DNA of 64,000 nucleotides from Flavisolibacter nicotianae (GTDB lineage: Bacteria; Bacteroidota; Bacteroidia; Chitinophagales; Chitinophagaceae): positions 1-64,000 of the forward strand of contig NZ_RBCI01000004.1 of assembly GCF_003628535.1 (NCBI RefSeq), read 5' to 3'. The position numbers were made by a program, and so were the translations under genes. Within the stretch, counting starts at the first letter, position 1. Each line of letters starts with the position of its first letter. The notes under the pieces were generated by a model. The model saw only the letters and a list, made by a program, of their open reading frames with translations. It ran no database searches and was not told the origin of the DNA. Below are positions 1 through 64,000 of the stretch, piece after piece.

Positions 1-1
1 C

Positions 2-154
2 GGCGGCAAGGCAATAGACGGTGAGCAGGATATTCTTGGTATCATTCCGGAGAGCATTCATCAACGTTCCGTTCTGTACGTGGGCAACACCACAATGATG
101 GATGAGCTGGGATCCGCACTAAAGACATTCGGCGAAAAGGAAGTTGCCGAATAG
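2..154 (+). CDS. fbp: Fructose-1,6-bisphosphatase class 1, C-terminal end (partial)
   Basis: Only the last 50 codons are in the window; the gene begins upstream. The visible tail has a GGKAIDG motif followed by IPESIHQR and LYVGNT. This matches the C-terminus of class 1 fructose-1,6-bisphosphatases (a GG-A-DG turn, then a conserved HQR and a strand ending in G), which dephosphorylate fructose 1,6-bisphosphate in gluconeogenesis. It ends at TAG. The call rests on a short segment, so it is likely rather than certain. Confidence 0.6.
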   Translation, partial: GGKAIDGEQDILGIIPESIHQRSVLYVGNTTMMDELGSALKTFGEKEVAE

Positions 155-599
155 GGTGATAAGCGGCTAAATTGGATCCAGGCATTCGGGCAGGAATTGA
201 ACTATTGGGGATTCAGTGGCACTTGCAGAAAACAAAAAGGCGACAAACCGGTGGATTGGTCATGTTTCTGTACGTTTAGGTCCATTTTGAAAACTGCTTC
301 AACGACAACCGGCTACAATTTAAATGAGAGGACAGCAGGGTAGATTTTTTTTAGATGTTAAAGCTGTTGATACATCGCTGTAAACAAATTGGCTGTGGCA
401 AATTGTGGTGCCTTCGATGGAAATGAATAAAAGAGAAGAGGATGGTCCGTCAAGGTAATCCAAACTTTGCAACCTGCCCAACAGGCTGCCAAGCAAATTC
501 ACAACGTTTCAAAAACCTGCCGGCACTTTAGCATTTCCCTGGGTCAGACGCTTACATCAATGCCGGAATCGAGCGCTTCGATCTACGATCCATCGTAGG
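155..599. other. Gene-free stretch
   Basis: No convincing coding sequence on either strand. It lies between the end of the bisphosphatase gene and the dead transposase and probably includes one end of that insertion element, but I could not identify terminal inverted repeats or a target duplication. Confidence 0.4.
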
Positions 600-1931
600 T
601 CATGTTTTTGTAGTGGGAGCTAAATGAGTAGGCTGTTTGAACGAGTAGGCATTTAATGAATAGCAGGCACTGCAGGCGGTTTGCTTGTTTTTCTGCACCC
701 GTTGTTTGACCGCTTTCAACATGCGCTGTTTTGGATCAAAGCCGAGTGGAATTCCGAAGTAAACTTCTTCGGGTGTTCATAACATCAGGCGGCAGTGTGG
801 GCGCTTAATGTTGTAATCCTGCACCGCAAGGTTGAGGAACTGAGTCAACTCTTCCAAGGTTCTAAATTTTTGATTTCGTAGGTACCGGCTTTTCAGGATG
901 CGGTGAATGGACTCAACAGGGGAGTTGGAGAACTGAATGTCCTTTAATGCTGTAATTTTAGTAAGTCTATGCTCTGTCAGGGAGGCAAGAAACTGGTGCA
1001 CTTGGTCGCTTTGGTTTTCATCGCCACCATCGGTCACCAGATAACTACTGTTGCACACTGGCTGTCCCGCTGCTGTTTGTAAGGCGTTTGTTAGGGCTTC
1101 TTTGATGAGTGCAAAACAACGCTTTTCATTGACAGCAAATCCCAGGATCATCTTGGAATAGTTATCCATTACAAAGGTGATGCAAATCTTCTTTGCTCTG
1201 AAAAGCTCATAGTAGGTCGTATCGGCATGCCAGTACTCATTTGGAGCGGAGGCTACTAGGCCGACCATTTTCTCACAACGCTTACACACTCGAGTTGGCA
1301 GCTGCAGCAGCCGGGCGTATTTGTACCAGGAGAACAGACTTGCCTTTAGAAAGCCATTTCTCAGTGCATAGGCGGCAATGGAGACAATCGGCCAGTGCTG
1401 AAATTTGGAAGAAGTCAGAAGTGCTTTCATCTTGCGGACTTCTTCTTGACTGAGCTGATTGGGAAAGCGCCTTAGGCAAAGCGAAGTTTCGGAACAAAGA
1501 CAATGCAAATGCGATAGTATTTTCCGCTCTCAGTATTGTGTTGGATTGAGCCCAAGCAATTGAAGAATAGTTTTGAGATTATATGCTTTCGCCAGAAGTT
1601 CAACCGCAGAAACAATCTTCCTTTGCATTGAGCGGTCATTCTTTGCATTATCGATGAACGATTGCATCTCTACTCTAAACGGCAGCCACGCTTTCAAAAC
1701 AACTGATAGCAGCCGCTTTAGTGTTGTCACTTGCTCTTGTAAGACCAGCACATCCCACCGGTCTTCAAATATGAAACGGTACTCATGACCAAGGTAGGAG
1801 GTGTAATCGACTTTTCGCCAGCTTGAGATGGTGGAAAAGGGAATCTGCTTGCGAAAGGAGTGGGGTAGAAGCCTTTCTTTTCCCAAAAGGTAAAGCATAA
1901 CAACCGACGTGTCGTATTTTCTCTTTTTCAT
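600..1931 (-). pseudogene. DDE transposase (rve integrase core) broken by two in-frame TGA codons
   Basis: One reading frame on the minus strand runs from an ATG at 1931 to a stop at 600-602 but is cut twice, by TGA at 1530-1532 and at 777-779. The first part (133 codons) is the N-terminal DNA-binding region. The second contains the integrase core with the DDE residues visible in WHADTTY, LVTDGG and SNSPVES. After the second TGA the frame continues with TPEEVYFGIPLG, a typical C-terminal ending of this transposase group. All three parts are in phase, so two single-base nonsense changes (for example TGG to TGA and GGA to TGA) explain the damage without frameshifts. A decayed Bacteroidetes insertion sequence is the best reading. 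Confidence 0.8.
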
Positions 1932-1999
1932 GTGATGAAATTTTCAAAGAAAATAAACACTGTTTAAAATAGTGAAAAGTTTAAACCTAGTTTAAACCA

Positions 2000-2036
2000 G
2001 AAAAACAAAAGGGTTTCAACTTTCGTTGAAACCCTT
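2000..2036 (-). terminator. Rho-independent terminator after tRNA-Val
   Basis: A 12-bp perfect hairpin (arms 2009-2020 and 2025-2036, TTTC/GAAA loop) is followed on the minus strand by a T-rich tract. It lies just downstream of the tRNA-Val 3' end. Confidence 0.8.
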
Positions 2037-2048
2037 GCCTGTAGTGTG

Positions 2049-2123
2049 TGGGAGCACACGGGTTCGAACCGCGGACCCTCTGCTTGTAAGGCAGATGCTC
2101 TGAACCAGCTGAGCTATGCTCCC
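2049..2123 (-). tRNA. tRNA-Val (anticodon TAC)
   Basis: Minus-strand cloverleaf with acceptor arms GGGAGCA and TGCTCCC, D-arm GCTC...GAGC, anticodon stem TCTGC/GCAGA around loop CTTACAA (anticodon TAC), and T-arm with GGTTCGAAC. Discriminator base is A and CCA is not encoded. It is followed by a terminator and preceded by a -7 box. Confidence 0.95.
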
Positions 2124-2163
2124 ATTTGATTTTGAACTTTTTAAGAACTGTCCCGTTGTTGTT

Positions 2164-2178
2164 GGGAGTGCAAAAATA
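2164..2178 (-). promoter_or_regulatory. tRNA-Val promoter, -7 box
   Basis: On the minus strand the sequence reads TATTTTTGCACTCCC. The first eight bases fit the Bacteroidetes -7 consensus TAnnTTTG. The same extended motif precedes tRNA-Glu and the initiator tRNA in this window. The transcript would have a leader of roughly 40 nt before the tRNA. Confidence 0.7.
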
Positions 2179-2231
2179 AGGGGAAGAGTTTTACAGAAAA
2201 AAATATTTTTCAAAAAAGTTCAAAAAATATT

Positions 2232-2522
2232 TTAGTTCAACTGTACTGCGGGAAGACGGTAATTCTGCCCATCCCAAACCATCAGCTCATTCACCACAAT
2301 TTTCCAGTATTTATAAAAAGGAGAGGGTGATAGAAGTTTTTTTGCTTCCCGCTTATTGTTTGCATTCAATGTAATCCAAACCGTTTGAATTTCCATGCTC
2401 ACCACATAATGTTCAATTACCTGCTCGTCGATAAGCTGATTGATAAGGTCGCGATGCTCCTGCAGTTGGTCCATCATCTCCTCATTCCACTGAAACGTTG
2501 CAGTAATCAGGTATTTCTTCAT
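2232..2522 (-). CDS. Small conserved-type protein, possible YCII/dimeric alpha-beta barrel fold
   Basis: A 96-residue protein starting MKKYLITATFQW, placed 8 nt after mtaB on the same strand and probably co-transcribed with it. An upstream ATG at 2543 would add seven residues and overlap the mtaB end. The pattern of a short strand, a helix with HRDLINQLID, strands around VVSMEIQTVWITLNA and a further helix resembles muconolactone-isomerase/YCII-like dimeric barrel proteins. No catalytic motif is evident. The fold is a guess; the function is unknown. Confidence 0.6.
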   Translation of the reverse strand: MKKYLITATFQWNEEMMDQLQEHRDLINQLIDEQVIEHYVVSMEIQTVWITLNANNKREAKKLLSPSPFYKYWKIVVNELMVWDGQNYRLPAVQLN

Positions 2523-2530
2523 TTCGCTAG

Positions 2531-3805
2531 TTAAATCGTCCATTCGATAACAGAGTTTGCCCACTCTTCGCGGTGAGGCGTCGCAACACGAATATAATTG
2601 TCCGTATACCCTTCCATCATGCCGTTTTTATTATGCCCTTCAAAAAGAACTGGTCTTTTTTGCCCGCGAAACTGTTCGGTGAAGTATTGCATCTTCATGT
2701 AGCTCAGGTTGCGCAGCAGTTTGTTTCGCTCATAGCGAACCTGCATCGGCACAACCGGCTGAATTTCCAGCGCCCTCGTGTTGTCTCTTTCCGAATAAGT
2801 AAACACATGAAGGTACGAGACAGGTAGTTGATGGAGGAATTCAAACGTTTCCCTGAAATGCACATCACTCTCGGAAGGAAAACCAACGATCACATCCACA
2901 CCGATGGCACAATGCGGTATCAGTGATTTGATCAGCTCCACTCGCTCCGCATAGTGCTCCCGCTTATAACGTCGCCGCATGGCACCCAGCATTTCGTTGC
3001 TGCCACTCTGCAGGGGAATGTGGAAATGCGGCATGAATTTCCGGCTTTCCGCTACAAACCGGATAATATCTTCCGTCAGGAGGTTGGGTTCGATCGAGGA
3101 AATGCGGTAGCGACTGATGCCATCCACATGTTCCAGCTCCTGTATCAGTTCAAAAAAGCTTTCTTCCTTCTTTTTCGCACCGTCGGGGCCTTTGCCGAAG
3201 TCACCCAGGTTTACACCGGTCAACACAATTTCCTTTACACCCTTTTCGGCGAGTTGTTCTGCTTGTTTTACGACGTTCAAAATGCTGTCGCTTCTGCTTT
3301 TTCCGCGGGCCATTGGAATGGTACAAAAAGAGCAGGTATAGTCGCAACCATCCTGCACTTTCAAAAACGTCCGGGTGCGATCGTTTACAGAAAACGAGGC
3401 ATGAAAACCGGAAACGTCTTCAATATCGCAGCTGCTGATTTTCCCCGAATCATTTTTGGTCAGTTCGCGGAGGTGAGAACCGAGGTTGAATTTCTCGGCT
3501 GCCCCCAGCACCAGGTTGACTCCCGGGATTTCCGAAATTTCCTTGGGCTTCAGTTGTGCATAGCAGCCCGTGATCACGACAAGGCTTTCCGGCGCCTTGC
3601 GCTGGATACGCCGTACAAGCTGGCGGCATTCTTTATCGGCGTTATCTGTAACCGAACAGGTGTTAATCACATACACGTCGGCCACGTCCTCAAACTCTTT
3701 TTTCAAAAAGCCTTCACTTTCCATCATGCGGGAAAGCGTGGAAGTTTCCGAAAAATTGAGCTTGCATCCCAACGTGTGAAAGGCAACTGAACGTTGTTTT
3801 TCCAT
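2531..3805 (-). CDS. mtaB: tRNA t6A37 methylthiotransferase MtaB
   Basis: Radical-SAM methylthiotransferase that would add a methylthio group to N6-threonylcarbamoyladenosine at position 37 of ANN-decoding tRNAs. The N-terminal UPF0004 domain begins HTLGCKLN with further cluster cysteines in NTCSVT and ITGCYAQ. The radical-SAM CxxxCxxC motif is CDYTCSFC, and a TRAM-like region ends the protein. Length, 424 residues, is normal. ATG at 3805 is preferred over a TTG at 3814. The small gene at 2522 follows closely. Confidence 0.93.
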   Translation of the reverse strand: MEKQRSVAFHTLGCKLNFSETSTLSRMMESEGFLKKEFEDVADVYVINTCSVTDNADKECRQLVRRIQRKAPESLVVITGCYAQLKPKEISEIPGVNLVLGAAEKFNLGSHLRELTKNDSGKISSCDIEDVSGFHASFSVNDRTRTFLKVQDGCDYTCSFCTIPMARGKSRSDSILNVVKQAEQLAEKGVKEIVLTGVNLGDFGKGPDGAKKKEESFFELIQELEHVDGISRYRISSIEPNLLTEDIIRFVAESRKFMPHFHIPLQSGSNEMLGAMRRRYKREHYAERVELIKSLIPHCAIGVDVIVGFPSESDVHFRETFEFLHQLPVSYLHVFTYSERDNTRALEIQPVVPMQVRYERNKLLRNLSYMKMQYFTEQFRGQKRPVLFEGHNKNGMMEGYTDNYIRVATPHREEWANSVIEWTI

Positions 3806-3992
3806 GACGGGCAAAGGTAGTCAAATGCAGCGTAGTGGAAGAATGGCGGTCAGCCGGGTCTGGCCGGAGCCGGCGCTTTTAACGTAAGTTTCAATCTTCT
3901 ATTCAAACGGACGGCACGCTGGCCAGGGCGGGTTGTTTGAAGATGGTAAGGAGACCGGTGTTCATTGGCCTGTGGCGATTACATTTGTTACC

Positions 3993-4394
3993 ATGAAAAA
4001 GCGGAATGCCTTTGTGCCCGTTGTCGTGCTCCTTCTTTTCTTTGTTGCATTTCTCGTCAGGCGCTGGAATGAACCGAAGGAGCGGGAAGCTTTTGACCGG
4101 CATCCCATATCCCTGGTTTACACAAAACATGCGCTTTGCCGCATGGATTGCCGTCATATCAGTAAGGAAGAAATCGGGGAAATCATGGAGAAAGGCGCAA
4201 TCAATTTCAACAAATCCGATCGACGCGAAAGACCCTGTCCCATCTTTGCCTTGCAGGGACGAACGCAAAGCGGAGAGAATATCCGCGTGATTTTTGCCCA
4301 GTGCCCGGCCGAAACAAAGGTGATCACCTGTTACAATCTGGAAGAAGAATTCAGTTGCCAGTGCCCCGGCGACGGCAACAAAAACAACCATTGA
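3993..4394 (+). CDS. DUF4258 domain protein with N-terminal membrane anchor
   Basis: A 133-residue protein starting MKKRNAF followed by a hydrophobic segment (about residues 7-20), so probably anchored in the inner membrane. The soluble part has the DUF4258 signature: TKHALCRMDCRHISKEEI, then VIFAQCP and a final strand VITCYNLE. The DUF4258 fold is related to small RNase/toxin-like folds, but function here is unknown. Four cysteines in the C-terminal half are notable. Its TGA overlaps the ATG of the acyltransferase by one base, which indicates translational coupling. Confidence 0.75.
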   Translation: MKKRNAFVPVVVLLLFFVAFLVRRWNEPKEREAFDRHPISLVYTKHALCRMDCRHISKEEIGEIMEKGAINFNKSDRRERPCPIFALQGRTQSGENIRVIFAQCPAETKVITCYNLEEEFSCQCPGDGNKNNH

Positions 4395-5158
4395 TGCGCT
4401 ACCTCCTGAAGTTTTTGCAGCGAGTCTATGTTTTATACGCCTTGGTACTTTTTGTCATCCTGATGATACCGGTTTTTATCTGGTCGCTCGTGGCAACGCT
4501 TTTTGGTCGGATCCGGGCCGGCAATCTGGTTTACGCAGCCTGCATGGTTTGGGCCGATCTTTGGTTTGCCCTGGTATTGATCCGGCACAAAAATGTTTTT
4601 TATCACAAACCGGCCCGATCGCAGTCGTATATTTTTGTCGCGAACCATATTTCGTATTTGGATGCGGCTCTTGTTCCCAAGGTGTTTCGCAGGCCGGTTC
4701 GTCCATTGGGAAAAGTAGAAATGGCAAGAGTGCCTGTTTTTGGTACCATTTACAAAAATGCGATTGTGAGCGTTGACCGCAGCAGCTCCGCCAACCGCAC
4801 AAAAAGCGTCCAGGTGTTGAAGTCGATCCTGCGAAAAGGCATATCCGTTTTGGTGTTTCCGGAAGGCACGTTCAACGAAACCGGTCGGCCTCTCAAGTCA
4901 TTTTACAATGGCGCTTTTCGCATTGCAATTGAAACCGGCACACCTGTGCAGCCCGTACTTTTTCTCGATAGCTATAGCCGGATGAAAACCACTGCCTTTC
5001 TTTCTCTCAACCCGGGCCGCAGCAGGGCTGTCTTTCTTGCGCCTATTCCTGTGGACCAGTTTACACTAAAAGACGTAACGCTGCTAAAAAATAAAGTTTA
5101 TGAGGTAATGGATGAAGAATTACGGAAACACGGTGCGGAATGGATCACAGAAGAATAG
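4394..5158 (+). CDS. plsC: 1-acyl-sn-glycerol-3-phosphate acyltransferase (PlsC-like)
   Basis: Membrane acyltransferase of 254 residues that would acylate lysophosphatidic acid in phospholipid synthesis. An N-terminal hydrophobic segment is followed by the catalytic NHxxxxD motif (NHISYLD) and the glycerol-phosphate binding motif FPEGTF, in the order and spacing of the PlsC family. ATG at 4394 is chosen because it overlaps the upstream TGA. Substrate could also be a lipid A or ornithine-lipid precursor. Confidence 0.88.
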   Translation: MRYLLKFLQRVYVLYALVLFVILMIPVFIWSLVATLFGRIRAGNLVYAACMVWADLWFALVLIRHKNVFYHKPARSQSYIFVANHISYLDAALVPKVFRRPVRPLGKVEMARVPVFGTIYKNAIVSVDRSSSANRTKSVQVLKSILRKGISVLVFPEGTFNETGRPLKSFYNGAFRIAIETGTPVQPVLFLDSYSRMKTTAFLSLNPGRSRAVFLAPIPVDQFTLKDVTLLKNKVYEVMDEELRKHGAEWITEE

Positions 5159-5377
5159 GATAAAAGAGATCTGTCTCCGGTTCGTTCATGACAGGAACAG
5201 CCTCAAGACAAAACGGAAAAAATTCATTCGCAGCATTGACAACCATTCTCAGCTGAAAGCGGTACAATTTGTGAATACGGGAAAGTACTGCAGGAAACGT
5301 TTCAGCAGCTTTTGGCAACATGGATGCATAACCGTAGTACACTGCAGAAAAGTGTTAACTTAACAAAAACATCCAGC

Positions 5378-6781
5378 ATGAAAATAGCATTTCACGGCGC
5401 GGCGCGGACAGTAACGGGCTCCAAGCATTTGCTGACCCTGAAAAATGGCAAAAAGGTCCTGCTTGATTGCGGTCTCTTCCAGGGAATGGGCAAGGATACG
5501 GACAAGCTGAATAGTGATTTTGGATTTGCGGCAAACGAAGTGGATGTCATGATCCTTTCACATGCGCACATTGATCACAGCGGCCTGATACCCAAGCTTG
5601 CAAAGGAGGGATTTCAGGGTTCCATTTATTGTACCGATGCGACCAAAGAATTGTCGCAATTATTGCTGCTCGATTCGGGAGAAATTCAGGAAAGCGATGC
5701 CAAATACCATAACAAGGGCAGCAGGGCCCAGGGCAAACCGCTGGTTCAACCACTTTATACCGTTGATGATGCAAAAGCCTGCTTCGGACTATTTGTTTCA
5801 CGCCCCTACAATGAGTGGTTTACTGTCACAGAGGGTGTGGAAGCGATGTTTACAGATGCCGGCCATATCATCGGCAGTTCCTGCGTGCATGTACGGGTGC
5901 AGGAGGGAAGCGAAATGACACGGCTGACGTTCAGCGGTGATGTAGGCCGCTACCGCGACGTGATCCTGAAATCGCCGGAGACGTTTCCACAGGCCGATTA
6001 TGTTCTCATGGAATCGACCTATGGAAACAGCCTGCATGAAAATACGTCCACCTCGCTCGATCATATCCTTGAATGGATTACCCGGACCTGCCTGGAACGA
6101 AGCGGTAAATTGATTATGCCGGCGTTTAGCCTTGGCCGCACCCAGGAAATCCTTTATGCCTTAAACGAACTTTCGCTTGAAAACCGGTTGCCCAAGGTGG
6201 ATTATTTCCTGGACAGCCCATTGAGCACATCCATTACCGAAGTGGTTAAAAAGTATCCGCAGTATTATAACAAGACGATTCAAAAAGTATTGCAATCAGA
6301 CTCTGATCCTTTCCAATTTGAAGGCTTACATTATATCGACAGCGTGGAAGAATCGAAATTGCTGAATTACCGGAACGAGCCTTGCGTCATCATTTCGGCT
6401 AGTGGCATGGCTGAAGCGGGACGTGTCAAACATCATATCAGCAACAATATTGAGAATAGTCGTAACAGTATTTTAATGACTGGCTACTGCGAACCGTATT
6501 CACTCGGCGGCCGCTTGCTGGCAGGAGCGAAGGAGGTAGGCATTTTCGGCGTCCAACACCAGGTGCATGCTGAGATCGGCCAAATTAAAAGCATGAGTGC
6601 GCATGGTGATTATGAAGATCTCAGCCAGTGGATTTCCTGCCAGGACCGCTCACAGATCAAAAAGCTTTTTCTTGTACACGGCGAGTACGACGTGCAGCAG
6701 GATTTTAAAGCCTGGTTGGTGAAGCGGGGTTTTCCTGACGTGGAGATTCCCGACCGCCATTTTGAAATTGGGTTGACCTAA
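5378..6781 (+). CDS. Metallo-beta-lactamase / beta-CASP RNase (RNA exonuclease)
   Basis: A 467-residue nuclease of the CPSF73/YSH1-like group. The zinc motif is HAHIDHSG, followed by TDAGHIIGSS and SGDVGRY. The beta-CASP part contains PAFSLGRTQE, ISASGMAEAGR and SMSAHGDYED, and the C-terminal strand has FLVHGE. Such proteins process or degrade RNA in the cytoplasm. The start MKIAFHGAARTVTGS is typical for the family; upstream in-frame ATGs (such as 5312) would add a poorly conserved tail. Confidence 0.9.
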   Translation: MKIAFHGAARTVTGSKHLLTLKNGKKVLLDCGLFQGMGKDTDKLNSDFGFAANEVDVMILSHAHIDHSGLIPKLAKEGFQGSIYCTDATKELSQLLLLDSGEIQESDAKYHNKGSRAQGKPLVQPLYTVDDAKACFGLFVSRPYNEWFTVTEGVEAMFTDAGHIIGSSCVHVRVQEGSEMTRLTFSGDVGRYRDVILKSPETFPQADYVLMESTYGNSLHENTSTSLDHILEWITRTCLERSGKLIMPAFSLGRTQEILYALNELSLENRLPKVDYFLDSPLSTSITEVVKKYPQYYNKTIQKVLQSDSDPFQFEGLHYIDSVEESKLLNYRNEPCVIISASGMAEAGRVKHHISNNIENSRNSILMTGYCEPYSLGGRLLAGAKEVGIFGVQHQVHAEIGQIKSMSAHGDYEDLSQWISCQDRSQIKKLFLVHGEYDVQQDFKAWLVKRGFPDVEIPDRHFEIGLT

Positions 6782-6807
6782 AAAAAGTTCAAAGAATTTT
6801 CGAAAAG

Positions 6808-6840
6808 TTTTGGATGGAAAGAAAGTGCCCCCTATTTTTG
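6808..6840 (+). promoter_or_regulatory. tRNA-Glu promoter (-33 TTTTG, -7 TATTTTTG)
   Basis: A TTTTG at 6808-6812 and TATTTTTG at 6833-6840 are separated by 20 bp, matching the Bacteroidetes sigma-70-type promoter (TTTG, about 20 bp, TAnnTTTG). The tRNA begins 18 bp downstream. Confidence 0.75.
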
Positions 6841-6857
6841 CACTCCCAAAACGGAAC

Positions 6858-6929
6858 GCCGCGTTCGTCTAAGGGCTAGGACACCACCCTTTCACGGTGG
6901 TGATACGGGTTCGAATCCCGTACGCGGTA
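6858..6929 (+). tRNA. tRNA-Glu (anticodon TTC), island insertion site
   Basis: Acceptor arms GCCGCGT and ACGCGGT (with a G-U first pair), anticodon stem CCACC/GGTGG around CTTTCAC (anticodon TTC), and T-arm with GGTTCGAATCC. Discriminator A. The last part of the gene forms the att core of the genomic island; the full tRNA is kept at the left end. Confidence 0.94.
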
Positions 6930-6930
6930 C
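6917..6930. repeat. attL core of genomic island
   Basis: CCCGTACGCGGTAC, the 3' end of tRNA-Glu plus one base, is found again exactly at 38794-38807. After one mismatch both copies continue with AG. A tyrosine integrase gene lies 0.4 kb inside this end. Confidence 0.88.
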
Positions 6931-6934
6931 GAGG

Positions 6935-6960
6935 AGCCTCACAGCAATGTGGGGCTTTTT
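6935..6960 (+). terminator. Terminator just inside the island, serving tRNA-Glu
   Basis: AGCCTCAC and GTGGGGCT pair (one G-U) around a 6-nt loop and are followed by TTTTT. It would replace the chromosomal terminator, which now lies at the right end of the island (38814). Confidence 0.75.
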
Positions 6961-7334
6961 ACGTTTAAAATCTCTTCCGCACTGCGTTCCACACTTCTCA
7001 CTTTTGTTCCACGTTGTTCATTTTCGATCACCTTTTGCACCTTTTATCCATGTAGTACATGCGCAATACGTGAGCAGGATTTTTGCTCATATCCGACCTC
7101 CTTAATCACAAAGAACAATACGAATCAAAGGGAAGTTTATGTTATCAATATCTATTTGTTAAAGAAATCATAACAAAAAGTCCTAAAACAAAGCAAAAAC
7201 ATGTCGATCAAATTCTGGTGTTGATCGATGATCGCAACCTATTCATCGCCGTTTTCCTCAAATGCTTTGAAGTTTTGTAAGCGTGTAAACAAATCAATAC
7301 AACTTGCAACCGCAAAGCACAAAAACTTACGTAA
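6961..7334. other. Gene-free stretch before the integrase
   Basis: Low-GC sequence between the attL terminator and the integrase gene. It probably holds arm-type integrase/excisionase binding sites and the integrase promoter, but no clear repeat family was identified. Short ORFs here look like chance. Confidence 0.4.
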
Positions 7335-8738
7335 ATGGACATCCTTGTTAAGATAAGTGACACAAAAAAAGTAAACTGTTATCCACAGCCGAAAAAAAAC
7401 CGAAAAGATGCGTCGCGTTACGACATCTTTTTACTCTTTTCATTTTATGAATCTGGATTTCTGCACTTTACAACTGTGATCAGTTTAGGCATCACACTAC
7501 CGATTAAAAATTGGGGTGAAAAGCAGGCGGTGGGGAAAAGTGACAACACCGCGTTGATAAATTCCAAAATAACCAAGTTTCTCAGCAGCGCAGAGTTGTT
7601 GTTGCAAAAGTTCGCTTTCGAAAAAGAACCCACCGTCACAGAATTAAAGGAATTCATTCAGTCGACTGTCAAAACACAACTCACTGGTAAGCCTCCCCGC
7701 GGGAAGAGGAAAGAAGTCGAGAAGCGAATGCAAGAGCAAATGAAGGAGCGTACCGTCAATGTAGTAATGGAGGGTCTTATCAAGTATCGCAATTTATCTA
7801 AAGGACGTGCCCGTGTCTTCCGTCATGCTGTAAATAACGTTTTGCATCGATTCTTTAAGGAAACGAAGGGGTCGACGCCGCCGATTACTGAGATCAGCAA
7901 AAAAGACCTGATGGATTTGGAGATGTGGTACAGAGACAACATTCGTGTTTCGCGGGGGAAAAGAAAAGGGCTCACACCTTCACAGAACAGCACCACAACC
8001 TGGTTCACAATGATTGCATCCCTGTTCAAATTTTCTGTCGTCGAACTTGAGATCATGGAGAAGTCCCCGCTGCCGAAGAATTTTCGGGGTGCGTTTATTG
8101 GTGCAGACAAAAAAGTTCTGGATACGGACGACAGTTTGAAAGTAATGCAATTGAGCGATCACAGGTTATCTCGCCCCCAGCAGGTGGCAAAATATTGCCT
8201 TATGTTTGGCCTGGCCACAGGTATGGCAATGGTCGACATAAAGACACTTCGAAGTGAACATGTCAAGTATGATCGCGAGGTTGATCGTTTGCGGATTAAA
8301 AAGATCAGGGAAAAGCACCTTAACAATGCGCAAATCAAAAACCCTAAACCATTCCGTGTAGTTTTGACGGCCACCGCCGAACACGCCTACCATAAACTAC
8401 GGGCGTTATCACCAGGCGGAGGCGATCTCTGTTTTGAACTCACCAGCGATACAAATCTGACTAAACATTACAAAAACTTGATGAAGCTGGCTGGTGTAAC
8501 CGTTAATACGACCCATTATGTTTTGCGCCATTCATTTGCGGTAGATTACATGGATCACGACGGGCGGTTGGAAGATCTGGGGAAAATGTTGGGGAACGAC
8601 ATTCGAAGCACCGAAATTTATGGTAAGGTTTCGGAGAAGCGCCTAGCGGCGAAAACCAAACAGCTGGAGCGGAAAAGTTTAATCCATCAACTTCCCACTT
8701 CTTTAATGAACGGCTCCAGCCAACTCAGGGCAAGTTAA
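7335..8738 (+). CDS. int: Tyrosine recombinase, Bacteroidetes integrative-element type
   Basis: A 467-residue site-specific integrase. A central SAM-like core-binding domain (about residues 130-250) is followed by the catalytic domain. Catalytic residues can be seen in HYVLRHSF (His and second Arg, near residue 397) and IYGK (Tyr nucleophile, near 429). At the place of the first catalytic Arg the sequence is GLATGMAMVDIKTL, with no Arg, as in the IntDOT-like integrases of Bacteroides elements, which also insert into or near tRNA genes. The N-terminal about 40 residues look unlike the family, so translation may begin at an internal start. It should catalyse insertion at the tRNA-Glu 3' end. 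Confidence 0.9.
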   Translation: MDILVKISDTKKVNCYPQPKKNRKDASRYDIFLLFSFYESGFLHFTTVISLGITLPIKNWGEKQAVGKSDNTALINSKITKFLSSAELLLQKFAFEKEPTVTELKEFIQSTVKTQLTGKPPRGKRKEVEKRMQEQMKERTVNVVMEGLIKYRNLSKGRARVFRHAVNNVLHRFFKETKGSTPPITEISKKDLMDLEMWYRDNIRVSRGKRKGLTPSQNSTTTWFTMIASLFKFSVVELEIMEKSPLPKNFRGAFIGADKKVLDTDDSLKVMQLSDHRLSRPQQVAKYCLMFGLATGMAMVDIKTLRSEHVKYDREVDRLRIKKIREKHLNNAQIKNPKPFRVVLTATAEHAYHKLRALSPGGGDLCFELTSDTNLTKHYKNLMKLAGVTVNTTHYVLRHSFAVDYMDHDGRLEDLGKMLGNDIRSTEIYGKVSEKRLAAKTKQLERKSLIHQLPTSLMNGSSQLRAS

Positions 8739-8850
8739 TCAAAGAGTTTCACGGAAGTTGTTTCGTGGAAGGCAGCTGGCGAATAGGGCCTGCTGTTATA
8801 GAATAAACCTCACCGTAAAAGGGGCAGAGGATCAAAAAAACCTATGAACA

Positions 8851-9033
8851 ATGCGCGAATGGTTAACCATGGAACAGGCAAAACAGCTGTTGAATTATTC
8901 AAGCCGCACCGCCGTGTACAATTTCTGCAAGGCGCACGGTGTACGGATGACAAAGCCGCGAGGCCGTGTTTACTTCAGCCAGACTGAATTGCTCAAAGCA
9001 TTTGAAAAAAATGCTATCCGAATGGGTGTGTAG
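8851..9033 (+). CDS. Excisionase-like helix-turn-helix protein
   Basis: A 60-residue protein starting MREWLTMEQAKQLLNYSS, with the MerR/excisionase-type HTH_17 pattern: a helix-turn-helix (TMEQAKQLLNYSSRTAVYNF), then a wing with RGRVYFSQTEL. Its place beside the integrase suggests a recombination directionality factor, but it could be a regulator. A terminator follows at 9048. Confidence 0.75.
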   Translation: MREWLTMEQAKQLLNYSSRTAVYNFCKAHGVRMTKPRGRVYFSQTELLKAFEKNAIRMGV

Positions 9034-9047
9034 CAGACCTTCATGAC

Positions 9048-9076
9048 AGGCCCTCAAATTTTGGGGGCTTTTTTTA
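9048..9076 (+). terminator. Terminator after the int/excisionase unit
   Basis: AGGCCCTC pairs with GGGGGCTT around AAATTTT (with G-U pairs), followed by seven Ts. Confidence 0.7.
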
Positions 9077-9245
9077 CAACATCAAGATCCAATTTTATGG
9101 CTGTACCAAAAGATCAAGGTTGACAGACCAAAAAATCCAATTCAAGCCACTTTGTGGTATCGGTTTATAACCTGAATTTTAAACTGGATGACGGACTAAG
9201 CCAAAAGTTAGACTCTGGTTTTCCATCGTCCTCGTTGCTATGTGT

Positions 9246-9470
9246 TTATTGGGTGTACGTGAGCAGTTCGGAAAGCTCCTGAGATAAGAAATGCCTTACA
9301 GCGATAAAAAGAGGTCTTGCCTCTACATCAGCCAATTGGTCAACAAGCTGTTGACGGAATACCTGATGGTGATCAACGTTGGCGGCACGGAGCGTTCGGA
9401 CTACCGAGGTTGCATACACGGTGATGATCTCACCCTGAAAGGGTGGTGGATAAGAAGATAGCACCTTCAA
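9246..9470 (-). CDS. Unknown small protein, third gene of a minus-strand unit
   Basis: A possible 74-residue protein from a TTG at 9470 that overlaps the TGA of the preceding gene (TTGA overlap). No recognisable domain; predicted mostly helical in its second half (RQQLVDQLADVEARP). It is listed because it continues the run of the two upstream genes without a gap, but the non-ATG start keeps confidence low. Confidence 0.35.
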   Translation of the reverse strand: MKVLSSYPPPFQGEIITVYATSVVRTLRAANVDHHQVFRQQLVDQLADVEARPLFIAVRHFLSQELSELLTYTQ

Positions 9471-9925
9471 CCAGCAACCTGTGTTTTTAGACAGGGGATC
9501 AGCATAGCGAAACTTTCCAGCGCAATTTTATCCGCAGCATCGGTGACTACCACAATGGAGAATAAGCCTGTGAAGCTGGTTGAAACTGACTCCAAATCGG
9601 TGCCCAGGGCGCTGCATAGCGACCGACGGTAATCCACGGTATAACGCAGTATTTTCTGAGTGTCAGAGCGGTGGTATTTGCCATGGCCAAAACGCACGGC
9701 CAGCTTAGGTTCCTCAATAAAGAAACTGTGGTCTTGCTGGGTGCGGAGGGTCGCTTCAGCTACTTGAAATTCATTTTCCACAAATCGAATCTCCTGGACC
9801 GCTGACCAGAAATCCAGCACTGCAAATGTCCACCTGGGATGGGAAGGCTCACAGGCAGCGAGGATTGGTTTGCTGGAGTTACCAATACCTAGAACCAATC
9901 CATTCCCCTTTACATTCTTCATCAT
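9467..9925 (-). CDS. Unknown protein of 152 residues
   Basis: Begins MMKNVKGNGLVLGIGNS and is mixed alpha/beta: strands such as WTFAVLDFWSAVQEIRF and a C-terminal SIVVVTDAADKIALESF segment. No motif or family recognised. It starts 3 nt after the 96-residue gene upstream, so the two are almost certainly one transcript. Codon use looks like ordinary coding DNA of the island. Confidence 0.6.
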   Translation of the reverse strand: MMKNVKGNGLVLGIGNSSKPILAACEPSHPRWTFAVLDFWSAVQEIRFVENEFQVAEATLRTQQDHSFFIEEPKLAVRFGHGKYHRSDTQKILRYTVDYRRSLCSALGTDLESVSTSFTGLFSIVVVTDAADKIALESFAMLIPCLKTQVAG

Positions 9926-9928
9926 AGA

Positions 9929-10219
9929 TTACTCCTGAGTGGGGTTAGCACCTGTCAGTCCTGTTGGCCCTCGATTTTCAGCCTTTCTCTGATAAATCGA
10001 TTGGCGGACAGCCCATGCAGCAAAACGGTCATATTGTCCTGCGGACAGCAAATCTCTCAACTGTTTTGCTTTTTCAACGCCTACCTGGTAGAGTAGCGCC
10101 ATCTCTTCCTGGTTATCGGCGAACAACCTAGCCAGGCTTTCCACAAACCCATATTCCGCTGGCACGTCGTCCAGGTCAATAGGCTTGCCGCTCTGACCAG
10201 TGATCTTTAGTTGCCGCAT
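9929..10219 (-). CDS. Unknown protein of 96 residues
   Basis: First gene of the 10219-9246 minus-strand unit. It has a short N-terminal beta segment (MRQLKITGQSGKPIDLDDVP) followed by helices (FVESLARLFADNQEEMALLYQVG and QLRDLLSAGQYDRFAAWAVRQ). No known family recognised. Downstream of the UDG-like gene at 10296-11021 on the same strand, with a 76-nt gap, so possibly in the same operon. Confidence 0.6.
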   Translation of the reverse strand: MRQLKITGQSGKPIDLDDVPAEYGFVESLARLFADNQEEMALLYQVGVEKAKQLRDLLSAGQYDRFAAWAVRQSIYQRKAENRGPTGLTGANPTQE

Positions 10220-10295
10220 AACAGGCGCGGTCTGTTTTGAGATGATACCATAGAATGTGATGTATCGTTGAAATCTATGTTCCGAAACCCCGATG

Positions 10296-11021
10296 TCAGG
10301 CGTGAGTGTTTGACTTCAGATAGAAATCCTGGTACTGTTTTGCCCTGTTGACAATCCAGTTCACATAGGTTTCCCTGGAAATGTCCAGCTGTGCGGGGTG
10401 CTTCAGATTCAAATATAATACGCCGTCCTTTTGGCAATGGCCTTTTTCCAGTTCATGTTCCCCTGTGAGACCCAGGTCGTTTTTAAGAAGCTCCAAAGTG
10501 CTGCCAAAAATGACAATGTGCGGACGGTACGTCTTGATCTGGCGGACCACCAGCGCCCGTTCTTCCGCAGGGACCTGCTTTTGCAAATCGGCCATGTTGG
10601 TCTGCGGTTTCCCTGGTAATTTCTGGAAGTTGATGAAAGCGATCTTTTTCAGTGAAAGCCACACAGCTGGATCACGGTTGATCTGGGGCATTTCAGCATA
10701 TTGCTTAAAGCCGTTGAGCAGTCCGTAGCTGGCATAGGTGATCGGATACCAGGTTTGCCATGCGCCGCGATCTTTGCCTTCTGCTCTTCGGGTGTTGAGA
10801 TCTTGCACCATGTTCCAGCCGCCACCCCCGCCTTTTTTGTCGCAGTACGGCTCTTTAAGAACCCAGAGCACCCGTAGTGGTGAATGGTAGTATTCATCAA
10901 TGTTCACGATACCGTCTTCGATCAGCTGGCGGTTTGGAGTTTGTCGTTTCTTCAGCTCTGTCCGAATGTCTTGTTGAAGTGCCGCAACTTCTGTGCGGAA
11001 TTGTTCAAAGGAAATGTTCAT
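10296..11021 (-). CDS. Possible uracil-DNA-glycosylase-superfamily protein
   Basis: A 241-residue protein from ATG at 11021. It has VLWVLKEPYCDKKGGGGGW, then HIVIFGSTLELLKND and, near the end, LNLKHPAQ. A strand ending in a small motif near the front, an IVIFGST strand and a His-Pro motif late in the sequence is the layout of uracil-DNA-glycosylase-fold proteins (GQDPY-like and HPS-like positions). The glycine-rich loop (GGGGG) is unusual. Enzymatic activity cannot be inferred. Two strong palindromes lie upstream of the start and may be its operators. Confidence 0.5.
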   Translation of the reverse strand: MNISFEQFRTEVAALQQDIRTELKKRQTPNRQLIEDGIVNIDEYYHSPLRVLWVLKEPYCDKKGGGGGWNMVQDLNTRRAEGKDRGAWQTWYPITYASYGLLNGFKQYAEMPQINRDPAVWLSLKKIAFINFQKLPGKPQTNMADLQKQVPAEERALVVRQIKTYRPHIVIFGSTLELLKNDLGLTGEHELEKGHCQKDGVLYLNLKHPAQLDISRETYVNWIVNRAKQYQDFYLKSNTHA

Positions 11022-11084
11022 GGTGTGCGGATTTTGACCACAAAATAGAAATGATCTGCAAGAAGACAAATCCGAAGTCTGTTG

Positions 11085-11109
11085 ATTGTCGTATCGCCAA
11101 TACGACAAT
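11085..11109. promoter_or_regulatory. Perfect 10-bp palindrome, spacer 5 nt
   Basis: ATTGTCGTAT and ATACGACAAT flank CGCCA. This is 64 bp upstream of the minus-strand UDG-like gene. Size and spacing suit a dimeric HTH (XRE-type) repressor site. No cognate regulator gene lies next to it. Confidence 0.55.
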
Positions 11110-11139
11110 TTGTAAGGCCGACATTACACCTGGGTGTTC

Positions 11140-11166
11140 ATTTGTGCAACCATTAGTTGCACAAAT
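11140..11166. promoter_or_regulatory. Perfect 11-bp palindrome, spacer 5 nt
   Basis: ATTTGTGCAAC and GTTGCACAAAT flank CATTA. It is 30 bp from the neighbouring palindrome at 11085-11109, with the same arm-spacer layout and the shared half-site start TTGT. The two may bind related factors or one factor twice. Confidence 0.55.
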
Positions 11167-11185
11167 AGACTCAAAACCTTTTTGA

Positions 11186-11432
11186 TGGTAGGGAGAATTT
11201 GCTCTTGTACGATAGCTTGAAACGATCTACCTTTTGGTAGCTGCTACCAGCGGCTGGGCTTACCCTTATGGTCAGTGGAGCTAAATGAATGAGCGGTTGC
11301 GAGGAACCATTTTTTTTCGTAGCACCTGCCCTTGTAGTTATCTGCCATTGACTTGGGGAACGGAATAGGTAAGACCTTACATTTATTCGTAAGCATGGCG
11401 GGTCATTGCAAAAGGGTAAGCCATTTCTCCGT
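11186..11432 (+). ncRNA. Candidate IS110 bridge RNA region
   Basis: IS110-group elements encode a bridge RNA in the non-coding end upstream of the transposase. This 247-bp region has no ORF and contains short inverted pairs such as GGTAGC/GCTACC near 11234. That is compatible with a structured RNA, but no covariance check was possible and loop guides were not resolved. Confidence 0.3.
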
Positions 11433-12419
11433 ATGGACTACAAATACTATATCGGAGTTGACGTATCCAAGTATACTTTGGATTTTACTGTACTGCATGA
11501 AGGTCGCTATCTGATGCACGAAAAGGTGACCAACAGTCAGAAAGACATTCAGACGTGGTTGAAAAAAATGATGGTCACCTACAAAGCTGGTGGCAAGAAG
11601 ACCCTGTTTTGCGTGGAAAACTCTGGGCTTTATACAGCGCTTCTTCAACGTGAGTTGGTGAGAAGAAAGGTGCCACTGTGGATGGAGGCCCCCCTGCAAA
11701 TTAAGCTGTCCATGGGACTGCAACGGGGAAAAAACGACAAGATCGACTCACGTCGAATTGCCCATCATGCCTATACCAACCGTCAAAAGGCTATACTCTG
11801 GCAACAACCCAGAGAAGTCATTGAATACCTGAAGAAGCTGCGCTCTGTGCGGGAGCGGCTCATTATGGCCCAAAACACCCTGAAACAGGAGCTACGGGAG
11901 ATGAAAGGTTTTGTCAAACGCACCATCAATGATAACCTCTCTTCGCATTGTGATCGCAGCATAACGGCCCTGAAAGAAGATCTGAAACTGGTGAACCAAA
12001 CCATATCATCCACCATCGCAGAAGATGATAGGTTGGACCAACTTTTCGGCTGGCTCACATCAGTCGATGGGATTGGCACTGTGCTAGCGACAGAGATGAT
12101 TATCGCCACCAATGAGTTCAAAAGTTTCACTTCTCCCAAAAAATTCGCCTGTCACTGCGGAGTGGCTCCCTTCCGCTACACGTCTGGGGTAAGCCTCCAG
12201 GGGAAAGCAAAGGTGTCAAAACAGGCCAATCAAAGGATGAAACGCCTGCTGCATATCGCGGCTATTGCGATTATTCAGCGCGAGGGCGATTGTAGGGCGT
12301 ATTACCAGCGCAGGATAAAGCAAGGGTTAAGCAAAATGAGTGTTTTGAATGCCGTAAGAAATAAGATCATCCACAGGGCCTTTGCCTGTGTTCGAGATCA
12401 GCGGCCGTATGTAAAATAG
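11433..12419 (+). CDS. IS110-family transposase
   Basis: A 328-residue DEDD recombinase. The RuvC-like N-terminal domain shows the acidic residues in IGVDVSK, FCVENSG and GKNDKIDSRR. A coiled middle is followed by the transposase_20 domain with VDGIGTVLATEMI, CHCGVAPFRYTSG and SKQANQRMKRLL, including the conserved serine of the second active site. ATG at 11433 is preferred over 11406 because the family starts just before the first strand. Appears intact. Confidence 0.93.
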   Translation: MDYKYYIGVDVSKYTLDFTVLHEGRYLMHEKVTNSQKDIQTWLKKMMVTYKAGGKKTLFCVENSGLYTALLQRELVRRKVPLWMEAPLQIKLSMGLQRGKNDKIDSRRIAHHAYTNRQKAILWQQPREVIEYLKKLRSVRERLIMAQNTLKQELREMKGFVKRTINDNLSSHCDRSITALKEDLKLVNQTISSTIAEDDRLDQLFGWLTSVDGIGTVLATEMIIATNEFKSFTSPKKFACHCGVAPFRYTSGVSLQGKAKVSKQANQRMKRLLHIAAIAIIQREGDCRAYYQRRIKQGLSKMSVLNAVRNKIIHRAFACVRDQRPYVK

Positions 12420-12760
12420 GACAGCATCGTGAGTGTTATTGATTTAGCCTGTCCTGTATTCCACAGGTATTTTACGGAGAAAGTAAACTCTTCACACTCA
12501 AATTCTGTTGATACTAAACTTTGATTCAACATCAGTAACACTCCAGAAGTACAGTGATCTGTTTCGTGTACGATGCTCCTATTATGAGAGTATACCTGAA
12601 AAGGGGTTACTGTTGTGTGGAAGTATCAAAATTGACAGGACTGAACATCAACGCGGTCACGAAGGTGAAAAAAGCAGGTATGGCACAAATTACGCATACT
12701 ATGTAAGATTAATTTTCCTCCGTTTTCGGTATCTTTTCCGCTGCACAATGAACCTTCTTA
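12420..12760. other. Gene-free stretch between IS110 and the AbiH gene
   Basis: Holds the right end of the IS110 element and the AbiH promoter region. A 111-codon frame at 12508-12843 runs into the AbiH gene in another frame and has no protein-like features. Nothing else seen. Confidence 0.4.
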
Positions 12761-13795
12761 ATGGCACATCACAGACTTGTATTAATCGGAAACGGCTTCG
12801 ATCTGGCTCATGGTCTCAGAACAAGCTACAAAGACTTCGTTAGCTCACATGTATGCTATTCGTTTGATACGTTTTCACGCGACGGGTACTATAGTGACCC
12901 TTTGATAAGTTTTGAGAAAAAAAGTCGTCCAGTGGAAGGGGAATTGCCTACACCTGATAACTTACATAAAGTCTTAGAGTTTTGCGAAGCAAATAGACTT
13001 GTTGAATACCCATCTAACTTTTACCAACGGTTGGTCAAACTGTGCGACAAAGGTTGGGTTGACATCGAGCGGCAGTATTACAAAATTTTCAAAGCATTGT
13101 TCAAAAACCCCAATTTACAAGATAAGGATAAGGCAATTGGTAAACTCAATGCCGATTTCGACCAAATCATTAGCCTGTTGACAACCTACATAACAAGAAT
13201 CAATTCGACACTCCAGCATTCCATGCGTCTTCCGATAGAGGATAGCAGGATGTCGTTTTTCAGAGGCGTCCGCAAGGAAGAAGATGGGCCAGTGACATTT
13301 TTGAACTTTAACTACACCGATACTCTTTACGTGCATGGTTATGCAAATCCAGATGAAGTCATTCACATACATGGACGAGCAGCAGATGTAACGAACAATC
13401 CGATCATCTTTGGGTACGGCGACGAAACAGACCCAACTTACCAACAAATAGAGGATGCGGGTGACAACGCCTACTTAGAGCACATCAAATCGTTCGGATA
13501 CTTTAAAACTCACAATTACCAAAACCTGCATCGGTTGATTAATGCTGAGGAATACAAGGTGTATGTTGTCGGCCACTCCTGTGGGTTATCGGACAGGGTT
13601 TTACTCAGCGAGATTTTCGAACATGACAATTGCCGTGGCATTGAAATATTCTTCCATCGCCGTGTGGATGGCTCCGATAACTACAAAGAAATTACCCAGG
13701 AAATATCACGACACTTTCGCCCACAGAATAAACGAAAAATGCGTCCCTTAATATCGCCTTATCAAGAAGGGAATGTCATACCGCAAAACCGATAA
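12761..13795 (+). CDS. abiH: AbiH-family abortive infection protein
   Basis: A 344-residue protein beginning with the AbiH signature: LVLIGNGFDLAHGLRTSYKDF. Later conserved parts are FLNFNYTDTLY, IHIHGRA, IIFGYGDE and YVVGHSCGLSD. AbiH proteins block phage growth by a poorly understood mechanism, and their fold shares features with SIR2-like domains (NYT-type and HG motifs). Low GC compared with its neighbours. It stands alone next to an IS110 element, which may have brought it in or moved it. Confidence 0.88.
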   Translation: MAHHRLVLIGNGFDLAHGLRTSYKDFVSSHVCYSFDTFSRDGYYSDPLISFEKKSRPVEGELPTPDNLHKVLEFCEANRLVEYPSNFYQRLVKLCDKGWVDIERQYYKIFKALFKNPNLQDKDKAIGKLNADFDQIISLLTTYITRINSTLQHSMRLPIEDSRMSFFRGVRKEEDGPVTFLNFNYTDTLYVHGYANPDEVIHIHGRAADVTNNPIIFGYGDETDPTYQQIEDAGDNAYLEHIKSFGYFKTHNYQNLHRLINAEEYKVYVVGHSCGLSDRVLLSEIFEHDNCRGIEIFFHRRVDGSDNYKEITQEISRHFRPQNKRKMRPLISPYQEGNVIPQNR

Positions 13796-13820
13796 CACAA
13801 TTTCTTGGGTGGCTATAATG

Positions 13821-14855
13821 TTACTTGTTTTCTCCTGATAAACGGCTGTCAAGAATACCGAGCAAAATGTCAACAGCATCCTGGTGCACGAAGGTGTACG
13901 TGGCGGGTGGTTCAACCAGGTAGCTAACCTTCAGCTTTGCCCCTTCACGGAGGATCGCAAACGGAAAAACAGCTTCTTCAAACTTCACGGTAGTGTAAAG
14001 CGCAGAAATCATTTCGTAGCTCTGTGTGAGCTTGTTGGTGCTCAGCCAAGCCTTGATCTGGTCTTCCCAGATGCAGTTCCAGTAAATACGGGTTGCAACC
14101 TGCTTCGTATCGGCATTGAAATCGCTATCCATCATCCATTTCAGGTAATCACGTTCGGTACAAGCTTCCTTGCCGTAATGTTTGCCAAAGTTGAAAACGA
14201 TTCGGCCTGCGTCATCCCGTATGAATCGCCCGCTGAAGTCCACCAGGTTCCCAATACCAACGTAATCGTGCAAGAAGCTGGTGTTTGGTTTGAGGTCATC
14301 GTACATCAACAATTGCCGCTTCAAAATGTCAATGGTTGCCAGCACGTCCGCTTTGGCAGAGTGAGCGCCGTCGTGCTCCCGCTGGCAGTAAAATTTAACG
14401 GCAGCCGACAGGTCCCTCTTCTCCTTGTGGTGATAAATGGCCATTGCATCAACGAGCTTTACTTCGCTGTACTTAATGGGGTGCTTCTTGAAACGGAGAA
14501 ACTCCTGCATGAGCACAGGGACGTCGAACTTCTTGATGTTGTAACCACCCAAGTCGCAGCCAGTAAACAACTGAGCCAATTCATCAACCTTTTCTTCGAA
14601 GGTGGGTTTGTCCACCACCATTTCATCCGTGATCCCGTGAACGGCGCTGGCCGCAACGGGAATAGAGATCGTCGGGTTCAACAGGAGGTGAACTTCCTGC
14701 TGGGTGCCATCGGGGTTGACACGAACGGCGCAAAGCTCCACGATCCGATCATTCACGGTATCCACGCCCGTCGTCTCCAGGTCAAAAAAAACAATAGGTT
14801 TGCTTAGCTCCAGAAACGAAAGCTCTGGCTTTTGGATGTAAAAGGTTGGCTCCAT
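13821..14855 (-). CDS. DnaQ-like 3'-5' exonuclease with C-terminal extension
   Basis: A 344-residue protein. The exonuclease domain (residues 20-190) has the DEDDh residues: FFDLETTG (D25, E27), HGITDEM, YNIKKFD and HSAKADV. This is the DNA polymerase III epsilon-type family. The roughly 150 residues after it, with IVFNFGKHYGKEA and YLKWMMDSDF, match a domain often attached to such exonucleases on mobile elements. Likely a repair or defence nuclease rather than the replicative proofreader, judging by its island location. Convergent with the AbiH gene. Confidence 0.85.
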   Translation of the reverse strand: MEPTFYIQKPELSFLELSKPIVFFDLETTGVDTVNDRIVELCAVRVNPDGTQQEVHLLLNPTISIPVAASAVHGITDEMVVDKPTFEEKVDELAQLFTGCDLGGYNIKKFDVPVLMQEFLRFKKHPIKYSEVKLVDAMAIYHHKEKRDLSAAVKFYCQREHDGAHSAKADVLATIDILKRQLLMYDDLKPNTSFLHDYVGIGNLVDFSGRFIRDDAGRIVFNFGKHYGKEACTERDYLKWMMDSDFNADTKQVATRIYWNCIWEDQIKAWLSTNKLTQSYEMISALYTTVKFEEAVFPFAILREGAKLKVSYLVEPPATYTFVHQDAVDILLGILDSRLSGENK

Positions 14856-15096
14856 CGAGTATAAGTAGTTGTTTCAGTTCTTTTGGTTGGTCTCCAAAAT
14901 ATAGAAACTTTTTACAAAAACTGAACTTTTTTTATGCTCATTTTCGAAGTGTCTGCCAATGCAGAAATAAGTTGGTTTGTATTAATACAATTCAAGAATA
15001 ATCCGACCACATCTCCGCCGCTGGCAAACGGGTCTGAAACCTTGTAACTATGCGGCCACTGTAGCAGTTTTGATCCTAAAGAAAAAAACAGCACAC

Positions 15097-15711
15097 ATGA
15101 AAGTAAAATACATTCGGTGGTCCAGCCTGGGTCAGTCAGGATCTCGGCAAACTTTAGATAGCGATAAATATGATCTGGTGATCCAGGAACAGTGTTCGGG
15201 AACCATCGCTTTCGCTAAACGTCCCAAAGCGGGTGAACTACTGAAGATGATCCTGGCGGGTAAGGTGACCGACCTCACGGTGGAAGAGTTCTCGCGGCTG
15301 GGCAGAAATAGCTTTGATACGTTGTCTACCCTGAATGTCTGCCAGGAGAATAACGTAACGGTTCACATACTCGACATGAACATCTCCAGCAAAGTCCACG
15401 GGAAGCCGAACCCTGTGTTCAAAATGTTCTCCCATATCGTTTCAGTCATTGCAGAGCAACAACGAGAATCCCTACTTGATATTACCGCTATGGGCCGATT
15501 GGCGGCCAAACAGCGCGGTACCATATTCGGAAGAAAACCTGGTACCAACGAGCGCAAAGCCGACTTCCTGCAAAAAGAAAACAGTAGGAAGATCCTCAAA
15601 TACCTGAGCACGGGCGACTATTCCATACGGGAGATCGCAAAGCTCACGGACAGTTCAACGGCAACGGTGCAGAAGGTGAAACGCATTGCCACGGAAACGA
15701 AAGCTCTATGA
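15097..15711 (+). CDS. Serine recombinase (resolvase family)
   Basis: A 204-residue protein from ATG at 15097. The N-terminal resolvase domain has YIRWSSLGQ (catalytic Ser), EEFSRLGRNSFD (catalytic Arg pair) and QRESLLDI before the E-helix. GRKPGT links to a C-terminal helix-turn-helix (YSIREIAKLTDSSTATVQKV). Size and layout are those of small resolvases/invertases. It could resolve multimers of an excised island or invert a segment; no matching site repeats were identified nearby. Confidence 0.9.
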   Translation: MKVKYIRWSSLGQSGSRQTLDSDKYDLVIQEQCSGTIAFAKRPKAGELLKMILAGKVTDLTVEEFSRLGRNSFDTLSTLNVCQENNVTVHILDMNISSKVHGKPNPVFKMFSHIVSVIAEQQRESLLDITAMGRLAAKQRGTIFGRKPGTNERKADFLQKENSRKILKYLSTGDYSIREIAKLTDSSTATVQKVKRIATETKAL

Positions 15712-15735
15712 GGTAGTCTTGATATAAACAAACAA

Positions 15736-15778
15736 GGTAATGTTGCCGTTCGGCAATCAGGCAACTTTACCCTGTTTT
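15736..15778 (+). terminator. Terminator after the resolvase gene
   Basis: GGTAATGTTGCC pairs with GGCAACTTTACC at 15760-15771 (11 of 12 positions), followed by CTGTTTTATTT. Confidence 0.6.
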
Positions 15779-16054
15779 ATTTACAGAGTATTCTGCCTGG
15801 ACTATCCTTGCTGTGTGATGTATCAGGATTTTGAATTATAGAGATCTACGAAACCTTCGTTTTTTTTACAGCAGCTGATGCAGCAAACTAGCAAGCCTGA
15901 ACCCGAACACGGCGTCTAAAATCAGGAAGCTGGGAATGGTGATGTGCAGCTAACCAGGTGGTGGATGGCATTTTTCAGGCTTGCATGAATATGATGGGTC
16001 ATCTCGGACTTGTGTAAACGGTTCTATTCATGAATGAAACCAATGCCGTCGCAA
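15779..16054. other. Gene-free stretch
   Basis: No ORF with protein-like composition and no repeat seen. It separates the resolvase unit from a minus-strand hypothetical gene. Confidence 0.4.
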
Positions 16055-16405
16055 TTACTTCTTCACACCCAGTCGTTTTGCCAGGTCATCCAGCGCACCT
16101 TCGTTGATGGCTTGCAGGCGAAGGGTAAGTTTTTTTTGTTTACGGTCGTTGAGAAGAGGACGGTACTTTAATGCAACCCGCTCCCTGCCTTGGCCACATA
16201 GCTTTGCGTAAAAGGGTTGAATTTGGTTGATGAAAAAGGTTTGGGGATCGTCTTGACAAATGCACAGGATGTACAGCTGTTCCTTTTCCTGGCGTACCCA
16301 ACTGGCAAATTCCTGGATGGCTTGTTCCACGGGGACAAGATAATACCGACGCCTTTGAGGTGAAATACCTTGGTTTCGGTATTGCACTGAGCACCCCGCC
16401 ACCAA
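16055..16405 (-). CDS. Hypothetical protein, about 116 residues
   Basis: The frame has a plausible protein: YYLVPVEQAIQEFASWVRQ, a hydrophobic strand LYILCICQDD and a C-terminal helix NEGALDDLAKRLGVKK. The only start in frame is TTG at 16405, so the true start is uncertain. No family recognised. Confidence 0.4.
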   Translation of the reverse strand: MVAGCSVQYRNQGISPQRRRYYLVPVEQAIQEFASWVRQEKEQLYILCICQDDPQTFFINQIQPFYAKLCGQGRERVALKYRPLLNDRKQKKLTLRLQAINEGALDDLAKRLGVKK

Positions 16406-16458
16406 GCGGACTTTGAGGCCCTGAACATCAAATATTAGATTTTTTTTACCTTCACATC

Positions 16459-16683
16459 ATGGAAAATTTTAAATCGTTCATGGACGTATTCATGATTTTC
16501 TGGTATTGCATTTTGCTCTATTTTCTTGTGCCCCGCGCAGTCTGGGTGTGGTCCCAGCCGCAGAGGGTAAAGATGGTGCGGATCGGCGGCAAACCAAAAA
16601 GGTGGATCACCTTTGGTTTGTTCGCCGCGGGTACGCTGATCATGTTGATAGCCTTGGGGCTGAGGGTGAAAAAAGTTTGGTAA
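16459..16683 (+). CDS. Small membrane protein with two transmembrane segments (copy 1)
   Basis: A 74-residue protein with hydrophobic segments at about residues 11-28 and 51-68. It shares a WVW-xxP...KRW-T...LRVKK pattern with the protein at 17471-17722, and both end in a basic RVK tail. The two are probably ancient paralogues. Function unknown. Confidence 0.5.
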   Translation: MENFKSFMDVFMIFWYCILLYFLVPRAVWVWSQPQRVKMVRIGGKPKRWITFGLFAAGTLIMLIALGLRVKKVW

Positions 16684-16819
16684 CTTCATCCGTGTTGGGA
16701 CATGAAAGTGCAGCCCAAAGAACAGCCCCTTAAAATACGCGGCTCATTTGCTGACGTTATCGGGGTAGCAATGAGAAAGAAACCGCAGGAAAAGAAAGAA
16801 GAACAAAAACAGAAATAAA

Positions 16820-17038
16820 ATGGAGAAACACAACGTAGCTGTATGGAGCAGCGATACTACTGAAGGACTTGAAACGATGATCCGAGACTTTTTTAACGAC
16901 CCTTACACCAAAATCTTAAACGTTTCACATAGCACCTGTTGGGATCATGAGAAAAAATATGTGGTATTTTCGGTTGCTGTCGCGTACTCGTACGTTGACA
17001 ATCCAGATGAGCAAGGGCCACCTGAAGGAAATATTTAA
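16820..17038 (+). CDS. Small soluble protein resembling the Cse60-type pattern
   Basis: A 72-residue protein beginning MEKHNVAVWSSDTTEGLETM. The layout (short strand, an amphipathic helix ending in FF, the phrase KILNVSHSTCW, a strand VVFSVAVAYSY) resembles small Cse60-like proteins known from sporulators and mobile elements. This is a resemblance of pattern only. A terminator follows immediately. Confidence 0.5.
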   Translation: MEKHNVAVWSSDTTEGLETMIRDFFNDPYTKILNVSHSTCWDHEKKYVVFSVAVAYSYVDNPDEQGPPEGNI

Positions 17039-17043
17039 AAAAT

Positions 17044-17066
17044 GCGGCTATTGCCGCTTTTTTTTA
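17044..17066 (+). terminator. Rho-independent terminator
   Basis: GCGGC, loop TATT, GCCGC, then a run of eight Ts. It ends the transcript of the 72-residue gene. Confidence 0.75.
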
Positions 17067-17067
17067 A

Positions 17068-17214
17068 CCATCTAGCAAGGCAGCCGAGCGGACCGCAGAA
17101 CCAGGCTTCTTAATTGTTCTGTACCGCTACCGTGGCCTGTTTGTAGAGGTCAAGGTCAACCTGGCTACCAACCGTTATGTGTATATTTTGCCGACACAGG
17201 AGTGGTGGAATTAA
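17068..17214 (+). pseudogene. Start-less coding fragment
   Basis: An open frame of 48 codons without ATG, GTG or TTG near its beginning but with protein-like content (LYRYRGLFVEVKVN, RYVYILPTQEWWN). Its TAA overlaps the ATG of the next gene (TAATG), as in true operons. It looks like the tail of a gene whose front was removed, possibly when the terminator segment before it arrived. A rare start codon is the alternative. Confidence 0.35.
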
Positions 17215-17474
17215 TGGAGTTCACAATACGGGTCAAATTCAACGGCAAATTCTATCGGTACCCAGTCAAACTGGCCGAGAAGACGGAGCGGGAAGAAGTG
17301 TATCATGTGATAACCCGTGCCAAGACCTTGGAGCTACGCAATAACCGCCCGTTCTTTATCAACAGGGGCTTGAAACACAGACGGCCCACCTGGAAAATGG
17401 ATGAGGCGCTTCCGTACAAATCGTTCACCAATGACATCATAGAAGAAATCGAAAAAAATATCGGCATCCAGTGA
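17214..17474 (+). CDS. Hypothetical protein of 86 residues
   Basis: ATG at 17214 overlaps the stop of the upstream fragment. Basic, beta-rich start (MEFTIRVKFNGKFYRYPVKL), then a helical C-terminus NDIIEEIEKNIG. Its TGA overlaps the GTG start of the membrane-protein gene. No family recognised. Confidence 0.5.
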   Translation: MEFTIRVKFNGKFYRYPVKLAEKTEREEVYHVITRAKTLELRNNRPFFINRGLKHRRPTWKMDEALPYKSFTNDIIEEIEKNIGIQ

Positions 17475-17722
17475 CACCCTTCAACCTGATCTCCCTGTGT
17501 GTAGCCGTGCTGGGCTTTTCCATCTGCCTGGCCCGTTCGCTGTGGGTATGGGAACGCCCCGACTTCATTCCCGATTTTATACGGCACATGCCATGGATAA
17601 CGATACGAAACCGCCCCAATCGCTGGCTGACAGTGGTTGTGTACCTGGTGCTTGCCTTCCTGTGTGCGGTCGCAATCGTGATACGGGTCAAACGCTTGCT
17701 TGGGATCGATACGGGTTTATGA
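17471..17722 (+). CDS. Small membrane protein with two transmembrane segments (copy 2)
   Basis: An 83-residue protein from a GTG that overlaps the previous stop (GTGA). Hydrophobic segments at about residues 5-22 and 55-72. It shares LWVWERP...NRW-T...IRVKRLL with the protein at 16459-16683. A perfect 12-bp hairpin terminator follows. Confidence 0.5.
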   Translation: MTPFNLISLCVAVLGFSICLARSLWVWERPDFIPDFIRHMPWITIRNRPNRWLTVVVYLVLAFLCAVAIVIRVKRLLGIDTGL

Positions 17723-17726
17723 AAAC

Positions 17727-17757
17727 GAAAAACCGCGGGTTATGACCGCGGTTTTTC
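17727..17757 (+). terminator. Bidirectional rho-independent terminator
   Basis: A perfect 12-bp hairpin GAAAAACCGCGG / CCGCGGTTTTTC with a 7-nt loop. A-rich on one side and T-rich on the other, between convergent genes ending at 17722 and 17827. Confidence 0.85.
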
Positions 17758-17826
17758 TTCCATGGTATAGGTAAAATCGCACCTGGACGTGTTGCGGCGG
17801 TTCTACTAATTAAAATACAATTTGAG

Positions 17827-18093
17827 TCATTTGTTCCAACCCTTTTTCCGTACACATTCTTGGGCGACGGAACAGATGGTGTTCCGTTTTATGGCCTGCA
17901 TCTTGGCCACTGTCAAAGAGGTTAGGTGCCACCCGCCGCAGGAAGGGCAGAAGTAGGCTCTGCAGGGCTTCACGGGCTGACCTTTGCGATTGACCTTTCC
18001 AGTCTCTCTGGGCGGTTCCGCTTGGATCTCTTTTAGTTTGGTCTTGGTTTCTTCTTCTGTCGGGAAAGTAATTTTGTTGCAGGGCTGTTTCAC
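17827..18093 (-). CDS. Small zinc-ribbon-like protein (CPSCGGWH)
   Basis: An 88-residue protein, MKQPCNKITFPTEEETKTKL, with PCRAYFCPSCGGWHLTSL in the middle and CSVAQECV near the end. The phrase RAY-CP-CGGWHLTS recurs in small proteins on Bacteroidetes mobile elements and suggests a metal-binding ribbon. Function unknown. Its upstream region contains the repeats at 18159-18317. Confidence 0.65.
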   Translation of the reverse strand: MKQPCNKITFPTEEETKTKLKEIQAEPPRETGKVNRKGQPVKPCRAYFCPSCGGWHLTSLTVAKMQAIKRNTICSVAQECVRKKGWNK

Positions 18094-18158
18094 TTCGGGT
18101 GATCCTTTCCGTGAATTTAATGTTTTCCACCTTTTGTACAGTTAATCCAGAACCTATG

Positions 18159-18317
18159 TCCACCTACTTTCCCGCTCGATGGCAAACTCCACCTACTTTC
18201 CCGTTGTATAAGCCCTAACTCCACCAAAATGTACGTGGAATAAGTCACAACCATACCTACTTGCCCGTGGAAACTCCACCCACTTTCCCGCTCGTTGGCA
18301 AACTCCACCTGCTCACC
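18159..18317. repeat. Cluster of CTCCACCTACTTTCCCG repeats, probable IS21-type end remnant
   Basis: Copies at 18159-18174, 18184-18203, 18249-18267 and 18271-18290, with partial copies at 18217-18225 and 18300-18317, all in the same orientation. The outer end reads TGTCCACC. IS21-family ends begin with TG and carry several spaced repeats of this kind, but no istA or istB gene is present, so this looks like an orphan end. A protein-binding array is the alternative. Confidence 0.6.
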
Positions 18318-18729
18318 AGGTTAAGCCCTGCTGCCTTCAGTCATTTGATCGGCTTCCTGGCTTTGCTCCGTATACTGCCCCTGTATGTGCGGCAAACCAT
18401 AAACCTGCCTTTTCTCCCTAAAAAGAATAGTTAAAAGACAGAATTTTGCTCTAACCCAAAAACCTAAACAATCGTATGCGCTCCAGGCCGTGCATTTGAA
18501 CAATGCGTCGGACCTTTGGAGTACGATCTAGCTGTATTGTCTATAAACTTTAAAAGTGTACCTGACTTATTAGGTTATCTGACAGAAATACAGTAGTTTA
18601 TTAATACAGCGCTCAGTCAACCTGCTATCGTTTTCTCTGTCCTTTGTGGAGGTGGAGCACGGGAGTAGGTTTACATCCAAACCTTACAGCCGAAGCGGAC
18701 AAAGCCGCTGGAGCACGAAAAAATAGAAC
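18318..18729. other. Gene-free stretch
   Basis: No credible ORF. It holds the region upstream of the DUF6934 gene, with a small hairpin near 18690 (AGCGG...CCGCT). Probably partly leftover from the repeat-bearing element. Confidence 0.4.
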
Positions 18730-19167
18730 ATGAAACGTAACGCTTATAAATTCACGAAAGGGGCCTATGGTAACAAGTTCATTTTTACCAGTTCAGGAAC
18801 AAAGGGCAGCGTTCGTAAAGGCGTCATCTTTAAGGATGAAGATGACGACGTATACAGCATCTCTATGGGTGACTTGGATGCCCATGACCAGATTCAGAAT
18901 TTCGATCCCACGGGAAACAATGATGCGAGAAAAGTGATGGCGACATGTGCCGACATTATAGATTACTTCCTTGAGCAAAAACCGAAAGCCACTATTTTCA
19001 TTAGTGGGGCCACGGATCGATTGACTAAATTGTATAAAATGTTAATATTACGAGAGTTGACACCTGGTGCTGGCTATATGGCTTTTGGCCTCAATGCAGA
19101 CAGCACCTACGAACCACTTGATCCTAATAAGGAATATGAAGGCTACTTTGTTTTACGTAGAAAATGA
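18730..19167 (+). CDS. DUF6934 family protein
   Basis: A 145-residue protein with the pattern of DUF6934: an aromatic N-terminal strand (YKFTKGAYGNKFIFTSSG), KGVIFK and YSISMGDLD, then NNDARKVMATCADIIDYFLE, the strand ATIFISGATDRLTKLYKM and a C-terminal EYEGYFVLRRK. These proteins are common in Bacteroidota genomes and islands; their role is unknown. A 63-residue gene follows 13 nt downstream. Confidence 0.75.
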   Translation: MKRNAYKFTKGAYGNKFIFTSSGTKGSVRKGVIFKDEDDDVYSISMGDLDAHDQIQNFDPTGNNDARKVMATCADIIDYFLEQKPKATIFISGATDRLTKLYKMLILRELTPGAGYMAFGLNADSTYEPLDPNKEYEGYFVLRRK

Positions 19168-19180
19168 GTAGCTTTACTGC

Positions 19181-19372
19181 ATGAAAGTGAACGAAAAAGG
19201 GCCAAAAAAGGTTAAGGTCGATCCGAAGGTTGACAACATAGACGCTGGCCATATTGGAGAGGTGAAGAGTGAAAAATTGAAAAAATTCAAAGCCTCAATC
19301 CTGACCGCTGTAGAGCGGTATAGAGGCGGGCGGGATAATATATCTGGCAACCTGATCGACCACGTTGCATAG
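19181..19372 (+). CDS. Small charged partner of the DUF6934 gene
   Basis: A 63-residue, lysine-rich protein (MKVNEKGPKKVKVDPKVDNI) with a C-terminal helix KLKKFKASILTAVERY. Short spacing and a shared terminator make a two-gene operon with the DUF6934 gene. Such small-partner pairs suggest, but do not show, a toxin-antitoxin-like unit. Confidence 0.6.
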   Translation: MKVNEKGPKKVKVDPKVDNIDAGHIGEVKSEKLKKFKASILTAVERYRGGRDNISGNLIDHVA

Positions 19373-19399
19373 AACCTCTCCACCCGAGAGGTTTTTTTG
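19373..19399 (+). terminator. Terminator after the DUF6934 pair
   Basis: AACCTCTC and GAGAGGTT with a 5-nt loop, followed by a T run. Confidence 0.8.
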
Positions 19400-19552
19400 T
19401 GCCCATTTTGTCCTGCCATTTCCAGTGACGGGCAGACAAGGTTTATAATGGTCAATGCAAATAAGAAACCGTGCAAAGAACTTATCTAGTTCTTCAAAAT
19501 CTCGCAGCTTTTCCGTTTATTCGGGTTTTCAAACCAACTACTGCAACCTCAC

Positions 19553-21070
19553 ATGACGACTCTCAGGATCGATCACACGGAGATTGGAAAAGAATTTCTC
19601 AGGCACCTGGATCTGGCTGACAACAAACGCATCCTTTTTTCTGGCCCTTTTGGAACAGGCAAATCCACCTTTCTCCGTGAAGTACTTGGTCCTAACGAAC
19701 GATACCTGGTTCTCTCGGTCAACCCCATCAACTACTCCATTGGCACCAACCAGGACGTCTTTGAATGGATCAAATATGACATTTTACTGGACCTAATTTA
19801 CAAACACGCATCGGAACTCGATCTCACCCAAGATGATTTCTCCACCCTGCTGCTCAGCCAGATGTACCTGGTAGAGAAAGGGGGCAATGTGCTGTCGTTG
19901 ATCTCACCGCTCATCGCGTTATCGGAAAAAGTAGGCAAGCCTATAGCGACTGTGCTGACCGCGTTGCGGGACACCGTAAAAGATTTTCAGTCCTTTCGAA
20001 AGCGGTTGGAGCAAGACGAGGGCGAGTTGATCACACAGTACTTCCAACGTTTGGAATCCTCACCTGGATCGCCGTACGAAAAGGACCCGCTCTCGAAGTT
20101 AATCGGGACGCTGTTGGAGCGCCTAAAACACGGGCGAAATACGGAAGAAAATCAGATCACCACGGTGCTGGTGGTCGATGCCCTGGATCGCCTGGACCCA
20201 GAACATATTTTTCGCCTGTTCAACGTGTTCAGCGCTCACTACGATATTTACGACACCAACAAGTTCGGTTTCGATAAGGTAGTCTTTGTTTGTGATGTGG
20301 AAAACATCCGCAAGATCTTTCACCACCGCTACGGCACCGAGGTGGACTTCAACGGCTACATTGATAAATTCTACTCCAGGGAAGTATTCGACTTCAACAA
20401 CCGTGCTTTAGTAAAATCTTTTGTTCAGCAATTGATTCAGGCATTACCCTTATCGAATGGAGATTATGACCAGACAAGGGATTTTATAAGGAAATCCGAA
20501 TTTTACAATGTTCTAAAATGGGTGTTATATGGCTTCATACAAGCCCGTGAAATCAACCTGCGTATGTTGGTCCAGATCCGTCATATTCCTATCGCAACTG
20601 AACGCTTTCCTCTTAAAACCGTTCCTGACTGGCAAACCGCGGACTCTTATCCAGTGCTCTCTTTGTTCAAATTTCTCCGAATGCTTTTCCCGTCTGTAGA
20701 AATACTGGAGCGAAAACTGGAGCGGGTGGCATCGTTGTTCAGTGACGGGTTCATTGCTTCACCAGAGCATTTTCGTTTCGCCGAAAGCATCGACAGTGCC
20801 GTCGCTAACTACTGTTTGCCTTTTCTGCTGCCTGAGAAAAATGCGTTTGATCAAAATCATATGTATGAAAACACTTCACAAACCCAAAGGCATACCTTAC
20901 CGAATAACTTTCTTGTGGAGTACAGATATGAGCGTGACCGTTCTTCCTTTCGGGTTACTTTTGAAAAATTTGTATCGGGCCAGGATCGGGGCCGATTGGT
21001 ACCGATCAACAACTTCCAGTTGCTTTACGAAACGTTTAAAGTTTGCAGGGAGAAGGGTATAGTATTCTAA
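19553..21070 (+). CDS. KAP-family P-loop NTPase
   Basis: A 505-residue ATPase. Walker A GPFGTGKST is at residues 31-39 and Walker B VVDALDRLD in the second quarter. A region with FVCDVENIRKIFHHRYG and YIDKFYSREVFDF is typical of KAP NTPases, a STAND-like group often found with defence genes. No transmembrane insertion, which many KAP proteins have, is seen. It lies just upstream of hsdM on the same strand (105-nt gap) and may be an accessory or an independent defence protein. Confidence 0.75.
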   Translation: MTTLRIDHTEIGKEFLRHLDLADNKRILFSGPFGTGKSTFLREVLGPNERYLVLSVNPINYSIGTNQDVFEWIKYDILLDLIYKHASELDLTQDDFSTLLLSQMYLVEKGGNVLSLISPLIALSEKVGKPIATVLTALRDTVKDFQSFRKRLEQDEGELITQYFQRLESSPGSPYEKDPLSKLIGTLLERLKHGRNTEENQITTVLVVDALDRLDPEHIFRLFNVFSAHYDIYDTNKFGFDKVVFVCDVENIRKIFHHRYGTEVDFNGYIDKFYSREVFDFNNRALVKSFVQQLIQALPLSNGDYDQTRDFIRKSEFYNVLKWVLYGFIQAREINLRMLVQIRHIPIATERFPLKTVPDWQTADSYPVLSLFKFLRMLFPSVEILERKLERVASLFSDGFIASPEHFRFAESIDSAVANYCLPFLLPEKNAFDQNHMYENTSQTQRHTLPNNFLVEYRYERDRSSFRVTFEKFVSGQDRGRLVPINNFQLLYETFKVCREKGIVF

Positions 21071-21175
21071 AGTTTCCTCTGGTGCGTTGTATTAAGAATA
21101 AACAGACAGGTAAGGTGTCATTTGTCATCTCTTTGAGAATAAGTATCTTGTCCACCAAACTACCTGATTGCCAAC

Positions 21176-22756
21176 ATGCCACAACTTGATCTAGCCACCC
21201 TGGAGTCCTGGCTCTGGGACAGTGCCAACATACTCCGCGGGTCCATCGATAGCAGTGACTTTAAAAACTACATCTTCGGTCTTCTGTTCCTGAAACGGGC
21301 CAACGATGTCTTCGAAGAAGAGGTCCAGGCTATCATGGCCCGTGACGGGATCACCCGCGCCGACGCCGAGACCGAAACGTACTTTTTCATCCCAGCAGAA
21401 GCACGGTGGGAAGAGTTGAAGAAAGTAACCGAGAACATCGGCATTGCCCTGGATAAAGCCTTTGCTGCTATCGAACGTGACAATACCATGTTGGAAGGTG
21501 TTCTCACCGCCACAAAGTTCGGTGACAAGGAACGGCTGAGTGATGATGTACTCCAGCGACTGCTGCGGCATTTTAACCAGTATTCCCTGAAAAATCAGGA
21601 TCTCTACACGCCCGACTTGCTGGGCGACGCATACGAGTTCCTCATAAAGCAATTCGCAGACGACAGCGGAAAGAAGGGCGGCGAGTTCTACTCCCCCAGA
21701 GGCGTCGTAACCACCATTGTGCGGTTGATCAAACCACAGCCCAAACAGCGGGTGTATGACCCAACCTGCGGCTCTGGTGGTATGCTGATCGAGTCGGCCA
21801 AATACATAGCCGCACTCCCTGGAGGAAAGGTAGGCAGCAACATCAACGTTTCTCTATATGGTCAGGAAAAAAATATCGGAACATGGGCTATTGGAAAGCT
21901 CAACATGCTGCTCCACAGCTACATGGATGCGGATCTTCGTAAAGGTGACACGCTGGTGAATCCGCAGCACAAGGATAACAACGGTGAGTTGATGTTGTTT
22001 GACCGTGTGATCGCAAACCCGCCGTTTTCCCAGGATGCGTGGTGGACACCCGCGGAGGTGAGCCAGGAGGTCAAGCTGGACAAAGACGGAAAGGAAAAGA
22101 AAATAACTCCCAACTATGCGAAAGTGGTTGTGGACAAACTAGGACGTTTCCAGTATGGAATCCCGCCGCGGGGTTATGCGGATTTGGCGTTCCTTCAACA
22201 CATGATCGCTGTGCTGAAGGACGACGGCAAGGCGGGAGTAGTCCTGCCCCACGGTACCCTGTTCCGCAGTGGTGCAGAAGGAACCATCCGTGAGAAGCTC
22301 CTGAAGGCTGATCTGGTGGAGGGTATTATTGGTTTGCCGCCAGCGCTTTTCTATAACACAGGTATTCCCGCCAGCATTTGGATAATCAACAAAGCGAAGC
22401 CCAAGCACTTGGAGAACAAAGTGGTGATCGTTGATGCCAGCGGAGAATACAAAGAGGGTAAGAACCAGAACGAACTTTTGGAGCTGCACATCAACAAGAT
22501 CGTCGCAGCTTACGATCATTTTGTGAAAGAAGCGGCGGTGGATGAACCCGTGAGTGAGAAGTTCGCCCGCCTGGTGGATGTCAGTGAGATCGCTGGGAAT
22601 GATTACAACTTGAACATCTCCCGATACATCGATACCAGTGAGCGGGAAGCGGAGATCCACCTGCATCATGTGAAAGCAGAACTGGAACGGCTGGAAGAAC
22701 GGGAAAGGGAGATTGATGCAAAGTTGGCCACCATGTTAAACGAGTTGGGTATATGA
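21176..22756 (+). CDS. hsdM: Type I restriction-modification methyltransferase subunit HsdM
   Basis: A 526-residue N6-adenine methyltransferase. The N-terminal helical domain starts LATLESWLWDSANILRGSI. The SAM-binding motif DPTCGSGGM lies near residues 195-203 and the catalytic NPPF motif near 281. With HsdS it methylates the recognition site. It overlaps hsdS by 4 nt (ATGA). Confidence 0.95.
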   Translation: MPQLDLATLESWLWDSANILRGSIDSSDFKNYIFGLLFLKRANDVFEEEVQAIMARDGITRADAETETYFFIPAEARWEELKKVTENIGIALDKAFAAIERDNTMLEGVLTATKFGDKERLSDDVLQRLLRHFNQYSLKNQDLYTPDLLGDAYEFLIKQFADDSGKKGGEFYSPRGVVTTIVRLIKPQPKQRVYDPTCGSGGMLIESAKYIAALPGGKVGSNINVSLYGQEKNIGTWAIGKLNMLLHSYMDADLRKGDTLVNPQHKDNNGELMLFDRVIANPPFSQDAWWTPAEVSQEVKLDKDGKEKKITPNYAKVVVDKLGRFQYGIPPRGYADLAFLQHMIAVLKDDGKAGVVLPHGTLFRSGAEGTIREKLLKADLVEGIIGLPPALFYNTGIPASIWIINKAKPKHLENKVVIVDASGEYKEGKNQNELLELHINKIVAAYDHFVKEAAVDEPVSEKFARLVDVSEIAGNDYNLNISRYIDTSEREAEIHLHHVKAELERLEEREREIDAKLATMLNELGI

Positions 22757-24111
22757 AAGAAGGATATAAGGTGACAGAAGTTGGAGAGCTTCCGCGGGAT
22801 TGGGAAGTTGTAAATCTTAGCCACCTTTTGGAATTACTGACAGACTTTGAAGCAAATGGCAGTTTCGCTGATGTAAAAGAAAACGTGAGGGTTAGTGATT
22901 CTACTGGTTATGCGTGGTATGTCAGAGCTACTGATCTTGAAAACGAAACTAAGCTAACTGATGTAAAATATGTGGATGAAAAAAGTTATGCTTTTCTGAA
23001 GAAAACGAAACTTTACGGTGGAGAGCTGTTGATAACAAAGCGAGGAGAGATTGGTAAAGTTTATTTTTTTGAGAAGCCGTCGAACATTTTAGCAACATTG
23101 GCTCCAAACTTATACTTGCTGAAATTGAATGGAGATGTATTACCTAAATATCTGTATTATTATTTTATTAGTGACAAGGGTAATGCTTCATTAAAAAGAA
23201 TTAATGCTTCGACCACTTTAGGAGCTTTGTATAAGGACGATGTCAAAAAGCTAAGAGTTCCATTGCCACCATTCAGAGAGCAGCAAAAGATTACAAAAAT
23301 CCTCTCAGCCGTTGATGAAAAGATTGACGTCATCGAGGCCCAGATCACCCAGACGCAGGAGCTCAAACGCGGCCTCATGCAGCGGTTGCTCACCAAAGGT
23401 ATCGGACATACACAGTTCAAAAATTCACCGTTGGGAGAAATACCTGAAAGCTGGAGCGTAACAGATTTAAATTTTATAGTGCAAGAAGACAGGGGAATTA
23501 CTTACGGGATAGTTCAGCCAGGTCCGTATGATGAGAATGGGCGTTATTTGGTGCGTGGGAAAGACTACTCGAATGGGTGGGTTAAGCCAGAAGAGTTTTT
23601 TCGGGTTTCTGAAAAAGTGGAAGTGCCTTACAAAAGAGCAAGGTTAAAGGAAAATGATCTTTTGATAACAATCGTTGGTGCAGGCGTAGGTAATATGCAA
23701 GTTGTGCCAAAATGGTTAGAAGGGGCTAATATCACACAGACGACTGCAAGGATTGCAATTGATAGCAACAAAGCACATTTTCGTTTTTGCTATCATGTTC
23801 TTTGCTCTCAGATTGGGAAAAAAAATGTGAAGCTCTATGAAAAGGGTGGAGCGCAACCAGGATTAAATCTGGCCGACATCAAAAAATTCCTGATCCCTCT
23901 ACCATCTCCTGAAGAACAAGAAAAAATCGCATTGCTATTGGATAAAATCGATGAAAAACTTGCAGTTCTACAAGAAAAGAAAGACGGCTATCAGGACCTG
24001 AAGAAAGGACTGATGCAACAACTTCTCACGGGCAAGCTCCGCGTCAACCAAACTAACAAAGCAAATGAACCAACTCAATCACGAAGCCTACAACCAGCTG
24101 TTGAAGGCTAA
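22753..24111 (+). CDS. hsdS: Type I restriction-modification specificity subunit HsdS
   Basis: A 452-residue protein with two target-recognition domains. Each is followed by a conserved helix: LPPFREQQKITKILSAVDEK and LPSPEEQEKIALLLDKIDEK, then repeats ending LKRGLMQRLLTKG and LKKGLMQQLLTGK. The TRDs are noticeably lower in GC than hsdM and the conserved helices, as expected for exchangeable domains. The recognition sequence cannot be read from the gene. Confidence 0.93.
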   Translation: MKEGYKVTEVGELPRDWEVVNLSHLLELLTDFEANGSFADVKENVRVSDSTGYAWYVRATDLENETKLTDVKYVDEKSYAFLKKTKLYGGELLITKRGEIGKVYFFEKPSNILATLAPNLYLLKLNGDVLPKYLYYYFISDKGNASLKRINASTTLGALYKDDVKKLRVPLPPFREQQKITKILSAVDEKIDVIEAQITQTQELKRGLMQRLLTKGIGHTQFKNSPLGEIPESWSVTDLNFIVQEDRGITYGIVQPGPYDENGRYLVRGKDYSNGWVKPEEFFRVSEKVEVPYKRARLKENDLLITIVGAGVGNMQVVPKWLEGANITQTTARIAIDSNKAHFRFCYHVLCSQIGKKNVKLYEKGGAQPGLNLADIKKFLIPLPSPEEQEKIALLLDKIDEKLAVLQEKKDGYQDLKKGLMQQLLTGKLRVNQTNKANEPTQSRSLQPAVEG

Positions 24112-24700
24112 CCAAGATGCACAGCAATTCTTTACTGCTTACAATGGGCCAGACTGGTATGAATTGACTTATAACCTGTTTACGTCCTCTCCACTGGAGA
24201 CCATGAATGACTTCTGGAGGATCGTGGCCTACACCTACTCATGGATGCCCACCATTCCCGATGTCAAAGCTCATCTGATCGGCGATCCTGATGCACTGCT
24301 TAAAAAACTCCAGGCGCTCCGAGGTGGTGATGACACTCAGCTTGAGGGTTTATTTCTGGAGTTAATTCCTGTGATTAACAACAGTCTGGTGGGTGTGACC
24401 AAGGTGCTCCATTTTATTGCACCTATGACGGTGCCGATTATTGATCGTCATGTGCTGCGCGGGTGGGATCTTTTCTTCCACGATCACCCAGAGTACGGTG
24501 CGCCGAAACTTCCCAGCCATCGTGTAGCCCTGAACAAAACGCACATTGCAAAATACCTGACCTACCGTGAAACGCTGCTCCGCTGGGTAGCTGGTGGTAC
24601 TGGCCAGTTTACCATGCGTAACCTGGAACTTGCCTTTTTCAACCTGAGTCAGAACACCCCAGAGATGCCGCGGGTATACCTGCCTACCTACAACGATTAG
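24065..24700 (+). CDS. Unknown protein between hsdS and hsdR, helix-hairpin/glycosylase-like pattern
   Basis: A 211-residue protein whose start overlaps the hsdS end by 47 nt and whose stop is 2 nt before hsdR, so it is part of the RM operon. Motifs: LVGVTKVLHFIAPMTVPIID and the downstream helices. The phrase (K)VLHFIAP-VPIID is like proteins in which a helix-hairpin-helix DNA-glycosylase fold is suspected, and like the island protein at 36654-37295 (LLYPKWYGTVD). A role in modifying or guarding DNA for the RM system is inference. Confidence 0.6.
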   Translation: MNQLNHEAYNQLLKANQDAQQFFTAYNGPDWYELTYNLFTSSPLETMNDFWRIVAYTYSWMPTIPDVKAHLIGDPDALLKKLQALRGGDDTQLEGLFLELIPVINNSLVGVTKVLHFIAPMTVPIIDRHVLRGWDLFFHDHPEYGAPKLPSHRVALNKTHIAKYLTYRETLLRWVAGGTGQFTMRNLELAFFNLSQNTPEMPRVYLPTYND

Positions 24701-24702
24701 CC

Positions 24703-27700
24703 ATGGCCCACTCACCCGAATACAAACACAGTGAGCAACCCGCCATTGAGCTGTTCCAGGCCATGGGCTACCAGTATTATGACGGCAGCACCCATGACGA
24801 AAGGGCCGACATCACAGAGGTGATCCTGCGGGAGCGCCTGCTCTCGGCCATCGTTCGCATTAACCCCTGGATTGATACCAGCAACCTACACAAAGCCTTT
24901 GATCGGATCACAGGAGTGCAGGGTGCGTCGCACATGGAAATCAACCAGCAAATCTGGGAACTGCTACGCGGTCCCAGCCACACCGTTAAACAGGTATTTG
25001 GCGGAAAAGAAGAGTTCAGACCCGTTTCCTTCATCGACTACCTGAACCCAGCGAACAATGACTTCCTGGTGGTAAATCAATTTAAAGTCTACGGCCGCAC
25101 GATGAACTCCGTTCCCGATCTGGTGGTGTTTGTCAACGGCCTTCCGCTGGGTGTGATCGAATGCAAAGCTCCTGGTGCACAGGGAGCGTTCGACAAAGCC
25201 TACAGCGATTTGGATTTCTACCAAAAGAACTCGGAGAAACTCTTTCACTTCAACCAGATATTGGCGGGTGTCTTTGGTGTCGGTGGACGGTATGGTGCTA
25301 TAGGCTCACCGCAAGCGTTTTATTCGGTCTTCAGGCTGCGGAAAGGTGAAGGCCCCGCGGGTGTAAAAACCGAGCAGGATAAGCTCCTGTATAGCCTCTT
25401 TGAAAAGGAGCGGCTGCTGGACATCATCCGACACTTTGTGCTCTTCGAACTGGAGGAAGGCCGCGTCATCAAAAAGCTACCACGGTACCAACAGATCAGG
25501 GCCACCAACCGAACCATCGCCAAACTCCAGCGCGGCGAAGGTGGTGTCATTTGGGCGACTCAGGGCAGCGGTAAATCGCTAACGATGGCATACGTGACCC
25601 GCAAGCTACAAGCCCCTGAATACGGGTTCCAGAACCCCACCGTGCTGGTGATGACCGATAGAAAAGATCTTGACCAACAGATCACCACCACTTTCCGCAA
25701 CGTGGGCTTTAAAAACGTGGCGCAGGCTACATCGGTGAAACACCTGGACAAGCTGCTCCGAAACGACTATGGTGGGATCATCATGACCACGCTGCAAAAG
25801 TTTCAGGAAACAGAAGCGGAAGCGGCTGCGGGTGATGAAGATCAGACAGCACAGGAAGAGCACGAAAACGTATTGGTGCAGAAAGAGATCAAAGACGGGG
25901 TGCTCACCAAGATCACCAAGGTGCTAGTGGATGGAAAATGGGTAGAGAAAGAACGTGAAGAGATCGGCCTGGAAGAACTCTCCAAAAAAGAAAACCTGTA
26001 CGTGCTCGTAGATGAGGCGCATCGTAGCCAATACGGCTTCCTTTCAGCGTTTATGCGCACCGTACTGCCACACGCCAAGTTTGTGGCCTTCACGGGGACA
26101 CCGCTATCCAAAGAAGATAAGTCCACCCTGGCGGAGTTCTATGGCGGTGATTACCTGGACGTCTACACCATCAAAGAATCGGTGGCGGATGGGGCTACCG
26201 TAGAACTGTTGTATGATGAGGGGATCGCAAAGTTGGATATAAAGAAAAAAGAACTAGACGCGGAGTTTGATGCCAAGTTTGGCCACCTCTCCGATGAGAA
26301 GAAAAACCTGCTCAAACAACACGCACTCAAAAAATACCAACTGTCACCCGAACGGCTGACCGATATTGCAAAGCACCTGCTAAAACATTTCACGGAAAAG
26401 ATCTTTGCCAATGGTCACAAGGCCATGCTGGTCTGCGACGGGCGGTTCGCGGCCATCCGTTACAAACAGATCTTTGAACAGTTGCGAGTTGAAGGGGTGC
26501 ATAACTATGACATCAAGGTGGTGGTGAGCATCGGCTCGCCTAAGTCGGATGACATCGCAAAAGAATATTACGAGACGCTGACCTGGAACCGTGAACATCC
26601 TACCGAAAAGCGGCCCATCTGGGTGGTGGCCCCTGAAGACATCAAGACTGGCACCGATGATTTCAAACTCCCGTACGGTGATGAGGGCGCAAAAGAAAAG
26701 TCGGGGAAAAAGAAGTACGACAACACGGCCATTCTGATCGTCTCGGATATGCTTCTTACAGGTTGGGATGCACCCATTGCTTCCTGCCTGTACTTGGATA
26801 AGCCGCTGAAAGAACACAATCTACTTCAAGCTATTGCCCGTGTAAACCGCAGCGGCAAGGGTAAGCAGGCTGGCTACATCATGGATTATTACGGTGTGAC
26901 CGAATACCTGATCCAGGCGCTGGAGATCTTCAGTGGGGACCTGAAACGCAGTGACATTCTCAAAGATATTTCCGAAGAGTTGCCCCGTCTGGAGCTGCAC
27001 CACACGCGGCTGGTGGACTTTTTCCGTCCCATTAAAGTGGACCGCACCTATGATCGCGATGCGTTTATCGAGGAAGCGGTGCTCCATATCGAACCACAGG
27101 ACCTGCGGGATCAGTTCAAAGACCTCCTGAAAGAGTTCAACAAGTCGGTGGCCATCGTGCTACCGAACAAACGGGCCATGCGTTTTGCAGCCGACTTCAA
27201 ACTGTTTAACGAGATCAGGCTTCGTGCCCGTAATGCCTACCCCGATGATGAAGAGCTGCGGGTCACCAAAGAAGAAAGCAAGCTCCTTCAGGGTATAATT
27301 GACGAGCACCTGAAGTCTCAGGGGATTGAGAACCTGTTGGAAGAACCAGTGTCCATCATCGACAAAGAAAAGTTTAAACAGGAGATCAAAAACGCCGCTC
27401 CTGCTACCCGTGAACTGAAGATGCGGAACAATTTGAAGCACGTCATCAAGGTGGGATTGGATAAGAACCCAGACTTCTACAAGCCGCTGGCCGAGCGCTT
27501 GGAGGAACTGCTGAAGCTGCGCAAAGAGCAGCGCATTACGCAAACGGAACTGCTGAAAGCCTACGCAGACATCCAGGATGACATTGCTGGCCACAAGACA
27601 GAGGGAGAAGAAAAGGGGTTCACCACGGAGCGCCAGCGGGCGGTGTATGATTCAATGAAAGCTGTGTTCGACGGAGGTGCCGATGATGCCACCCGAACCC

Positions 27701-27876
27701 TTTTTGACCTGATCGGCGGTGAACTCAATATCGTGGGGTGGGAAGAGAAAACGATGGTTTGTAAGGACATTGAGGTTAAGCTCACCCGATTTCTCACCAC
27801 CGCGAGGTTGGACCGTGCAGCGGCGAAGGCCAAAGCAATGGAGTTAATTGACGTTTTAAAGCGAAACAAAAATTAG
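24703..27876 (+). CDS. hsdR: Type I restriction enzyme subunit HsdR
   Basis: A 1057-residue translocase-endonuclease. The N-terminal nuclease domain has a PD-(D/E)xK-type DLVVFVNGLPLGVIECKAP (ECK near residue 153). The helicase part has ATQGSGKS (Walker A, near 287), VDEAHRSQYG (DEAH box, near 437), FTGTPLS, and LLTGWDAP and QAIARVNRSG in the second RecA-like domain. The C-terminal helical region would bind HsdM/S. Full length. Confidence 0.95.
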   Translation: MAHSPEYKHSEQPAIELFQAMGYQYYDGSTHDERADITEVILRERLLSAIVRINPWIDTSNLHKAFDRITGVQGASHMEINQQIWELLRGPSHTVKQVFGGKEEFRPVSFIDYLNPANNDFLVVNQFKVYGRTMNSVPDLVVFVNGLPLGVIECKAPGAQGAFDKAYSDLDFYQKNSEKLFHFNQILAGVFGVGGRYGAIGSPQAFYSVFRLRKGEGPAGVKTEQDKLLYSLFEKERLLDIIRHFVLFELEEGRVIKKLPRYQQIRATNRTIAKLQRGEGGVIWATQGSGKSLTMAYVTRKLQAPEYGFQNPTVLVMTDRKDLDQQITTTFRNVGFKNVAQATSVKHLDKLLRNDYGGIIMTTLQKFQETEAEAAAGDEDQTAQEEHENVLVQKEIKDGVLTKITKVLVDGKWVEKEREEIGLEELSKKENLYVLVDEAHRSQYGFLSAFMRTVLPHAKFVAFTGTPLSKEDKSTLAEFYGGDYLDVYTIKESVADGATVELLYDEGIAKLDIKKKELDAEFDAKFGHLSDEKKNLLKQHALKKYQLSPERLTDIAKHLLKHFTEKIFANGHKAMLVCDGRFAAIRYKQIFEQLRVEGVHNYDIKVVVSIGSPKSDDIAKEYYETLTWNREHPTEKRPIWVVAPEDIKTGTDDFKLPYGDEGAKEKSGKKKYDNTAILIVSDMLLTGWDAPIASCLYLDKPLKEHNLLQAIARVNRSGKGKQAGYIMDYYGVTEYLIQALEIFSGDLKRSDILKDISEELPRLELHHTRLVDFFRPIKVDRTYDRDAFIEEAVLHIEPQDLRDQFKDLLKEFNKSVAIVLPNKRAMRFAADFKLFNEIRLRARNAYPDDEELRVTKEESKLLQGIIDEHLKSQGIENLLEEPVSIIDKEKFKQEIKNAAPATRELKMRNNLKHVIKVGLDKNPDFYKPLAERLEELLKLRKEQRITQTELLKAYADIQDDIAGHKTEGEEKGFTTERQRAVYDSMKAVFDGGADDATRTLFDLIGGELNIVGWEEKTMVCKDIEVKLTRFLTTARLDRAAAKAKAMELIDVLKRNKN

Positions 27877-27878
27877 AT

Positions 27879-28916
27879 ATGACTGGAATGTCAAAAGAAG
27901 AAGGGATCAACCAAGTGATGGGTGGGAGACATGTAGTTATTCTGGGTGCTGGAGCAAGCATCGCTTCAACCATACATCGACCAGAGAAATCAGGGAAACG
28001 CTTGCCATCGATGGATAACTTCATCGACGTTGTCGGCATGCAAGACATTGTAGCGGAAGTGCCTAAAGAGTTGTTCGCCTCGAACTTTGAAAAATTGTTT
28101 GCAAATCTGCACAATTCAGGTTCTCCCCTGATTAAAAAAGTAGAGGCCCGTGTGCATTCTTATTTCAGCGATATGACGTTGCCCGACCAGCCGACTCTTT
28201 ACGACTATCTGATTTTGTCATTAAGAAGCAAAGACCTGATTGCAACTTTTAACTGGGATCCTTTTTTAGTTTATGCACATTGGAGATGGCAAGAGTTTAC
28301 GAGAAATTTGCCAAGCCTCGCATTCTTACACGGGTGCGTAGCTATTGGATATAGTGAAGAGGATAAGCTATCTGGCCCAGCAGGTATGTATGCAAGACGA
28401 GATGGCGGTTACTTTGAACCGACCAAACTGCTCTATCCAATCGAAAAAAAGAATTACACGGACGACGAATTCATCTCAGGAGAATGGGAACGAGTAAAAG
28501 CCTGGCTTAGTAAGGAAAGCGGATCGGTCAGAGCAACCATATTCGGTTACGGCGCTCCAGTATCCGATGTAGAAGCGGTTTCTCTTTTAAGTGACGCTTG
28601 GGGTAGCAAAGACGAAAGAAATATGGAGCAGTTTGAAGTCATTGATATTACCCCAGAAAATGTGTTGAGGAAACGGTGGGGACGTTTCATCCACACTCAT
28701 CACTACGATATTACAAATAATTACTTTGGGTGCTCCTTAGCGGTAAACCCACGTAGAACATGCGAGAGCTACTTTAGCCATTACCAGCCTTTGACTCCAA
28801 GCGAAGCATTCCGTCAGAACAATCCAGTTCCGAAGGACTTTGAAACATTGGAGGAATTGTGGGAGTGGCATAAGCCGCTGATTGCTGCTGAAGAAAGGGC
28901 TGGTGAGCAGGATTAA
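27879..28916 (+). CDS. SIR2-like domain protein
   Basis: A 345-residue protein with VVILGAGAS (GAGAS at residues 23-27), TFNWDPF, LAFLHG and TIFGYGAPVSD, in the order seen in SIR2-like NAD-binding domains. Many such proteins in defence loci are NADases that deplete NAD+ during infection. It starts 2 nt after the hsdR stop, so it is translationally linked to the RM operon. The canonical deacetylase zinc ribbon is absent, favouring the NADase type. Effector role is inference. Confidence 0.8.
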   Translation: MTGMSKEEGINQVMGGRHVVILGAGASIASTIHRPEKSGKRLPSMDNFIDVVGMQDIVAEVPKELFASNFEKLFANLHNSGSPLIKKVEARVHSYFSDMTLPDQPTLYDYLILSLRSKDLIATFNWDPFLVYAHWRWQEFTRNLPSLAFLHGCVAIGYSEEDKLSGPAGMYARRDGGYFEPTKLLYPIEKKNYTDDEFISGEWERVKAWLSKESGSVRATIFGYGAPVSDVEAVSLLSDAWGSKDERNMEQFEVIDITPENVLRKRWGRFIHTHHYDITNNYFGCSLAVNPRRTCESYFSHYQPLTPSEAFRQNNPVPKDFETLEELWEWHKPLIAAEERAGEQD

Positions 28917-28935
28917 GTTTTAAAACCAGATAAGG

Positions 28936-29628
28936 ATGCGTAGTGTGCGGTATGGTTCACAGGTAATCACTTACTCCATCCAGGAAAGAGAGGGGCTGAA
29001 ATCGCATTATATCACCGTAGAGAAGCATTCGGGTGTGGTGCTGAAGGGAAAGGCTGTTTCGGGTGATGTGGCCGACCGCCTGATTCTGAAAAAAGCAAAA
29101 TGGATAATTGAAAAATTGGCGGTGGTGAAAGCGGTTGCCCATGACCGTATCACCACAGGATCTCGCCTTCCATACCTGGGCAAAAGCTACTATGTGAAGC
29201 TGGTGGTAGACCCAACGGCGGCAGGGGTTGCAGTGGCATTCACCCACTCGCAGTTTGTGATCACCCTGAGGTCGTTGGATGTTGAACAGGATGAGATCCT
29301 GAATGCGGTGAACCTATTCTACCGTGCACGGGCGCTGGAGAAGCTCCCACCACGGGTGGAGAAGCTGGCCCAGAAAACTGGGTTTACCTACCAGGGCCTC
29401 CAGATCCGCAAAATGACTAGGCGCTGGGGAAGTTGCACTGGACGGAACAGGATCATCCTGAACGCCGACGCGATAAAACTGCCGTATTCCCTGATAGACT
29501 ACCTGATCGTTCATGAACTTGTCCACACCAGAATAAAAGACCATTCAAAAGCATTCTGGTCCCTGCTCGCTCGATATGTCCCCCAGTGGAAAGCGCTCGA
29601 TGAACAAATGCGGGAATTGAAGATGTAA
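28936..29628 (+). CDS. YgjP-type zinc metallopeptidase (DUF45, M48-like)
   Basis: A 230-residue protein with RRWGSCTGRNRIILN before the zinc motif VHELVH (near residues 192-197) and DHSKAFW (third ligand region). This family commonly accompanies type I RM operons. It is 19 nt after the SIR2-like gene on the same strand. A diverged fragment of a second copy lies at 30271-30390. Confidence 0.88.
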   Translation: MRSVRYGSQVITYSIQEREGLKSHYITVEKHSGVVLKGKAVSGDVADRLILKKAKWIIEKLAVVKAVAHDRITTGSRLPYLGKSYYVKLVVDPTAAGVAVAFTHSQFVITLRSLDVEQDEILNAVNLFYRARALEKLPPRVEKLAQKTGFTYQGLQIRKMTRRWGSCTGRNRIILNADAIKLPYSLIDYLIVHELVHTRIKDHSKAFWSLLARYVPQWKALDEQMRELKM

Positions 29629-29804
29629 CAAACGAAAGGCTCTATACTTTTTAAAAGTTTCGTTCTCAAAAACTTTAATTGCATTGGACGATGTTTCTGT
29701 GGAATCTATGTCCGTATCCGTGAGGAATCAGCTGGTAATTCAAAAACCCAATATTAACTTTGGATACATCAAACATTATGTAACTATAAAATGTGAAATC
29801 AAAA

Positions 29805-30125
29805 ATGGGACGAGCAAAACAGCAAATGATGGATGACGAGGTGAATGATGATTTAGTTGAATTTTTAAGAATCCTTTCAGAAAGAGAAGAGCTAAAAGGA
29901 GCGTTGAATGGAATTGCAAAACAAGTCATAGCAAAAGGTGCTGATTCCATGAGTGACAAACAACAAGCTGTAGTGGAAAAATTCGTTGAATATTATAAAA
30001 GCAATAACGAATGCCAGAGATGTGTGAATGGCAATGTTTCAAAGTTGACAGATTATATTGAAATTGCTGATGAAGGTCTGTGCCCGATGTGCCAGTATGA
30101 TAAAGAACAGCAAATGAAAGATTGA
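29805..30125 (+). CDS. Small protein with two CxxC motifs
   Basis: About 106 residues from ATG at 29805 (an in-frame GTG at 29793 adds four). An acidic helical front (MGRAKQQMMDDEVNDDLVEF) is followed by NECQRCVNGN and GLCPMCQYD, a likely zinc-binding pair. AT-rich compared with its neighbours. No family name is certain. Confidence 0.65.
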   Translation: MGRAKQQMMDDEVNDDLVEFLRILSEREELKGALNGIAKQVIAKGADSMSDKQQAVVEKFVEYYKSNNECQRCVNGNVSKLTDYIEIADEGLCPMCQYDKEQQMKD

Positions 30126-30270
30126 TAGGCAGAATTCTAATAATGCAGCCCAGAAGTATGTTATTTGTTGAACACAAACCTGTTATAGTATGTGTTCAAC
30201 GAGGAACAAAATCATCATAAACGAATTGCTGCCGTAAAACTTCTGTATGCACTGATCGGCTAACTGGTTA

Positions 30271-30390
30271 ACCATAATCTTGATTCACACGGTGGACAAA
30301 AGCCACTCCAGGGCATTCTGGTCGCTGCTCGCCCGATATGTTCCCAACTGGAAGGTGCTCGACGAGCGGATGAGTGAATTGAAAATGTAA
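30271..30390 (+). pseudogene. C-terminal relic of a second YgjP-type peptidase
   Basis: This frame ends HSRAFWSLLARYVPNWKVLD and SELKM, close to the end of the gene at 28936-29628 (HSKAFWSLLARYVPQWKALD, RELKM). The metal-binding HELVH has become ILIH preceded by unrelated residues, and no coding part exists upstream. Differences between the copies show it is an old, separate paralogue fragment. Confidence 0.8.
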
Positions 30391-30545
30391 CTGTCGGCAC
30401 AGTTTACACTGTTCTACCTGGTTGAATACCGTTGGGGTGACATTCACCAACCAGAGCAAATAGGCGAAGCCTTCATGGCCAGCTTGGCTGGCATTAGACT
30501 GGGTTATCTTACATGTGGTGATCTTGTTGGATGTAATCTGTGTTA

Positions 30546-30572
30546 AACCCCGCGCCACACCAGCGCGGGGTT
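30546..30572 (+). other. Strong 10-bp hairpin without T tract
   Basis: AACCCCGCGC and GCGCGGGGTT around a 7-nt loop. No run of Ts follows, so it is not a standard terminator. It may be part of an old mobile element or an RNA structure. Confidence 0.5.
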
Positions 30573-30715
30573 GGATGCGTGATAACGTACAACTATACCT
30601 TCTGAAAATACCCAGACAGTTGGTGCCAGCTGCGCTGCGTTGAAATGATGAGAAAAAACACTCCAACCGCTTCGCTGGTTGAACTGGTTTCAGATCCTTT
30701 TCTCCTGATGACATG

Positions 30716-30747
30716 TGCAGCCCACGCCCGACAAGCGTGGGGCTGCA
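30716..30747 (+). other. Strong hairpin, one bulge
   Basis: TGCAGCCCACGC and GCGTGGGGCTGCA with a 7-nt loop. It is 144 bp after the hairpin at 30546 and similar in kind. The stretch between has no gene. Confidence 0.45.
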
Positions 30748-30814
30748 ACAAGGTTTAAAACAATTAAATAGAATACACCTTCAACAACACCAGTTGGAAT
30801 GAATCTTTTCTTCA

Positions 30815-31137
30815 ACCAAGGTAAACCAAGTATCATATAACCTTTCAAAAGGAAAAGAGAATCCTCCTTCCGTAAGGTAAACTGTGTTCTTAATCAAGTA
30901 GAGTTAATAGAACATGGATTACCTTGGTTGTGAAGCGATCCTGGTAATTTGTATGTTTCAAAAAGAAGAGTCAGAAGAACATAGTTTACCTTGGGTTAAT
31001 TGTGTTGAAATGTTACAGGTACATGGATTACCTTAATGGGATTCCATGTTGGGTTATCGGTACACAGATTACTTTGGGTATACGCTTTACCTTACTACAA
31101 CGGGGCGAGCGCTAGTCTGATACATGGTTTACCTTGA
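30815..31137. repeat. Iteron array, consensus ACATGGWTTACCTTGG
   Basis: Eight copies of a 16-bp motif. Forward copies start at 30912, 30979, 31021, 31062, 31080 (weak) and 31122; two inverted copies lie at 30815-30833 and 30871-30887. Three of the start-to-start distances are 41-42 bp, about four helical turns, placing copies on one face of the DNA. The array lies in a gene-free region 0.4 kb upstream of a DNA-binding protein gene, the layout of an iteron origin. An operator array is the alternative. Confidence 0.7.
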
Positions 31138-31518
31138 CTGAGACAACCATCTCTTCAACGTTGCGGGGGAATAAAGGTTTCACTGTCAATTATAAATCCT
31201 TTGATTTCGATCCTGTTTTCTTGGTTTTTGGGTTTTGGTTTCCTATTATTATACAAATCGCAGCAAGCGCCAGACCAGGCGTTGCAGATGTGGTAAGCCA
31301 GAGAACTGGAGGTCAGACAGCCTGGTAACTTTTACAGCTGAACAATTTTTGAACTTTCGATTTCGACACCATACCTATGGATGTCGGATCACCGATACTG
31401 GTTACGGTGGGTGGCTTTAGCCGATCCATTTCAACGCCCACCGAACCTTTCTCCCTCCAGACGGGAGAGCACCTGAAATGGGTTGGGGAGAAAAACTAAA
31501 ATTCAAAATCCTATTGAA

Positions 31519-32697
31519 ATGGACCGTACCATCACCCAACTTGGTGCCATAGGACCTGTGGCCACCTTCCAATCAACCTACCTGGCGCAGCAAGCAACGG
31601 GTGTCAACCAATCAAACATTTCTAAATGCCTCAGGGGGAAACTCAAAACCGCAGGTGGATACCGCTGGCGGTATGACCACGATGGTGATGACCCCACCGC
31701 CACGCAGCAGCAAAAGAAAGAGTTCTGGCTGTGGTCCTTCGTCAATTTGGAAGACCAGCTGGCGGAGATTATTGTGGCCGATTACAGCGCTAATCGCAAG
31801 CGGAAACGCAGCTTTGATCAAATCCACAGCCTATTGCCAAAATATCTGTACTTCCCACACCAGCTGATTGAAGCTAAAGACTACACAAAGGTGATCCATT
31901 CTCACACATATGCGGAGATCACCGCCGACAGCCCCACCAACTTCCAGAAGGTGGTGAATGCCTGGAAACAACTGGGTGTCGTTGAGATCACCCGCGACAA
32001 CATCGAGACCATCGATGAGGAAGGCAAAAAGTCATTCACCACGCGGGAGTACCGATTAACACCTGGTTTCCAAAACGCCTTCAAAAAGCAACGATTTTTT
32101 GATGCGTCTTATGGCACCATGATCACCGATCTTATTGCTTACAACCACGGTGGTGGTGAGAACAACGCACGGCGCAAACGACGATCCCGAAAGAAACAGG
32201 AAGGACAGCATCCAGATCAAACATCCGCCGTGCGAAACCAGCTGGTAATGCCTTCTAATCAACCTTTCCCAGAAGAAATGGTAGCCACGGAGCCAGCAGT
32301 TCCCGAAATGACCAGGAAAACAGCTTTTCATAACATACGGTATGTGTTGGGTGATAGTGACGAATCACTGTTCAGGCTCTCTGACGCGGTAGCGGAGAGG
32401 GCCATCAAAGAAGAACTGGAGATGCATCCTATGGCGCAAAAACACATGGATGCGTTGTTGTACTGGTTGCCAGCTTACCTGGACACCGAGTTTTTGCCAG
32501 CAAAACGCAGGTACGAGGAAGAGCCAGAAACAGAGCCTGAACCATCAACAACACCGCCTCCGCCACAAATACGCAAGCGGATCTCAAACGAGGAGTGGGA
32601 AATGAGAACGCTGCGGCGGTTGGTCAAAAAAGAAGAGGAAAAAGAAGCGGCGGATACGGAGTACATCACAATGTCGTTTGGTGCGTTTGACCTGTGA
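31519..32697 (+). CDS. DNA-binding protein, possible replication initiator
   Basis: About 392 residues from ATG at 31519 (TTG at 31483 would add 12). The N-terminal part (FQSTYLAQQATGVNQSNISKCLRG) resembles the NUMOD/HTH modules of homing-nuclease-associated proteins. A second part with LPKYLYFPHQL and NFQKVVNAWKQLGVVEI could be a winged helix. The tail is low-complexity (glutamate- and proline-rich, 32515-32575). No Rep_3 or other known initiator domain was recognised. Downstream of an iteron array, so an initiator or array-binding regulator is the simplest idea. Confidence 0.55.
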   Translation: MDRTITQLGAIGPVATFQSTYLAQQATGVNQSNISKCLRGKLKTAGGYRWRYDHDGDDPTATQQQKKEFWLWSFVNLEDQLAEIIVADYSANRKRKRSFDQIHSLLPKYLYFPHQLIEAKDYTKVIHSHTYAEITADSPTNFQKVVNAWKQLGVVEITRDNIETIDEEGKKSFTTREYRLTPGFQNAFKKQRFFDASYGTMITDLIAYNHGGGENNARRKRRSRKKQEGQHPDQTSAVRNQLVMPSNQPFPEEMVATEPAVPEMTRKTAFHNIRYVLGDSDESLFRLSDAVAERAIKEELEMHPMAQKHMDALLYWLPAYLDTEFLPAKRRYEEEPETEPEPSTTPPPPQIRKRISNEEWEMRTLRRLVKKEEEKEAADTEYITMSFGAFDL

Positions 32698-32963
32698 CAG
32701 TGGTGAAAGAAACAGCCTTTTTGCATCAATTTTAAGGCGTTTTACCGAGTGATAGCTCATCAGGGAGGACTTGGTTGCGAGAGTGATTACAGTGGCTTTA
32801 CGGGGCTAAAAACAACGCTGAAGATGGTATCGGAGCCGACTTACATGGAGTGAGTTGGCAAATAATAGTAGCGGTCATACAGAAAACATAGACATGTTGT
32901 TCAACATTACAGCAAAAACATAGTTTTTTTATGTACATCTGGCTTTGGAGATGTATTTAGGGT

Positions 32964-33236
32964 ATGAGCACAAACAAATGGGACACTCCCCTTACCACCA
33001 CCTTGTTCAAAGCGTTAGCCAATCCGAAACGGATCACCATTCTTCTTTACCTCCATGCCAGTCGGTTCGCTACCAATAAGGTAATCACCAAATACACGGG
33101 TATTCCGCAACCGCAGACAAGCGCGGCAATGAAAGCGCTCCTAGCGGCGGAATTGGTCACCAAAGAAAAAGTGGGTACGCAATGGATTTACATGGTCGGG
33201 CCTGTCTGGGAAAAGGTTAAGTACCTCATTCTTTAG
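32964..33236 (+). CDS. ArsR-like winged-helix regulator
   Basis: A 90-residue protein with LFKALANPKRITILLYLHAS, a recognition helix region around QPQTSAAMKALLAAELVTKEK and the wing VGTQWIYMV. This is the ArsR/SmtB layout, lacking metal-binding cysteines. Target unknown; the neighbouring 110-residue regulator is of the same fold. Confidence 0.75.
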   Translation: MSTNKWDTPLTTTLFKALANPKRITILLYLHASRFATNKVITKYTGIPQPQTSAAMKALLAAELVTKEKVGTQWIYMVGPVWEKVKYLIL

Positions 33237-33429
33237 TAAAGCCTACCCCCCATACTCCCACGGGAGCCGCCACGGTGCCCCTATTGAATGCGGCTTTGTA
33301 CGGATCAAATACGAAATAAAGCGCCCGTTCTAATTCTTGGGGTAACAGAACATGGTGGACATAGGTTCATCGATATATTGCCTTGTGTCAGTCTTTTCAT
33401 CGCCAACGGACTATTTATGGTAAAACACT

Positions 33430-33762
33430 ATGGGACTTACCAAACAAGAATTCTTTTCACCTGACGAAAACTACACGGCGGAGATATTCCGCACTCTGGC
33501 GCATCCCTGTCGCATCCGCATCATATCAACGCTGCTGTTCAACGAAAGCAGAACGGTGGGCGATATGACAGAACAATTCAACGGGCTTACGCAAAGCACC
33601 ATTTCAGAACACATTCGCCAGTTGAAGGAGGCGGATCTGATCACGGGTAAACAGGTCGGCACCACCATCAGGTATAGCCTGAACAGGGCCATATGGGAGC
33701 ATTACAAGTGGGTGTTGGCCGCCGTGGGCAATGACGCCGAATTGATGCTATTGTATCGGTAA
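33430..33762 (+). CDS. ArsR-family transcriptional regulator
   Basis: A 110-residue protein: IFRTLAHPCRIRIISTLLF, recognition helix LTQSTISEHIRQLKEADLI and wing VGTTIRYSL. No metal-binding cysteine pair beyond one Cys in the first helix. Probably controls island genes; the following promoter at 33751 is a candidate target. Confidence 0.85.
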   Translation: MGLTKQEFFSPDENYTAEIFRTLAHPCRIRIISTLLFNESRTVGDMTEQFNGLTQSTISEHIRQLKEADLITGKQVGTTIRYSLNRAIWEHYKWVLAAVGNDAELMLLYR

Positions 33763-33782
33763 AGGAAAGTTTTCTACCTTTG
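33751..33782 (+). promoter_or_regulatory. Promoter for the TcmP/three-Cys operon
   Basis: TTG at 33751-33753 and TACCTTTG at 33775-33782, 21 bp apart, fit the Bacteroidetes -33/-7 pattern. The -33 overlaps the end of the ArsR-type gene. First gene begins at 33799. Confidence 0.6.
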
Positions 33783-33798
33783 CTAAAATTATTAGCAG

Positions 33799-34011
33799 AT
33801 GCCGTACTACCGCATCACTATCTTTTATCATGACGGCTCCAGCGTCAGGGGCATTCGGCCCCACCTGAGCTATGATATAGACTTCGTGGTGCGGTATTTT
33901 ACCGAGCAAGTGAAGATGAAGCCAAACAAACCTGTGGACGACATCGAGGTGGTGATGGTGCCGAAAACGGCACCCGATGTACGTAAATACATTTCTCGTC
34001 ATGTAAAATGA
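33799..34011 (+). CDS. Unknown small protein, first gene of the TcmP operon
   Basis: A 70-residue protein, MPYYRITIFYHDGSSVRGIR, mixed strand/helix with a FVVRYFTEQVKMK helix. The next gene starts 4 nt after its stop. No family recognised. Confidence 0.6.
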   Translation: MPYYRITIFYHDGSSVRGIRPHLSYDIDFVVRYFTEQVKMKPNKPVDDIEVVMVPKTAPDVRKYISRHVK

Positions 34012-34015
34012 AGCC

Positions 34016-35191
34016 ATGGCTACCAGATTGAATGATTATGGGTTAAATTTAGGCATGCCAAAACCTAACTCGCAAACCAACCTGTATGACCATTCCGAAG
34101 CGAAGGTCACCCTCTACTCCAACTATCTCTCCATCTACCTGAATGTCCTGCACCGTGCAAACATGAAGCGGATTTACCTGTATGATCTGTTCTGTGGTGA
34201 GGGCGTATATGATGATGGCGGTAAGGGTAGTCCGATCATTGCTCTGGAGTGCATCAAAAATCATTTCTATGCAAACGGCCAGTCATGCCCTAACGTCTGT
34301 GTTACTTTCAATGATGCGGAAAAGTCTCAGATTGAACCTGAGAAGTGGAAAGCGGAAAGGGTGAAAGAACTGGCCCAAAACATTTTTGTTCCAGACACGG
34401 TGCAAGTTGGGAATACCAAAATTGAGTACCAAACACTAATCAAAAAGGTAATTGAACGCTCAAACCAGATGGGGGAAAAAGAACGGGCGTTGGTATTCAT
34501 CGATCCATGGGGGTATAAGGAAATCGATCCCGAAGACATCAAACACCTGTTGAGCAACAGTAAAACAGAAGTAATTTTGTTTCTGCCCATTTACTTTATG
34601 TCAAGGTTTGTGAACAAATCAAAAAAAGATCTTGACTACAAAGGTGGTGAAGCTCTCCGCAGGTTTTTAGGTAAGCTGTATGGTGGGTTGGATAGGGTGC
34701 CGCACGTTGAAAGCCAAAAGAAGTTCATTTACCAGACGCAGGAACAATTTAAGAATTACCTGGGTGTACGATACGTTGACTCCTTCAAAATAGAACGTGA
34801 CAACGACAATAACTGGTTTGCCATTTATTTCTTCACCAACAGCGAGAGAGGTTTCGAAAAAATGTTGGAAGCCAAATGGCGGGTTGATAAGAAAAGAGGT
34901 TCAGAATTCAAAGCAGGTGACAGCGTGGCGCTGCCCATCTTCGAAGAACGTGAAGTTGCGGCATATGATCAGAAAGTTCTCAAGCTGATACAGGAAAACG
35001 CGGGTGTAACGAACAGGGATCTGAAGAGGTTTGGTTTAGAAAATAATTTTCTACCGAAGCACACAAAGGCGGTGTTGGACGATCTGCGAAAGTATCATTC
35101 GATAGAAATTACTGCCCTGGATGGCAAACCAGCCACCAGTTATTACCTGGGAGATGATGAACGATTGGTTAACATTAAATGTAAAAGTTAA
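34016..35191 (+). CDS. tcmP: Three-Cys-motif partner protein TcmP
   Basis: A 391-residue protein. The conserved opening YDHSEAKVTLYSNYLSIYLN and LYDLFCGEGVY with later FIDPWGYKEID match the TcmP family, whose first half resembles a methyltransferase-like fold. TcmP is defined by being next to a three-Cys-motif protein, as here; the pair overlaps by one base (TAATG). The biological role is not established, though such pairs are common on mobile elements. Confidence 0.88.
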   Translation: MATRLNDYGLNLGMPKPNSQTNLYDHSEAKVTLYSNYLSIYLNVLHRANMKRIYLYDLFCGEGVYDDGGKGSPIIALECIKNHFYANGQSCPNVCVTFNDAEKSQIEPEKWKAERVKELAQNIFVPDTVQVGNTKIEYQTLIKKVIERSNQMGEKERALVFIDPWGYKEIDPEDIKHLLSNSKTEVILFLPIYFMSRFVNKSKKDLDYKGGEALRRFLGKLYGGLDRVPHVESQKKFIYQTQEQFKNYLGVRYVDSFKIERDNDNNWFAIYFFTNSERGFEKMLEAKWRVDKKRGSEFKAGDSVALPIFEEREVAAYDQKVLKLIQENAGVTNRDLKRFGLENNFLPKHTKAVLDDLRKYHSIEITALDGKPATSYYLGDDERLVNIKCKS

Positions 35192-35895
35192 TGGCGCAAT
35201 CATCGATTGAGTGGACCGAGATGACATGGAACCCAACAACAGGCTGTAATAAGGTTTCTGCGGGCTGTAAACACTGTTACGCAGAAGTAATGACCAGGAG
35301 GCTTAAAGCTATGGGTGTGGAGAAGTACCGTGATGGATTCGAGCTGCGGGTGCACCCCGATGCGCTCACGATCCCGTACACTTGGAAATCGCCGAAGGTG
35401 GTATTCGTCAATTCTATGAGTGACCTCTTTCATAAAGACGTGCCGCTGTCGTTTATTCAACAGGTCTTCGCGGTGATGAACGATAACCCGCAGCACGTTT
35501 TCCAGGTGCTCACAAAGCGGAGCGATCTGCTCCCGAAATACAGTGGCCAGCTGAAGTGGGGTCACAACATCTGGATGGGCGTATCGGTGGAGAACCAGAA
35601 GGTCATGAATCGTATCGACGACCTCCGTGGCACTGGAGCGCGGGTGAAATTCTTGTCGTGTGAGCCGCTGATCGGGCCACTCCCCAACATGAACCTCACA
35701 GGGATCGACTGGGTCATCGTTGGTGGTGAATCTGGACGTAAACCACGGCCAATGAAAGAAGAGTGGGCGCTTGACATACTGGAGCAGTGCAAGGCCGCCG
35801 ACGTGAAATTCTTCTTCAAACAGTGGGGTGGAGTAAACAAAAAGAAGGCTGGGCGGCTGTTGCTGGATCAAACCTGGGATCAAATGCCGTGTTGA
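35191..35895 (+). CDS. Three-Cys-motif protein (DUF5131, phage Gp37/Gp68 family)
   Basis: A 234-residue protein opening SIEWTEMTWNPTTGCNKVSAG, then CKHCYAE, giving the CxxxxxxCxxC arrangement of this radical-SAM-like family. VFVNSMSDLFH, VLTKRSDLL and GGESGRKPRPM follow, and it closes with FFKQWGG. The cysteines probably hold an iron-sulfur cluster. Its partner TcmP is immediately upstream. Confidence 0.9.
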   Translation: MAQSSIEWTEMTWNPTTGCNKVSAGCKHCYAEVMTRRLKAMGVEKYRDGFELRVHPDALTIPYTWKSPKVVFVNSMSDLFHKDVPLSFIQQVFAVMNDNPQHVFQVLTKRSDLLPKYSGQLKWGHNIWMGVSVENQKVMNRIDDLRGTGARVKFLSCEPLIGPLPNMNLTGIDWVIVGGESGRKPRPMKEEWALDILEQCKAADVKFFFKQWGGVNKKKAGRLLLDQTWDQMPC

Positions 35896-36031
35896 TTGCT
35901 TCCGATCTGGATAGTTAACATTTGTTGTTTCATCGTTGATCTACATCCATTTCCCCAACTTTCTGAAATGCAGTTGTTGTATACAGCCAGTCGATAAAAC
36001 ATTATTTGTGGAACTTTTTTAAAGCTGTTAA

Positions 36032-36643
36032 ATGGGGGTTACTCTACATACGAGTTTACATATTGAATACAAGGGGCGTGAGAGTATTTTATGGCAGCAT
36101 TTTGCTAAAAAGAAACTAGGTTACGATAGTAGACTATTTAGCCAATTTAATAGAAAGGATCCGTTTTCGAATCTTCATAAAGAACTGCAACATTTGAGGG
36201 GTGTTCCCGAAGATGCCACATATCGGACACTCAGAGACTATACTCTTATCGTCGATGACCAAAGAAGACATCCCGAAAGCATTCCAAGTGAACAGGCTCA
36301 ATGGTTGGTTGAAGGACTAATTTCAGTGCCTGTAAAAGCCGACAGACTGAAGCGTTATGAAAGTCTTGGTATTACGTTTATAAGCAAACCAGAATGGCAG
36401 TATGCACACTGGCTTAGTCATATTGAATTTTTATCTCTGCTTATAGCAGTGTTTGGTTACAAACACCTAAATGACAAGGCAAAATTGGGTATGTGGTGGG
36501 ATATTAAAGATATATTGAATTTTCATGACCGTTCGGGAAGAGATACAAGAATCATATTTTGGTTTAGTTCTAGACGTTACAACGATTCTTTGCATAATGC
36601 ATTTTTGCACCTTCGTTACCCTCCTCATTACGGTGATCGCTAA
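36032..36643 (+). CDS. Unknown protein of 203 residues
   Basis: Starts MGVTLHTSLHIEYKGRESIL. Has a predominantly helical middle (HKELQHLRGV...DYTLIVDDQRRHPES) and a hydrophobic stretch FLSLLIAVFGYKHL. No motif recognised. Its GC is well below that of its neighbours and it is convergent with the next gene, features of a recently acquired gene. Confidence 0.6.
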   Translation: MGVTLHTSLHIEYKGRESILWQHFAKKKLGYDSRLFSQFNRKDPFSNLHKELQHLRGVPEDATYRTLRDYTLIVDDQRRHPESIPSEQAQWLVEGLISVPVKADRLKRYESLGITFISKPEWQYAHWLSHIEFLSLLIAVFGYKHLNDKAKLGMWWDIKDILNFHDRSGRDTRIIFWFSSRRYNDSLHNAFLHLRYPPHYGDR

Positions 36644-36653
36644 AATGATAAGA

Positions 36654-37295
36654 TCATCGAAATGCCCACAGCACCTGGTCGATTTTCCGCGGTGTCCAGA
36701 AGTTTGTGTTGAACCGCTGGTTGTTTTCTTGGGCCTTCCTCCGCATGATTTCCGCCAGCAATATTCCTCCCCGCAGGGTAATGTTGTTCCCGTTGACCCT
36801 CTTTAATTTTTCCTCTTCAGGCAGGTCGGGGATCTCGCGGAAGGCCTTCACCACGAATTGGTCAACAGTGCCATACCATTTTGGATACAAAAGTGAAAGG
36901 AGGCCCGAAGCGCCTGAGTAACCCAAACCTGGGATCGATCTGGCCGTTTCAAGACTGCCGTCGATGTCACGATGATCCAGCACCAGTAGTTGCTCTTTGA
37001 TACGAGACAGGTTTGTAAGACCGTTTTCCTGTACGTATTCTTCCAAACACATTCTGGTGGTGGCGAGACGGTTTTTGGCCGTGTATTTCCAAACAAAATA
37101 TTCGTCGTGCAGGAATTCAAACCAGCCATGTTCGTCCTGGGCTTCAACTTCTCTGATGTCCAAGGTGTCCATTCGCTGCTCCAGCGACAGGTTGGCTGGT
37201 TGGACCCGCGTCCAATACAGCGACAGGGCATCCTTCCAGCGCGTCTCATCGCCCGAATACCAGAGAGTTCCGATGGTGAAATCTGTATTGATCAT
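36654..37295 (-). CDS. Unknown protein with glycosylase-like helix pattern
   Basis: A 213-residue protein from ATG at 37295. The middle phrase SIPGLGYSGASGLLSLLYPKWYGTVD resembles helix-hairpin-helix regions, with GLGYSG in the place of the hairpin and YGTVD in that of a conserved acidic residue. This echoes the protein at 24065-24700. Downstream of the EVE nuclease gene on the same strand (60-nt gap). Enzyme activity not inferred. Confidence 0.55.
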   Translation of the reverse strand: MINTDFTIGTLWYSGDETRWKDALSLYWTRVQPANLSLEQRMDTLDIREVEAQDEHGWFEFLHDEYFVWKYTAKNRLATTRMCLEEYVQENGLTNLSRIKEQLLVLDHRDIDGSLETARSIPGLGYSGASGLLSLLYPKWYGTVDQFVVKAFREIPDLPEEEKLKRVNGNNITLRGGILLAEIMRRKAQENNQRFNTNFWTPRKIDQVLWAFR

Positions 37296-37354
37296 GATAG
37301 AAGCAGTGAACCGAACCACCTTTTGTGTGGTGGTAATCGATTTGTTTAACTAAA

Positions 37355-38470
37355 CTAATATGCTGACTCTTCCGCGTATTCCGTGTACTCATCCAGCACC
37401 GTGTCGGACATGTGCTCCAGCCTTCTTTCTTTTGAGAGTTCCATCACCGACTCGTAGGAAATAAAGGTGCAGGACTCTGAAAGCGGCCCTTTCTCCAAAA
37501 ATGCAAACACAGGGCGGGTGATCTCCTGAAGCACCTTTTCTTTACGTTCGGGTGGGGCCTCGATGTGGGCTGCGATGTTTACGTTCGGCTGAAGGGCCAT
37601 AAGATCGGCCATGCGCAAGATCCCCGAATAAATGGAGGTTGTGTGTTCCACTTCAAACGCCCTGACAATAGATCGTCCCTTGATCCACAGGACGTCGATG
37701 TTTTCGATGGTCTTCAGGGTCGCATCGTCATAGTTCAGCGGTAAGACCTCCAGCAGACAAGGTGATTTGGGCTTCCAGTGTTCCAGGACGCGCTGGCGGT
37801 CACTTCGTGGTACCCAGAGCTTCATTCCCATGCGTTCACCGATTTCAGCAAGGAGCGCTTGGATTTTTATGGATTCACGGGTGTTCTGTGCAGGCTGTTC
37901 TGGTGACGGAAGACTTTCTTCGGCTGTGGGTATGGAGACGGTTACCTGTTTTGCGTCCTGGGTTTTTACAGTCGCAGTTTGGAGCTTTTTTTTGTCCTGG
38001 TCAGAGATTTCAAATCGCGTCGGGGTCGCCTGTTGCTGCATGAGAATGCGCTCCAGGTATTCGCCGTCCTGATCCAACATTCTTTTCAGGCTCCCCCTTA
38101 CCGTACCTGTCCATGCAGAGCTGCCTTTTGGGAACTTGCTGGTGAAGGACAGGTGGTTCCATGCAATGTCTTCTGCGTTCGGCACCGCAAGGTCCAACGG
38201 GAGACAAACAACAGGCTTGACATGGAAGCGAACGATAAAAGGGTCGTTAACATCGCTGAAGATAGGAGTGCCATCAACAAAACAGGGAGACGTTACTTCA
38301 AGGATCGCCGCCCACCGCGATAATTTGGTTACGTAAGCGATGAACTTGTCACCTGGTTTAACGCTGGCGGCGGTAGCCTTTTGCCGCTCGCTGAAGCCTG
38401 TAACGGTTTGGCCTGATTTCAGGAATCTATCGTAGGTATCGGGAGAGAACAGGTTGAGGTAGTAAGCCAT
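37355..38470 (-). CDS. EVE-domain protein fused to a PD-(D/E)xK-like nuclease domain
   Basis: A 371-residue protein from ATG at 38470. Residues about 1-145 (YYLNLFSPDTYDRFLK, PGDKFIAYVTKLSRWAAIL, WNHLSFT) fit the EVE/PUA-like fold that reads modified bases. After a linker rich in P, E and Q, the C-terminal part has IDVLWIKGRSIVRAFEVEHT, a D...E-x-E pattern of a restriction-like nuclease core, then SIYSGILRMADL. Such fusions are likely modification-dependent restriction enzymes. It is the last gene before attR. Confidence 0.8.
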   Translation of the reverse strand: MAYYLNLFSPDTYDRFLKSGQTVTGFSERQKATAASVKPGDKFIAYVTKLSRWAAILEVTSPCFVDGTPIFSDVNDPFIVRFHVKPVVCLPLDLAVPNAEDIAWNHLSFTSKFPKGSSAWTGTVRGSLKRMLDQDGEYLERILMQQQATPTRFEISDQDKKKLQTATVKTQDAKQVTVSIPTAEESLPSPEQPAQNTRESIKIQALLAEIGERMGMKLWVPRSDRQRVLEHWKPKSPCLLEVLPLNYDDATLKTIENIDVLWIKGRSIVRAFEVEHTTSIYSGILRMADLMALQPNVNIAAHIEAPPERKEKVLQEITRPVFAFLEKGPLSESCTFISYESVMELSKERRLEHMSDTVLDEYTEYAEESAY

Positions 38471-38793
38471 GTGGAAAGCATTGTTTTGGAACGGAAATAT
38501 ATAGAAAACCAAATGGTTTTTAGCTGTTTTTGAGGCGGGAATATAGTATCGCAGCTCATAGGGCTGTTTGCAAAGGTGCGGATAATTAGAAGGCTACTAC
38601 TTCTGAGGCAGCGGTGGGTCTTTTTTGAGGGTTCCCTTTTAAAGGGCTATTTTCTTCAAAAGAATTTTGCTTAGTCAGTTGGAATCATGAGTTTTGTGAG
38701 CAATATATGAGCAATTCGACATTAAATAAATGTATATTTTATAATTCATTCATTTGCATATGCGCTTCTGCTAAAAATGATCAAATTTGTGTA

Positions 38794-38807
38794 CCCGTAC
38801 GCGGTAC
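38794..38807. repeat. attR core of genomic island
   Basis: Exact copy of the 14-bp tRNA-Glu end at 6917-6930. It is followed by a hairpin terminator that originally belonged to tRNA-Glu. Confidence 0.88.
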
Positions 38808-38813
38808 AAGAAT

Positions 38814-38848
38814 AAAGCCCCTGTAATTTACTTACAGGGGCTTTTGTT
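38814..38848 (+). terminator. Original tRNA-Glu terminator, now beyond the island
   Basis: A perfect 13-bp stem (AAAGCCCCTGTAA / TTACAGGGGCTTT) with a 5-nt loop, then TGTTTT. Lies 7 bp after attR. Confidence 0.85.
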
Positions 38849-39014
38849 TTCGCTGTACTTCCGGCTATTGTTACATCACATAGCTTCATTTCATGAAGCG
38901 TAGCCCAAATTTTTAAAGTCTCCTGAAATCGCCGCACATTCACTTCAGAAACTTCGTCCGGTTGAAAGCTTCCAAATTTTCTTTAAATTCAGGGCACACG
39001 CTTAAAACTGCTGT

Positions 39015-40613
39015 ATGAAAAAAGCAAATCGGCCCAATCCAATCCAATCGACTTCGTCGACAGAGAACAGCATCAAAAACGATCACCCAAACAAAGGCAT
39101 CAACCGCCGGCAGTTTGTATCCATGACAGGCACGGCGGCACTCGGCTTTACGATTTTGCCAAGACATGTACTGGGTGGAGATGGATTTATCCCGCCGAGC
39201 GATAAGATAACGCTGGCCTACATTGGAATCGGGACACAAGGCATCCGGGAATTGTTGCCCATGCTTGCAGTGCCGGAAATCCAGGTCGTGGCCGTTTGCG
39301 ATCCCAACAAAGAAGCGAGGGGCTACCGCGATTGGGGACTCAATTATCTCAATAGTGAAATACGCAAAACGCTCAATAAGCCGGACTGGAATCCTGGTGG
39401 CGACAATACCATTCCCGGTGGCCGTGACAATGGTAAAGACATCGTAGACACCTACTATTCCACCGTACGCCCAGACAAAACATTCAAAGGTTGCAGGGCT
39501 TACGCCGATGTTCGTGAACTGCTGGAAAAAGAAAAAGATCTCGATGCGGTCAAGGTCATGACCCCCGATCATCTTCACGGCGTATTGGCCATGGCTGCCA
39601 TCAAAAGAGGGAAACATATTTTGATGCACAAACCGCTTTCGAACCGGTTGCTGGAAGGAAAGCAGGTCATTGAAATGGCACGCAGTCATCCGAAGGTCAT
39701 CACGCATTTAATTCCCTGGGACTCGAACGGATCAATGGATACCGTGATGGCATGGATCAACGCAGGTGCAATCGGAACGCTAACGGAAGTGCACAACTGG
39801 ACCAACCGCCCGGTTTGGCCGCAATATCCGGAGCTGCCAACAGACAAACCGCCTGTTCCGGATGGGTTCAATTGGGACATCTGGCTTGGACCGGAAGCTG
39901 ACCGTGCTTATCATCCAAACTATACCAACATGGTTTTTCGTGGCTGGTACGACTTCGGTGGCGGCTCCATGGCCGATATGGGTCATTACAGTCTTTGGAC
40001 CGTTTTCAATGCTCTGAACCTGACGTCTCCAATTGTTGTTGAGCCACACCGTAGTCATTTTTGCGATTTTAACGGGCCGGTTCCTTTCCGTGTGAACAAC
40101 GATTTTTCTTTTCCTATGGCCAGCAAAGTCCGGTTTCGCTACCCGGCTAACGGCAACAGGGGACCGGTTGATCTGATTTGGTACGATGGCGGAATGCGAC
40201 CGGCCATCCCGGAAGAGATGGCAAATGAGAACAAAGAGCTGCCCCAGGAAGGAATGATGTTCGTCGGCGATAAGGGAAAGATACTCGCCGGCTTCAACAT
40301 CCAGGATCCACAAATCATCTCCGGGAAAAAAATGGATGCACCATCAGCTGCGACTGATAAGCGCAGCCAGGTTCAACAAACATCGGAAGCGCTTCCCCTG
40401 TTTGTGCAGGCAGTGAAAACGGGCAAACAATACCCGGGCAATTTTATGGAAGCCGACCATTTATCGGAAGCAATCAACCTGTACGCCGTTGCCTTACGCA
40501 CCAACCGCCTGTTGAAATATGACGCCGCAGGCGGAACGATCACAAACGTGGATACGGCCAATAAATACCTGCGCCGTGATTATCGCCAGGGTTGGAATCC
40601 GGAATCAATTTAA
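39015..40613 (+). CDS. Gfo/Idh/MocA-family oxidoreductase with Tat signal
   Basis: A 532-residue NAD(P)-dependent sugar or inositol-type dehydrogenase. The N-terminus has NRRQFVSMTGTAALGFTIL, a twin-arginine export signal. The Rossmann part follows (ITLAYIGIGTQGIRELLPML), with the catalytic-type motif KHILMHKPLSNR. The exported location fits periplasmic glycoside or sugar processing in Bacteroidota. First gene of a three-gene operon with two sugar isomerases. Confidence 0.88.
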   Translation: MKKANRPNPIQSTSSTENSIKNDHPNKGINRRQFVSMTGTAALGFTILPRHVLGGDGFIPPSDKITLAYIGIGTQGIRELLPMLAVPEIQVVAVCDPNKEARGYRDWGLNYLNSEIRKTLNKPDWNPGGDNTIPGGRDNGKDIVDTYYSTVRPDKTFKGCRAYADVRELLEKEKDLDAVKVMTPDHLHGVLAMAAIKRGKHILMHKPLSNRLLEGKQVIEMARSHPKVITHLIPWDSNGSMDTVMAWINAGAIGTLTEVHNWTNRPVWPQYPELPTDKPPVPDGFNWDIWLGPEADRAYHPNYTNMVFRGWYDFGGGSMADMGHYSLWTVFNALNLTSPIVVEPHRSHFCDFNGPVPFRVNNDFSFPMASKVRFRYPANGNRGPVDLIWYDGGMRPAIPEEMANENKELPQEGMMFVGDKGKILAGFNIQDPQIISGKKMDAPSAATDKRSQVQQTSEALPLFVQAVKTGKQYPGNFMEADHLSEAINLYAVALRTNRLLKYDAAGGTITNVDTANKYLRRDYRQGWNPESI

Positions 40614-40631
40614 AAGACAATCAAACAACGC

Positions 40632-41501
40632 ATGAATACACTACATCGCAGGGAATTTCTTCGCGCAGCAGCAGCGACGGTCGGCGGAACAGTCTTTCTT
40701 TCCCACCTGCCTGCCGAATTGTTGGCACGTGCAACCAAAGAGCGGTTTCCGATCGGTTTCCAGACGTGGACGGTGCGGGACGAACTTGCAAAGGATTTTG
40801 CAGGCACGTTAAAATTGATGGCCGGCCAGGGATACCAGTTAACGGAAATGTGTTCCCCAAAAGGATATGTTAATGCTGGTTTCGGCCCCTTGTTGAAATA
40901 CAAAACCGCTGAACTGCGCACGATGATCGCTGATGCCGGTTTGCGTTGCCCGAGCTGTCATTTTGGATTCAATGAGTTCGCTGATGATGCACTGGAAGAC
41001 CGGATTGCTTTTGCACACGAGATAGGACTTAGTCAAATGGTTTGCTCCAGTTTCGGCTTGCCAAAAACCGCTAACCTGGCTGATTTTTTGTCCGGTGCGG
41101 ACAAGCTAAACAAGGCCGCGGAAAAAATAAAGGCAGCCGGGCTGCAGACCGGGTTTCACAACCATAGTACCGAGTTTGCCACGCTGGACGGCCAGTTGAT
41201 TTACGAAGCTTTGTTGAAGCAATTTGACCCTTCGCTGGTGAAAATGCAATTTCAAACGGAAGTGATCAATCTTGGATACAAAGCTGCCACCTATTTCACT
41301 CGATACCCTGGACGTTTTCTTTCGGCTCATTTGTCGGACTGGACAGCCGATAAAAAGCAGGTTCCGATAGGGCAGGGGGTTATCGACTGGAAAGAATTTT
41401 TTGCGGCAGCAAAAACCGGCGGTGTGAAAAATATTTTTGTGGAAATGGAACCGGCGACCTTCCGCGATAGCGCGGCCTACATTCATTCTTTACAGGTATA
41501 A
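40632..41501 (+). CDS. Sugar phosphate isomerase/epimerase with Tat signal
   Basis: A 289-residue xylose-isomerase-like TIM-barrel protein. The Tat-type signal is RREFLRAAAATVGGTVFLS. Barrel motifs include FQTWTVRD, AAGLQTGFHNHSTEF and KNIFVEME at the end. Starts 18 nt after the oxidoreductase gene. Probably exported and acting on the same sugar substrate. Confidence 0.88.
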   Translation: MNTLHRREFLRAAAATVGGTVFLSHLPAELLARATKERFPIGFQTWTVRDELAKDFAGTLKLMAGQGYQLTEMCSPKGYVNAGFGPLLKYKTAELRTMIADAGLRCPSCHFGFNEFADDALEDRIAFAHEIGLSQMVCSSFGLPKTANLADFLSGADKLNKAAEKIKAAGLQTGFHNHSTEFATLDGQLIYEALLKQFDPSLVKMQFQTEVINLGYKAATYFTRYPGRFLSAHLSDWTADKKQVPIGQGVIDWKEFFAAAKTGGVKNIFVEMEPATFRDSAAYIHSLQV

Positions 41502-41509
41502 ACAAAGAC

Positions 41510-42292
41510 ATGGAAACCACAACAGATTTTACGCCGCCTGTTTCAGGCGGTATTTCTTTAGCACAGTGGGCACTGGTCGACGAGATCCGTTCCGGGAAAT
41601 GGACAACGTTGGATTTCCCGCGGATCGCCAGGGAAGAATTCGGGCTCGACGGCATCGAGTTTGTCAATACGCTTTTCGACGTTCCTACAGAAAGCTACCT
41701 GAAGCAATTAAAGCAGGCTGCCGCACAACACGGCGTCACAATGCTCCTGGTCATGGTAGACGATGAAGGCGATGGCTGTTCACCCACTGAGGAAGGCAGG
41801 AAAGCGTTTGCACGCTTTCATCACAAATGGATTGATATCGCCCATTACCTTGGCTGTCGTGCCATTCGCACAAACTGCCGGGGTCCACAGGGCGCCGACA
41901 AGGACCAGGCGCTGCACTGGGCGGCAGAGTCCTACAGGATGTTACTTGGGTATGCAAGAGAAGCCAATATCCAGGTTTTGATCGAAAATCACGGCGGCGT
42001 TTCCAATAACCCGGACTGGATGGTGCAACTGATGGAGACCGTTAACGACCCGTTTTTTGGCACCTATCCCGACTGGCGGGAACCAACCGCGGAATTTGAC
42101 AATTATTCCTACCTGCAAAAAACATTGCCTTATGCAAAAGGCATGTCGTACCGCAACCAGCCAACGGAAGAATTGACCGAAAAAATGATCCGCCTCTGTA
42201 AGGAAGGTGGTTACCGGGGATGGTACGGCATTGAGTCGCGGGGACGGACCGAAATCAGGAAGGGAATTGAACTCCTGCGGAAATATCTTTAA
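41510..42292 (+). CDS. Sugar phosphate isomerase/epimerase (cytosolic type)
   Basis: A 260-residue TIM-barrel protein of the same superfamily, without a signal peptide. It has FGLDGIEFVNTLF, LVMVDDEGDGC, CRAIRTNCRGP, VLIENHGGVSNN and GWYGIESRG. The C-terminal part is normal in length. Follows the secreted paralogue by 8 nt, so the three genes form one operon. Confidence 0.87.
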   Translation: METTTDFTPPVSGGISLAQWALVDEIRSGKWTTLDFPRIAREEFGLDGIEFVNTLFDVPTESYLKQLKQAAAQHGVTMLLVMVDDEGDGCSPTEEGRKAFARFHHKWIDIAHYLGCRAIRTNCRGPQGADKDQALHWAAESYRMLLGYAREANIQVLIENHGGVSNNPDWMVQLMETVNDPFFGTYPDWREPTAEFDNYSYLQKTLPYAKGMSYRNQPTEELTEKMIRLCKEGGYRGWYGIESRGRTEIRKGIELLRKYL

Positions 42293-42415
42293 CATTTCTG
42301 CAAACAGGGAACGCATCGCAATGTTTTTCTCACGGTGATGGTCGCTTGCCGCAGGCTTCCAGCGAGCAGGAACGTCCGGGAAAAGAAAGAATGCAACAAA
42401 GTTGAAAAAATAATT

Positions 42416-42432
42416 CCTACTAAACTACTCGG
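42416..42432 (+). promoter_or_regulatory. Imperfect palindrome, likely regulator site for the cys operon
   Basis: CCTACTAAACTACTCGG fits the consensus built from the site at 54368 (CCTACYAAWTTRGTAGG) at 14 of 17 positions. It lies 17 bp upstream of the -7 box. The Rrf2 gene of the same cluster is the obvious candidate to bind it. Confidence 0.55.
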
Positions 42433-42448
42433 ATTAAACTTTTCAGGT

Positions 42449-42456
42449 TACATTTG
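42449..42456 (+). promoter_or_regulatory. cys operon promoter, -7 box
   Basis: TACATTTG fits TAnnTTTG. No good -33 is visible, which fits dependence on an activator or regulator. The riboswitch starts 17 bp after it. Confidence 0.6.
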
Positions 42457-42472
42457 TTCCAGTTCTTCAGTT

Positions 42473-42578
42473 GCTTATCAAGAAAGGTGGAGGGAGATGG
42501 CCCCATGAAACCTTAGCAACCATGCCGGTAACGGCAAAGGTGCTACATCCATTCCTGCGGAAAGCGGGAGAGATAAGT
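42473..42578 (+). ncRNA. SAM-I (S-box) riboswitch
   Basis: It contains the core elements of the S-box: CTTATCAAGA...GGTGGAGGGA, GGCCC-ATGAAACCTTAGCAACC, a variable paired element around CCGGTAACGG with AAGGTGCTA, and closes with AGAGATAAG pairing back to CTTATC. It would bind S-adenosylmethionine and turn off the downstream genes when methionine is plentiful. Confidence 0.92.
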
Positions 42579-42618
42579 CAGATGCCTGAATAATTTGTTT
42601 TAACACAAAATATAGCGG

Positions 42619-42649
42619 AGCACTTCTGATTTATCGGGAGTGCTTTTTA
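42619..42649 (+). terminator. Terminator of the SAM-I riboswitch expression platform
   Basis: AGCACTTC and GGAGTGCT (one G-U pair) with a loop of about 10 nt, followed by TTTTTATTTT. It lies 40 nt after the aptamer, so it is the likely off structure. Confidence 0.75.
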
Positions 42650-42727
42650 TTTTAGCGTAACCCGATATAAGCTTCCCGGTAAATTTTGATAAGTGATTGC
42701 ATTCAATCACGACATAATATAAACGAA

Positions 42728-42835
42728 ATGAAAAAGACAACAACAAACCCGTTCAAGACAAGTGTAAGCAGCGTTGCAAAAACGTTTGCTGCTTGTTGTT
42801 GTTGTCAGCCTTTCGATTGTTGTTGTACGAACTAA
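42728..42835 (+). CDS. Poly-cysteine leader peptide (35 residues)
   Basis: Peptide starting MKKTTTNPFKTSVSS and ending CCCC-QPFD-CCC-TN. Seven of 35 codons are Cys, all TGT, in a run of four and a run of three near the stop. It lies after the riboswitch terminator and 74 nt before cysH. A second, clearly related peptide is at 54407-54517, 12 kb away, upstream of the TonB receptor. The run of cysteine codons just before sulfur-assimilation genes, with a hairpin that can form over the last three Cys codons, suggests a Cys-responsive leader like the polycysteine leader known in mycobacteria. That use here is inference. Confidence 0.8.
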   Translation: MKKTTTNPFKTSVSSVAKTFAACCCCQPFDCCCTN

Positions 42836-42883
42836 GAATTGCAGCCGTACAACACGAAACACTCTCTCGATTGCTTCTATCCA
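42821..42883 (+). promoter_or_regulatory. Leader hairpin and conserved block before cysH
   Basis: TGTTGTACG (42821-42829, over the last Cys codons) pairs perfectly with CGTACAACA (42846-42854). A block starting CCGTACAAC (42845) and containing CACTCT-TCGATTGCTTCT-TCCA is shared with 54527-54564. It could be an attenuator or a site controlling cysH translation. Confidence 0.65.
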
Positions 42884-42909
42884 TTTATTGACCATTTAAC
42901 TTTTGGAAC

Positions 42910-43638
42910 ATGTCTATTGTAACAAAAGACAGTTTTCTGTCTTTGCAGGACAGGGTAGTACAGCTTTCGATCCCCGAGGTCTTAAAGCAACTTTCTGAAG
43001 CGTTTCCCGGCGGGCTGACCTTTTCTACCAGCTTTGGCATGGAAGACCAGGTGATCACCGACCAGATCAGCCAGTCAGGCGTGCCCGTCAACATTTTTAC
43101 GCTGGATACCGGACGCTTATTTCCCGAAACCTACTCAACCTGGAGCCGCACACTGGAGCGCTATTCCCTGCCGATTGATGCCTATTACCCAAATGCAGAA
43201 AAGATCCAGGAATTTGTTCGGCAGTATGGCCCCAATTCGTTTTACGAGTCGGTTGAGCGCAGAAAAGAGTGTTGCCATATACGTAAAGTCGAACCGTTGA
43301 AAAAAGCGCTGGCGGGTAAGTCGGTTTGGATCACAGGCCTTCGGGCCGAGCAGTCTGCCGGTCGCAGCGAAATGCACATCCTGGAATGGGACGACAGCCA
43401 CCAGCTTATAAAATACAATCCCCTTCTGCACTGGACAACAGACGACGTGCGGAATTACATCAACCAGCACAACGTTCCCTACAATTCACTTCACGACAAG
43501 GGCTTTGTCAGTATCGGCTGTGCCCCGTGCACACGGGCTGTCCGCCCTGGCGAAGATTTCCGTGCCGGCCGCTGGTGGTGGGAAGATCAAAGTAAAAAAG
43601 AGTGCGGTTTGCACGTTCATCAAGTAACAACGAATTAG
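42910..43638 (+). CDS. cysH: Phosphoadenylyl/adenylyl-sulfate reductase
   Basis: A 242-residue PAPS/APS reductase that makes sulfite from activated sulfate. The nucleotide-binding loop is FSTSFGMEDQ, with the conserved ETYSTW and RRKECCHIRK. Further on are ITGLRAEQS and GCAPCTR. The CC and CxxC pairs indicate the 4Fe-4S form that uses adenylyl sulfate. First enzyme gene of the sulfur operon; cysD follows 9 nt later. Confidence 0.93.
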   Translation: MSIVTKDSFLSLQDRVVQLSIPEVLKQLSEAFPGGLTFSTSFGMEDQVITDQISQSGVPVNIFTLDTGRLFPETYSTWSRTLERYSLPIDAYYPNAEKIQEFVRQYGPNSFYESVERRKECCHIRKVEPLKKALAGKSVWITGLRAEQSAGRSEMHILEWDDSHQLIKYNPLLHWTTDDVRNYINQHNVPYNSLHDKGFVSIGCAPCTRAVRPGEDFRAGRWWWEDQSKKECGLHVHQVTTN

Positions 43639-43647
43639 CCAGAAAAT

Positions 43648-44553
43648 ATGAACTACCAATTGGATTATTTAGATCAACTGGAATCAGAAGCCATTTACAT
43701 CTTCCGGGAAGTTGCGGGGCAGTTTGAAAAGCCAGCGCTTTTATTCTCGGGTGGGAAAGACAGCATTACGCTGGTGCATCTTGCATTGAAAGCGTTTCGT
43801 CCGGGAAAATTTCCCTTCCCCCTGGTCCACATCGATACGGGTCACAATTTTCCCGAAGCCCTGGAATTTCGTGACAACCTCGCAAAATCGATCGGTGAAA
43901 AACTCATTGTTCGCAAAGTTGAAGACACCATTAAAGCAAAAGGGTTGAAAGAAACTACCGGGAAGTTGGCAAGCCGCAATGCTTTGCAAACATTCACCCT
44001 GCTCGACACCATTGAAGAATTTGGATTCGATGCCTGCATCGGCGGTGCCCGTCGCGACGAAGAAAAAGCAAGAGCAAAAGAACGGGTGTTTTCGATCCGG
44101 GATGAATTCGGCGGTTGGGATCCCAAGCGCCAGCGGCCTGAACTCTGGAATATTTACAACGGCAAGATCAACAAGGGCGAGAACGTTCGGGTATTTCCCA
44201 TTTCCAACTGGACCGAACTGGACGTATGGAATTATATCCGACGTGAAAAGATTGACCTGCCTTCAATTTATTTCTCCCACGAAAGAGAAATCCTAGAATA
44301 CGAAGGGCAACTGATCGCGACGTCCGAATTCATCCGAATCGACGACGGTGACACGATTTCCCGCAAACGGGTACGCTATCGCACGGTTGGAGATATGACC
44401 TGTACGGCCGCTGTTGAAAGCACCGCATCGACCATTGACGATATCATATCAGAAATCACGGCAACACGGATAAGCGAACGCGGTGAAACAAGGATTGATG
44501 ACCGTATTTCTGAAGCGGCAATGGAAGACAGGAAAGTGAACGGATATTTTTAA
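43648..44553 (+). CDS. cysD: Sulfate adenylyltransferase subunit 2
   Basis: A 301-residue PP-loop ATPase. LLFSGGKDSITLVHLA is the PP motif; HIDTGHNFPE, GARRDEEKAR and FPISNWTELDVW are CysD signatures. With CysN it makes adenosine 5'-phosphosulfate. The 95 nt between it and cysN contains only the latter's start region. Confidence 0.95.
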   Translation: MNYQLDYLDQLESEAIYIFREVAGQFEKPALLFSGGKDSITLVHLALKAFRPGKFPFPLVHIDTGHNFPEALEFRDNLAKSIGEKLIVRKVEDTIKAKGLKETTGKLASRNALQTFTLLDTIEEFGFDACIGGARRDEEKARAKERVFSIRDEFGGWDPKRQRPELWNIYNGKINKGENVRVFPISNWTELDVWNYIRREKIDLPSIYFSHEREILEYEGQLIATSEFIRIDDGDTISRKRVRYRTVGDMTCTAAVESTASTIDDIISEITATRISERGETRIDDRISEAAMEDRKVNGYF

Positions 44554-44647
44554 ACTGAAACGCGAAATGGTAAATGTGAAACGACAAGTCATGATGAAAT
44601 AGCAGTCATTGAGGTTTTACGAACACGTTTCACCCAAAATAAAACAA

Positions 44648-45889
44648 ATGGACCTACTAAGATTTATAACAGCCGGCAGCGTTGATGATGGGAAAAGCAC
44701 CCTGATCGGCCGCCTGCTTTACGACAGCAAGAGCATCCTGGTTGACCAGTTGGAAACCTTGAAAAAGCAAAGCAAAAACACGGCGCATTCCGATATCGAC
44801 CTCGCCTTGCTCACCGATGGCTTGCGTGCCGAGCGGGAACAGGGCATTACCATCGATGTAGCCTATAAGTATTTTTCCACGCCAAAGCGGAAGTTCATCA
44901 TCGCCGATGCACCGGGCCATATCCAGTACACCCGCAACATGATTACAGGTGCATCCAATGCCGATTGCATCATTATTCTTGTTGATGCCCGTAACGGTGT
45001 AGTGGAACAGACCCGGCGACATTCCATCATTGCCTCTTTGCTGCGTATCCCGCATGTCATTGTTGCCATCAACAAAATGGATATGGTCGATAACGACCAG
45101 GTCGTTTTCGATGCGATCGTGGAGCAATATGAGGCACTGGCCAGGGATCTGAAGCTAAAGGATGTCTATTACATTCCCATGAGTGCGTTGAAAGGCGACA
45201 ACATCATTTCCCGCTCTTCCGATATTCCGTGGTATAAAGGCGAACCACTGCTTTCTTATCTCGAAAACCTGCCCGTTTCGCATGGCTACACGCATACGCC
45301 ATCGCGTTTCCAGGTGCAATACGTAGTACGGCCACAGTCGGAAGATCTGCACGATTACCGCGGTTATGCTGGAAGGGTGAGCAACGGCACCTACAAGGTC
45401 GGAAACGCGGTGCGCATCCTTCCTTCCGGTCAAACATCTGTCATCAGTGCCATTGAAGTTGGGGGAAAAGAAGTAACAGAAGTATTTGCCGGGCAAAGCG
45501 TCATTCTTCACCTCAAAGACGATATCGACGTCAGTCGTGGCGACTCGATTGTGAAGCTGGGCGAACTGCCAAGACTCGAGCAGGAGTTTGATGCCTTGAT
45601 GTGCTGGATGGATACCAAAGAATTGCAGGAAGGTGCAAGATACCTTTTGCAGCAAGGCAGCCGGCGTGTAAAAGCCATTGTCAAGGAAATAGCTTATAAA
45701 CTCGATGTGAACACACTTGCACAACAGCCTTCGCCGCAGACGGCAGCCCTGAACGATGTCGTGAAAGTGCGGATCAAAACCGCGGAACCAATTGCCTTTG
45801 ATTCGTTCCAAAAACTGTCGGCCGACGGAACTGCAATCCTGGTCGATCAAACAAGTAATATGACGGCAGGTGCACTGCTGTTACAATAA
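44648..45889 (+). CDS. cysN: Sulfate adenylyltransferase subunit 1 (GTPase)
   Basis: A 413-residue translation-factor-like GTPase: GSVDDGKSTLIGRLL (P-loop), REQGITIDVAY, DAPGHIQYTRNM and AINKMDMVD. The last third is the beta-barrel part. It drives APS formation by GTP hydrolysis. The ATG at 44648 gives the usual N-terminus; no APS-kinase (CysC) extension is present, in keeping with an APS-using CysH. Confidence 0.95.
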   Translation: MDLLRFITAGSVDDGKSTLIGRLLYDSKSILVDQLETLKKQSKNTAHSDIDLALLTDGLRAEREQGITIDVAYKYFSTPKRKFIIADAPGHIQYTRNMITGASNADCIIILVDARNGVVEQTRRHSIIASLLRIPHVIVAINKMDMVDNDQVVFDAIVEQYEALARDLKLKDVYYIPMSALKGDNIISRSSDIPWYKGEPLLSYLENLPVSHGYTHTPSRFQVQYVVRPQSEDLHDYRGYAGRVSNGTYKVGNAVRILPSGQTSVISAIEVGGKEVTEVFAGQSVILHLKDDIDVSRGDSIVKLGELPRLEQEFDALMCWMDTKELQEGARYLLQQGSRRVKAIVKEIAYKLDVNTLAQQPSPQTAALNDVVKVRIKTAEPIAFDSFQKLSADGTAILVDQTSNMTAGALLLQ

Positions 45890-45896
45890 AACAAAC

Positions 45897-46727
45897 ATGA
45901 ACGAAGCAGCTTTTTTACAAACACTGGCTGAAAGCCGTATCGGTGTTTCGCAGCAGTTTCCGGACAAACTGGCTGCGGAGCTGTTTATTGACGAAGTCTT
46001 TCATTTTCTTTTTATAAATAACGGCGAAGACGCCGATGTTACAAAAGCGGCTGTTGAATACAAACGGCTCCAAAACAATTTTTCATCCCTGCTGGCCGAA
46101 ACCATCAGTGGCGAAAAAACAATCCGGTTGCAGGCGGATACGTTTTTTGGACAATGGCCTGCGATTTACAAAGCACTGTTGAATGATGCGCAGGCGATCC
46201 TTGAATTTGATCCGGCAGCACAAAACATCGCAGAGGTGATCGTGGCCTACCCGGGCTTTTATGCAACGGTCGTCTACCGTTTGTCGCACCAATTGTGGAA
46301 ACAAGGCGTGCGCCTTTTGGCCCGTTTGTTCAGCGAATATGCACACGGCAAAACCGGCATCGACATCCATCCCGGTGCAAAAATCGGCAACGCCTTTGCC
46401 ATCGATCACGGCACCGGTATTGTAATCGGCGAGACAACTGTCATTGGAAACCGTGTGAAGATTTACCAGGGCGTTACGTTGGGTGCGCTGAACGTAGCAA
46501 AGGAATTCCGTAGCACAAAACGCCACCCGACGATCGAAAACAATGTTGTGATTTACTCGGGTGCAACGATCCTCGGCGGCGATACGGTCGTTGGCGAAGA
46601 CAGCATAATCGGCGGCAATGTTTGGATCACGTCCAGTGTGCCGCCAAACTCCGTGGTGTATCACAAAAGTGAAATCCGGATCAAAGACAGGAACCCCTTT
46701 CCCGAACCCATCAATTTTATTATTTAA
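45897..46727 (+). CDS. cysE: Serine O-acetyltransferase (EpsC/CysE-like)
   Basis: A 276-residue protein. The N-terminal helical region is followed by a left-handed beta-helix: [40 protein letters not shown] and [20 protein letters not shown]. It acetylates serine to O-acetylserine for cysteine synthase, whose gene is 8 nt downstream. ATG at 45897 is used instead of an upstream one inside cysN. Confidence 0.92.
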
Positions 46728-46735
46728 TAGTTAGT

Positions 46736-47653
46736 ATGAAAGCGAATAGCATTTTGGACACGATCGGCAATACTCCACACGTACGGTTAAACAAACTTTT
46801 TCCTTCTGATTATGAAGTTTGGATCAAGCTTGAACGCAACAATCCCGGCGCCAGCATCAAAGACCGGATTGCCCTTGCCATGATTGAAGATGCCGAGAAA
46901 AAAGGCATTCTTACTCCCGAAAGCGTCATCATCGAGCCAACATCCGGCAATACCGGTATCGGGCTGGCTTTGGTGGCAGCCGTAAAAGGTTACAAGCTCA
47001 TTTTGGTCATGCCGGAAAGCATGTCGGTTGAGCGTCGCCGCCTCATGTCAATCTACGGTGCCGAATTTGTTCTGACACCCCGCGAAAAAGGCATGAAAGG
47101 TGCTATTGAAAAAGCCCAGGAACTTGCGGCGGAAACACCCAATGCCTGGATACCGCAGCAATTCGATAATCCTTCCAATACCGAGAGCCATCGCAAAACG
47201 ACGGCCCGCGAGATCATCAATGATTTTAAAGAAAGCGGACTGGATTATGTCATAACCGGTGTGGGTACCGGCGGGCATATTACGGCGATAGCAGAAGTGG
47301 TAAAAGATGCCATTCCGGGATTGAAAGTATTGGCCGTTGAACCGGAACTCTCGCCGGTGCTCAGCGGCGGTGCGCCTTCACCGCATCCGCTACAAGGATT
47401 GGGTGCCGGATTTATTCCCACCATTCTGAACACCGACGTACTCGACGGCGTGATCACAGTCGGTAAAGATGAAGCGTTTCAATTTGCACAACGCATAGCG
47501 AAAGAGGAAGGGATTCTGGTTGGCATTTCAACCGGTGCGGCGCTGGCAGCCGTTGCGAAAAAGCTTCCTGAACTGCCGGCTGGTTCGAAGATCCTGACCT
47601 ACAACTACGACACAGGCGAACGTTATTTATCCATTGAAGGCCTTTTTCAATAA
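46736..47653 (+). CDS. cysM: Cysteine synthase
   Basis: A 305-residue PLP-dependent enzyme that makes cysteine from O-acetylserine and sulfide. PLP-Lys lies in [11 protein letters not shown]; also [19 protein letters not shown] and [10 protein letters not shown]. CysK- and CysM-type enzymes look alike here, so the symbol is a guess between the two. Confidence 0.92.
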
Positions 47654-47659
47654 ACGAAT

Positions 47660-48496
47660 ATGAAGAGTACCATAACTGGTGGCAAAGTGGTTTTGGTTGG
47701 TGCAGGCAGCGGCGACCCGGAGCTCATTACCGTGAAAGGGATGCGCTGGCTGCAAAAGGCTGACGTGATCCTGACCGACAGGTTGGTGAGCCCCGAAATA
47801 ATCCGTTCGTTTGCCCCGGCTGCAGCAAAGGTGATTTATGTTGGGAAACAGTGTCGCAGGGGACATTCCACTCCACAGGCAACAATCAACGAATTGATGG
47901 TATTGTATGCACAGGATGGTAAAACAGTGGTGCGTTTGAAAGGGGGCGATGTGTCCATATTTTCCAACATCCTAGACGAACTGCAAGCCCTCCAGCAAAA
48001 CCACATTTCTTACGAGATTGTGCCGGGTGTGACCGCAGCCCTCGGTGCCGCAGCCTTTGCAGGAATGCCACTGACGGCACGAAATTATGCAACCTCGGTT
48101 CGGTTTTTAACCGCCTACAAATCAGATGTCGTCAGTGAAACGTATTGGAAAGAGCTGGCGCAAACAGATGATACGCTTGTCTTTTACATGTCGTCGGAAA
48201 CACTTCGCGACGTTGTAAAAAAACTCACCGCGAACCAGATCGACGCAAGTAAAAAACTGGCGGTGATAGAGCAGGCAACCACACCGCAACAGAAAGTGTA
48301 CACGTCGTCTTTGTATGCCTATGATGAGGCGCTGGGCGGCAAAAACTTTTTCTCACCCACGCTTGTCATTATCGGGAAAGTGGTGGACTTGCATGAGCAA
48401 TTCCGGTGGGTAAATGAAAAAGCGGAAACCACCGAATATTTCAAATCGGAAGATGTTTCAAACAACGAAAACGAACAGTTGGCTTTAACAGCATAA
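47660..48496 (+). CDS. cobA: Uroporphyrinogen-III C-methyltransferase (SUMT)
   Basis: A 278-residue tetrapyrrole methylase: VVLVGAGSGDPELITVKG, YVGKQCRRGHSTPQ, RLKGGDVSIF, VPGVTAALGAAAFAGMPLT. It adds the two methyl groups that start siroheme, the cofactor of CysI in this operon. The later steps would be done by the fusion protein at 52062. Confidence 0.94.
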   Translation: MKSTITGGKVVLVGAGSGDPELITVKGMRWLQKADVILTDRLVSPEIIRSFAPAAAKVIYVGKQCRRGHSTPQATINELMVLYAQDGKTVVRLKGGDVSIFSNILDELQALQQNHISYEIVPGVTAALGAAAFAGMPLTARNYATSVRFLTAYKSDVVSETYWKELAQTDDTLVFYMSSETLRDVVKKLTANQIDASKKLAVIEQATTPQQKVYTSSLYAYDEALGGKNFFSPTLVIIGKVVDLHEQFRWVNEKAETTEYFKSEDVSNNENEQLALTA

Positions 48497-48505
48497 ATAG
48501 AAAAC

Positions 48506-50206
48506 ATGATCGCACAATCGAAAATCAAACAGGTGCAGGAGATGGTAACGGGTCTCACCCGGGAAGAAATCATTTGGTTGAGTGGCTATTTGTCCGGCCT
48601 GGCCGGTGCAGAAACGGCGTTATTGCCGTCCGAATCAACCGCAACGGCAACACCCGCTGCGGTGCAAAAGATCACCATCGCTTACGGCACGGAAACAGGC
48701 AACGCGAAAAAACTCGCCACGTCGTTTGCTGCCAAGGCAAAGAAGAAGGGCATCCAGTCAAAACTAGTGAGCCTCGACCAGTACAAACTCACTGACCTCC
48801 CAAAGGAAGAATGGTTTTTCACCGTTATCAGCACCCAGGGTGACGGCGAACCACCCGCCACCGCAAAGAAGTTTTACGATTTTGTGCACCAGGACAACAT
48901 CAAACTGTCAAAGCTCAATTATGGCGTGCTGGCTTTGGGCGATACTGCATATCCGCTTTTTTGCAAAGCCGGTGAAGACGTAGACCAGCAGTTGCAAAAA
49001 TTGGGTGGAAACCGCGTAGCACCTCTACAAAAACTCGATACCGATTACGAAGAAGCAGCCGAGCAGTGGATGGTGAGCCTGCTGAATTCGCTGTTGTCGT
49101 CAGCACCGGCTACTACACCGGTAACGGCACCTGTGGCAAAGAAAACCGGCCGTAAAACCTATACCGGTAAGATCCAGGCAAATGTTAACCTGAATGGCCG
49201 TGGCTCAGGCAAACAAACCTTTCACCTCGAAATTGCGGCAGAAGAAGTGGCATTTGAGCCAGGCGACGCAGCGGGTATTACCCCGTTAAACAAACCGGAA
49301 CTGGTTCAACGAATTGCCACGCTGAGCGGCTTTGAAGAAGAAACGGTTGTAACATACAAAGACGAAACCATTGCCCTGGGTCAGCTTTTGCAGAGAAAAG
49401 TTTCCCTGGTCAATCTTCCGGAACGTGTCGTTAAGGCCTATGCGGGCATCGTGAAGCAGGATATACCAGCAACACGCATGGATTTCCTGGACCTGCTTCG
49501 CATTTATCCTGTCAACGGGCAGGAACAGTTTTTGGCGGCGCTGCAAATTCTTGACCCGATTGCGCCGCGGCTGTATTCAATTGCCTCGTCTCCGGAAGCG
49601 CATTCCGGTGAAGTGCACCTGACCGTCGGCATGCATCGCTTTGTCGCAAACGACCAGTTAAAGGATGGACTGGCATCTGCTTTTCTTTCACAATTGAAGG
49701 AAGGGGATGAGGTTGAATTTTACATTCATAAAAATCATTTGTTCAAGCTGCCTGCCGCCGACAAAGATGTTATCATGATCGGCCCCGGAACCGGCATTGC
49801 GCCATTTCGTTCCTTTGTTGCCCATCGTGATGCAACCGGTGCCGATGGCCGCAACTGGCTGTTCTTTGGCGATCAGCATTTCACCACCGATTTCCTCTAC
49901 CAAACTGAGTGGCTCAACTGGATCGAAACCGGCGTGCTCACGAAAATGAACGTTGCATTCAGCCGCGACCAGGACGAAAAATTGTATGTACAGCACAAGC
50001 TGTGGCAGCACCGCGAAGAACTGGTGAAATGGATAGAAAACGGGGCTTACCTCTACATCTGCGGCGCGAAAGAACCCATGAGCAACGACGTGGAAAACAT
50101 GCTGACCCGCATCTTCCGTGAACAAAAAGGGGTGAGTGACGACACTGCAGTTGAACTTCTCAATGCATTAAAAGAAGAAGGCCGTTACCTGAAAGATGTT
50201 TATTAA
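48506..50206 (+). CDS. cysJ: Sulfite reductase (NADPH) flavoprotein subunit
   Basis: A 566-residue diflavin reductase. A flavodoxin domain (ITIAYGTETGNAKKLA) is followed by the FAD-binding region (PRLYSIASSP) and NADPH-binding region (MIGPGTGIAPFRSF, YICGAKEPM). It passes electrons from NADPH to CysI. Slightly shorter than the enterobacterial protein, mainly at the N-terminus. Confidence 0.94.
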   Translation: MIAQSKIKQVQEMVTGLTREEIIWLSGYLSGLAGAETALLPSESTATATPAAVQKITIAYGTETGNAKKLATSFAAKAKKKGIQSKLVSLDQYKLTDLPKEEWFFTVISTQGDGEPPATAKKFYDFVHQDNIKLSKLNYGVLALGDTAYPLFCKAGEDVDQQLQKLGGNRVAPLQKLDTDYEEAAEQWMVSLLNSLLSSAPATTPVTAPVAKKTGRKTYTGKIQANVNLNGRGSGKQTFHLEIAAEEVAFEPGDAAGITPLNKPELVQRIATLSGFEEETVVTYKDETIALGQLLQRKVSLVNLPERVVKAYAGIVKQDIPATRMDFLDLLRIYPVNGQEQFLAALQILDPIAPRLYSIASSPEAHSGEVHLTVGMHRFVANDQLKDGLASAFLSQLKEGDEVEFYIHKNHLFKLPAADKDVIMIGPGTGIAPFRSFVAHRDATGADGRNWLFFGDQHFTTDFLYQTEWLNWIETGVLTKMNVAFSRDQDEKLYVQHKLWQHREELVKWIENGAYLYICGAKEPMSNDVENMLTRIFREQKGVSDDTAVELLNALKEEGRYLKDVY

Positions 50207-50267
50207 CAAAAGGAATGGCAGTATAAAACGAATCACAAACGATAAACTATAAATAAGAAACGAACGA

Positions 50268-51938
50268 ATGGCCGACCAAAAAAATTTATCCGTTGTAGAA
50301 AAGATCAAGGTGGCGAGTGATGCCTTGAGAGGTACGCTGAAAGAAAGCTTGCAGGACGAACTGACGGGCGCCGTCCGGGAAATGGATCATGCCCTGGTAA
50401 AATTCCATGGCATGTACGAACAGGACGACAGGGATTTGCGTGAAGAAAGAGCAGCGCAAAAGCTGGACAAGCTTTATTCGTTCATGATTCGCCTGCGGAT
50501 CCCGGGTGGTTTTATTACCCCGGAGCAGTGGATCACAGCACACCACGTTGCCGGCAAGTATACAACGGGTGTGATCAAGATCACCACGCGGCAAACGATC
50601 CAGTTGCATGGAATTTTAAAGCGTCACATTAAACCAACGTTGAAAGATTTCAATATTGTCGGCCTGGATTCAATTGCGGCCTGCGGCGACGTAAACAGGA
50701 ACGTGATTGCCAGCAGTCATCCTTCCATTTCTCCTTTACATGCGCACATTCATGGCTACGCAAAAAAAATCAGCGAAGCGCTTTTACCCAAGACCCGGGC
50801 TTTTTACGAAGTGTGGCTCGATGAAGAAGTGCTGGTTGATAAAAAACTGGAAGAAGATCCGCTTTACCAGGATCGCTATCTACCCAGAAAGTTTAAAGTG
50901 GCTATTGCCATTCCACCCAATAACGACGTGGACGTTTTTGCAAATGACGTAGCGCTGATCGCCATCATTGAAAATGAAAAGCTCCTTGGTTTTAACGTGG
51001 CCATTGGCGGCGGCTTGGGCGCCACGCACGGCAACCCAGCCACTTATCCAAGGCTGGCCACCGTTATTGGATTTGTGCCGGAAGAAAAACTGATCGAGAC
51101 CGTTTACCAGATTGCAACTGTTCAAAGAGACAACGGCAACCGCAGCGACCGCAAGCTTTCCCGGTTAAAATACACGGTCGACAACATGGGCGTTGATGTG
51201 TTCAAGGCTGAACTGGAAAAGCGCCTTGGCTTCCTGCTGGAACCGGCAAAGCCCTACGTCTTCACGGAAAGACGTGATCATTTTGGCTGGGAACAAAGCC
51301 AGGACGGCAAATGGCATTACACCATTTTTGTTGAAAATGGCCGCGTGACCGATGATGAAAAGCTGGCCTTGAAAACGGCACTCCTGAAGATAGCGGAAAC
51401 GGGAAAAGCCAATTTCCGTTTCACCACGAATCAGAACCTGACACTGGGTGATATTGCCAAAAAAGACAGGGCAGCGGTAGAAGCAATCCTGAATGAATTC
51501 AATATTATTGAACATACCGAAAAAGCCGGTGGCATGCGCCGGAATGCCATAGCCTGCGTGGCATTCAATACCTGCCCGCTGGCCCTGGCCGAAGCGCAAC
51601 GCTATCTACCCACGTTGATCTCCAAAATTGAACCGCTGTTAGAAAAATACAGCTTGCAGGACGACGAGATCAGCATTCGGATGACCGGCTGTCCAAACGG
51701 GTGCGGCCGTTCGACACTGGCCGAAATTGGTTTCGTCGGAACCGCATACGGCCGCTACAACCTGCAACTGGGTGGTGACAGGCTGGGAGAGCGGTTGAAT
51801 AAAACTTACAAAGAGAACGTTGATGAGCAAACAATTCTAAACGAACTGGATGGCCTGTTTGCACGTTATAGCGCCAATAGAAATCCGGGTGAAACATTTG
51901 GTGATTTTACCATCCGTGAAAAGCTGGTCTCTGATTAA
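50268..51938 (+). CDS. cysI: Sulfite reductase hemoprotein subunit
   Basis: A 556-residue siroheme enzyme that reduces sulfite to sulfide. It has the two ferredoxin-like substrate domains (IKITTRQTIQLHG) and the cluster/siroheme ligands in AFNTCPLALAEAQRYLP and MTGCPNGCGRSTLAEIG. Works with CysJ; siroheme supply is encoded on both sides. Confidence 0.95.
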   Translation: MADQKNLSVVEKIKVASDALRGTLKESLQDELTGAVREMDHALVKFHGMYEQDDRDLREERAAQKLDKLYSFMIRLRIPGGFITPEQWITAHHVAGKYTTGVIKITTRQTIQLHGILKRHIKPTLKDFNIVGLDSIAACGDVNRNVIASSHPSISPLHAHIHGYAKKISEALLPKTRAFYEVWLDEEVLVDKKLEEDPLYQDRYLPRKFKVAIAIPPNNDVDVFANDVALIAIIENEKLLGFNVAIGGGLGATHGNPATYPRLATVIGFVPEEKLIETVYQIATVQRDNGNRSDRKLSRLKYTVDNMGVDVFKAELEKRLGFLLEPAKPYVFTERRDHFGWEQSQDGKWHYTIFVENGRVTDDEKLALKTALLKIAETGKANFRFTTNQNLTLGDIAKKDRAAVEAILNEFNIIEHTEKAGGMRRNAIACVAFNTCPLALAEAQRYLPTLISKIEPLLEKYSLQDDEISIRMTGCPNGCGRSTLAEIGFVGTAYGRYNLQLGGDRLGERLNKTYKENVDEQTILNELDGLFARYSANRNPGETFGDFTIREKLVSD

Positions 51939-52061
51939 ACAACTGCGGGTAGACGGTGTGGCATTTTGAAGAAAACGCCCATTGAGGCGTTAGAGATCCG
52001 CTGGATAGTCAGATGGCCGAATGGCATCATCTCGTTCGAAAATATAATTGGAAAAGTAAAC

Positions 52062-53570
52062 ATGCTTGTTCAGGAAACAAATAAGTTATTTCCCATCTTC
52101 CTCAAACTGGAACAACTTTCCATTTTGATTGTTGGTGGTGGAAACGTGGGATTGGAGAAGCTGACAGCTGTGCTGAACAACTCGCCACTGACGAAAATAA
52201 AGCTGGTTGCAACCAGCATCAATGAAAGCATTAAGGCGCTGGCGGCCGAATACCCAACGATCGAGCTTTTCGAACGCCCTTTTGAAAGCACCGATGTTGA
52301 CGGTGCTGATATCGTGATCATTGGCATCAACGATAAAACGAAAAGTGCGGAGATCAGCGAGGTTGCCAAAGGCAAAAACAAGTTGGTGAATGTGGCTGAT
52401 ACGCCGGATCTCTGTGATTTTTACCTCAGCTCCGTTGTACAGAAAGGCAATGTAAAAATTGCCATCTCCACCAACGGCAAATCACCTACCGTGGCGAAGC
52501 GGTTGAAGGAAGTGCTGAATGAAGCCATTCCTGCGGAGATCAACAATGTAGCCGATAACCTGAGCATCATCCGCAATAACATCAATGGCGATTTCAGTGA
52601 AAAAGTCAGGCAGTTAAACGACCTGACAAGGGTGCTGGTGTCGAAACAAATGACACTGGAAGAGCAGAACAAACCCGGGCAAAAGCGCTGGCAAAAGATT
52701 GTGAAATACTGTCTTTTTGCCTTTTTTTTTATGATCATCGGGCACACGATTTTGTCCTATGTGCCAGTACAAAGGCTGGTTGACAGCATCAAGACCATTC
52801 CCAATTACATCGACACGAAAATGTTTCTCATGATGCTGCTCTGCGGCTTCCTGGCACAAATGTCGGATGGTTCATTGGGCATGGGTTATGGGACCATTTC
52901 CACAACCTTCCTGCTGGCCGTCGGCGTCAATCCGGCGATTGTGAGCAGCCGAGTCCACGCTGCAAGGGTTTTCTCCAGCGGTGTTTCGGGATACAGTCAT
53001 CACCGATTCGGTAACATCAATAAAAAATTGTTCAAAGCCCTGGTGATACCGGGAATTGTCGGTGCAGTGCTGGGCGCAACGATGGCCTATTTCGGTCAGA
53101 AATATGCAACCTATGTGCGGTTGCCGCTTTCGGTTTACACCATTTACCTGGGCTATTACATCTTGCGAAAAGCATTCAGCAAACCCAGTTACGAAGCAAA
53201 AGTAAAACGGGCCGGGTGGCTGGCGGCCGTTGGCGGATTTATGGATGCCTTTGCCGGCGGCGGCTGGGGAACGCTGGTGACAAGCACCCTGATGTCGAAG
53301 CGCCGAAGTCCGCGATACGTAATTGGTTCTGTTTGCCTGGCTGAATTCTTCGTAGTGTTTATGAGCTCCGTGGTCTTTTTTATCCTGCTGGAAAGCCTGC
53401 CGCTGTGGGATATCGCCGGCTTGATTATCGGCGGACTTATTGCCGCACCCATTGCCGCCCGCCTGGTAGGCAAACTGCCGATCAAAACCATGTTTATCCT
53501 GGTAGGAACACTGGTGATTCTAACCAGTTGCAATACCCTTTGGAAAGCCATCATGAATTTGATCGCCTAA
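52062..53570 (+). CDS. Fusion of precorrin-2 dehydrogenase (siroheme synthase) and TSUP permease
   Basis: A 502-residue protein from ATG at 52062. Residues about 1-190 form a Met8/CysG-N-like NAD-binding domain: LSILIVGGGNVGLEKLTAVL, DIVIIGINDKTKS and NGKSPTVAKRLKEVL. Residues about 215-500 are a TauE/SafE (TSUP) membrane domain with about eight hydrophobic segments (DGSLGMGYGTISTTFLLAVG, SRVHAARVFSSG, AFAGGGWGTLVTSTLM). It would finish siroheme and move sulfite, sulfate or a related anion. The single frame across the boundary shows a real fusion. Confidence 0.9.
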   Translation: MLVQETNKLFPIFLKLEQLSILIVGGGNVGLEKLTAVLNNSPLTKIKLVATSINESIKALAAEYPTIELFERPFESTDVDGADIVIIGINDKTKSAEISEVAKGKNKLVNVADTPDLCDFYLSSVVQKGNVKIAISTNGKSPTVAKRLKEVLNEAIPAEINNVADNLSIIRNNINGDFSEKVRQLNDLTRVLVSKQMTLEEQNKPGQKRWQKIVKYCLFAFFFMIIGHTILSYVPVQRLVDSIKTIPNYIDTKMFLMMLLCGFLAQMSDGSLGMGYGTISTTFLLAVGVNPAIVSSRVHAARVFSSGVSGYSHHRFGNINKKLFKALVIPGIVGAVLGATMAYFGQKYATYVRLPLSVYTIYLGYYILRKAFSKPSYEAKVKRAGWLAAVGGFMDAFAGGGWGTLVTSTLMSKRRSPRYVIGSVCLAEFFVVFMSSVVFFILLESLPLWDIAGLIIGGLIAAPIAARLVGKLPIKTMFILVGTLVILTSCNTLWKAIMNLIA

Positions 53571-53737
53571 CATCCCCGGTGGGACATCTCATTAAATGGC
53601 TGCAGAGAAGTAAGCATTTGCTTTCAGCCATGGACGGGCACTCAGTAACCGGGAAGATCGCTGCAGGTTTTTCCTCCGTTTGACCATTCTCATATTTTCT
53701 TCGTTTTTTAGGCAGCGAAAGATGCAAATCCGAATGG

Positions 53738-53745
53738 TATATTTG
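53738..53745 (+). promoter_or_regulatory. rrf2 promoter, -7 box
   Basis: TATATTTG fits TAnnTTTG, 31 bp before the ATG of the Rrf2 gene. No clear -33. Confidence 0.5.
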
Positions 53746-53776
53746 CGTTAAAGACCATCCAGAAAGACTTCGTGAA

Positions 53777-54211
53777 ATGCTCAGTCAAAAAGCAAAATAT
53801 GCCTTACAGGCGCTGGCTTATTTAGCCGCCAGTTACCAGGACGAAACGCCTGTGCTCATCAGCACCATCGCTCAGGAAAAGCGCATTCCGCTAAAATTTT
53901 TAGAGGCCATCCTGGTCGAGCTGCGCAACCACGATGTTTTGATCAGCACCCGCGGACGGTATGGTGGTTACCGCCTTGCCGAGCCCCCCAAAAAAATAAC
54001 CCTTGCAAGGGTCATCCGCATTGTTGATGGACCGATTGCCTTGCTGAACTGTGTAAGCCTCAATTTTTACACGCCTTGCGAGAACTGCAACGAAGAAACC
54101 TGCTGCATCAACACGGTGATGCAGGAAGCAAGGGACGCCATTTTGAAAGTGCTGGAGAAACGCACCCTGCACGATATCATGGACAGAACAAAAAAACTCT
54201 CCCCGCAATAA
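53777..54211 (+). CDS. Rrf2-family transcriptional regulator
   Basis: A 144-residue protein: KAKYALQALAYLA (first helix), IAQEKRIPLKFLEAILVEL (HTH), STRGRYGGYRLAEPPKKITLA (wing) and then a Cys-rich region CVSLNFYTPCENCNEETCC. Rrf2 proteins include cysteine-sensing CymR and cluster-sensing IscR. The cysteines and position between the two sulfur units make it the likely regulator of both. The palindromes at 42416 and 54368 are candidate sites. Confidence 0.88.
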   Translation: MLSQKAKYALQALAYLAASYQDETPVLISTIAQEKRIPLKFLEAILVELRNHDVLISTRGRYGGYRLAEPPKKITLARVIRIVDGPIALLNCVSLNFYTPCENCNEETCCINTVMQEARDAILKVLEKRTLHDIMDRTKKLSPQ

Positions 54212-54367
54212 CATCATTGTTTCTTCCTTCTTGCTGCAACACGCCAGATTGTAACATTTCACTCTTGAAAATGTCGTTGAACTTTCCTGGCAATTGCCAT
54301 TCGGCTGTACTATTTCTATAGAAAAACAAAAAAAATTTAGGAAATAAAAAGAGTGTTGGTATATTTA

Positions 54368-54384
54368 CCTACCAATTTAGTAGG
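54368..54384 (+). promoter_or_regulatory. Near-perfect 17-bp palindrome before the second leader
   Basis: CCTACCAATTTAGTAGG, one mismatch from a perfect palindrome. A TATATTTA (54360-54367) directly before it resembles a -7 box, so a bound protein would sit at the start of transcription. It matches the site at 42416. Confidence 0.6.
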
Positions 54385-54406
54385 AATTAAAACAGGAACC
54401 TGAAAA

Positions 54407-54517
54407 ATGAAAAAGTCACTGGTGAAATCAGGAAGGACAATGATTAGCAGCATTGCTGAATCGATTACACCTTGTTGTTGCTGTTGTAGCATTCCTTCCT
54501 GTTGTTGTACCAAATAA
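54407..54517 (+). CDS. Poly-cysteine leader peptide 2 (36 residues)
   Basis: Peptide starting MKKSLVKSGRTMISS and ending CCCCC-SIPS-CCC-TK. Eight Cys codons (seven TGT, one TGC) in the same two-run layout as the peptide at 42728. Its first residues, the SS before the middle and the C-terminal CCC-T are shared with that peptide. It precedes the TonB receptor gene by about 180 nt. Same proposed function; independent evidence that this peptide type is conserved. Confidence 0.78.
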   Translation: MKKSLVKSGRTMISSIAESITPCCCCCSIPSCCCTK

Positions 54518-54564
54518 TTCCCTCTTCCGTACAACGATAACCACTCTTTCGATTGCTTCTGTCC
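54504..54564 (+). promoter_or_regulatory. Leader hairpin and conserved block before the TonB receptor gene
   Basis: GTTGTAC (54504-54510, over the last Cys codon) pairs with GTACAAC (54529-54535). The block 54527-54564 matches 42845-42883 with only a few changes outside the pairing bases. No terminator T tract follows. Confidence 0.62.
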
Positions 54565-54694
54565 AATTCGTCTTTGCAAAATCACCAGATGCCTCTTTTG
54601 ATGCACCGGGTGGAACAAACCCTTGCAAACTGTCAGTCGCAAAACAATTCTTCATTGAAACTGAAACCTCATGTCTGTTCAAAATAAACCAACC

Positions 54695-57646
54695 ATGCTT
54701 CGAACAAAACAACTCTTATTCGTCTTTTTTTCTCTATTTGCTGTTTCATCATTGGCGGCCCAGGATGCCATTGAAATATCCGGGTTTGTAACCGGCCAGG
54801 AAACCAGGGAAGTACTCACCGGCGTCACAGTCAGTATCAAAGGCACCGACACCAAAACACTAACGGCCAATGACGGTTCTTTTAAATTGCGTACAAAGGA
54901 AAAGCTTCCGTTCACTCTTTTGTTTTCGTCGATCGGCTTTGCGCCGCAGGAAGTGGAAGTGGCTACGCTTGGCTCCAAACTGCAGGTTGCCCTTGCCACG
55001 CAAACCGTATTGGGCAATGCGGTGGTGGTAACCGCATCCCGTGTACGGGAAAGCATCCTTCGATCACCGGTAGCCATTGAAAAACTGGATATCAGGGCCA
55101 TCCGCGAAACACCGGCACCCAGCTTTTACGATGCGCTGGAAAATGTAAAAGGCGTGCAAATGACGACTTCCAGCCTGACATTTAAGGTACCCAATACCCG
55201 TGGTTTCAACATCCCCAACAATTTTCGTTTTATGCAACTGGTCGATGGAGTGGACATGCAGGCCGCCACGTTGGGTGTGCCACTGGGTAATGCCATCGGA
55301 CCCACGGAACTCGATATTCAAAGTGTCGAGATCACGCCGGGAGCGGCTTCCGCACTTTACGGCATGAACGCCATCAACGGCATGGCCAACCTTCTTACCA
55401 AAAATCCCTTTGTGACACAGGGACTGAGTGTGTACCAAAAAACGGGTATAAACCATGTAGATGGGAAGGATTATTCTCCCAGTGTGCTGACGGAAACGTC
55501 CATTCGTTACGCTAAAGTAATCAGCGACCGTTTTGCGTTTAAACTGAACCTGGGATATATGCAGGGCACCGACTGGCTCTCCAACACGCAACTTGATCAA
55601 AATACCAACAACCTGAAAAGTGCCAACCCGTCCTTTTCGGAGCTGAATGGACAATACAATGTTGCTTTTGACGGGTGGAACAAATATGGCGACGATGCAC
55701 TTGCCGGCAGTAACGTGGTGTCGATCGGTGGGTTGACCATCAACGGTAAAAACAACCAGACTTTACGTGTAGCCCGTACCGGCTATTGGGAAAGAGACCT
55801 GATCAATCCAAAGGTGGACAACCTGAAATTTGACGGCGCTGTGCACTATCGCCTGAAGCGAGGTGCCGAATTAGCGTATTCTTACCGGGTGGGTAAAATG
55901 GACGGTGTGTTTCAGCGGGGAAACAAGATCCAGCTTGACAACGTCATTGTGCAAAATCACAAGCTGGAACTCAAAGGTGACAACTTTCTTGTTCGCAGCT
56001 ACGTGTCGCTGGAAAATACCGGTGACTCCTACAATGTCAAACCACTTGCCGATAACCTGGACCTGTACAGCGGTGGCGCTACCGATACAAAAACTGCCGG
56101 CAGCTGGGGTACAAAATTTAAAAATGCGCTCAACGCTTACGCGGCCGCCAACGGTGGTACGCTGACATCGGCCAACCTGGCGGCCGCCACGCAGTATGCC
56201 AGGGAGCAGGCCGATGCCAGCCGCGTAAAACCCGGTACTCCCGAATTCGATGCCTTGAAAAACACCATTATCGGCATCAACAATTGGGACATCAGGTCGG
56301 GATCTATTCCGGATGCACCTGAAACAGGTGGTGCGGCACTTGTTCAGAAAAGCCGCCTCTATCACACAGAGGCGCAATGGGATCTTTCGAAAAAAGTGAA
56401 GGTGGCCGACCTCCTTGTCGGTGGCGATGCACGCATTTACGAGATCATACCAGATGGCAACAATTTTGTGGATTTTTCGCGTCCGATTGCAGAACGCAAC
56501 CTCCTTACCAAAGAAGGGACGTATGGTAACAATGTTTATTATAAAAAGTACGGGGCCTTTGCGCAATTGACGAAAACATTTTTCGATGAAAAGCTCAAGC
56601 TCTTTGGTTCATTACGCTTCGATTACAACCCCGAGTTTGATCCAAAATTCACGCCCCGCCTGGCAGCCGTATATACGGTTGCCAAGAAGCACAATTTTCG
56701 CTTCACCTATCAGCAGGGCTACCGCTTTCCTTCGCTTTTTGAAGCGCTTTCCTATGTCAACAACGGTCGGGTAAAAAGAGTGGGAAGTCTTTCCTACATC
56801 AACGAAGGCTTGGGCTACCTGGAAAACAGTTACACACAGGCATCGGTTGTCAACTTCAATGCGACAGTGAGTGCGGCAGGAAATTCCGACAGTGCAGGCC
56901 TGGCAAACCGGAACCTGCTCACAGTTGCCAACCTGCCAAAAGCAAGACCGGAAGGCATTCGTTCTTTTGAAATCGGCTACAAAGCCGTTCTCATTGACAA
57001 CAAATTGCTGGTGGATATCGACGCGTACACCAACCGATATGACGGATTTTTGGGACAAGTTCAGGTATATGTTCCCAAAGGGGAGAAAGTTGGTTCTGAT
57101 GCAGCCGTCCTGGCCATGATCGACCGTAACCGGGACGCTGCATCTGCAACAGCAACGACAGCAGCAAGCAAAGGGCAAGACCGGTACAGGGTTTATACCA
57201 ATGCGAAAAACACGTATACCAATTTTGGATCGGCGCTGGGTATAACATACAACGTCTACAAGAAATTCAGTCTTTCCGGTAATGTGAATTTCAACCGAAT
57301 GAAGGCCAACAATACCAATGATGTATTTGTGACAGGTTTCAACACACCGGAGTGGGCCACTAACCTTTCTTTTGGCAACCGCGAGGTTGTGAAGAACGTT
57401 GGTTTTAACGTCGTGTGGCGCTGGCAGGATGCATTCCTGTGGGAAAGCCCACTGGTTACCGGTGGCGTAGACGCTTACAGCACACTGGACGCACAGGTCA
57501 ATGTGCGAGTGCCGCAATTAAAGACAACGGTTAAAGTTGGAGGTGCCAACTTGCTCAATCACCACTACATCCAGTACGCCGGTGGTCCTACGATCGGTGG
57601 TCTGTATTACGTCGCCGTAACCTTGGACGGTTTACTAAGTAAATAA
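54695..57646 (+). CDS. TonB-dependent receptor, SusC-like
   Basis: About 983 residues. A signal peptide (MLRTKQLLFVFFSLFAVSSL) is followed by a carboxypeptidase-like regulatory repeat (ISGFVTGQETREVLTGVTVS), a plug domain and a large beta-barrel. It ends with a typical aromatic strand region. Substrate unknown; its place between the Rrf2/leader region and a ChrA-type transporter suggests a sulfur compound or anion. ATG at 54695 chosen; the one at 54671 adds 8 residues. Confidence 0.88.
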   Translation: MLRTKQLLFVFFSLFAVSSLAAQDAIEISGFVTGQETREVLTGVTVSIKGTDTKTLTANDGSFKLRTKEKLPFTLLFSSIGFAPQEVEVATLGSKLQVALATQTVLGNAVVVTASRVRESILRSPVAIEKLDIRAIRETPAPSFYDALENVKGVQMTTSSLTFKVPNTRGFNIPNNFRFMQLVDGVDMQAATLGVPLGNAIGPTELDIQSVEITPGAASALYGMNAINGMANLLTKNPFVTQGLSVYQKTGINHVDGKDYSPSVLTETSIRYAKVISDRFAFKLNLGYMQGTDWLSNTQLDQNTNNLKSANPSFSELNGQYNVAFDGWNKYGDDALAGSNVVSIGGLTINGKNNQTLRVARTGYWERDLINPKVDNLKFDGAVHYRLKRGAELAYSYRVGKMDGVFQRGNKIQLDNVIVQNHKLELKGDNFLVRSYVSLENTGDSYNVKPLADNLDLYSGGATDTKTAGSWGTKFKNALNAYAAANGGTLTSANLAAATQYAREQADASRVKPGTPEFDALKNTIIGINNWDIRSGSIPDAPETGGAALVQKSRLYHTEAQWDLSKKVKVADLLVGGDARIYEIIPDGNNFVDFSRPIAERNLLTKEGTYGNNVYYKKYGAFAQLTKTFFDEKLKLFGSLRFDYNPEFDPKFTPRLAAVYTVAKKHNFRFTYQQGYRFPSLFEALSYVNNGRVKRVGSLSYINEGLGYLENSYTQASVVNFNATVSAAGNSDSAGLANRNLLTVANLPKARPEGIRSFEIGYKAVLIDNKLLVDIDAYTNRYDGFLGQVQVYVPKGEKVGSDAAVLAMIDRNRDAASATATTAASKGQDRYRVYTNAKNTYTNFGSALGITYNVYKKFSLSGNVNFNRMKANNTNDVFVTGFNTPEWATNLSFGNREVVKNVGFNVVWRWQDAFLWESPLVTGGVDAYSTLDAQVNVRVPQLKTTVKVGGANLLNHHYIQYAGGPTIGGLYYVAVTLDGLLSK

Positions 57647-57650
57647 AAAG

Positions 57651-57674
57651 GGGCGGAGCAGTAATGCTTCGCCC
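57651..57674 (+). other. 10-bp hairpin after the receptor gene
   Basis: GGGCGGAGCA and TGCTTCGCCC with loop GTAA (one G-U). No T tract follows, so it may be an RNA-processing or partial termination site between the receptor and chrA genes. Confidence 0.5.
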
Positions 57675-57703
57675 TGCTTTCCTACACCTGAAAGTTTCGT
57701 AAG

Positions 57704-58873
57704 ATGACAACGTTCAACAAATCATTACAGGCGACCGCTGAAGAAGCAACTTATACCCTCAAAGACCTGGTCTGCTATTTTCTAAAACTGGGTAGTCTTG
57801 GCTTTGGTGGTCCGGTTGCGTTAGTTGGCCGAATGCACAAAGACCTGGTGGAAGAAAAAGAATGGATAGCAGAGGAAGAGTATAGGCAGGGATTGGCCCT
57901 TGCACAACTGGCTCCGGGCCCTTTGGCTGCTCAACTGGCCATTTACCTGGGCTATGTTCATTACAGAATCATTGGCGCCACGGCAGCAGGTATCGCCTTT
58001 GTCCTGCCATCATTTTTGATGGTTATTGCGTTGGGGTTTGCCTACGTTAGTTTTGGCGGTCTGTCTTGGATGCAGGCAGTGTTTTACGGTATTGGCGCCG
58101 CCGTTATCGGCATTATTTCGGTTGGCAGTTACAAACTCATCCGAAAAAGCGTTGGAAAAGATTGGCTGTTATGGACAATTTTTGCCGTTCTGGCCGTATT
58201 CACATTTCTGTTTGAGAAGGAAAGTATTTCCCTTATTCTGATTGGTAGTGTCATTTATTGTTTCGTCAGAACGAAACCAACATTTCTCTTTGCAGACGGG
58301 TTTATTTTGCTTCCCTTTTTTTTGCAAGCTGGCTTCTATCACTTAAGCCATCCACTCCAGAAGCTGTTTTGGTTTTTTTTAAAAGCGGGTGCATTTGTAT
58401 TTGGAAGTGGCCTGGCGATCGTTCCTTTTTTATACGGTGGTGTCGTGAAAGAGTATCACTGGCTCAGCGAACAAGAGTTTTTGGATGCTGTTGCAGTAGC
58501 AATGATCACACCAGGACCGGTCGTTATCACGGTAGGGTTTATCGGCTATCTGATTGCCGGTTTTCCCGGCGCAAGTGTGGCGGCCCTGGCAACCTTTCTT
58601 CCATGCTATTTGTTCACGATTTTACCGGCACCTTATTTTAAACGACACGGGAATCATCCAGCAGTAAAAGCCCTGGTTGAAGGCATTACAGCTGGCGCTG
58701 TTGGGGCCATTGCCGGTGCAGTTCTTGTTCTGGCGAAACGACAATTTACCGACCTGATTTCACCGGCTATTGCTTTGATCACCATCTTTGCATTGCTTTA
58801 CTTTAAAAAATTGCAGGAACCTTTTATTATCCTCGTTGCCGCGGCACTGGGATTATTGATCAAACGGTTTTAG
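57704..58873 (+). CDS. chrA: ChrA/CHR-family anion transporter
   Basis: A 389-residue membrane protein with two homologous halves: FLKLGSLGFGGPVALVGRMH with QLAPGPLAAQLAIYLGY, and FLKAGAFVFGSGLAIVPFL with MITPGPVVITVGFIGY. This is the long CHR family (chromate efflux; sulfate as the natural analogue). In a sulfur cluster it may transport sulfate or protect against chromate taken up with it. Follows the receptor on the same strand, after a 57-nt gap. Confidence 0.92.
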   Translation: MTTFNKSLQATAEEATYTLKDLVCYFLKLGSLGFGGPVALVGRMHKDLVEEKEWIAEEEYRQGLALAQLAPGPLAAQLAIYLGYVHYRIIGATAAGIAFVLPSFLMVIALGFAYVSFGGLSWMQAVFYGIGAAVIGIISVGSYKLIRKSVGKDWLLWTIFAVLAVFTFLFEKESISLILIGSVIYCFVRTKPTFLFADGFILLPFFLQAGFYHLSHPLQKLFWFFLKAGAFVFGSGLAIVPFLYGGVVKEYHWLSEQEFLDAVAVAMITPGPVVITVGFIGYLIAGFPGASVAALATFLPCYLFTILPAPYFKRHGNHPAVKALVEGITAGAVGAIAGAVLVLAKRQFTDLISPAIALITIFALLYFKKLQEPFIILVAAALGLLIKRF

Positions 58874-58919
58874 GTACAAAGACGTCCGTTCGTCGGCTTG
58901 CGATTATGCGAAGCGCAAA

Positions 58920-60851
58920 TTATTTTTCAAAAGCAATATGAAACGTGGCGCCCTTGTCGACTTCACCATCCGCCCAGATAAAGCCGTTGTGGTTTGTCAC
59001 CACTTTACGGGCAATGGAAAGGCCAATGCCGGTACCATCGTATTCGGCTCGTCCGTGAAGGCGCTGAAACATCTGGAAAATCCGTTCGGCGTATTGGGGC
59101 TCGAAACCGATACCGTTATCTGAAATCTCGATGAGATGGTAGTCCTTCTCTTTGTTCGCCGGGGAAGTTTCAAACGGGATGTCGGCGCCCTTCACCAGGC
59201 GGTAACCAATGTGAATTTCCGGCGGAACACCCGGATTACTATACTTTAAGGCATTGCTGATCAAATTTTGAAATAACTGCTGCAATTGACGCCTGTATCC
59301 TTTCACAACAGGCAGTTGATCGACCGAGACAATAGCATTTTTTTGCTCTATGGCTACTTCCAAATCGTGCAGCACCAATGTTACTTTTTTATTCAGATCC
59401 ACTTCTTCCAGCTCTGCCGGTTTGAGGCCGGCGTGCGAATAGTTCAAAAGGTCGTCCACCAGCAGCATCATGCGGTTAGCAGCCTTCGACATTCGCTCGA
59501 ACATACTTTTCTCCATGTCGTCCATCCGGTCATCAAGGCTATGCATCAACCGGTCGCAAAAAACGCTGATCTTCCTGATCGGTTCCTTCAAATCGTGTGA
59601 TGCGGCATGGGCAAACTCCTCTAGGTTTTCGTTCGATCGTTGAAGTTCTTTTACCAGTTTTTCCTGTTGAATCTGGGCTTTTCTGGCAATGGTATAGTCG
59701 GTGAACGTTACAAGCACTTCATCCTGCACCTTGGTGCTCAAAAGATCGAGATATAGGTCATGTCCATCCACGTTATAATGAATGTCCTGGCGAAGGGTTG
59801 CACCTGTCAGGTAGGTTTGTTTGTACATCTCGAAAACGCCATTATACAGGTAGCCGGGAAAGAATGTGCTGCCAAGGCCGCCCTGCAGGGTTTCCGGTGT
59901 TTGTCCGGCGTAGGCAGCAAATGTTGGGTTGGTGATCACAAAGCAAAAGTCCACCACCTCGCCTTTGGTGTCAAAAACGGGTGCGAAGGTGAACATGCCG
60001 GACGGCGAGGCATTAAAAACTGCCTTCAGCCGCTCTGCCGAATTCTCCATTTTGAGTTGCGCCGTCTTGGTGTCGGTGACATCGGTAAAAATGTTAATCA
60101 GGTGGTCATTTTCCATCCTGGCAACCGACAACTCAATCCATTTCCTGGCCGATGCCACATAGTATTGCGTATGAAATGGCTCGCCTGTTTCCAACGTCCG
60201 GATAGACAGCTGATACAACGGACTTTCCAGGATCGTCGGATCCAGTTGGACAACTGTTTGCGAAAGAAAAGTCTCCCTGGATTGATGTAAAAGTTGAGCA
60301 GCCATTTCGTTCGCAAGCAGTGTACGGCCATCAACAACCTTTCCCTGTTCATTTCGAATCACCTTGGTGACAGAAATCCCGGCAGGAGAGTGTTTCAAAA
60401 GATTTTCCAACAGGTCATCCCTAACCTTTAATTCGTTTGCCTGTTGTTCCAATTGCCGGATGATCCGGTATTCCTCGGTACGATCCTGTAAAATCGTCAA
60501 CACACCGCCCCGCAGTTTCGTTCGCAAAACCCGTGCATATTTGTTCAATGCCGGATTGTAAATATTCGATTCTGCGGTTTGCCCCGTCGTGTAGACATCG
60601 ACCAGTTCAGCCAGGACTTTCGGCCGTAACGGATCGGTCAGTGTAACCGTGTCAGAAACCCGTAATTGTTGTTGCTGATCCCTGGTCACGCCTAAATAGC
60701 GCAGACCTTCATCATTGCAGTAACTAAATGCAAAATCGACTATCGCTGAATGATCGCTGTTCCAAATGGGCCGGAACCAAACAATGGCCTGTGGGTGTAC
60801 ATCGTAAACTTCGGCAAATAACTCCGTGTCGTACTGTGTTTCGTTCATCAT
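58920..60851 (-). CDS. PAS-domain sensor histidine kinase
   Basis: About 643 residues from ATG at 60851. Two or three PAS-like domains in the first 400 residues are followed by HAASHDLKEPIRKISVF (H-box), NLISNALKYS (N-box), IEISDNGIGF and GTGIGLSIARKVV (G-boxes). No transmembrane segments, so a soluble sensor. No response regulator gene adjacent. Confidence 0.9.
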   Translation of the reverse strand: MMNETQYDTELFAEVYDVHPQAIVWFRPIWNSDHSAIVDFAFSYCNDEGLRYLGVTRDQQQQLRVSDTVTLTDPLRPKVLAELVDVYTTGQTAESNIYNPALNKYARVLRTKLRGGVLTILQDRTEEYRIIRQLEQQANELKVRDDLLENLLKHSPAGISVTKVIRNEQGKVVDGRTLLANEMAAQLLHQSRETFLSQTVVQLDPTILESPLYQLSIRTLETGEPFHTQYYVASARKWIELSVARMENDHLINIFTDVTDTKTAQLKMENSAERLKAVFNASPSGMFTFAPVFDTKGEVVDFCFVITNPTFAAYAGQTPETLQGGLGSTFFPGYLYNGVFEMYKQTYLTGATLRQDIHYNVDGHDLYLDLLSTKVQDEVLVTFTDYTIARKAQIQQEKLVKELQRSNENLEEFAHAASHDLKEPIRKISVFCDRLMHSLDDRMDDMEKSMFERMSKAANRMMLLVDDLLNYSHAGLKPAELEEVDLNKKVTLVLHDLEVAIEQKNAIVSVDQLPVVKGYRRQLQQLFQNLISNALKYSNPGVPPEIHIGYRLVKGADIPFETSPANKEKDYHLIEISDNGIGFEPQYAERIFQMFQRLHGRAEYDGTGIGLSIARKVVTNHNGFIWADGEVDKGATFHIAFEK

Positions 60852-60992
60852 GATCGGACGCTGAAATGCGGTACCTGCTGGGGCAAAAACACCGCTACAC
60901 TTTTTACAGCAAGTTTTGCGCAAATCCTGCCTTGAAACCCTTTAAAAGTGCGGTTATAACATTTTCATAGCAAGATTGACCGGTACAGGCAA

Positions 60993-61019
60993 TAAAAAAC
61001 CCCGGATAAACCGGGGTTT
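60993..61019 (-). terminator. Terminator of the initiator tRNA gene
   Basis: On the minus strand AAACCCCGG, TTTAT, CCGGGGTTT then TTTATT. Confidence 0.85.
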
Positions 61020-61024
61020 GCTTG

Positions 61025-61096
<72 letters not shown>

Positions 61097-61146
61097 ATAT
61101 AAAAAGTTTGTGTGTTTAAGAACTGAACAACCCGTTCGTCGCGTTG

Positions 61147-61161
61147 TGGAGTGCAAATATA
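61147..61161 (-). promoter_or_regulatory. Initiator tRNA promoter, -7 box
   Basis: Minus strand reads TATATTTGCACTCCA. Same extended motif as for the tRNA-Val and tRNA-Glu genes. Leader before the tRNA would be roughly 45-50 nt. Confidence 0.65.
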
Positions 61162-61201
61162 GAGAGGGCGGTCTTTCCTTCCAAACATTTTTTTATTCTT
61201 C

Positions 61202-61209
61202 TACCTTTG
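61202..61209 (+). promoter_or_regulatory. era promoter, -7 box
   Basis: TACCTTTG fits TAnnTTTG. Its position supports the GTG start at 61231 for era rather than the upstream ATG. Confidence 0.5.
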
Positions 61210-61230
61210 AAGCCTAATTTTTATCAAAAG

Positions 61231-62097
61231 GTGAAGTCAGGATTTGTCAACATTTTCGGAAAGCCCAATGCGGGGAAAAGCACGCTGCTCAATGCGCTGA
61301 TGAAGGAAAAGCTCGCCATTGTTTCGCCCAAAGTGCAAACAACGCGGCACCGCATCAAAGGAATTTTAACGTCTGATGCGTACCAGATCATTTTTTCGGA
61401 TACACCGGGTATCATTGAACCAAAATACAAGCTGCACGAAAAAATGATGCAGGCCGTAAAAACGGCGCTGGAAGATGCCGACCTGGCCCTTTTACTTGTC
61501 GATATCAACGACAATTGGGAAGAAGCCGATACCATTTTCTCTTCACTCCGGCTAAAAGTTCCGTCTCTGCTGGTGATCAATAAGGCCGACAGGGCAGGAG
61601 CGGAGAAACAAAAGGAAGCTGCTCAGTTTTTTACTGGTAAAGCCTACGCAAAAGAAACCGTTTTCCTCTCTGCATTGACAGGAAAGGGTGTTCCCGAATT
61701 GCTCGAAAAGATTGTTGCCGCCCTACCCGAAGGCGAAGCCTTTTATGCCGAAGATGAAATGTCGGATCTTCCCACCCGATTTTTTGTTGCTGAAATTATC
61801 CGTGGGAAAATCTATGATTTATTCGAGGAAGAAATTCCTTACCAGGCAACGGTAGTCGTAAATGAATTCAAGCAAAAGTCTACCCTTATTAAAATCAGGG
61901 CCGAGATCATCGTGCAGCGGGAATCGCAAAAGGCAATCCTGATCGGCGAAGGAGGCAAGATGATCCGGCAAATCGGTACGTTGTCGAGAACAGAGATCGA
62001 AGAATTCATCGGGCAAAAAGTCTTCCTGGAACTCTTTGTCAAAGTGCGCCCAAAATGGCGCGACAACGAGCTTTTCTTGAAAGAGTATGGCTATTAA
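61231..62097 (+). CDS. era: GTPase Era
   Basis: A 288-residue small-subunit-assembly GTPase. FGKPNAGKSTLLNAL (G1), TTRHRIKG, SDTPGI (G3), VINKADR (G4) and a C-terminal KH domain (AILIGEGGKMIRQIG). It binds the 3' end of 16S rRNA. GTG at 61231 gives the family N-terminus (VKSGFVNIF); an ATG at 61144 would add 29 untypical residues and lies upstream of the -7 box. Confidence 0.94.
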   Translation: MKSGFVNIFGKPNAGKSTLLNALMKEKLAIVSPKVQTTRHRIKGILTSDAYQIIFSDTPGIIEPKYKLHEKMMQAVKTALEDADLALLLVDINDNWEEADTIFSSLRLKVPSLLVINKADRAGAEKQKEAAQFFTGKAYAKETVFLSALTGKGVPELLEKIVAALPEGEAFYAEDEMSDLPTRFFVAEIIRGKIYDLFEEEIPYQATVVVNEFKQKSTLIKIRAEIIVQRESQKAILIGEGGKMIRQIGTLSRTEIEEFIGQKVFLELFVKVRPKWRDNELFLKEYGY

Positions 62098-62119
62098 AAA
62101 GGTAAATCAATCATGTGCC

Positions 62120-62857
62120 ATGACAAAACGGTACCAACCGGTCGCACTGTTGTTTTTGCTTGCCCCATTTGCATTGCCGGCGCAAAACGTTCGGATGAAC
62201 AATGGGATCATCACCAACCTCTCTGAGGCAAAAGTGGTAAAATATGTGGACGAAGTGGACTTCAACGGGCTGGGTGGTAATGCCAAAGTCAGCTACAGCC
62301 GAATCAAAGGTTCGCCCTTCTGGAGCGACCAATGGAAGGAAGCCGATCTGTTTACCGAAAGCAGTCAGATCGGGACAGCTCCCGTAAAATTGAACCTTGC
62401 CACCGATGAAATTTATTTTTTAAAAAATAACGAGGAATGGGTGCTGCAGGACAAAGACATTGTTCGGGTCGTGTTTAAAAATGACAGCATCGAATTTCAG
62501 CGGAAGGTAGCCAACCTGTTTTTAAACAAGAAAAAGGTGGACGGCCTGGTAGCCATTCTGAACCAGGGAGCATACCAGTTAATTAGGTATGTACACCGGA
62601 CCGTTGTCACTGCAGATTCCCTGTTCGGCACACAAAAACGTTATTTCTTCCGCGACGACATCGATTATTTTATCCGGACCAACCAAATCATCCAACCCAT
62701 TCGCAAACTGAACCGGGAGGCGTTCCTGGCCGTTTTACCAAAAGCCTCGCAGTACAACGACTGGATCAACGAAAAAAAGCTGACTTTTAAAAGGGAACAA
62801 GACCTGTTGCAATTTCTCCAATTTTACAATTCCAAACTGCCAAATGCGCCGGAGTAG
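62120..62857 (+). CDS. Secreted or periplasmic protein of unknown function
   Basis: About 245 residues from ATG at 62120: MTKRYQPVALLFLLAPFALP is a signal peptide. Mature part has strand-rich middle (DEIYFLKNNEEWVLQDKDIV) and a long C-terminal helical region (YNDWINEKKLTFKREQDLLQ). No family recognised. It begins 22 nt after era, between era and der. Confidence 0.7.
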   Translation: MTKRYQPVALLFLLAPFALPAQNVRMNNGIITNLSEAKVVKYVDEVDFNGLGGNAKVSYSRIKGSPFWSDQWKEADLFTESSQIGTAPVKLNLATDEIYFLKNNEEWVLQDKDIVRVVFKNDSIEFQRKVANLFLNKKKVDGLVAILNQGAYQLIRYVHRTVVTADSLFGTQKRYFFRDDIDYFIRTNQIIQPIRKLNREAFLAVLPKASQYNDWINEKKLTFKREQDLLQFLQFYNSKLPNAPE

Positions 62858-62868
62858 CGGCGAAAGCG

Positions 62869-62876
62869 TACTTTTG
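62869..62876 (+). promoter_or_regulatory. der promoter, -7 box
   Basis: TACTTTTG fits TAnnTTTG, 31 bp before the der ATG. Confidence 0.45.
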
Positions 62877-62907
62877 TCCACTTTTTAAAGGCGAAATATT
62901 TGTAGTC

Positions 62908-64000
62908 ATGGCATTTACTGTAGCGATTGTTGGCCGTCCCAATGTTGGAAAGAGCACGATTTTTAACCGCTTGCTGGAGCAGCGAAAAGCCATCGTGGAA
63001 GACATCCCGGGAGTAACAAGAGACCGGCAATATGGTATTGCGGAATGGAACGGGAAATCCTTTTACGTGATCGATACCGGCGGTTTTGTCCCTGAGGGAC
63101 AGGCCCTGTTTGAAAAGGAGATCCGCCACCAGGTGCGCATTGCCATGGACGAGGCCAGTGTGATCCTTTTCGTTGTCGACGCTGCAACCGGCATGACCGA
63201 TTTGGACGACGCCATGGCCGACATTTTGCGCCGTGCCACCAAACCCGTTTTACTGGTGGTTAACAAAGTTGACAACCACGAACGACTGCTGGAAGCATCG
63301 GAATTTTACAGCCTTGGCTTCGAAAAGCTTCATTTTATTTCGGCCATGAGCGGCAGCGGCACCGGTGACCTGCTCGACGATGTCACAGCCCTGATCAAAG
63401 AAGAGGTCGAGATCGAAGGAGAAGAACACCTCCCCAAATTTGCCATCATCGGCCAGCCGAATGTTGGTAAATCCTCGCTGCTGAACGCATTGACAGGTGA
63501 GGAGAGAACGATTGTGAGCGATGTGGCCGGCACAACAAGGGATACCATACACACCCGCTACAAATTATTTCAAAAAGATTTTATCCTCATCGACACGGCG
63601 GGCATCCGCCGCAAAGCCAAGGTGCACGAAGACCTGGAATTTTATTCGGTGATCCGTGCCATTAAAGCCCTCGATGAAGCCGATGTTTGTCTGCTGCTGC
63701 TGGATGCCGAAAAAGGAATTACGGCCCAGGACCTGACAATTTACAGCCTGGCTGCCCGCAAGGGAAAAGGCATAGTTGTGCTTGTAAACAAGTGGGACCT
63801 TGTTAAAAAAGAAACTAACACGGCAAGGGATTACGAAAAGGTATTGAAACAACGCCTGGCACCGTTCAACGACGTTCCCGTCCTTTTCATTTCGGCCAAA
63901 GAGAAAACCAGGATTTTGCAGGCCATTGAAGCAGGCCTGATTGTATTCGAAAACCGACAGCGCAAGATACCGACATCAAAGCTCAATGACGTGATGCTGA
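62908..64000 (+). CDS. der: GTPase Der (EngA), 3' end beyond the window
   Basis: At least 364 residues visible. Two GTPase domains: VGRPNVGKSTIFNRL with DTGGF and VNKVD, then IGQPNVGKSSLLNAL with DTAGI and VNKWD. Der acts in 50S ribosome assembly. The reading frame is open at the window edge. Confidence 0.95.
   Translation, partial: MAFTVAIVGRPNVGKSTIFNRLLEQRKAIVEDIPGVTRDRQYGIAEWNGKSFYVIDTGGFVPEGQALFEKEIRHQVRIAMDEASVILFVVDAATGMTDLDDAMADILRRATKPVLLVVNKVDNHERLLEASEFYSLGFEKLHFISAMSGSGTGDLLDDVTALIKEEVEIEGEEHLPKFAIIGQPNVGKSSLLNALTGEERTIVSDVAGTTRDTIHTRYKLFQKDFILIDTAGIRRKAKVHEDLEFYSVIRAIKALDEADVCLLLLDAEKGITAQDLTIYSLAARKGKGIVVLVNKWDLVKKETNTARDYEKVLKQRLAPFNDVPVLFISAKEKTRILQAIEAGLIVFENRQRKIPTSKLNDVML

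Follow-up and report, generated by a model that had tools for sequence, protein, structure and literature searches.

The genes for cysteine synthesis in Flavisolibacter nicotianae are preceded by a short open reading frame (ORF) with runs of cysteine codons, and the question that this locus raises is whether the ORF is a sensor of cysteine supply and, if it is, by which route its translation could control the genes that follow. The DNA analysed here (the window) is a whole stretch of 64,000 nucleotides from contig NZ_RBCI01000004.1, and all features located in it below are on the plus strand.

The cysH leader, its operon and a second leader in the window

The ORF, at positions 42728–42835, encodes the polycysteine peptide MKKTTTNPFKTSVSSVAKTFAACCCCQPFDCCCTN, and comparable ORFs occur in relatives. 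Its coordinates, its 35 codons and the 74-nt gap to the ATG of cysH at 42910, as given in a preliminary description of the locus, all proved correct on re-reading. Two runs of cysteine codons, of 4 TGT (42794–42805) and 3 TGT (42818–42826), are indeed placed near the end of the ORF; the stop codon had been said to follow the last run directly, which is not the case, since ACG AAC (Thr, Asn) intervene before TAA, and the C-terminal end of the peptide is ...CCCCQPFDCCCTN. In 2000 dinucleotide shuffles of the region 42656–42909, an ATG ORF of 6–60 amino acids that combines CCCC with 7 or more Cys never appeared, and one that combines CCC with 4 or more Cys appeared in 6. A scan of the whole 64-kb window for ATG ORFs of 6–60 amino acids with at least 4 Cys and CCC returned only 42728–42835 and a second ORF, 54407–54517, on the plus strand and none on the minus strand. 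A run of codons for the end product, within a short ORF directly 5′ of the pathway operon, is the arrangement of an amino-acid-sensing leader, and it is the arrangement found here.

The operon leads from sulfate to cysteine. It consists of cysH, encoding (phospho)adenylyl-sulfate reductase (42910–43638), cysD (43648–44553), a gene for a cysN-type GTPase (44609–45889, assigned with Pfam and by its position after cysD), a cysE-type serine acetyltransferase gene (45897–46727), cysK (46736–47653), a gene for uroporphyrinogen-III C-methyltransferase, for sirohaem (47660–48496), a cysJ-type flavoprotein gene (48506–50206, Pfam), cysI, encoding the sulfite reductase haemoprotein (50268–51938), and a gene for a sirohaem-synthase NAD domain fused to a TauE/SafE exporter (51996–53570, Pfam). 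The cysH, cysD, cysK, methyltransferase and cysI assignments come from profile matches; the acetyltransferase scored 174 bits with the cysE model (cut-off 211) and exceeded the cut-off of the EpsC serine acetyltransferase model. By CysH, the nearest named genomes among the matches listed are those of Flavisolibacter longurius (80–81%), and no relative of the window cysH was found in viral contigs. The genome contains a rho gene (625 bits against a cut-off of 509).

Three features are absent from the preliminary description, namely a SAM-I riboswitch, the second leader and the lack of an intrinsic terminator 3′ of the cysH leader. The SAM-I (S-box) aptamer is located at 42472–42579 (Rfam RF00162, 79.8 bits, well above the gathering score of 44.4) and is accompanied by an expression platform, in which the antiterminator arms 42572–42584 and 42623–42635 (feature 42572–42635; 11 pairs, duplex of −12.9 kcal/mol) compete with an intrinsic terminator (42617–42655) made of a stem-loop at 42617–42646 (13 pairs, −17.0 kcal/mol) and a U tract. 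This SAM-controlled terminator is located 5′ of the leader, which is therefore placed behind it. Farther upstream, TACATTTG at 42449–42456 is the sole match within 42301–42930 to TANNTTTG, the −7 box of Bacteroidota promoters. Among 16 other loci scanned, a SAM-I match lies on the same strand and 5′ of the leader in 7 (L002–L006, L241 and L242) and on the opposite strand in L008, and the remaining 8 gave no match.

The second polycysteine leader, MKKSLVKSGRTMISSIAESITPCCCCCSIPSCCCTK (54407–54517, from the ORF scan), has its TGT runs at 54473–54508 and is about 11.7 kb from the first and 153 nt before a gene for a TonB-dependent receptor (54671–57646, Pfam), which is followed by one for a ChrA-type (chromate) transporter (57704–58873, profile matches). 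Upstream of it there is a gene for an Rrf2-family regulator (53777–54211; best subfamily match CymR with 82 bits, far below the cut-off of 195) and, next to that gene and 5′ of the leader, the palindrome CCTACCAATTTAGTAGG (54368–54384), a possible operator. Pattern search and alignment revealed that both leaders of the window are followed by the conserved element CCGTACAAC...CTCTCGATTGCTTCTATCC, present at 42845–42882 after the cysH leader and, as a copy, at 54527–54564 after the second one. In 394 family genomes CTYTCGATTGCTTCTRTCC was found without mismatch in four places, i.e. after both window leaders and after the cysH leaders of genomes G006 and G014; the reversed pattern had no match in these genomes, and neither of two places with one mismatch (L526 and L528) is preceded by a leader.

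Recurrence of polycysteine leaders before cysH and other genes

Recurrence was assessed in the DNA 5′ of cysH from 169 whole-genome loci, 162 from the window's family and 7 from other families in the order. These are the best listed by similarity to the window CysH, so that distant cysH genes are under-sampled; a CysH match was present in 248 of 394 family genomes and, in another search, in 35 of 58. A strict test (an ATG ORF of 8–45 codons with at least 4 Cys and CCC, at most 260 nt from cysH) was positive in 76 of the 169 loci, the window included, in none of the 169 reverse complements, and in a mean of 0.16 loci (maximum 2) over 100 shuffles. With the same test the next-best amino acid was Leu, with 13 loci. 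The conservation near cysH in relatives, on which the preliminary reading depended, is thus borne out. A loose test was passed by 88 loci, and 81 lacked even a loose leader. Further comparisons used a set of 78 loci (at least 4 Cys with CC) from 32 genera of the window's family, from which L165 had been removed by hand and nine loose matches with 3 Cys left out, and in which the leaders of L042 and L192 were begun at an internal ATG.

In the window's genus, among the 12 genomes whose cysH upstream region was read, 6 have the leader (G000, G003, G006, G007, G013 and G014) and 6 do not (G001, G004, G005, G008, G012 and G015). A gene ends within 150 nt 5′ of cysH in 3 of the 78 leader loci as against 32 of the 81 loci without a loose leader; the other 49 of these 81 have neither a leader nor a nearby gene end. 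Among 80 named loci, two (Flavisolibacter longurius) carry the leader; in the other 78, mostly from Pedobacter and Mucilaginibacter and read up to 3 kb upstream, only L102 has a Cys-run ORF, which is located 789 nt before cysH and was excluded from the count.

Leader peptides of different genera, such as MFRSHTIHIMYISCCNKYCCCC, MLHTIAMQYNTISYCYNYCCCC, MKFFSSIMYMCTPCNCMCCCC and MTYQTIYCCCCCFC, are alike in their Cys runs and otherwise widely divergent. The runs are concentrated at the end of the ORF, as the last codon before the stop encodes Cys in 53 of 79 leaders, and a Cys codon is found within 3 codons of the stop in 77 of 79. Both cysteine codons are used (TGT:TGC of 315:132 in 79 leaders), and synonymous differences between them are present inside groups of relatives. 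Cys sites are clearly better conserved than other sites in the window's relatives (identity in 13/18 versus 25/51) and in genus g3 (39/45 versus 16/81). This is not so in g93 (109/131 versus 267/310) and g107 (46/58 versus 119/152), in which the whole peptide is alike; the corresponding values for g103 are 7/7 and 12/15.

The promoter-like sequence recurs as well. TANNTTTG is present at most 80 nt 5′ of the leader ATG in 65 of the 78 loci (median distance of 26 nt), compared with 9 of 78 in a control window, and TAGACT, half of a palindrome, occurs within 40 nt upstream in 31 of the 78, compared with 0 in a control window. The palindrome itself, ending GTAG(ACT), is a recurring feature between TANNTTTG and the leader ATG in this set and is possibly the operator of an Rrf2/CymR-type regulator.

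Leaders of this kind are not limited to cysH. In a hand-picked survey of 30 genomes, 27 of which are in the 78-locus set, the strict test detected a leader 5′ of cysS in 7 (G094, G286, G202, G137, G068, G003 and G013; loci L463, L465, L466, L468, L472, L479 and L482), with 0 in reverse complements and 0.02 in shuffles; the window's own cysS (L475) is not preceded by a polycysteine ORF. In G094 and G104, which belong to two genera, a leader is located 5′ of susC-susD followed by one or two sulfatase genes (L443 and L444), and G094 has another before a further susC-type gene (L450), so that this genome carries one polycysteine leader before cysH, one before cysS and two before susC. A search with the pattern TGYTGYTGYTGYTRA was swamped by repeats (matches in 115 of 117 family genomes): two of 25 of its places (L368–L392) are leaders before susC, and, among 18 further places (L445–L462), L453 is located before cysS and L450 before susC. 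Within 30 susC homologues, L493, from which the query came, was the one locus with a polycysteine leader; ORFs present in three others contain no Cys run, and this number was also obtained in the reverse-strand control (3 of 30). The susC leaders are therefore not conserved in orthologues, since the 29 other homologues are without one. The recurrence before cysH in 32 genera, the content of the operon and the similar ORFs before cysS together uphold the preliminary reading of the ORF as a leader peptide.

Complete attenuators of the classical type were found elsewhere in the class. Within the window's own family, genus g7 has 5 loci out of 6 (L025, L430, L431, L436 and L437) that combine a Cys leader with an antiterminator and an intrinsic terminator, in a single unit 120 nt before a cysH of distant type. 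In one genus of family f72, 6 of 30 loci (L398–L402 and L409) have two units in tandem, 400 nt before cysH, each with a Met/Cys-rich leader, an antiterminator and an intrinsic terminator. Among 83 loci sampled beyond the main set or at some distance from it (one of which, L319, was read for 89 bases only), seven-Cys runs are present in 4 (L316, L325, L330 and L338) and L311 is classical; leaders ending in seven Cys belong to families f24, f18 and f22. The occurrence of complete classical attenuators in g7 and f72 supports a sensing role for the Cys-run ORFs that precede cysH in this phylum.

The segment after the leader stop and possible modes of control

From these sequence comparisons, the cysH leader very probably senses cysteine supply, and what has to be explained is the output. 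No intrinsic terminator was found 3′ of the window leader, the only one on the plus strand within 42300–43100 being that of the S-box. A trp-type attenuator was considered for the window and rejected, as a terminator with a competing antiterminator between leader and first gene was not found. Of the preliminary proposal of an attenuation leader, the sensing of aminoacyl-tRNA is thus supported and the trp anatomy, with its terminator/antiterminator pair, is absent. In the spacers of the 78 loci terminators are in no excess (6 versus 5.3 in shuffles), and spacer structure does not exceed that of shuffles either (mean MFE z of +0.35, 77 loci).

What does distinguish the segment is its composition. 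The first 50 nt after the stop (42836–42885) contain 15 C and 7 G and form, judging by this composition and by the family profile, a candidate Rho-loading (rut) region. In the 78 loci, C exceeds G within the first 50 nt 3′ of the stop in 77, equals it in 1 and is below it in 0, as compared with 34 loci of C>G, 39 of C<G and 4 equal in a control window; the sole equal locus, L025, is one that carries a classical terminator and antiterminator in its leader. Calculated per 10-nt bin, the C/G ratio is 2.1–2.4 over the first 40 nt post-stop and falls to about 1.1 by 50–60 nt (74 loci). With cysS leaders the ratio is only 1.27 (7 loci), and other families give 1.22 (4 loci), about the value of 1.24 in the classical attenuators that served as control (11 loci); a bias this weak means that a Rho output cannot be general. 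By composition only, the RNA from the leader stop onwards is of the tna type (unstructured, rich in C and poor in G), and base composition is no proof of Rho loading.

A moderately probable account of the locus is that the ORF, sensing cysteinyl-tRNA, acts as the second gate of a two-input 5′ leader with Rho-dependent output; granted the sensing, the Rho step itself may be called rather probable. In the order of events that we infer, transcription would start near 42460, and the first element met would be the SAM-I riboswitch, at which transcripts would terminate when SAM is plentiful. Those that escape would reach the polycysteine leader. With charged Cys-tRNA, the ribosome would complete the leader and depart, so that the C-rich, G-poor RNA from the stop onwards would be open to Rho, which would halt transcription ahead of cysH or soon after its start. 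Under cysteine shortage, the ribosome would stall on the Cys codons near the stop and cover the start of the segment, and transcription would run on into cysHDNEK, cobA and cysJI. The second leader (54407–54517) would subject the TonB receptor and the transporter to this signal as well, with no SAM gate involved. Cys codons at the end of the leader, followed by a C-rich segment, are the layout expected if a held ribosome masks a Rho-loading site at the stop. The account as a whole has to reckon with the 81 loci that lack even a loose leader, with the 6 genomes of the window's genus that have none, with a window cysS that is likewise without one, and with the Cys sites of g93 and g107, which are no better conserved than the rest. 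Rho in particular has against it the f24 loci L316 and L325, in which the Cys codons may pair with the cysH start instead; the short reach of a stalled ribosome, which shields about a dozen nt on its downstream side out of a C-rich segment of about 45 nt; the position of the last Cys codon of the window, two codons from the stop; and the cross-stop hairpin found in close relatives of the window, which Rho leaves unexplained.

This hairpin (42822–42853), seen in a fold (−11.3 kcal/mol) and in the alignment, pairs GTTGTACG at 42822–42829 with CGTACAAC at 42846–42853, and locus L004 has paired changes in it (GTTGTAAG/CTTGCAAC, manual reading). It bears on translational attenuation, in which the cysH start would be occluded through pairing of the Cys codons or the stop-codon hairpin with RNA farther downstream, until stalling frees it. 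This mechanism, which we regard as rather unlikely, is favoured by the paired changes in the window's relatives, by a Cys region that pairs with mid-spacer sequence better than shuffles do (z of −3.8, 46 loci) and by two f24 loci, L316 and L325, in which complementarity between the Cys codons and the cysH start (CAGCAACA, CAGCACA) is accompanied by matching changes (two sequences, manual reading). However, in the family set the Cys region pairs with the cysH start (−9.06) better than shuffles do (−8.59) at a z of only −2.4, and less well than with the starts of leader-less loci (−9.64); a separate test gave −10.15 against −9.67 with swapped partners, and several pairings were tried, so that small z values carry little weight. 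Sequestration of the cysH start as a general mechanism is accordingly rejected or left weak. The cross-stop pairs, too, are not significant across the family (7.85 versus 7.05, sd 0.45), and the hairpin was discarded as a family-wide element, with at least 6 pairs in 38 of 66 loci compared with 35.3 in shuffles. A further candidate, likewise rejected or left weak, was that the stop region pairs with sequence preceding the leader ATG (−8.14 versus −7.50 with swapped partners, sd 0.25); this pairing is strong only inside some genera such as g107 and g93.

Returning to the Rho-dependent reading, three further explanations compete with it. That an intrinsic terminator between the window leader and cysH executes classical attenuation is very unlikely: the complete units in g7 and the f72 genus show that related genomes use such a device, but, besides the missing terminator and the lack of excess over shuffles reported above, in the classical loci several codons or more separate the Cys runs from the stop, and the window type carries its runs at the end. 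It is likewise most improbable that the product is a functional cysteine-rich peptide (metal-binding, a thiol buffer or modified), since across genera little is common beyond the Cys runs; a weak match of the L003 peptide to a thiazole-modified bacteriocin family (E of 0.0057, 16.4 bits) is far below the cut-off of 33, the other 7 peptides scanned against NCBIfam, that of the window included, had no match, and a Pfam search of 13 neighbouring genes revealed no enzyme that would modify a thiazole/oxazole precursor. Finally, a chance TGT repeat, with the riboswitch alone regulating the operon, can practically be dismissed, for although TGY repeats are common (127 matches of TGYTGYTGYTGY in the genome versus 76 of the reversed pattern, and the near-ubiquity of TGYTGYTGYTGYTRA in the family), ORFs in frame from ATG to stop recur before cysH far above both controls, and the second window leader carries the same downstream element.

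A tentative cysteine-starvation network and its relation to known systems

Taken more broadly, the leaders may form a family-wide network of cysteine starvation, a proposal that we make tentatively and with some doubt. Its members would be independent polycysteine leaders, each switching its target on when a ribosome stalls at the leader end and otherwise leaving the RNA to Rho; for the main operon in the window's genus, leader and SAM-I riboswitch together would act as an AND gate. The targets would be sulfate assimilation, cysteinyl-tRNA synthetase, the TonB receptor with the ChrA-type transporter, and the susCD-sulfatase loci, which would release sulfate from sulfated compounds.

Within the searchable literature, little has been written on how Bacteroidota control sulfur assimilation. 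In a flavobacterium, clues of leader-peptide attenuation 5′ of amino-acid operons have been presented, in a text that, in its accessible part, does not name cysteine (PMC9723704). The preliminary remark that polycysteine leaders are not known to be described in this phylum agrees with searches of open-access papers (subscription papers being outside the scope), in which none on cysteine leaders there came up. If the proposed reading is true, ribosomes on tiny, fast-evolving ORFs, which standard annotation tends to skip, read cysteine supply directly in a phylum far from mycobacteria, where such sensing was worked out. The family would then offer dozens of independent versions, including the contrast between leaders with intrinsic terminators and those with C-rich segments, and a metabolite riboswitch in series with a codon sensor, which is testable. 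The presence of a leader would also be a functional hint for the genes of the TonB receptor, the ChrA-type transporter and the susCD-sulfatase loci.

Polycysteine short ORFs of mycobacteria were reportedly treated by Canestrari et al. in 2020. They are leaderless, i.e. the transcript starts with the ORF itself, and the ribosome-binding site of the downstream gene is sequestered. In the portions of the literature available, Cys-run short ORFs before cysteine genes at several unlinked loci, with proposed ribosome stalling, are reported for mycobacteria (PMC9094748, PMC13236596), and the term translation attenuation is applied to them (PMC13236596). The Cys-run short ORF before cysteine genes and the multiple unlinked loci per genome are shared with the window and with G094. 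The window's family, however, belongs to another phylum with no sequence relation seen, its leaders are, from the predicted starts, not leaderless (TANNTTTG at the median distance before the ATG given above, or a riboswitch upstream), and in the window there are a C-rich segment after the stop and a SAM-I riboswitch in addition.

A parallel to the proposed output is tnaC of the Escherichia coli tna operon, in which a ribosome that remains at the leader end shields a site for Rho opening at the stop codon. The signal for tnaC is free tryptophan, perceived by way of the nascent peptide, whereas the likely signal here is codon supply; the proposed masking of a post-stop Rho site is alike. For Actinobacteria, candidate cys leaders with Cys runs near the stop and no conserved terminator were described by Seliverstov et al. 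in 2005, who, in the part of the text consulted, suggested Rho by analogy with tna and graded this a rather weak prediction (PMC1262725). As compared with that part of their account, the present leaders are from Bacteroidota, show the C>G bias after the stop in nearly every locus of the set and precede further target genes. A link between a short upstream ORF and Rho termination is also known from E. coli toiL, which, according to the available text, senses ribosome-targeting antibiotics and, differing in this from the mechanism proposed here, acts by hiding a ribosome-binding site (PMC12121999). Finally, the riboswitch of the window has the aptamer, antiterminator and terminator of the SAM-I (S-box) class RF00162, and differs from it in being placed in series with a leader that is likely to sense codon supply.
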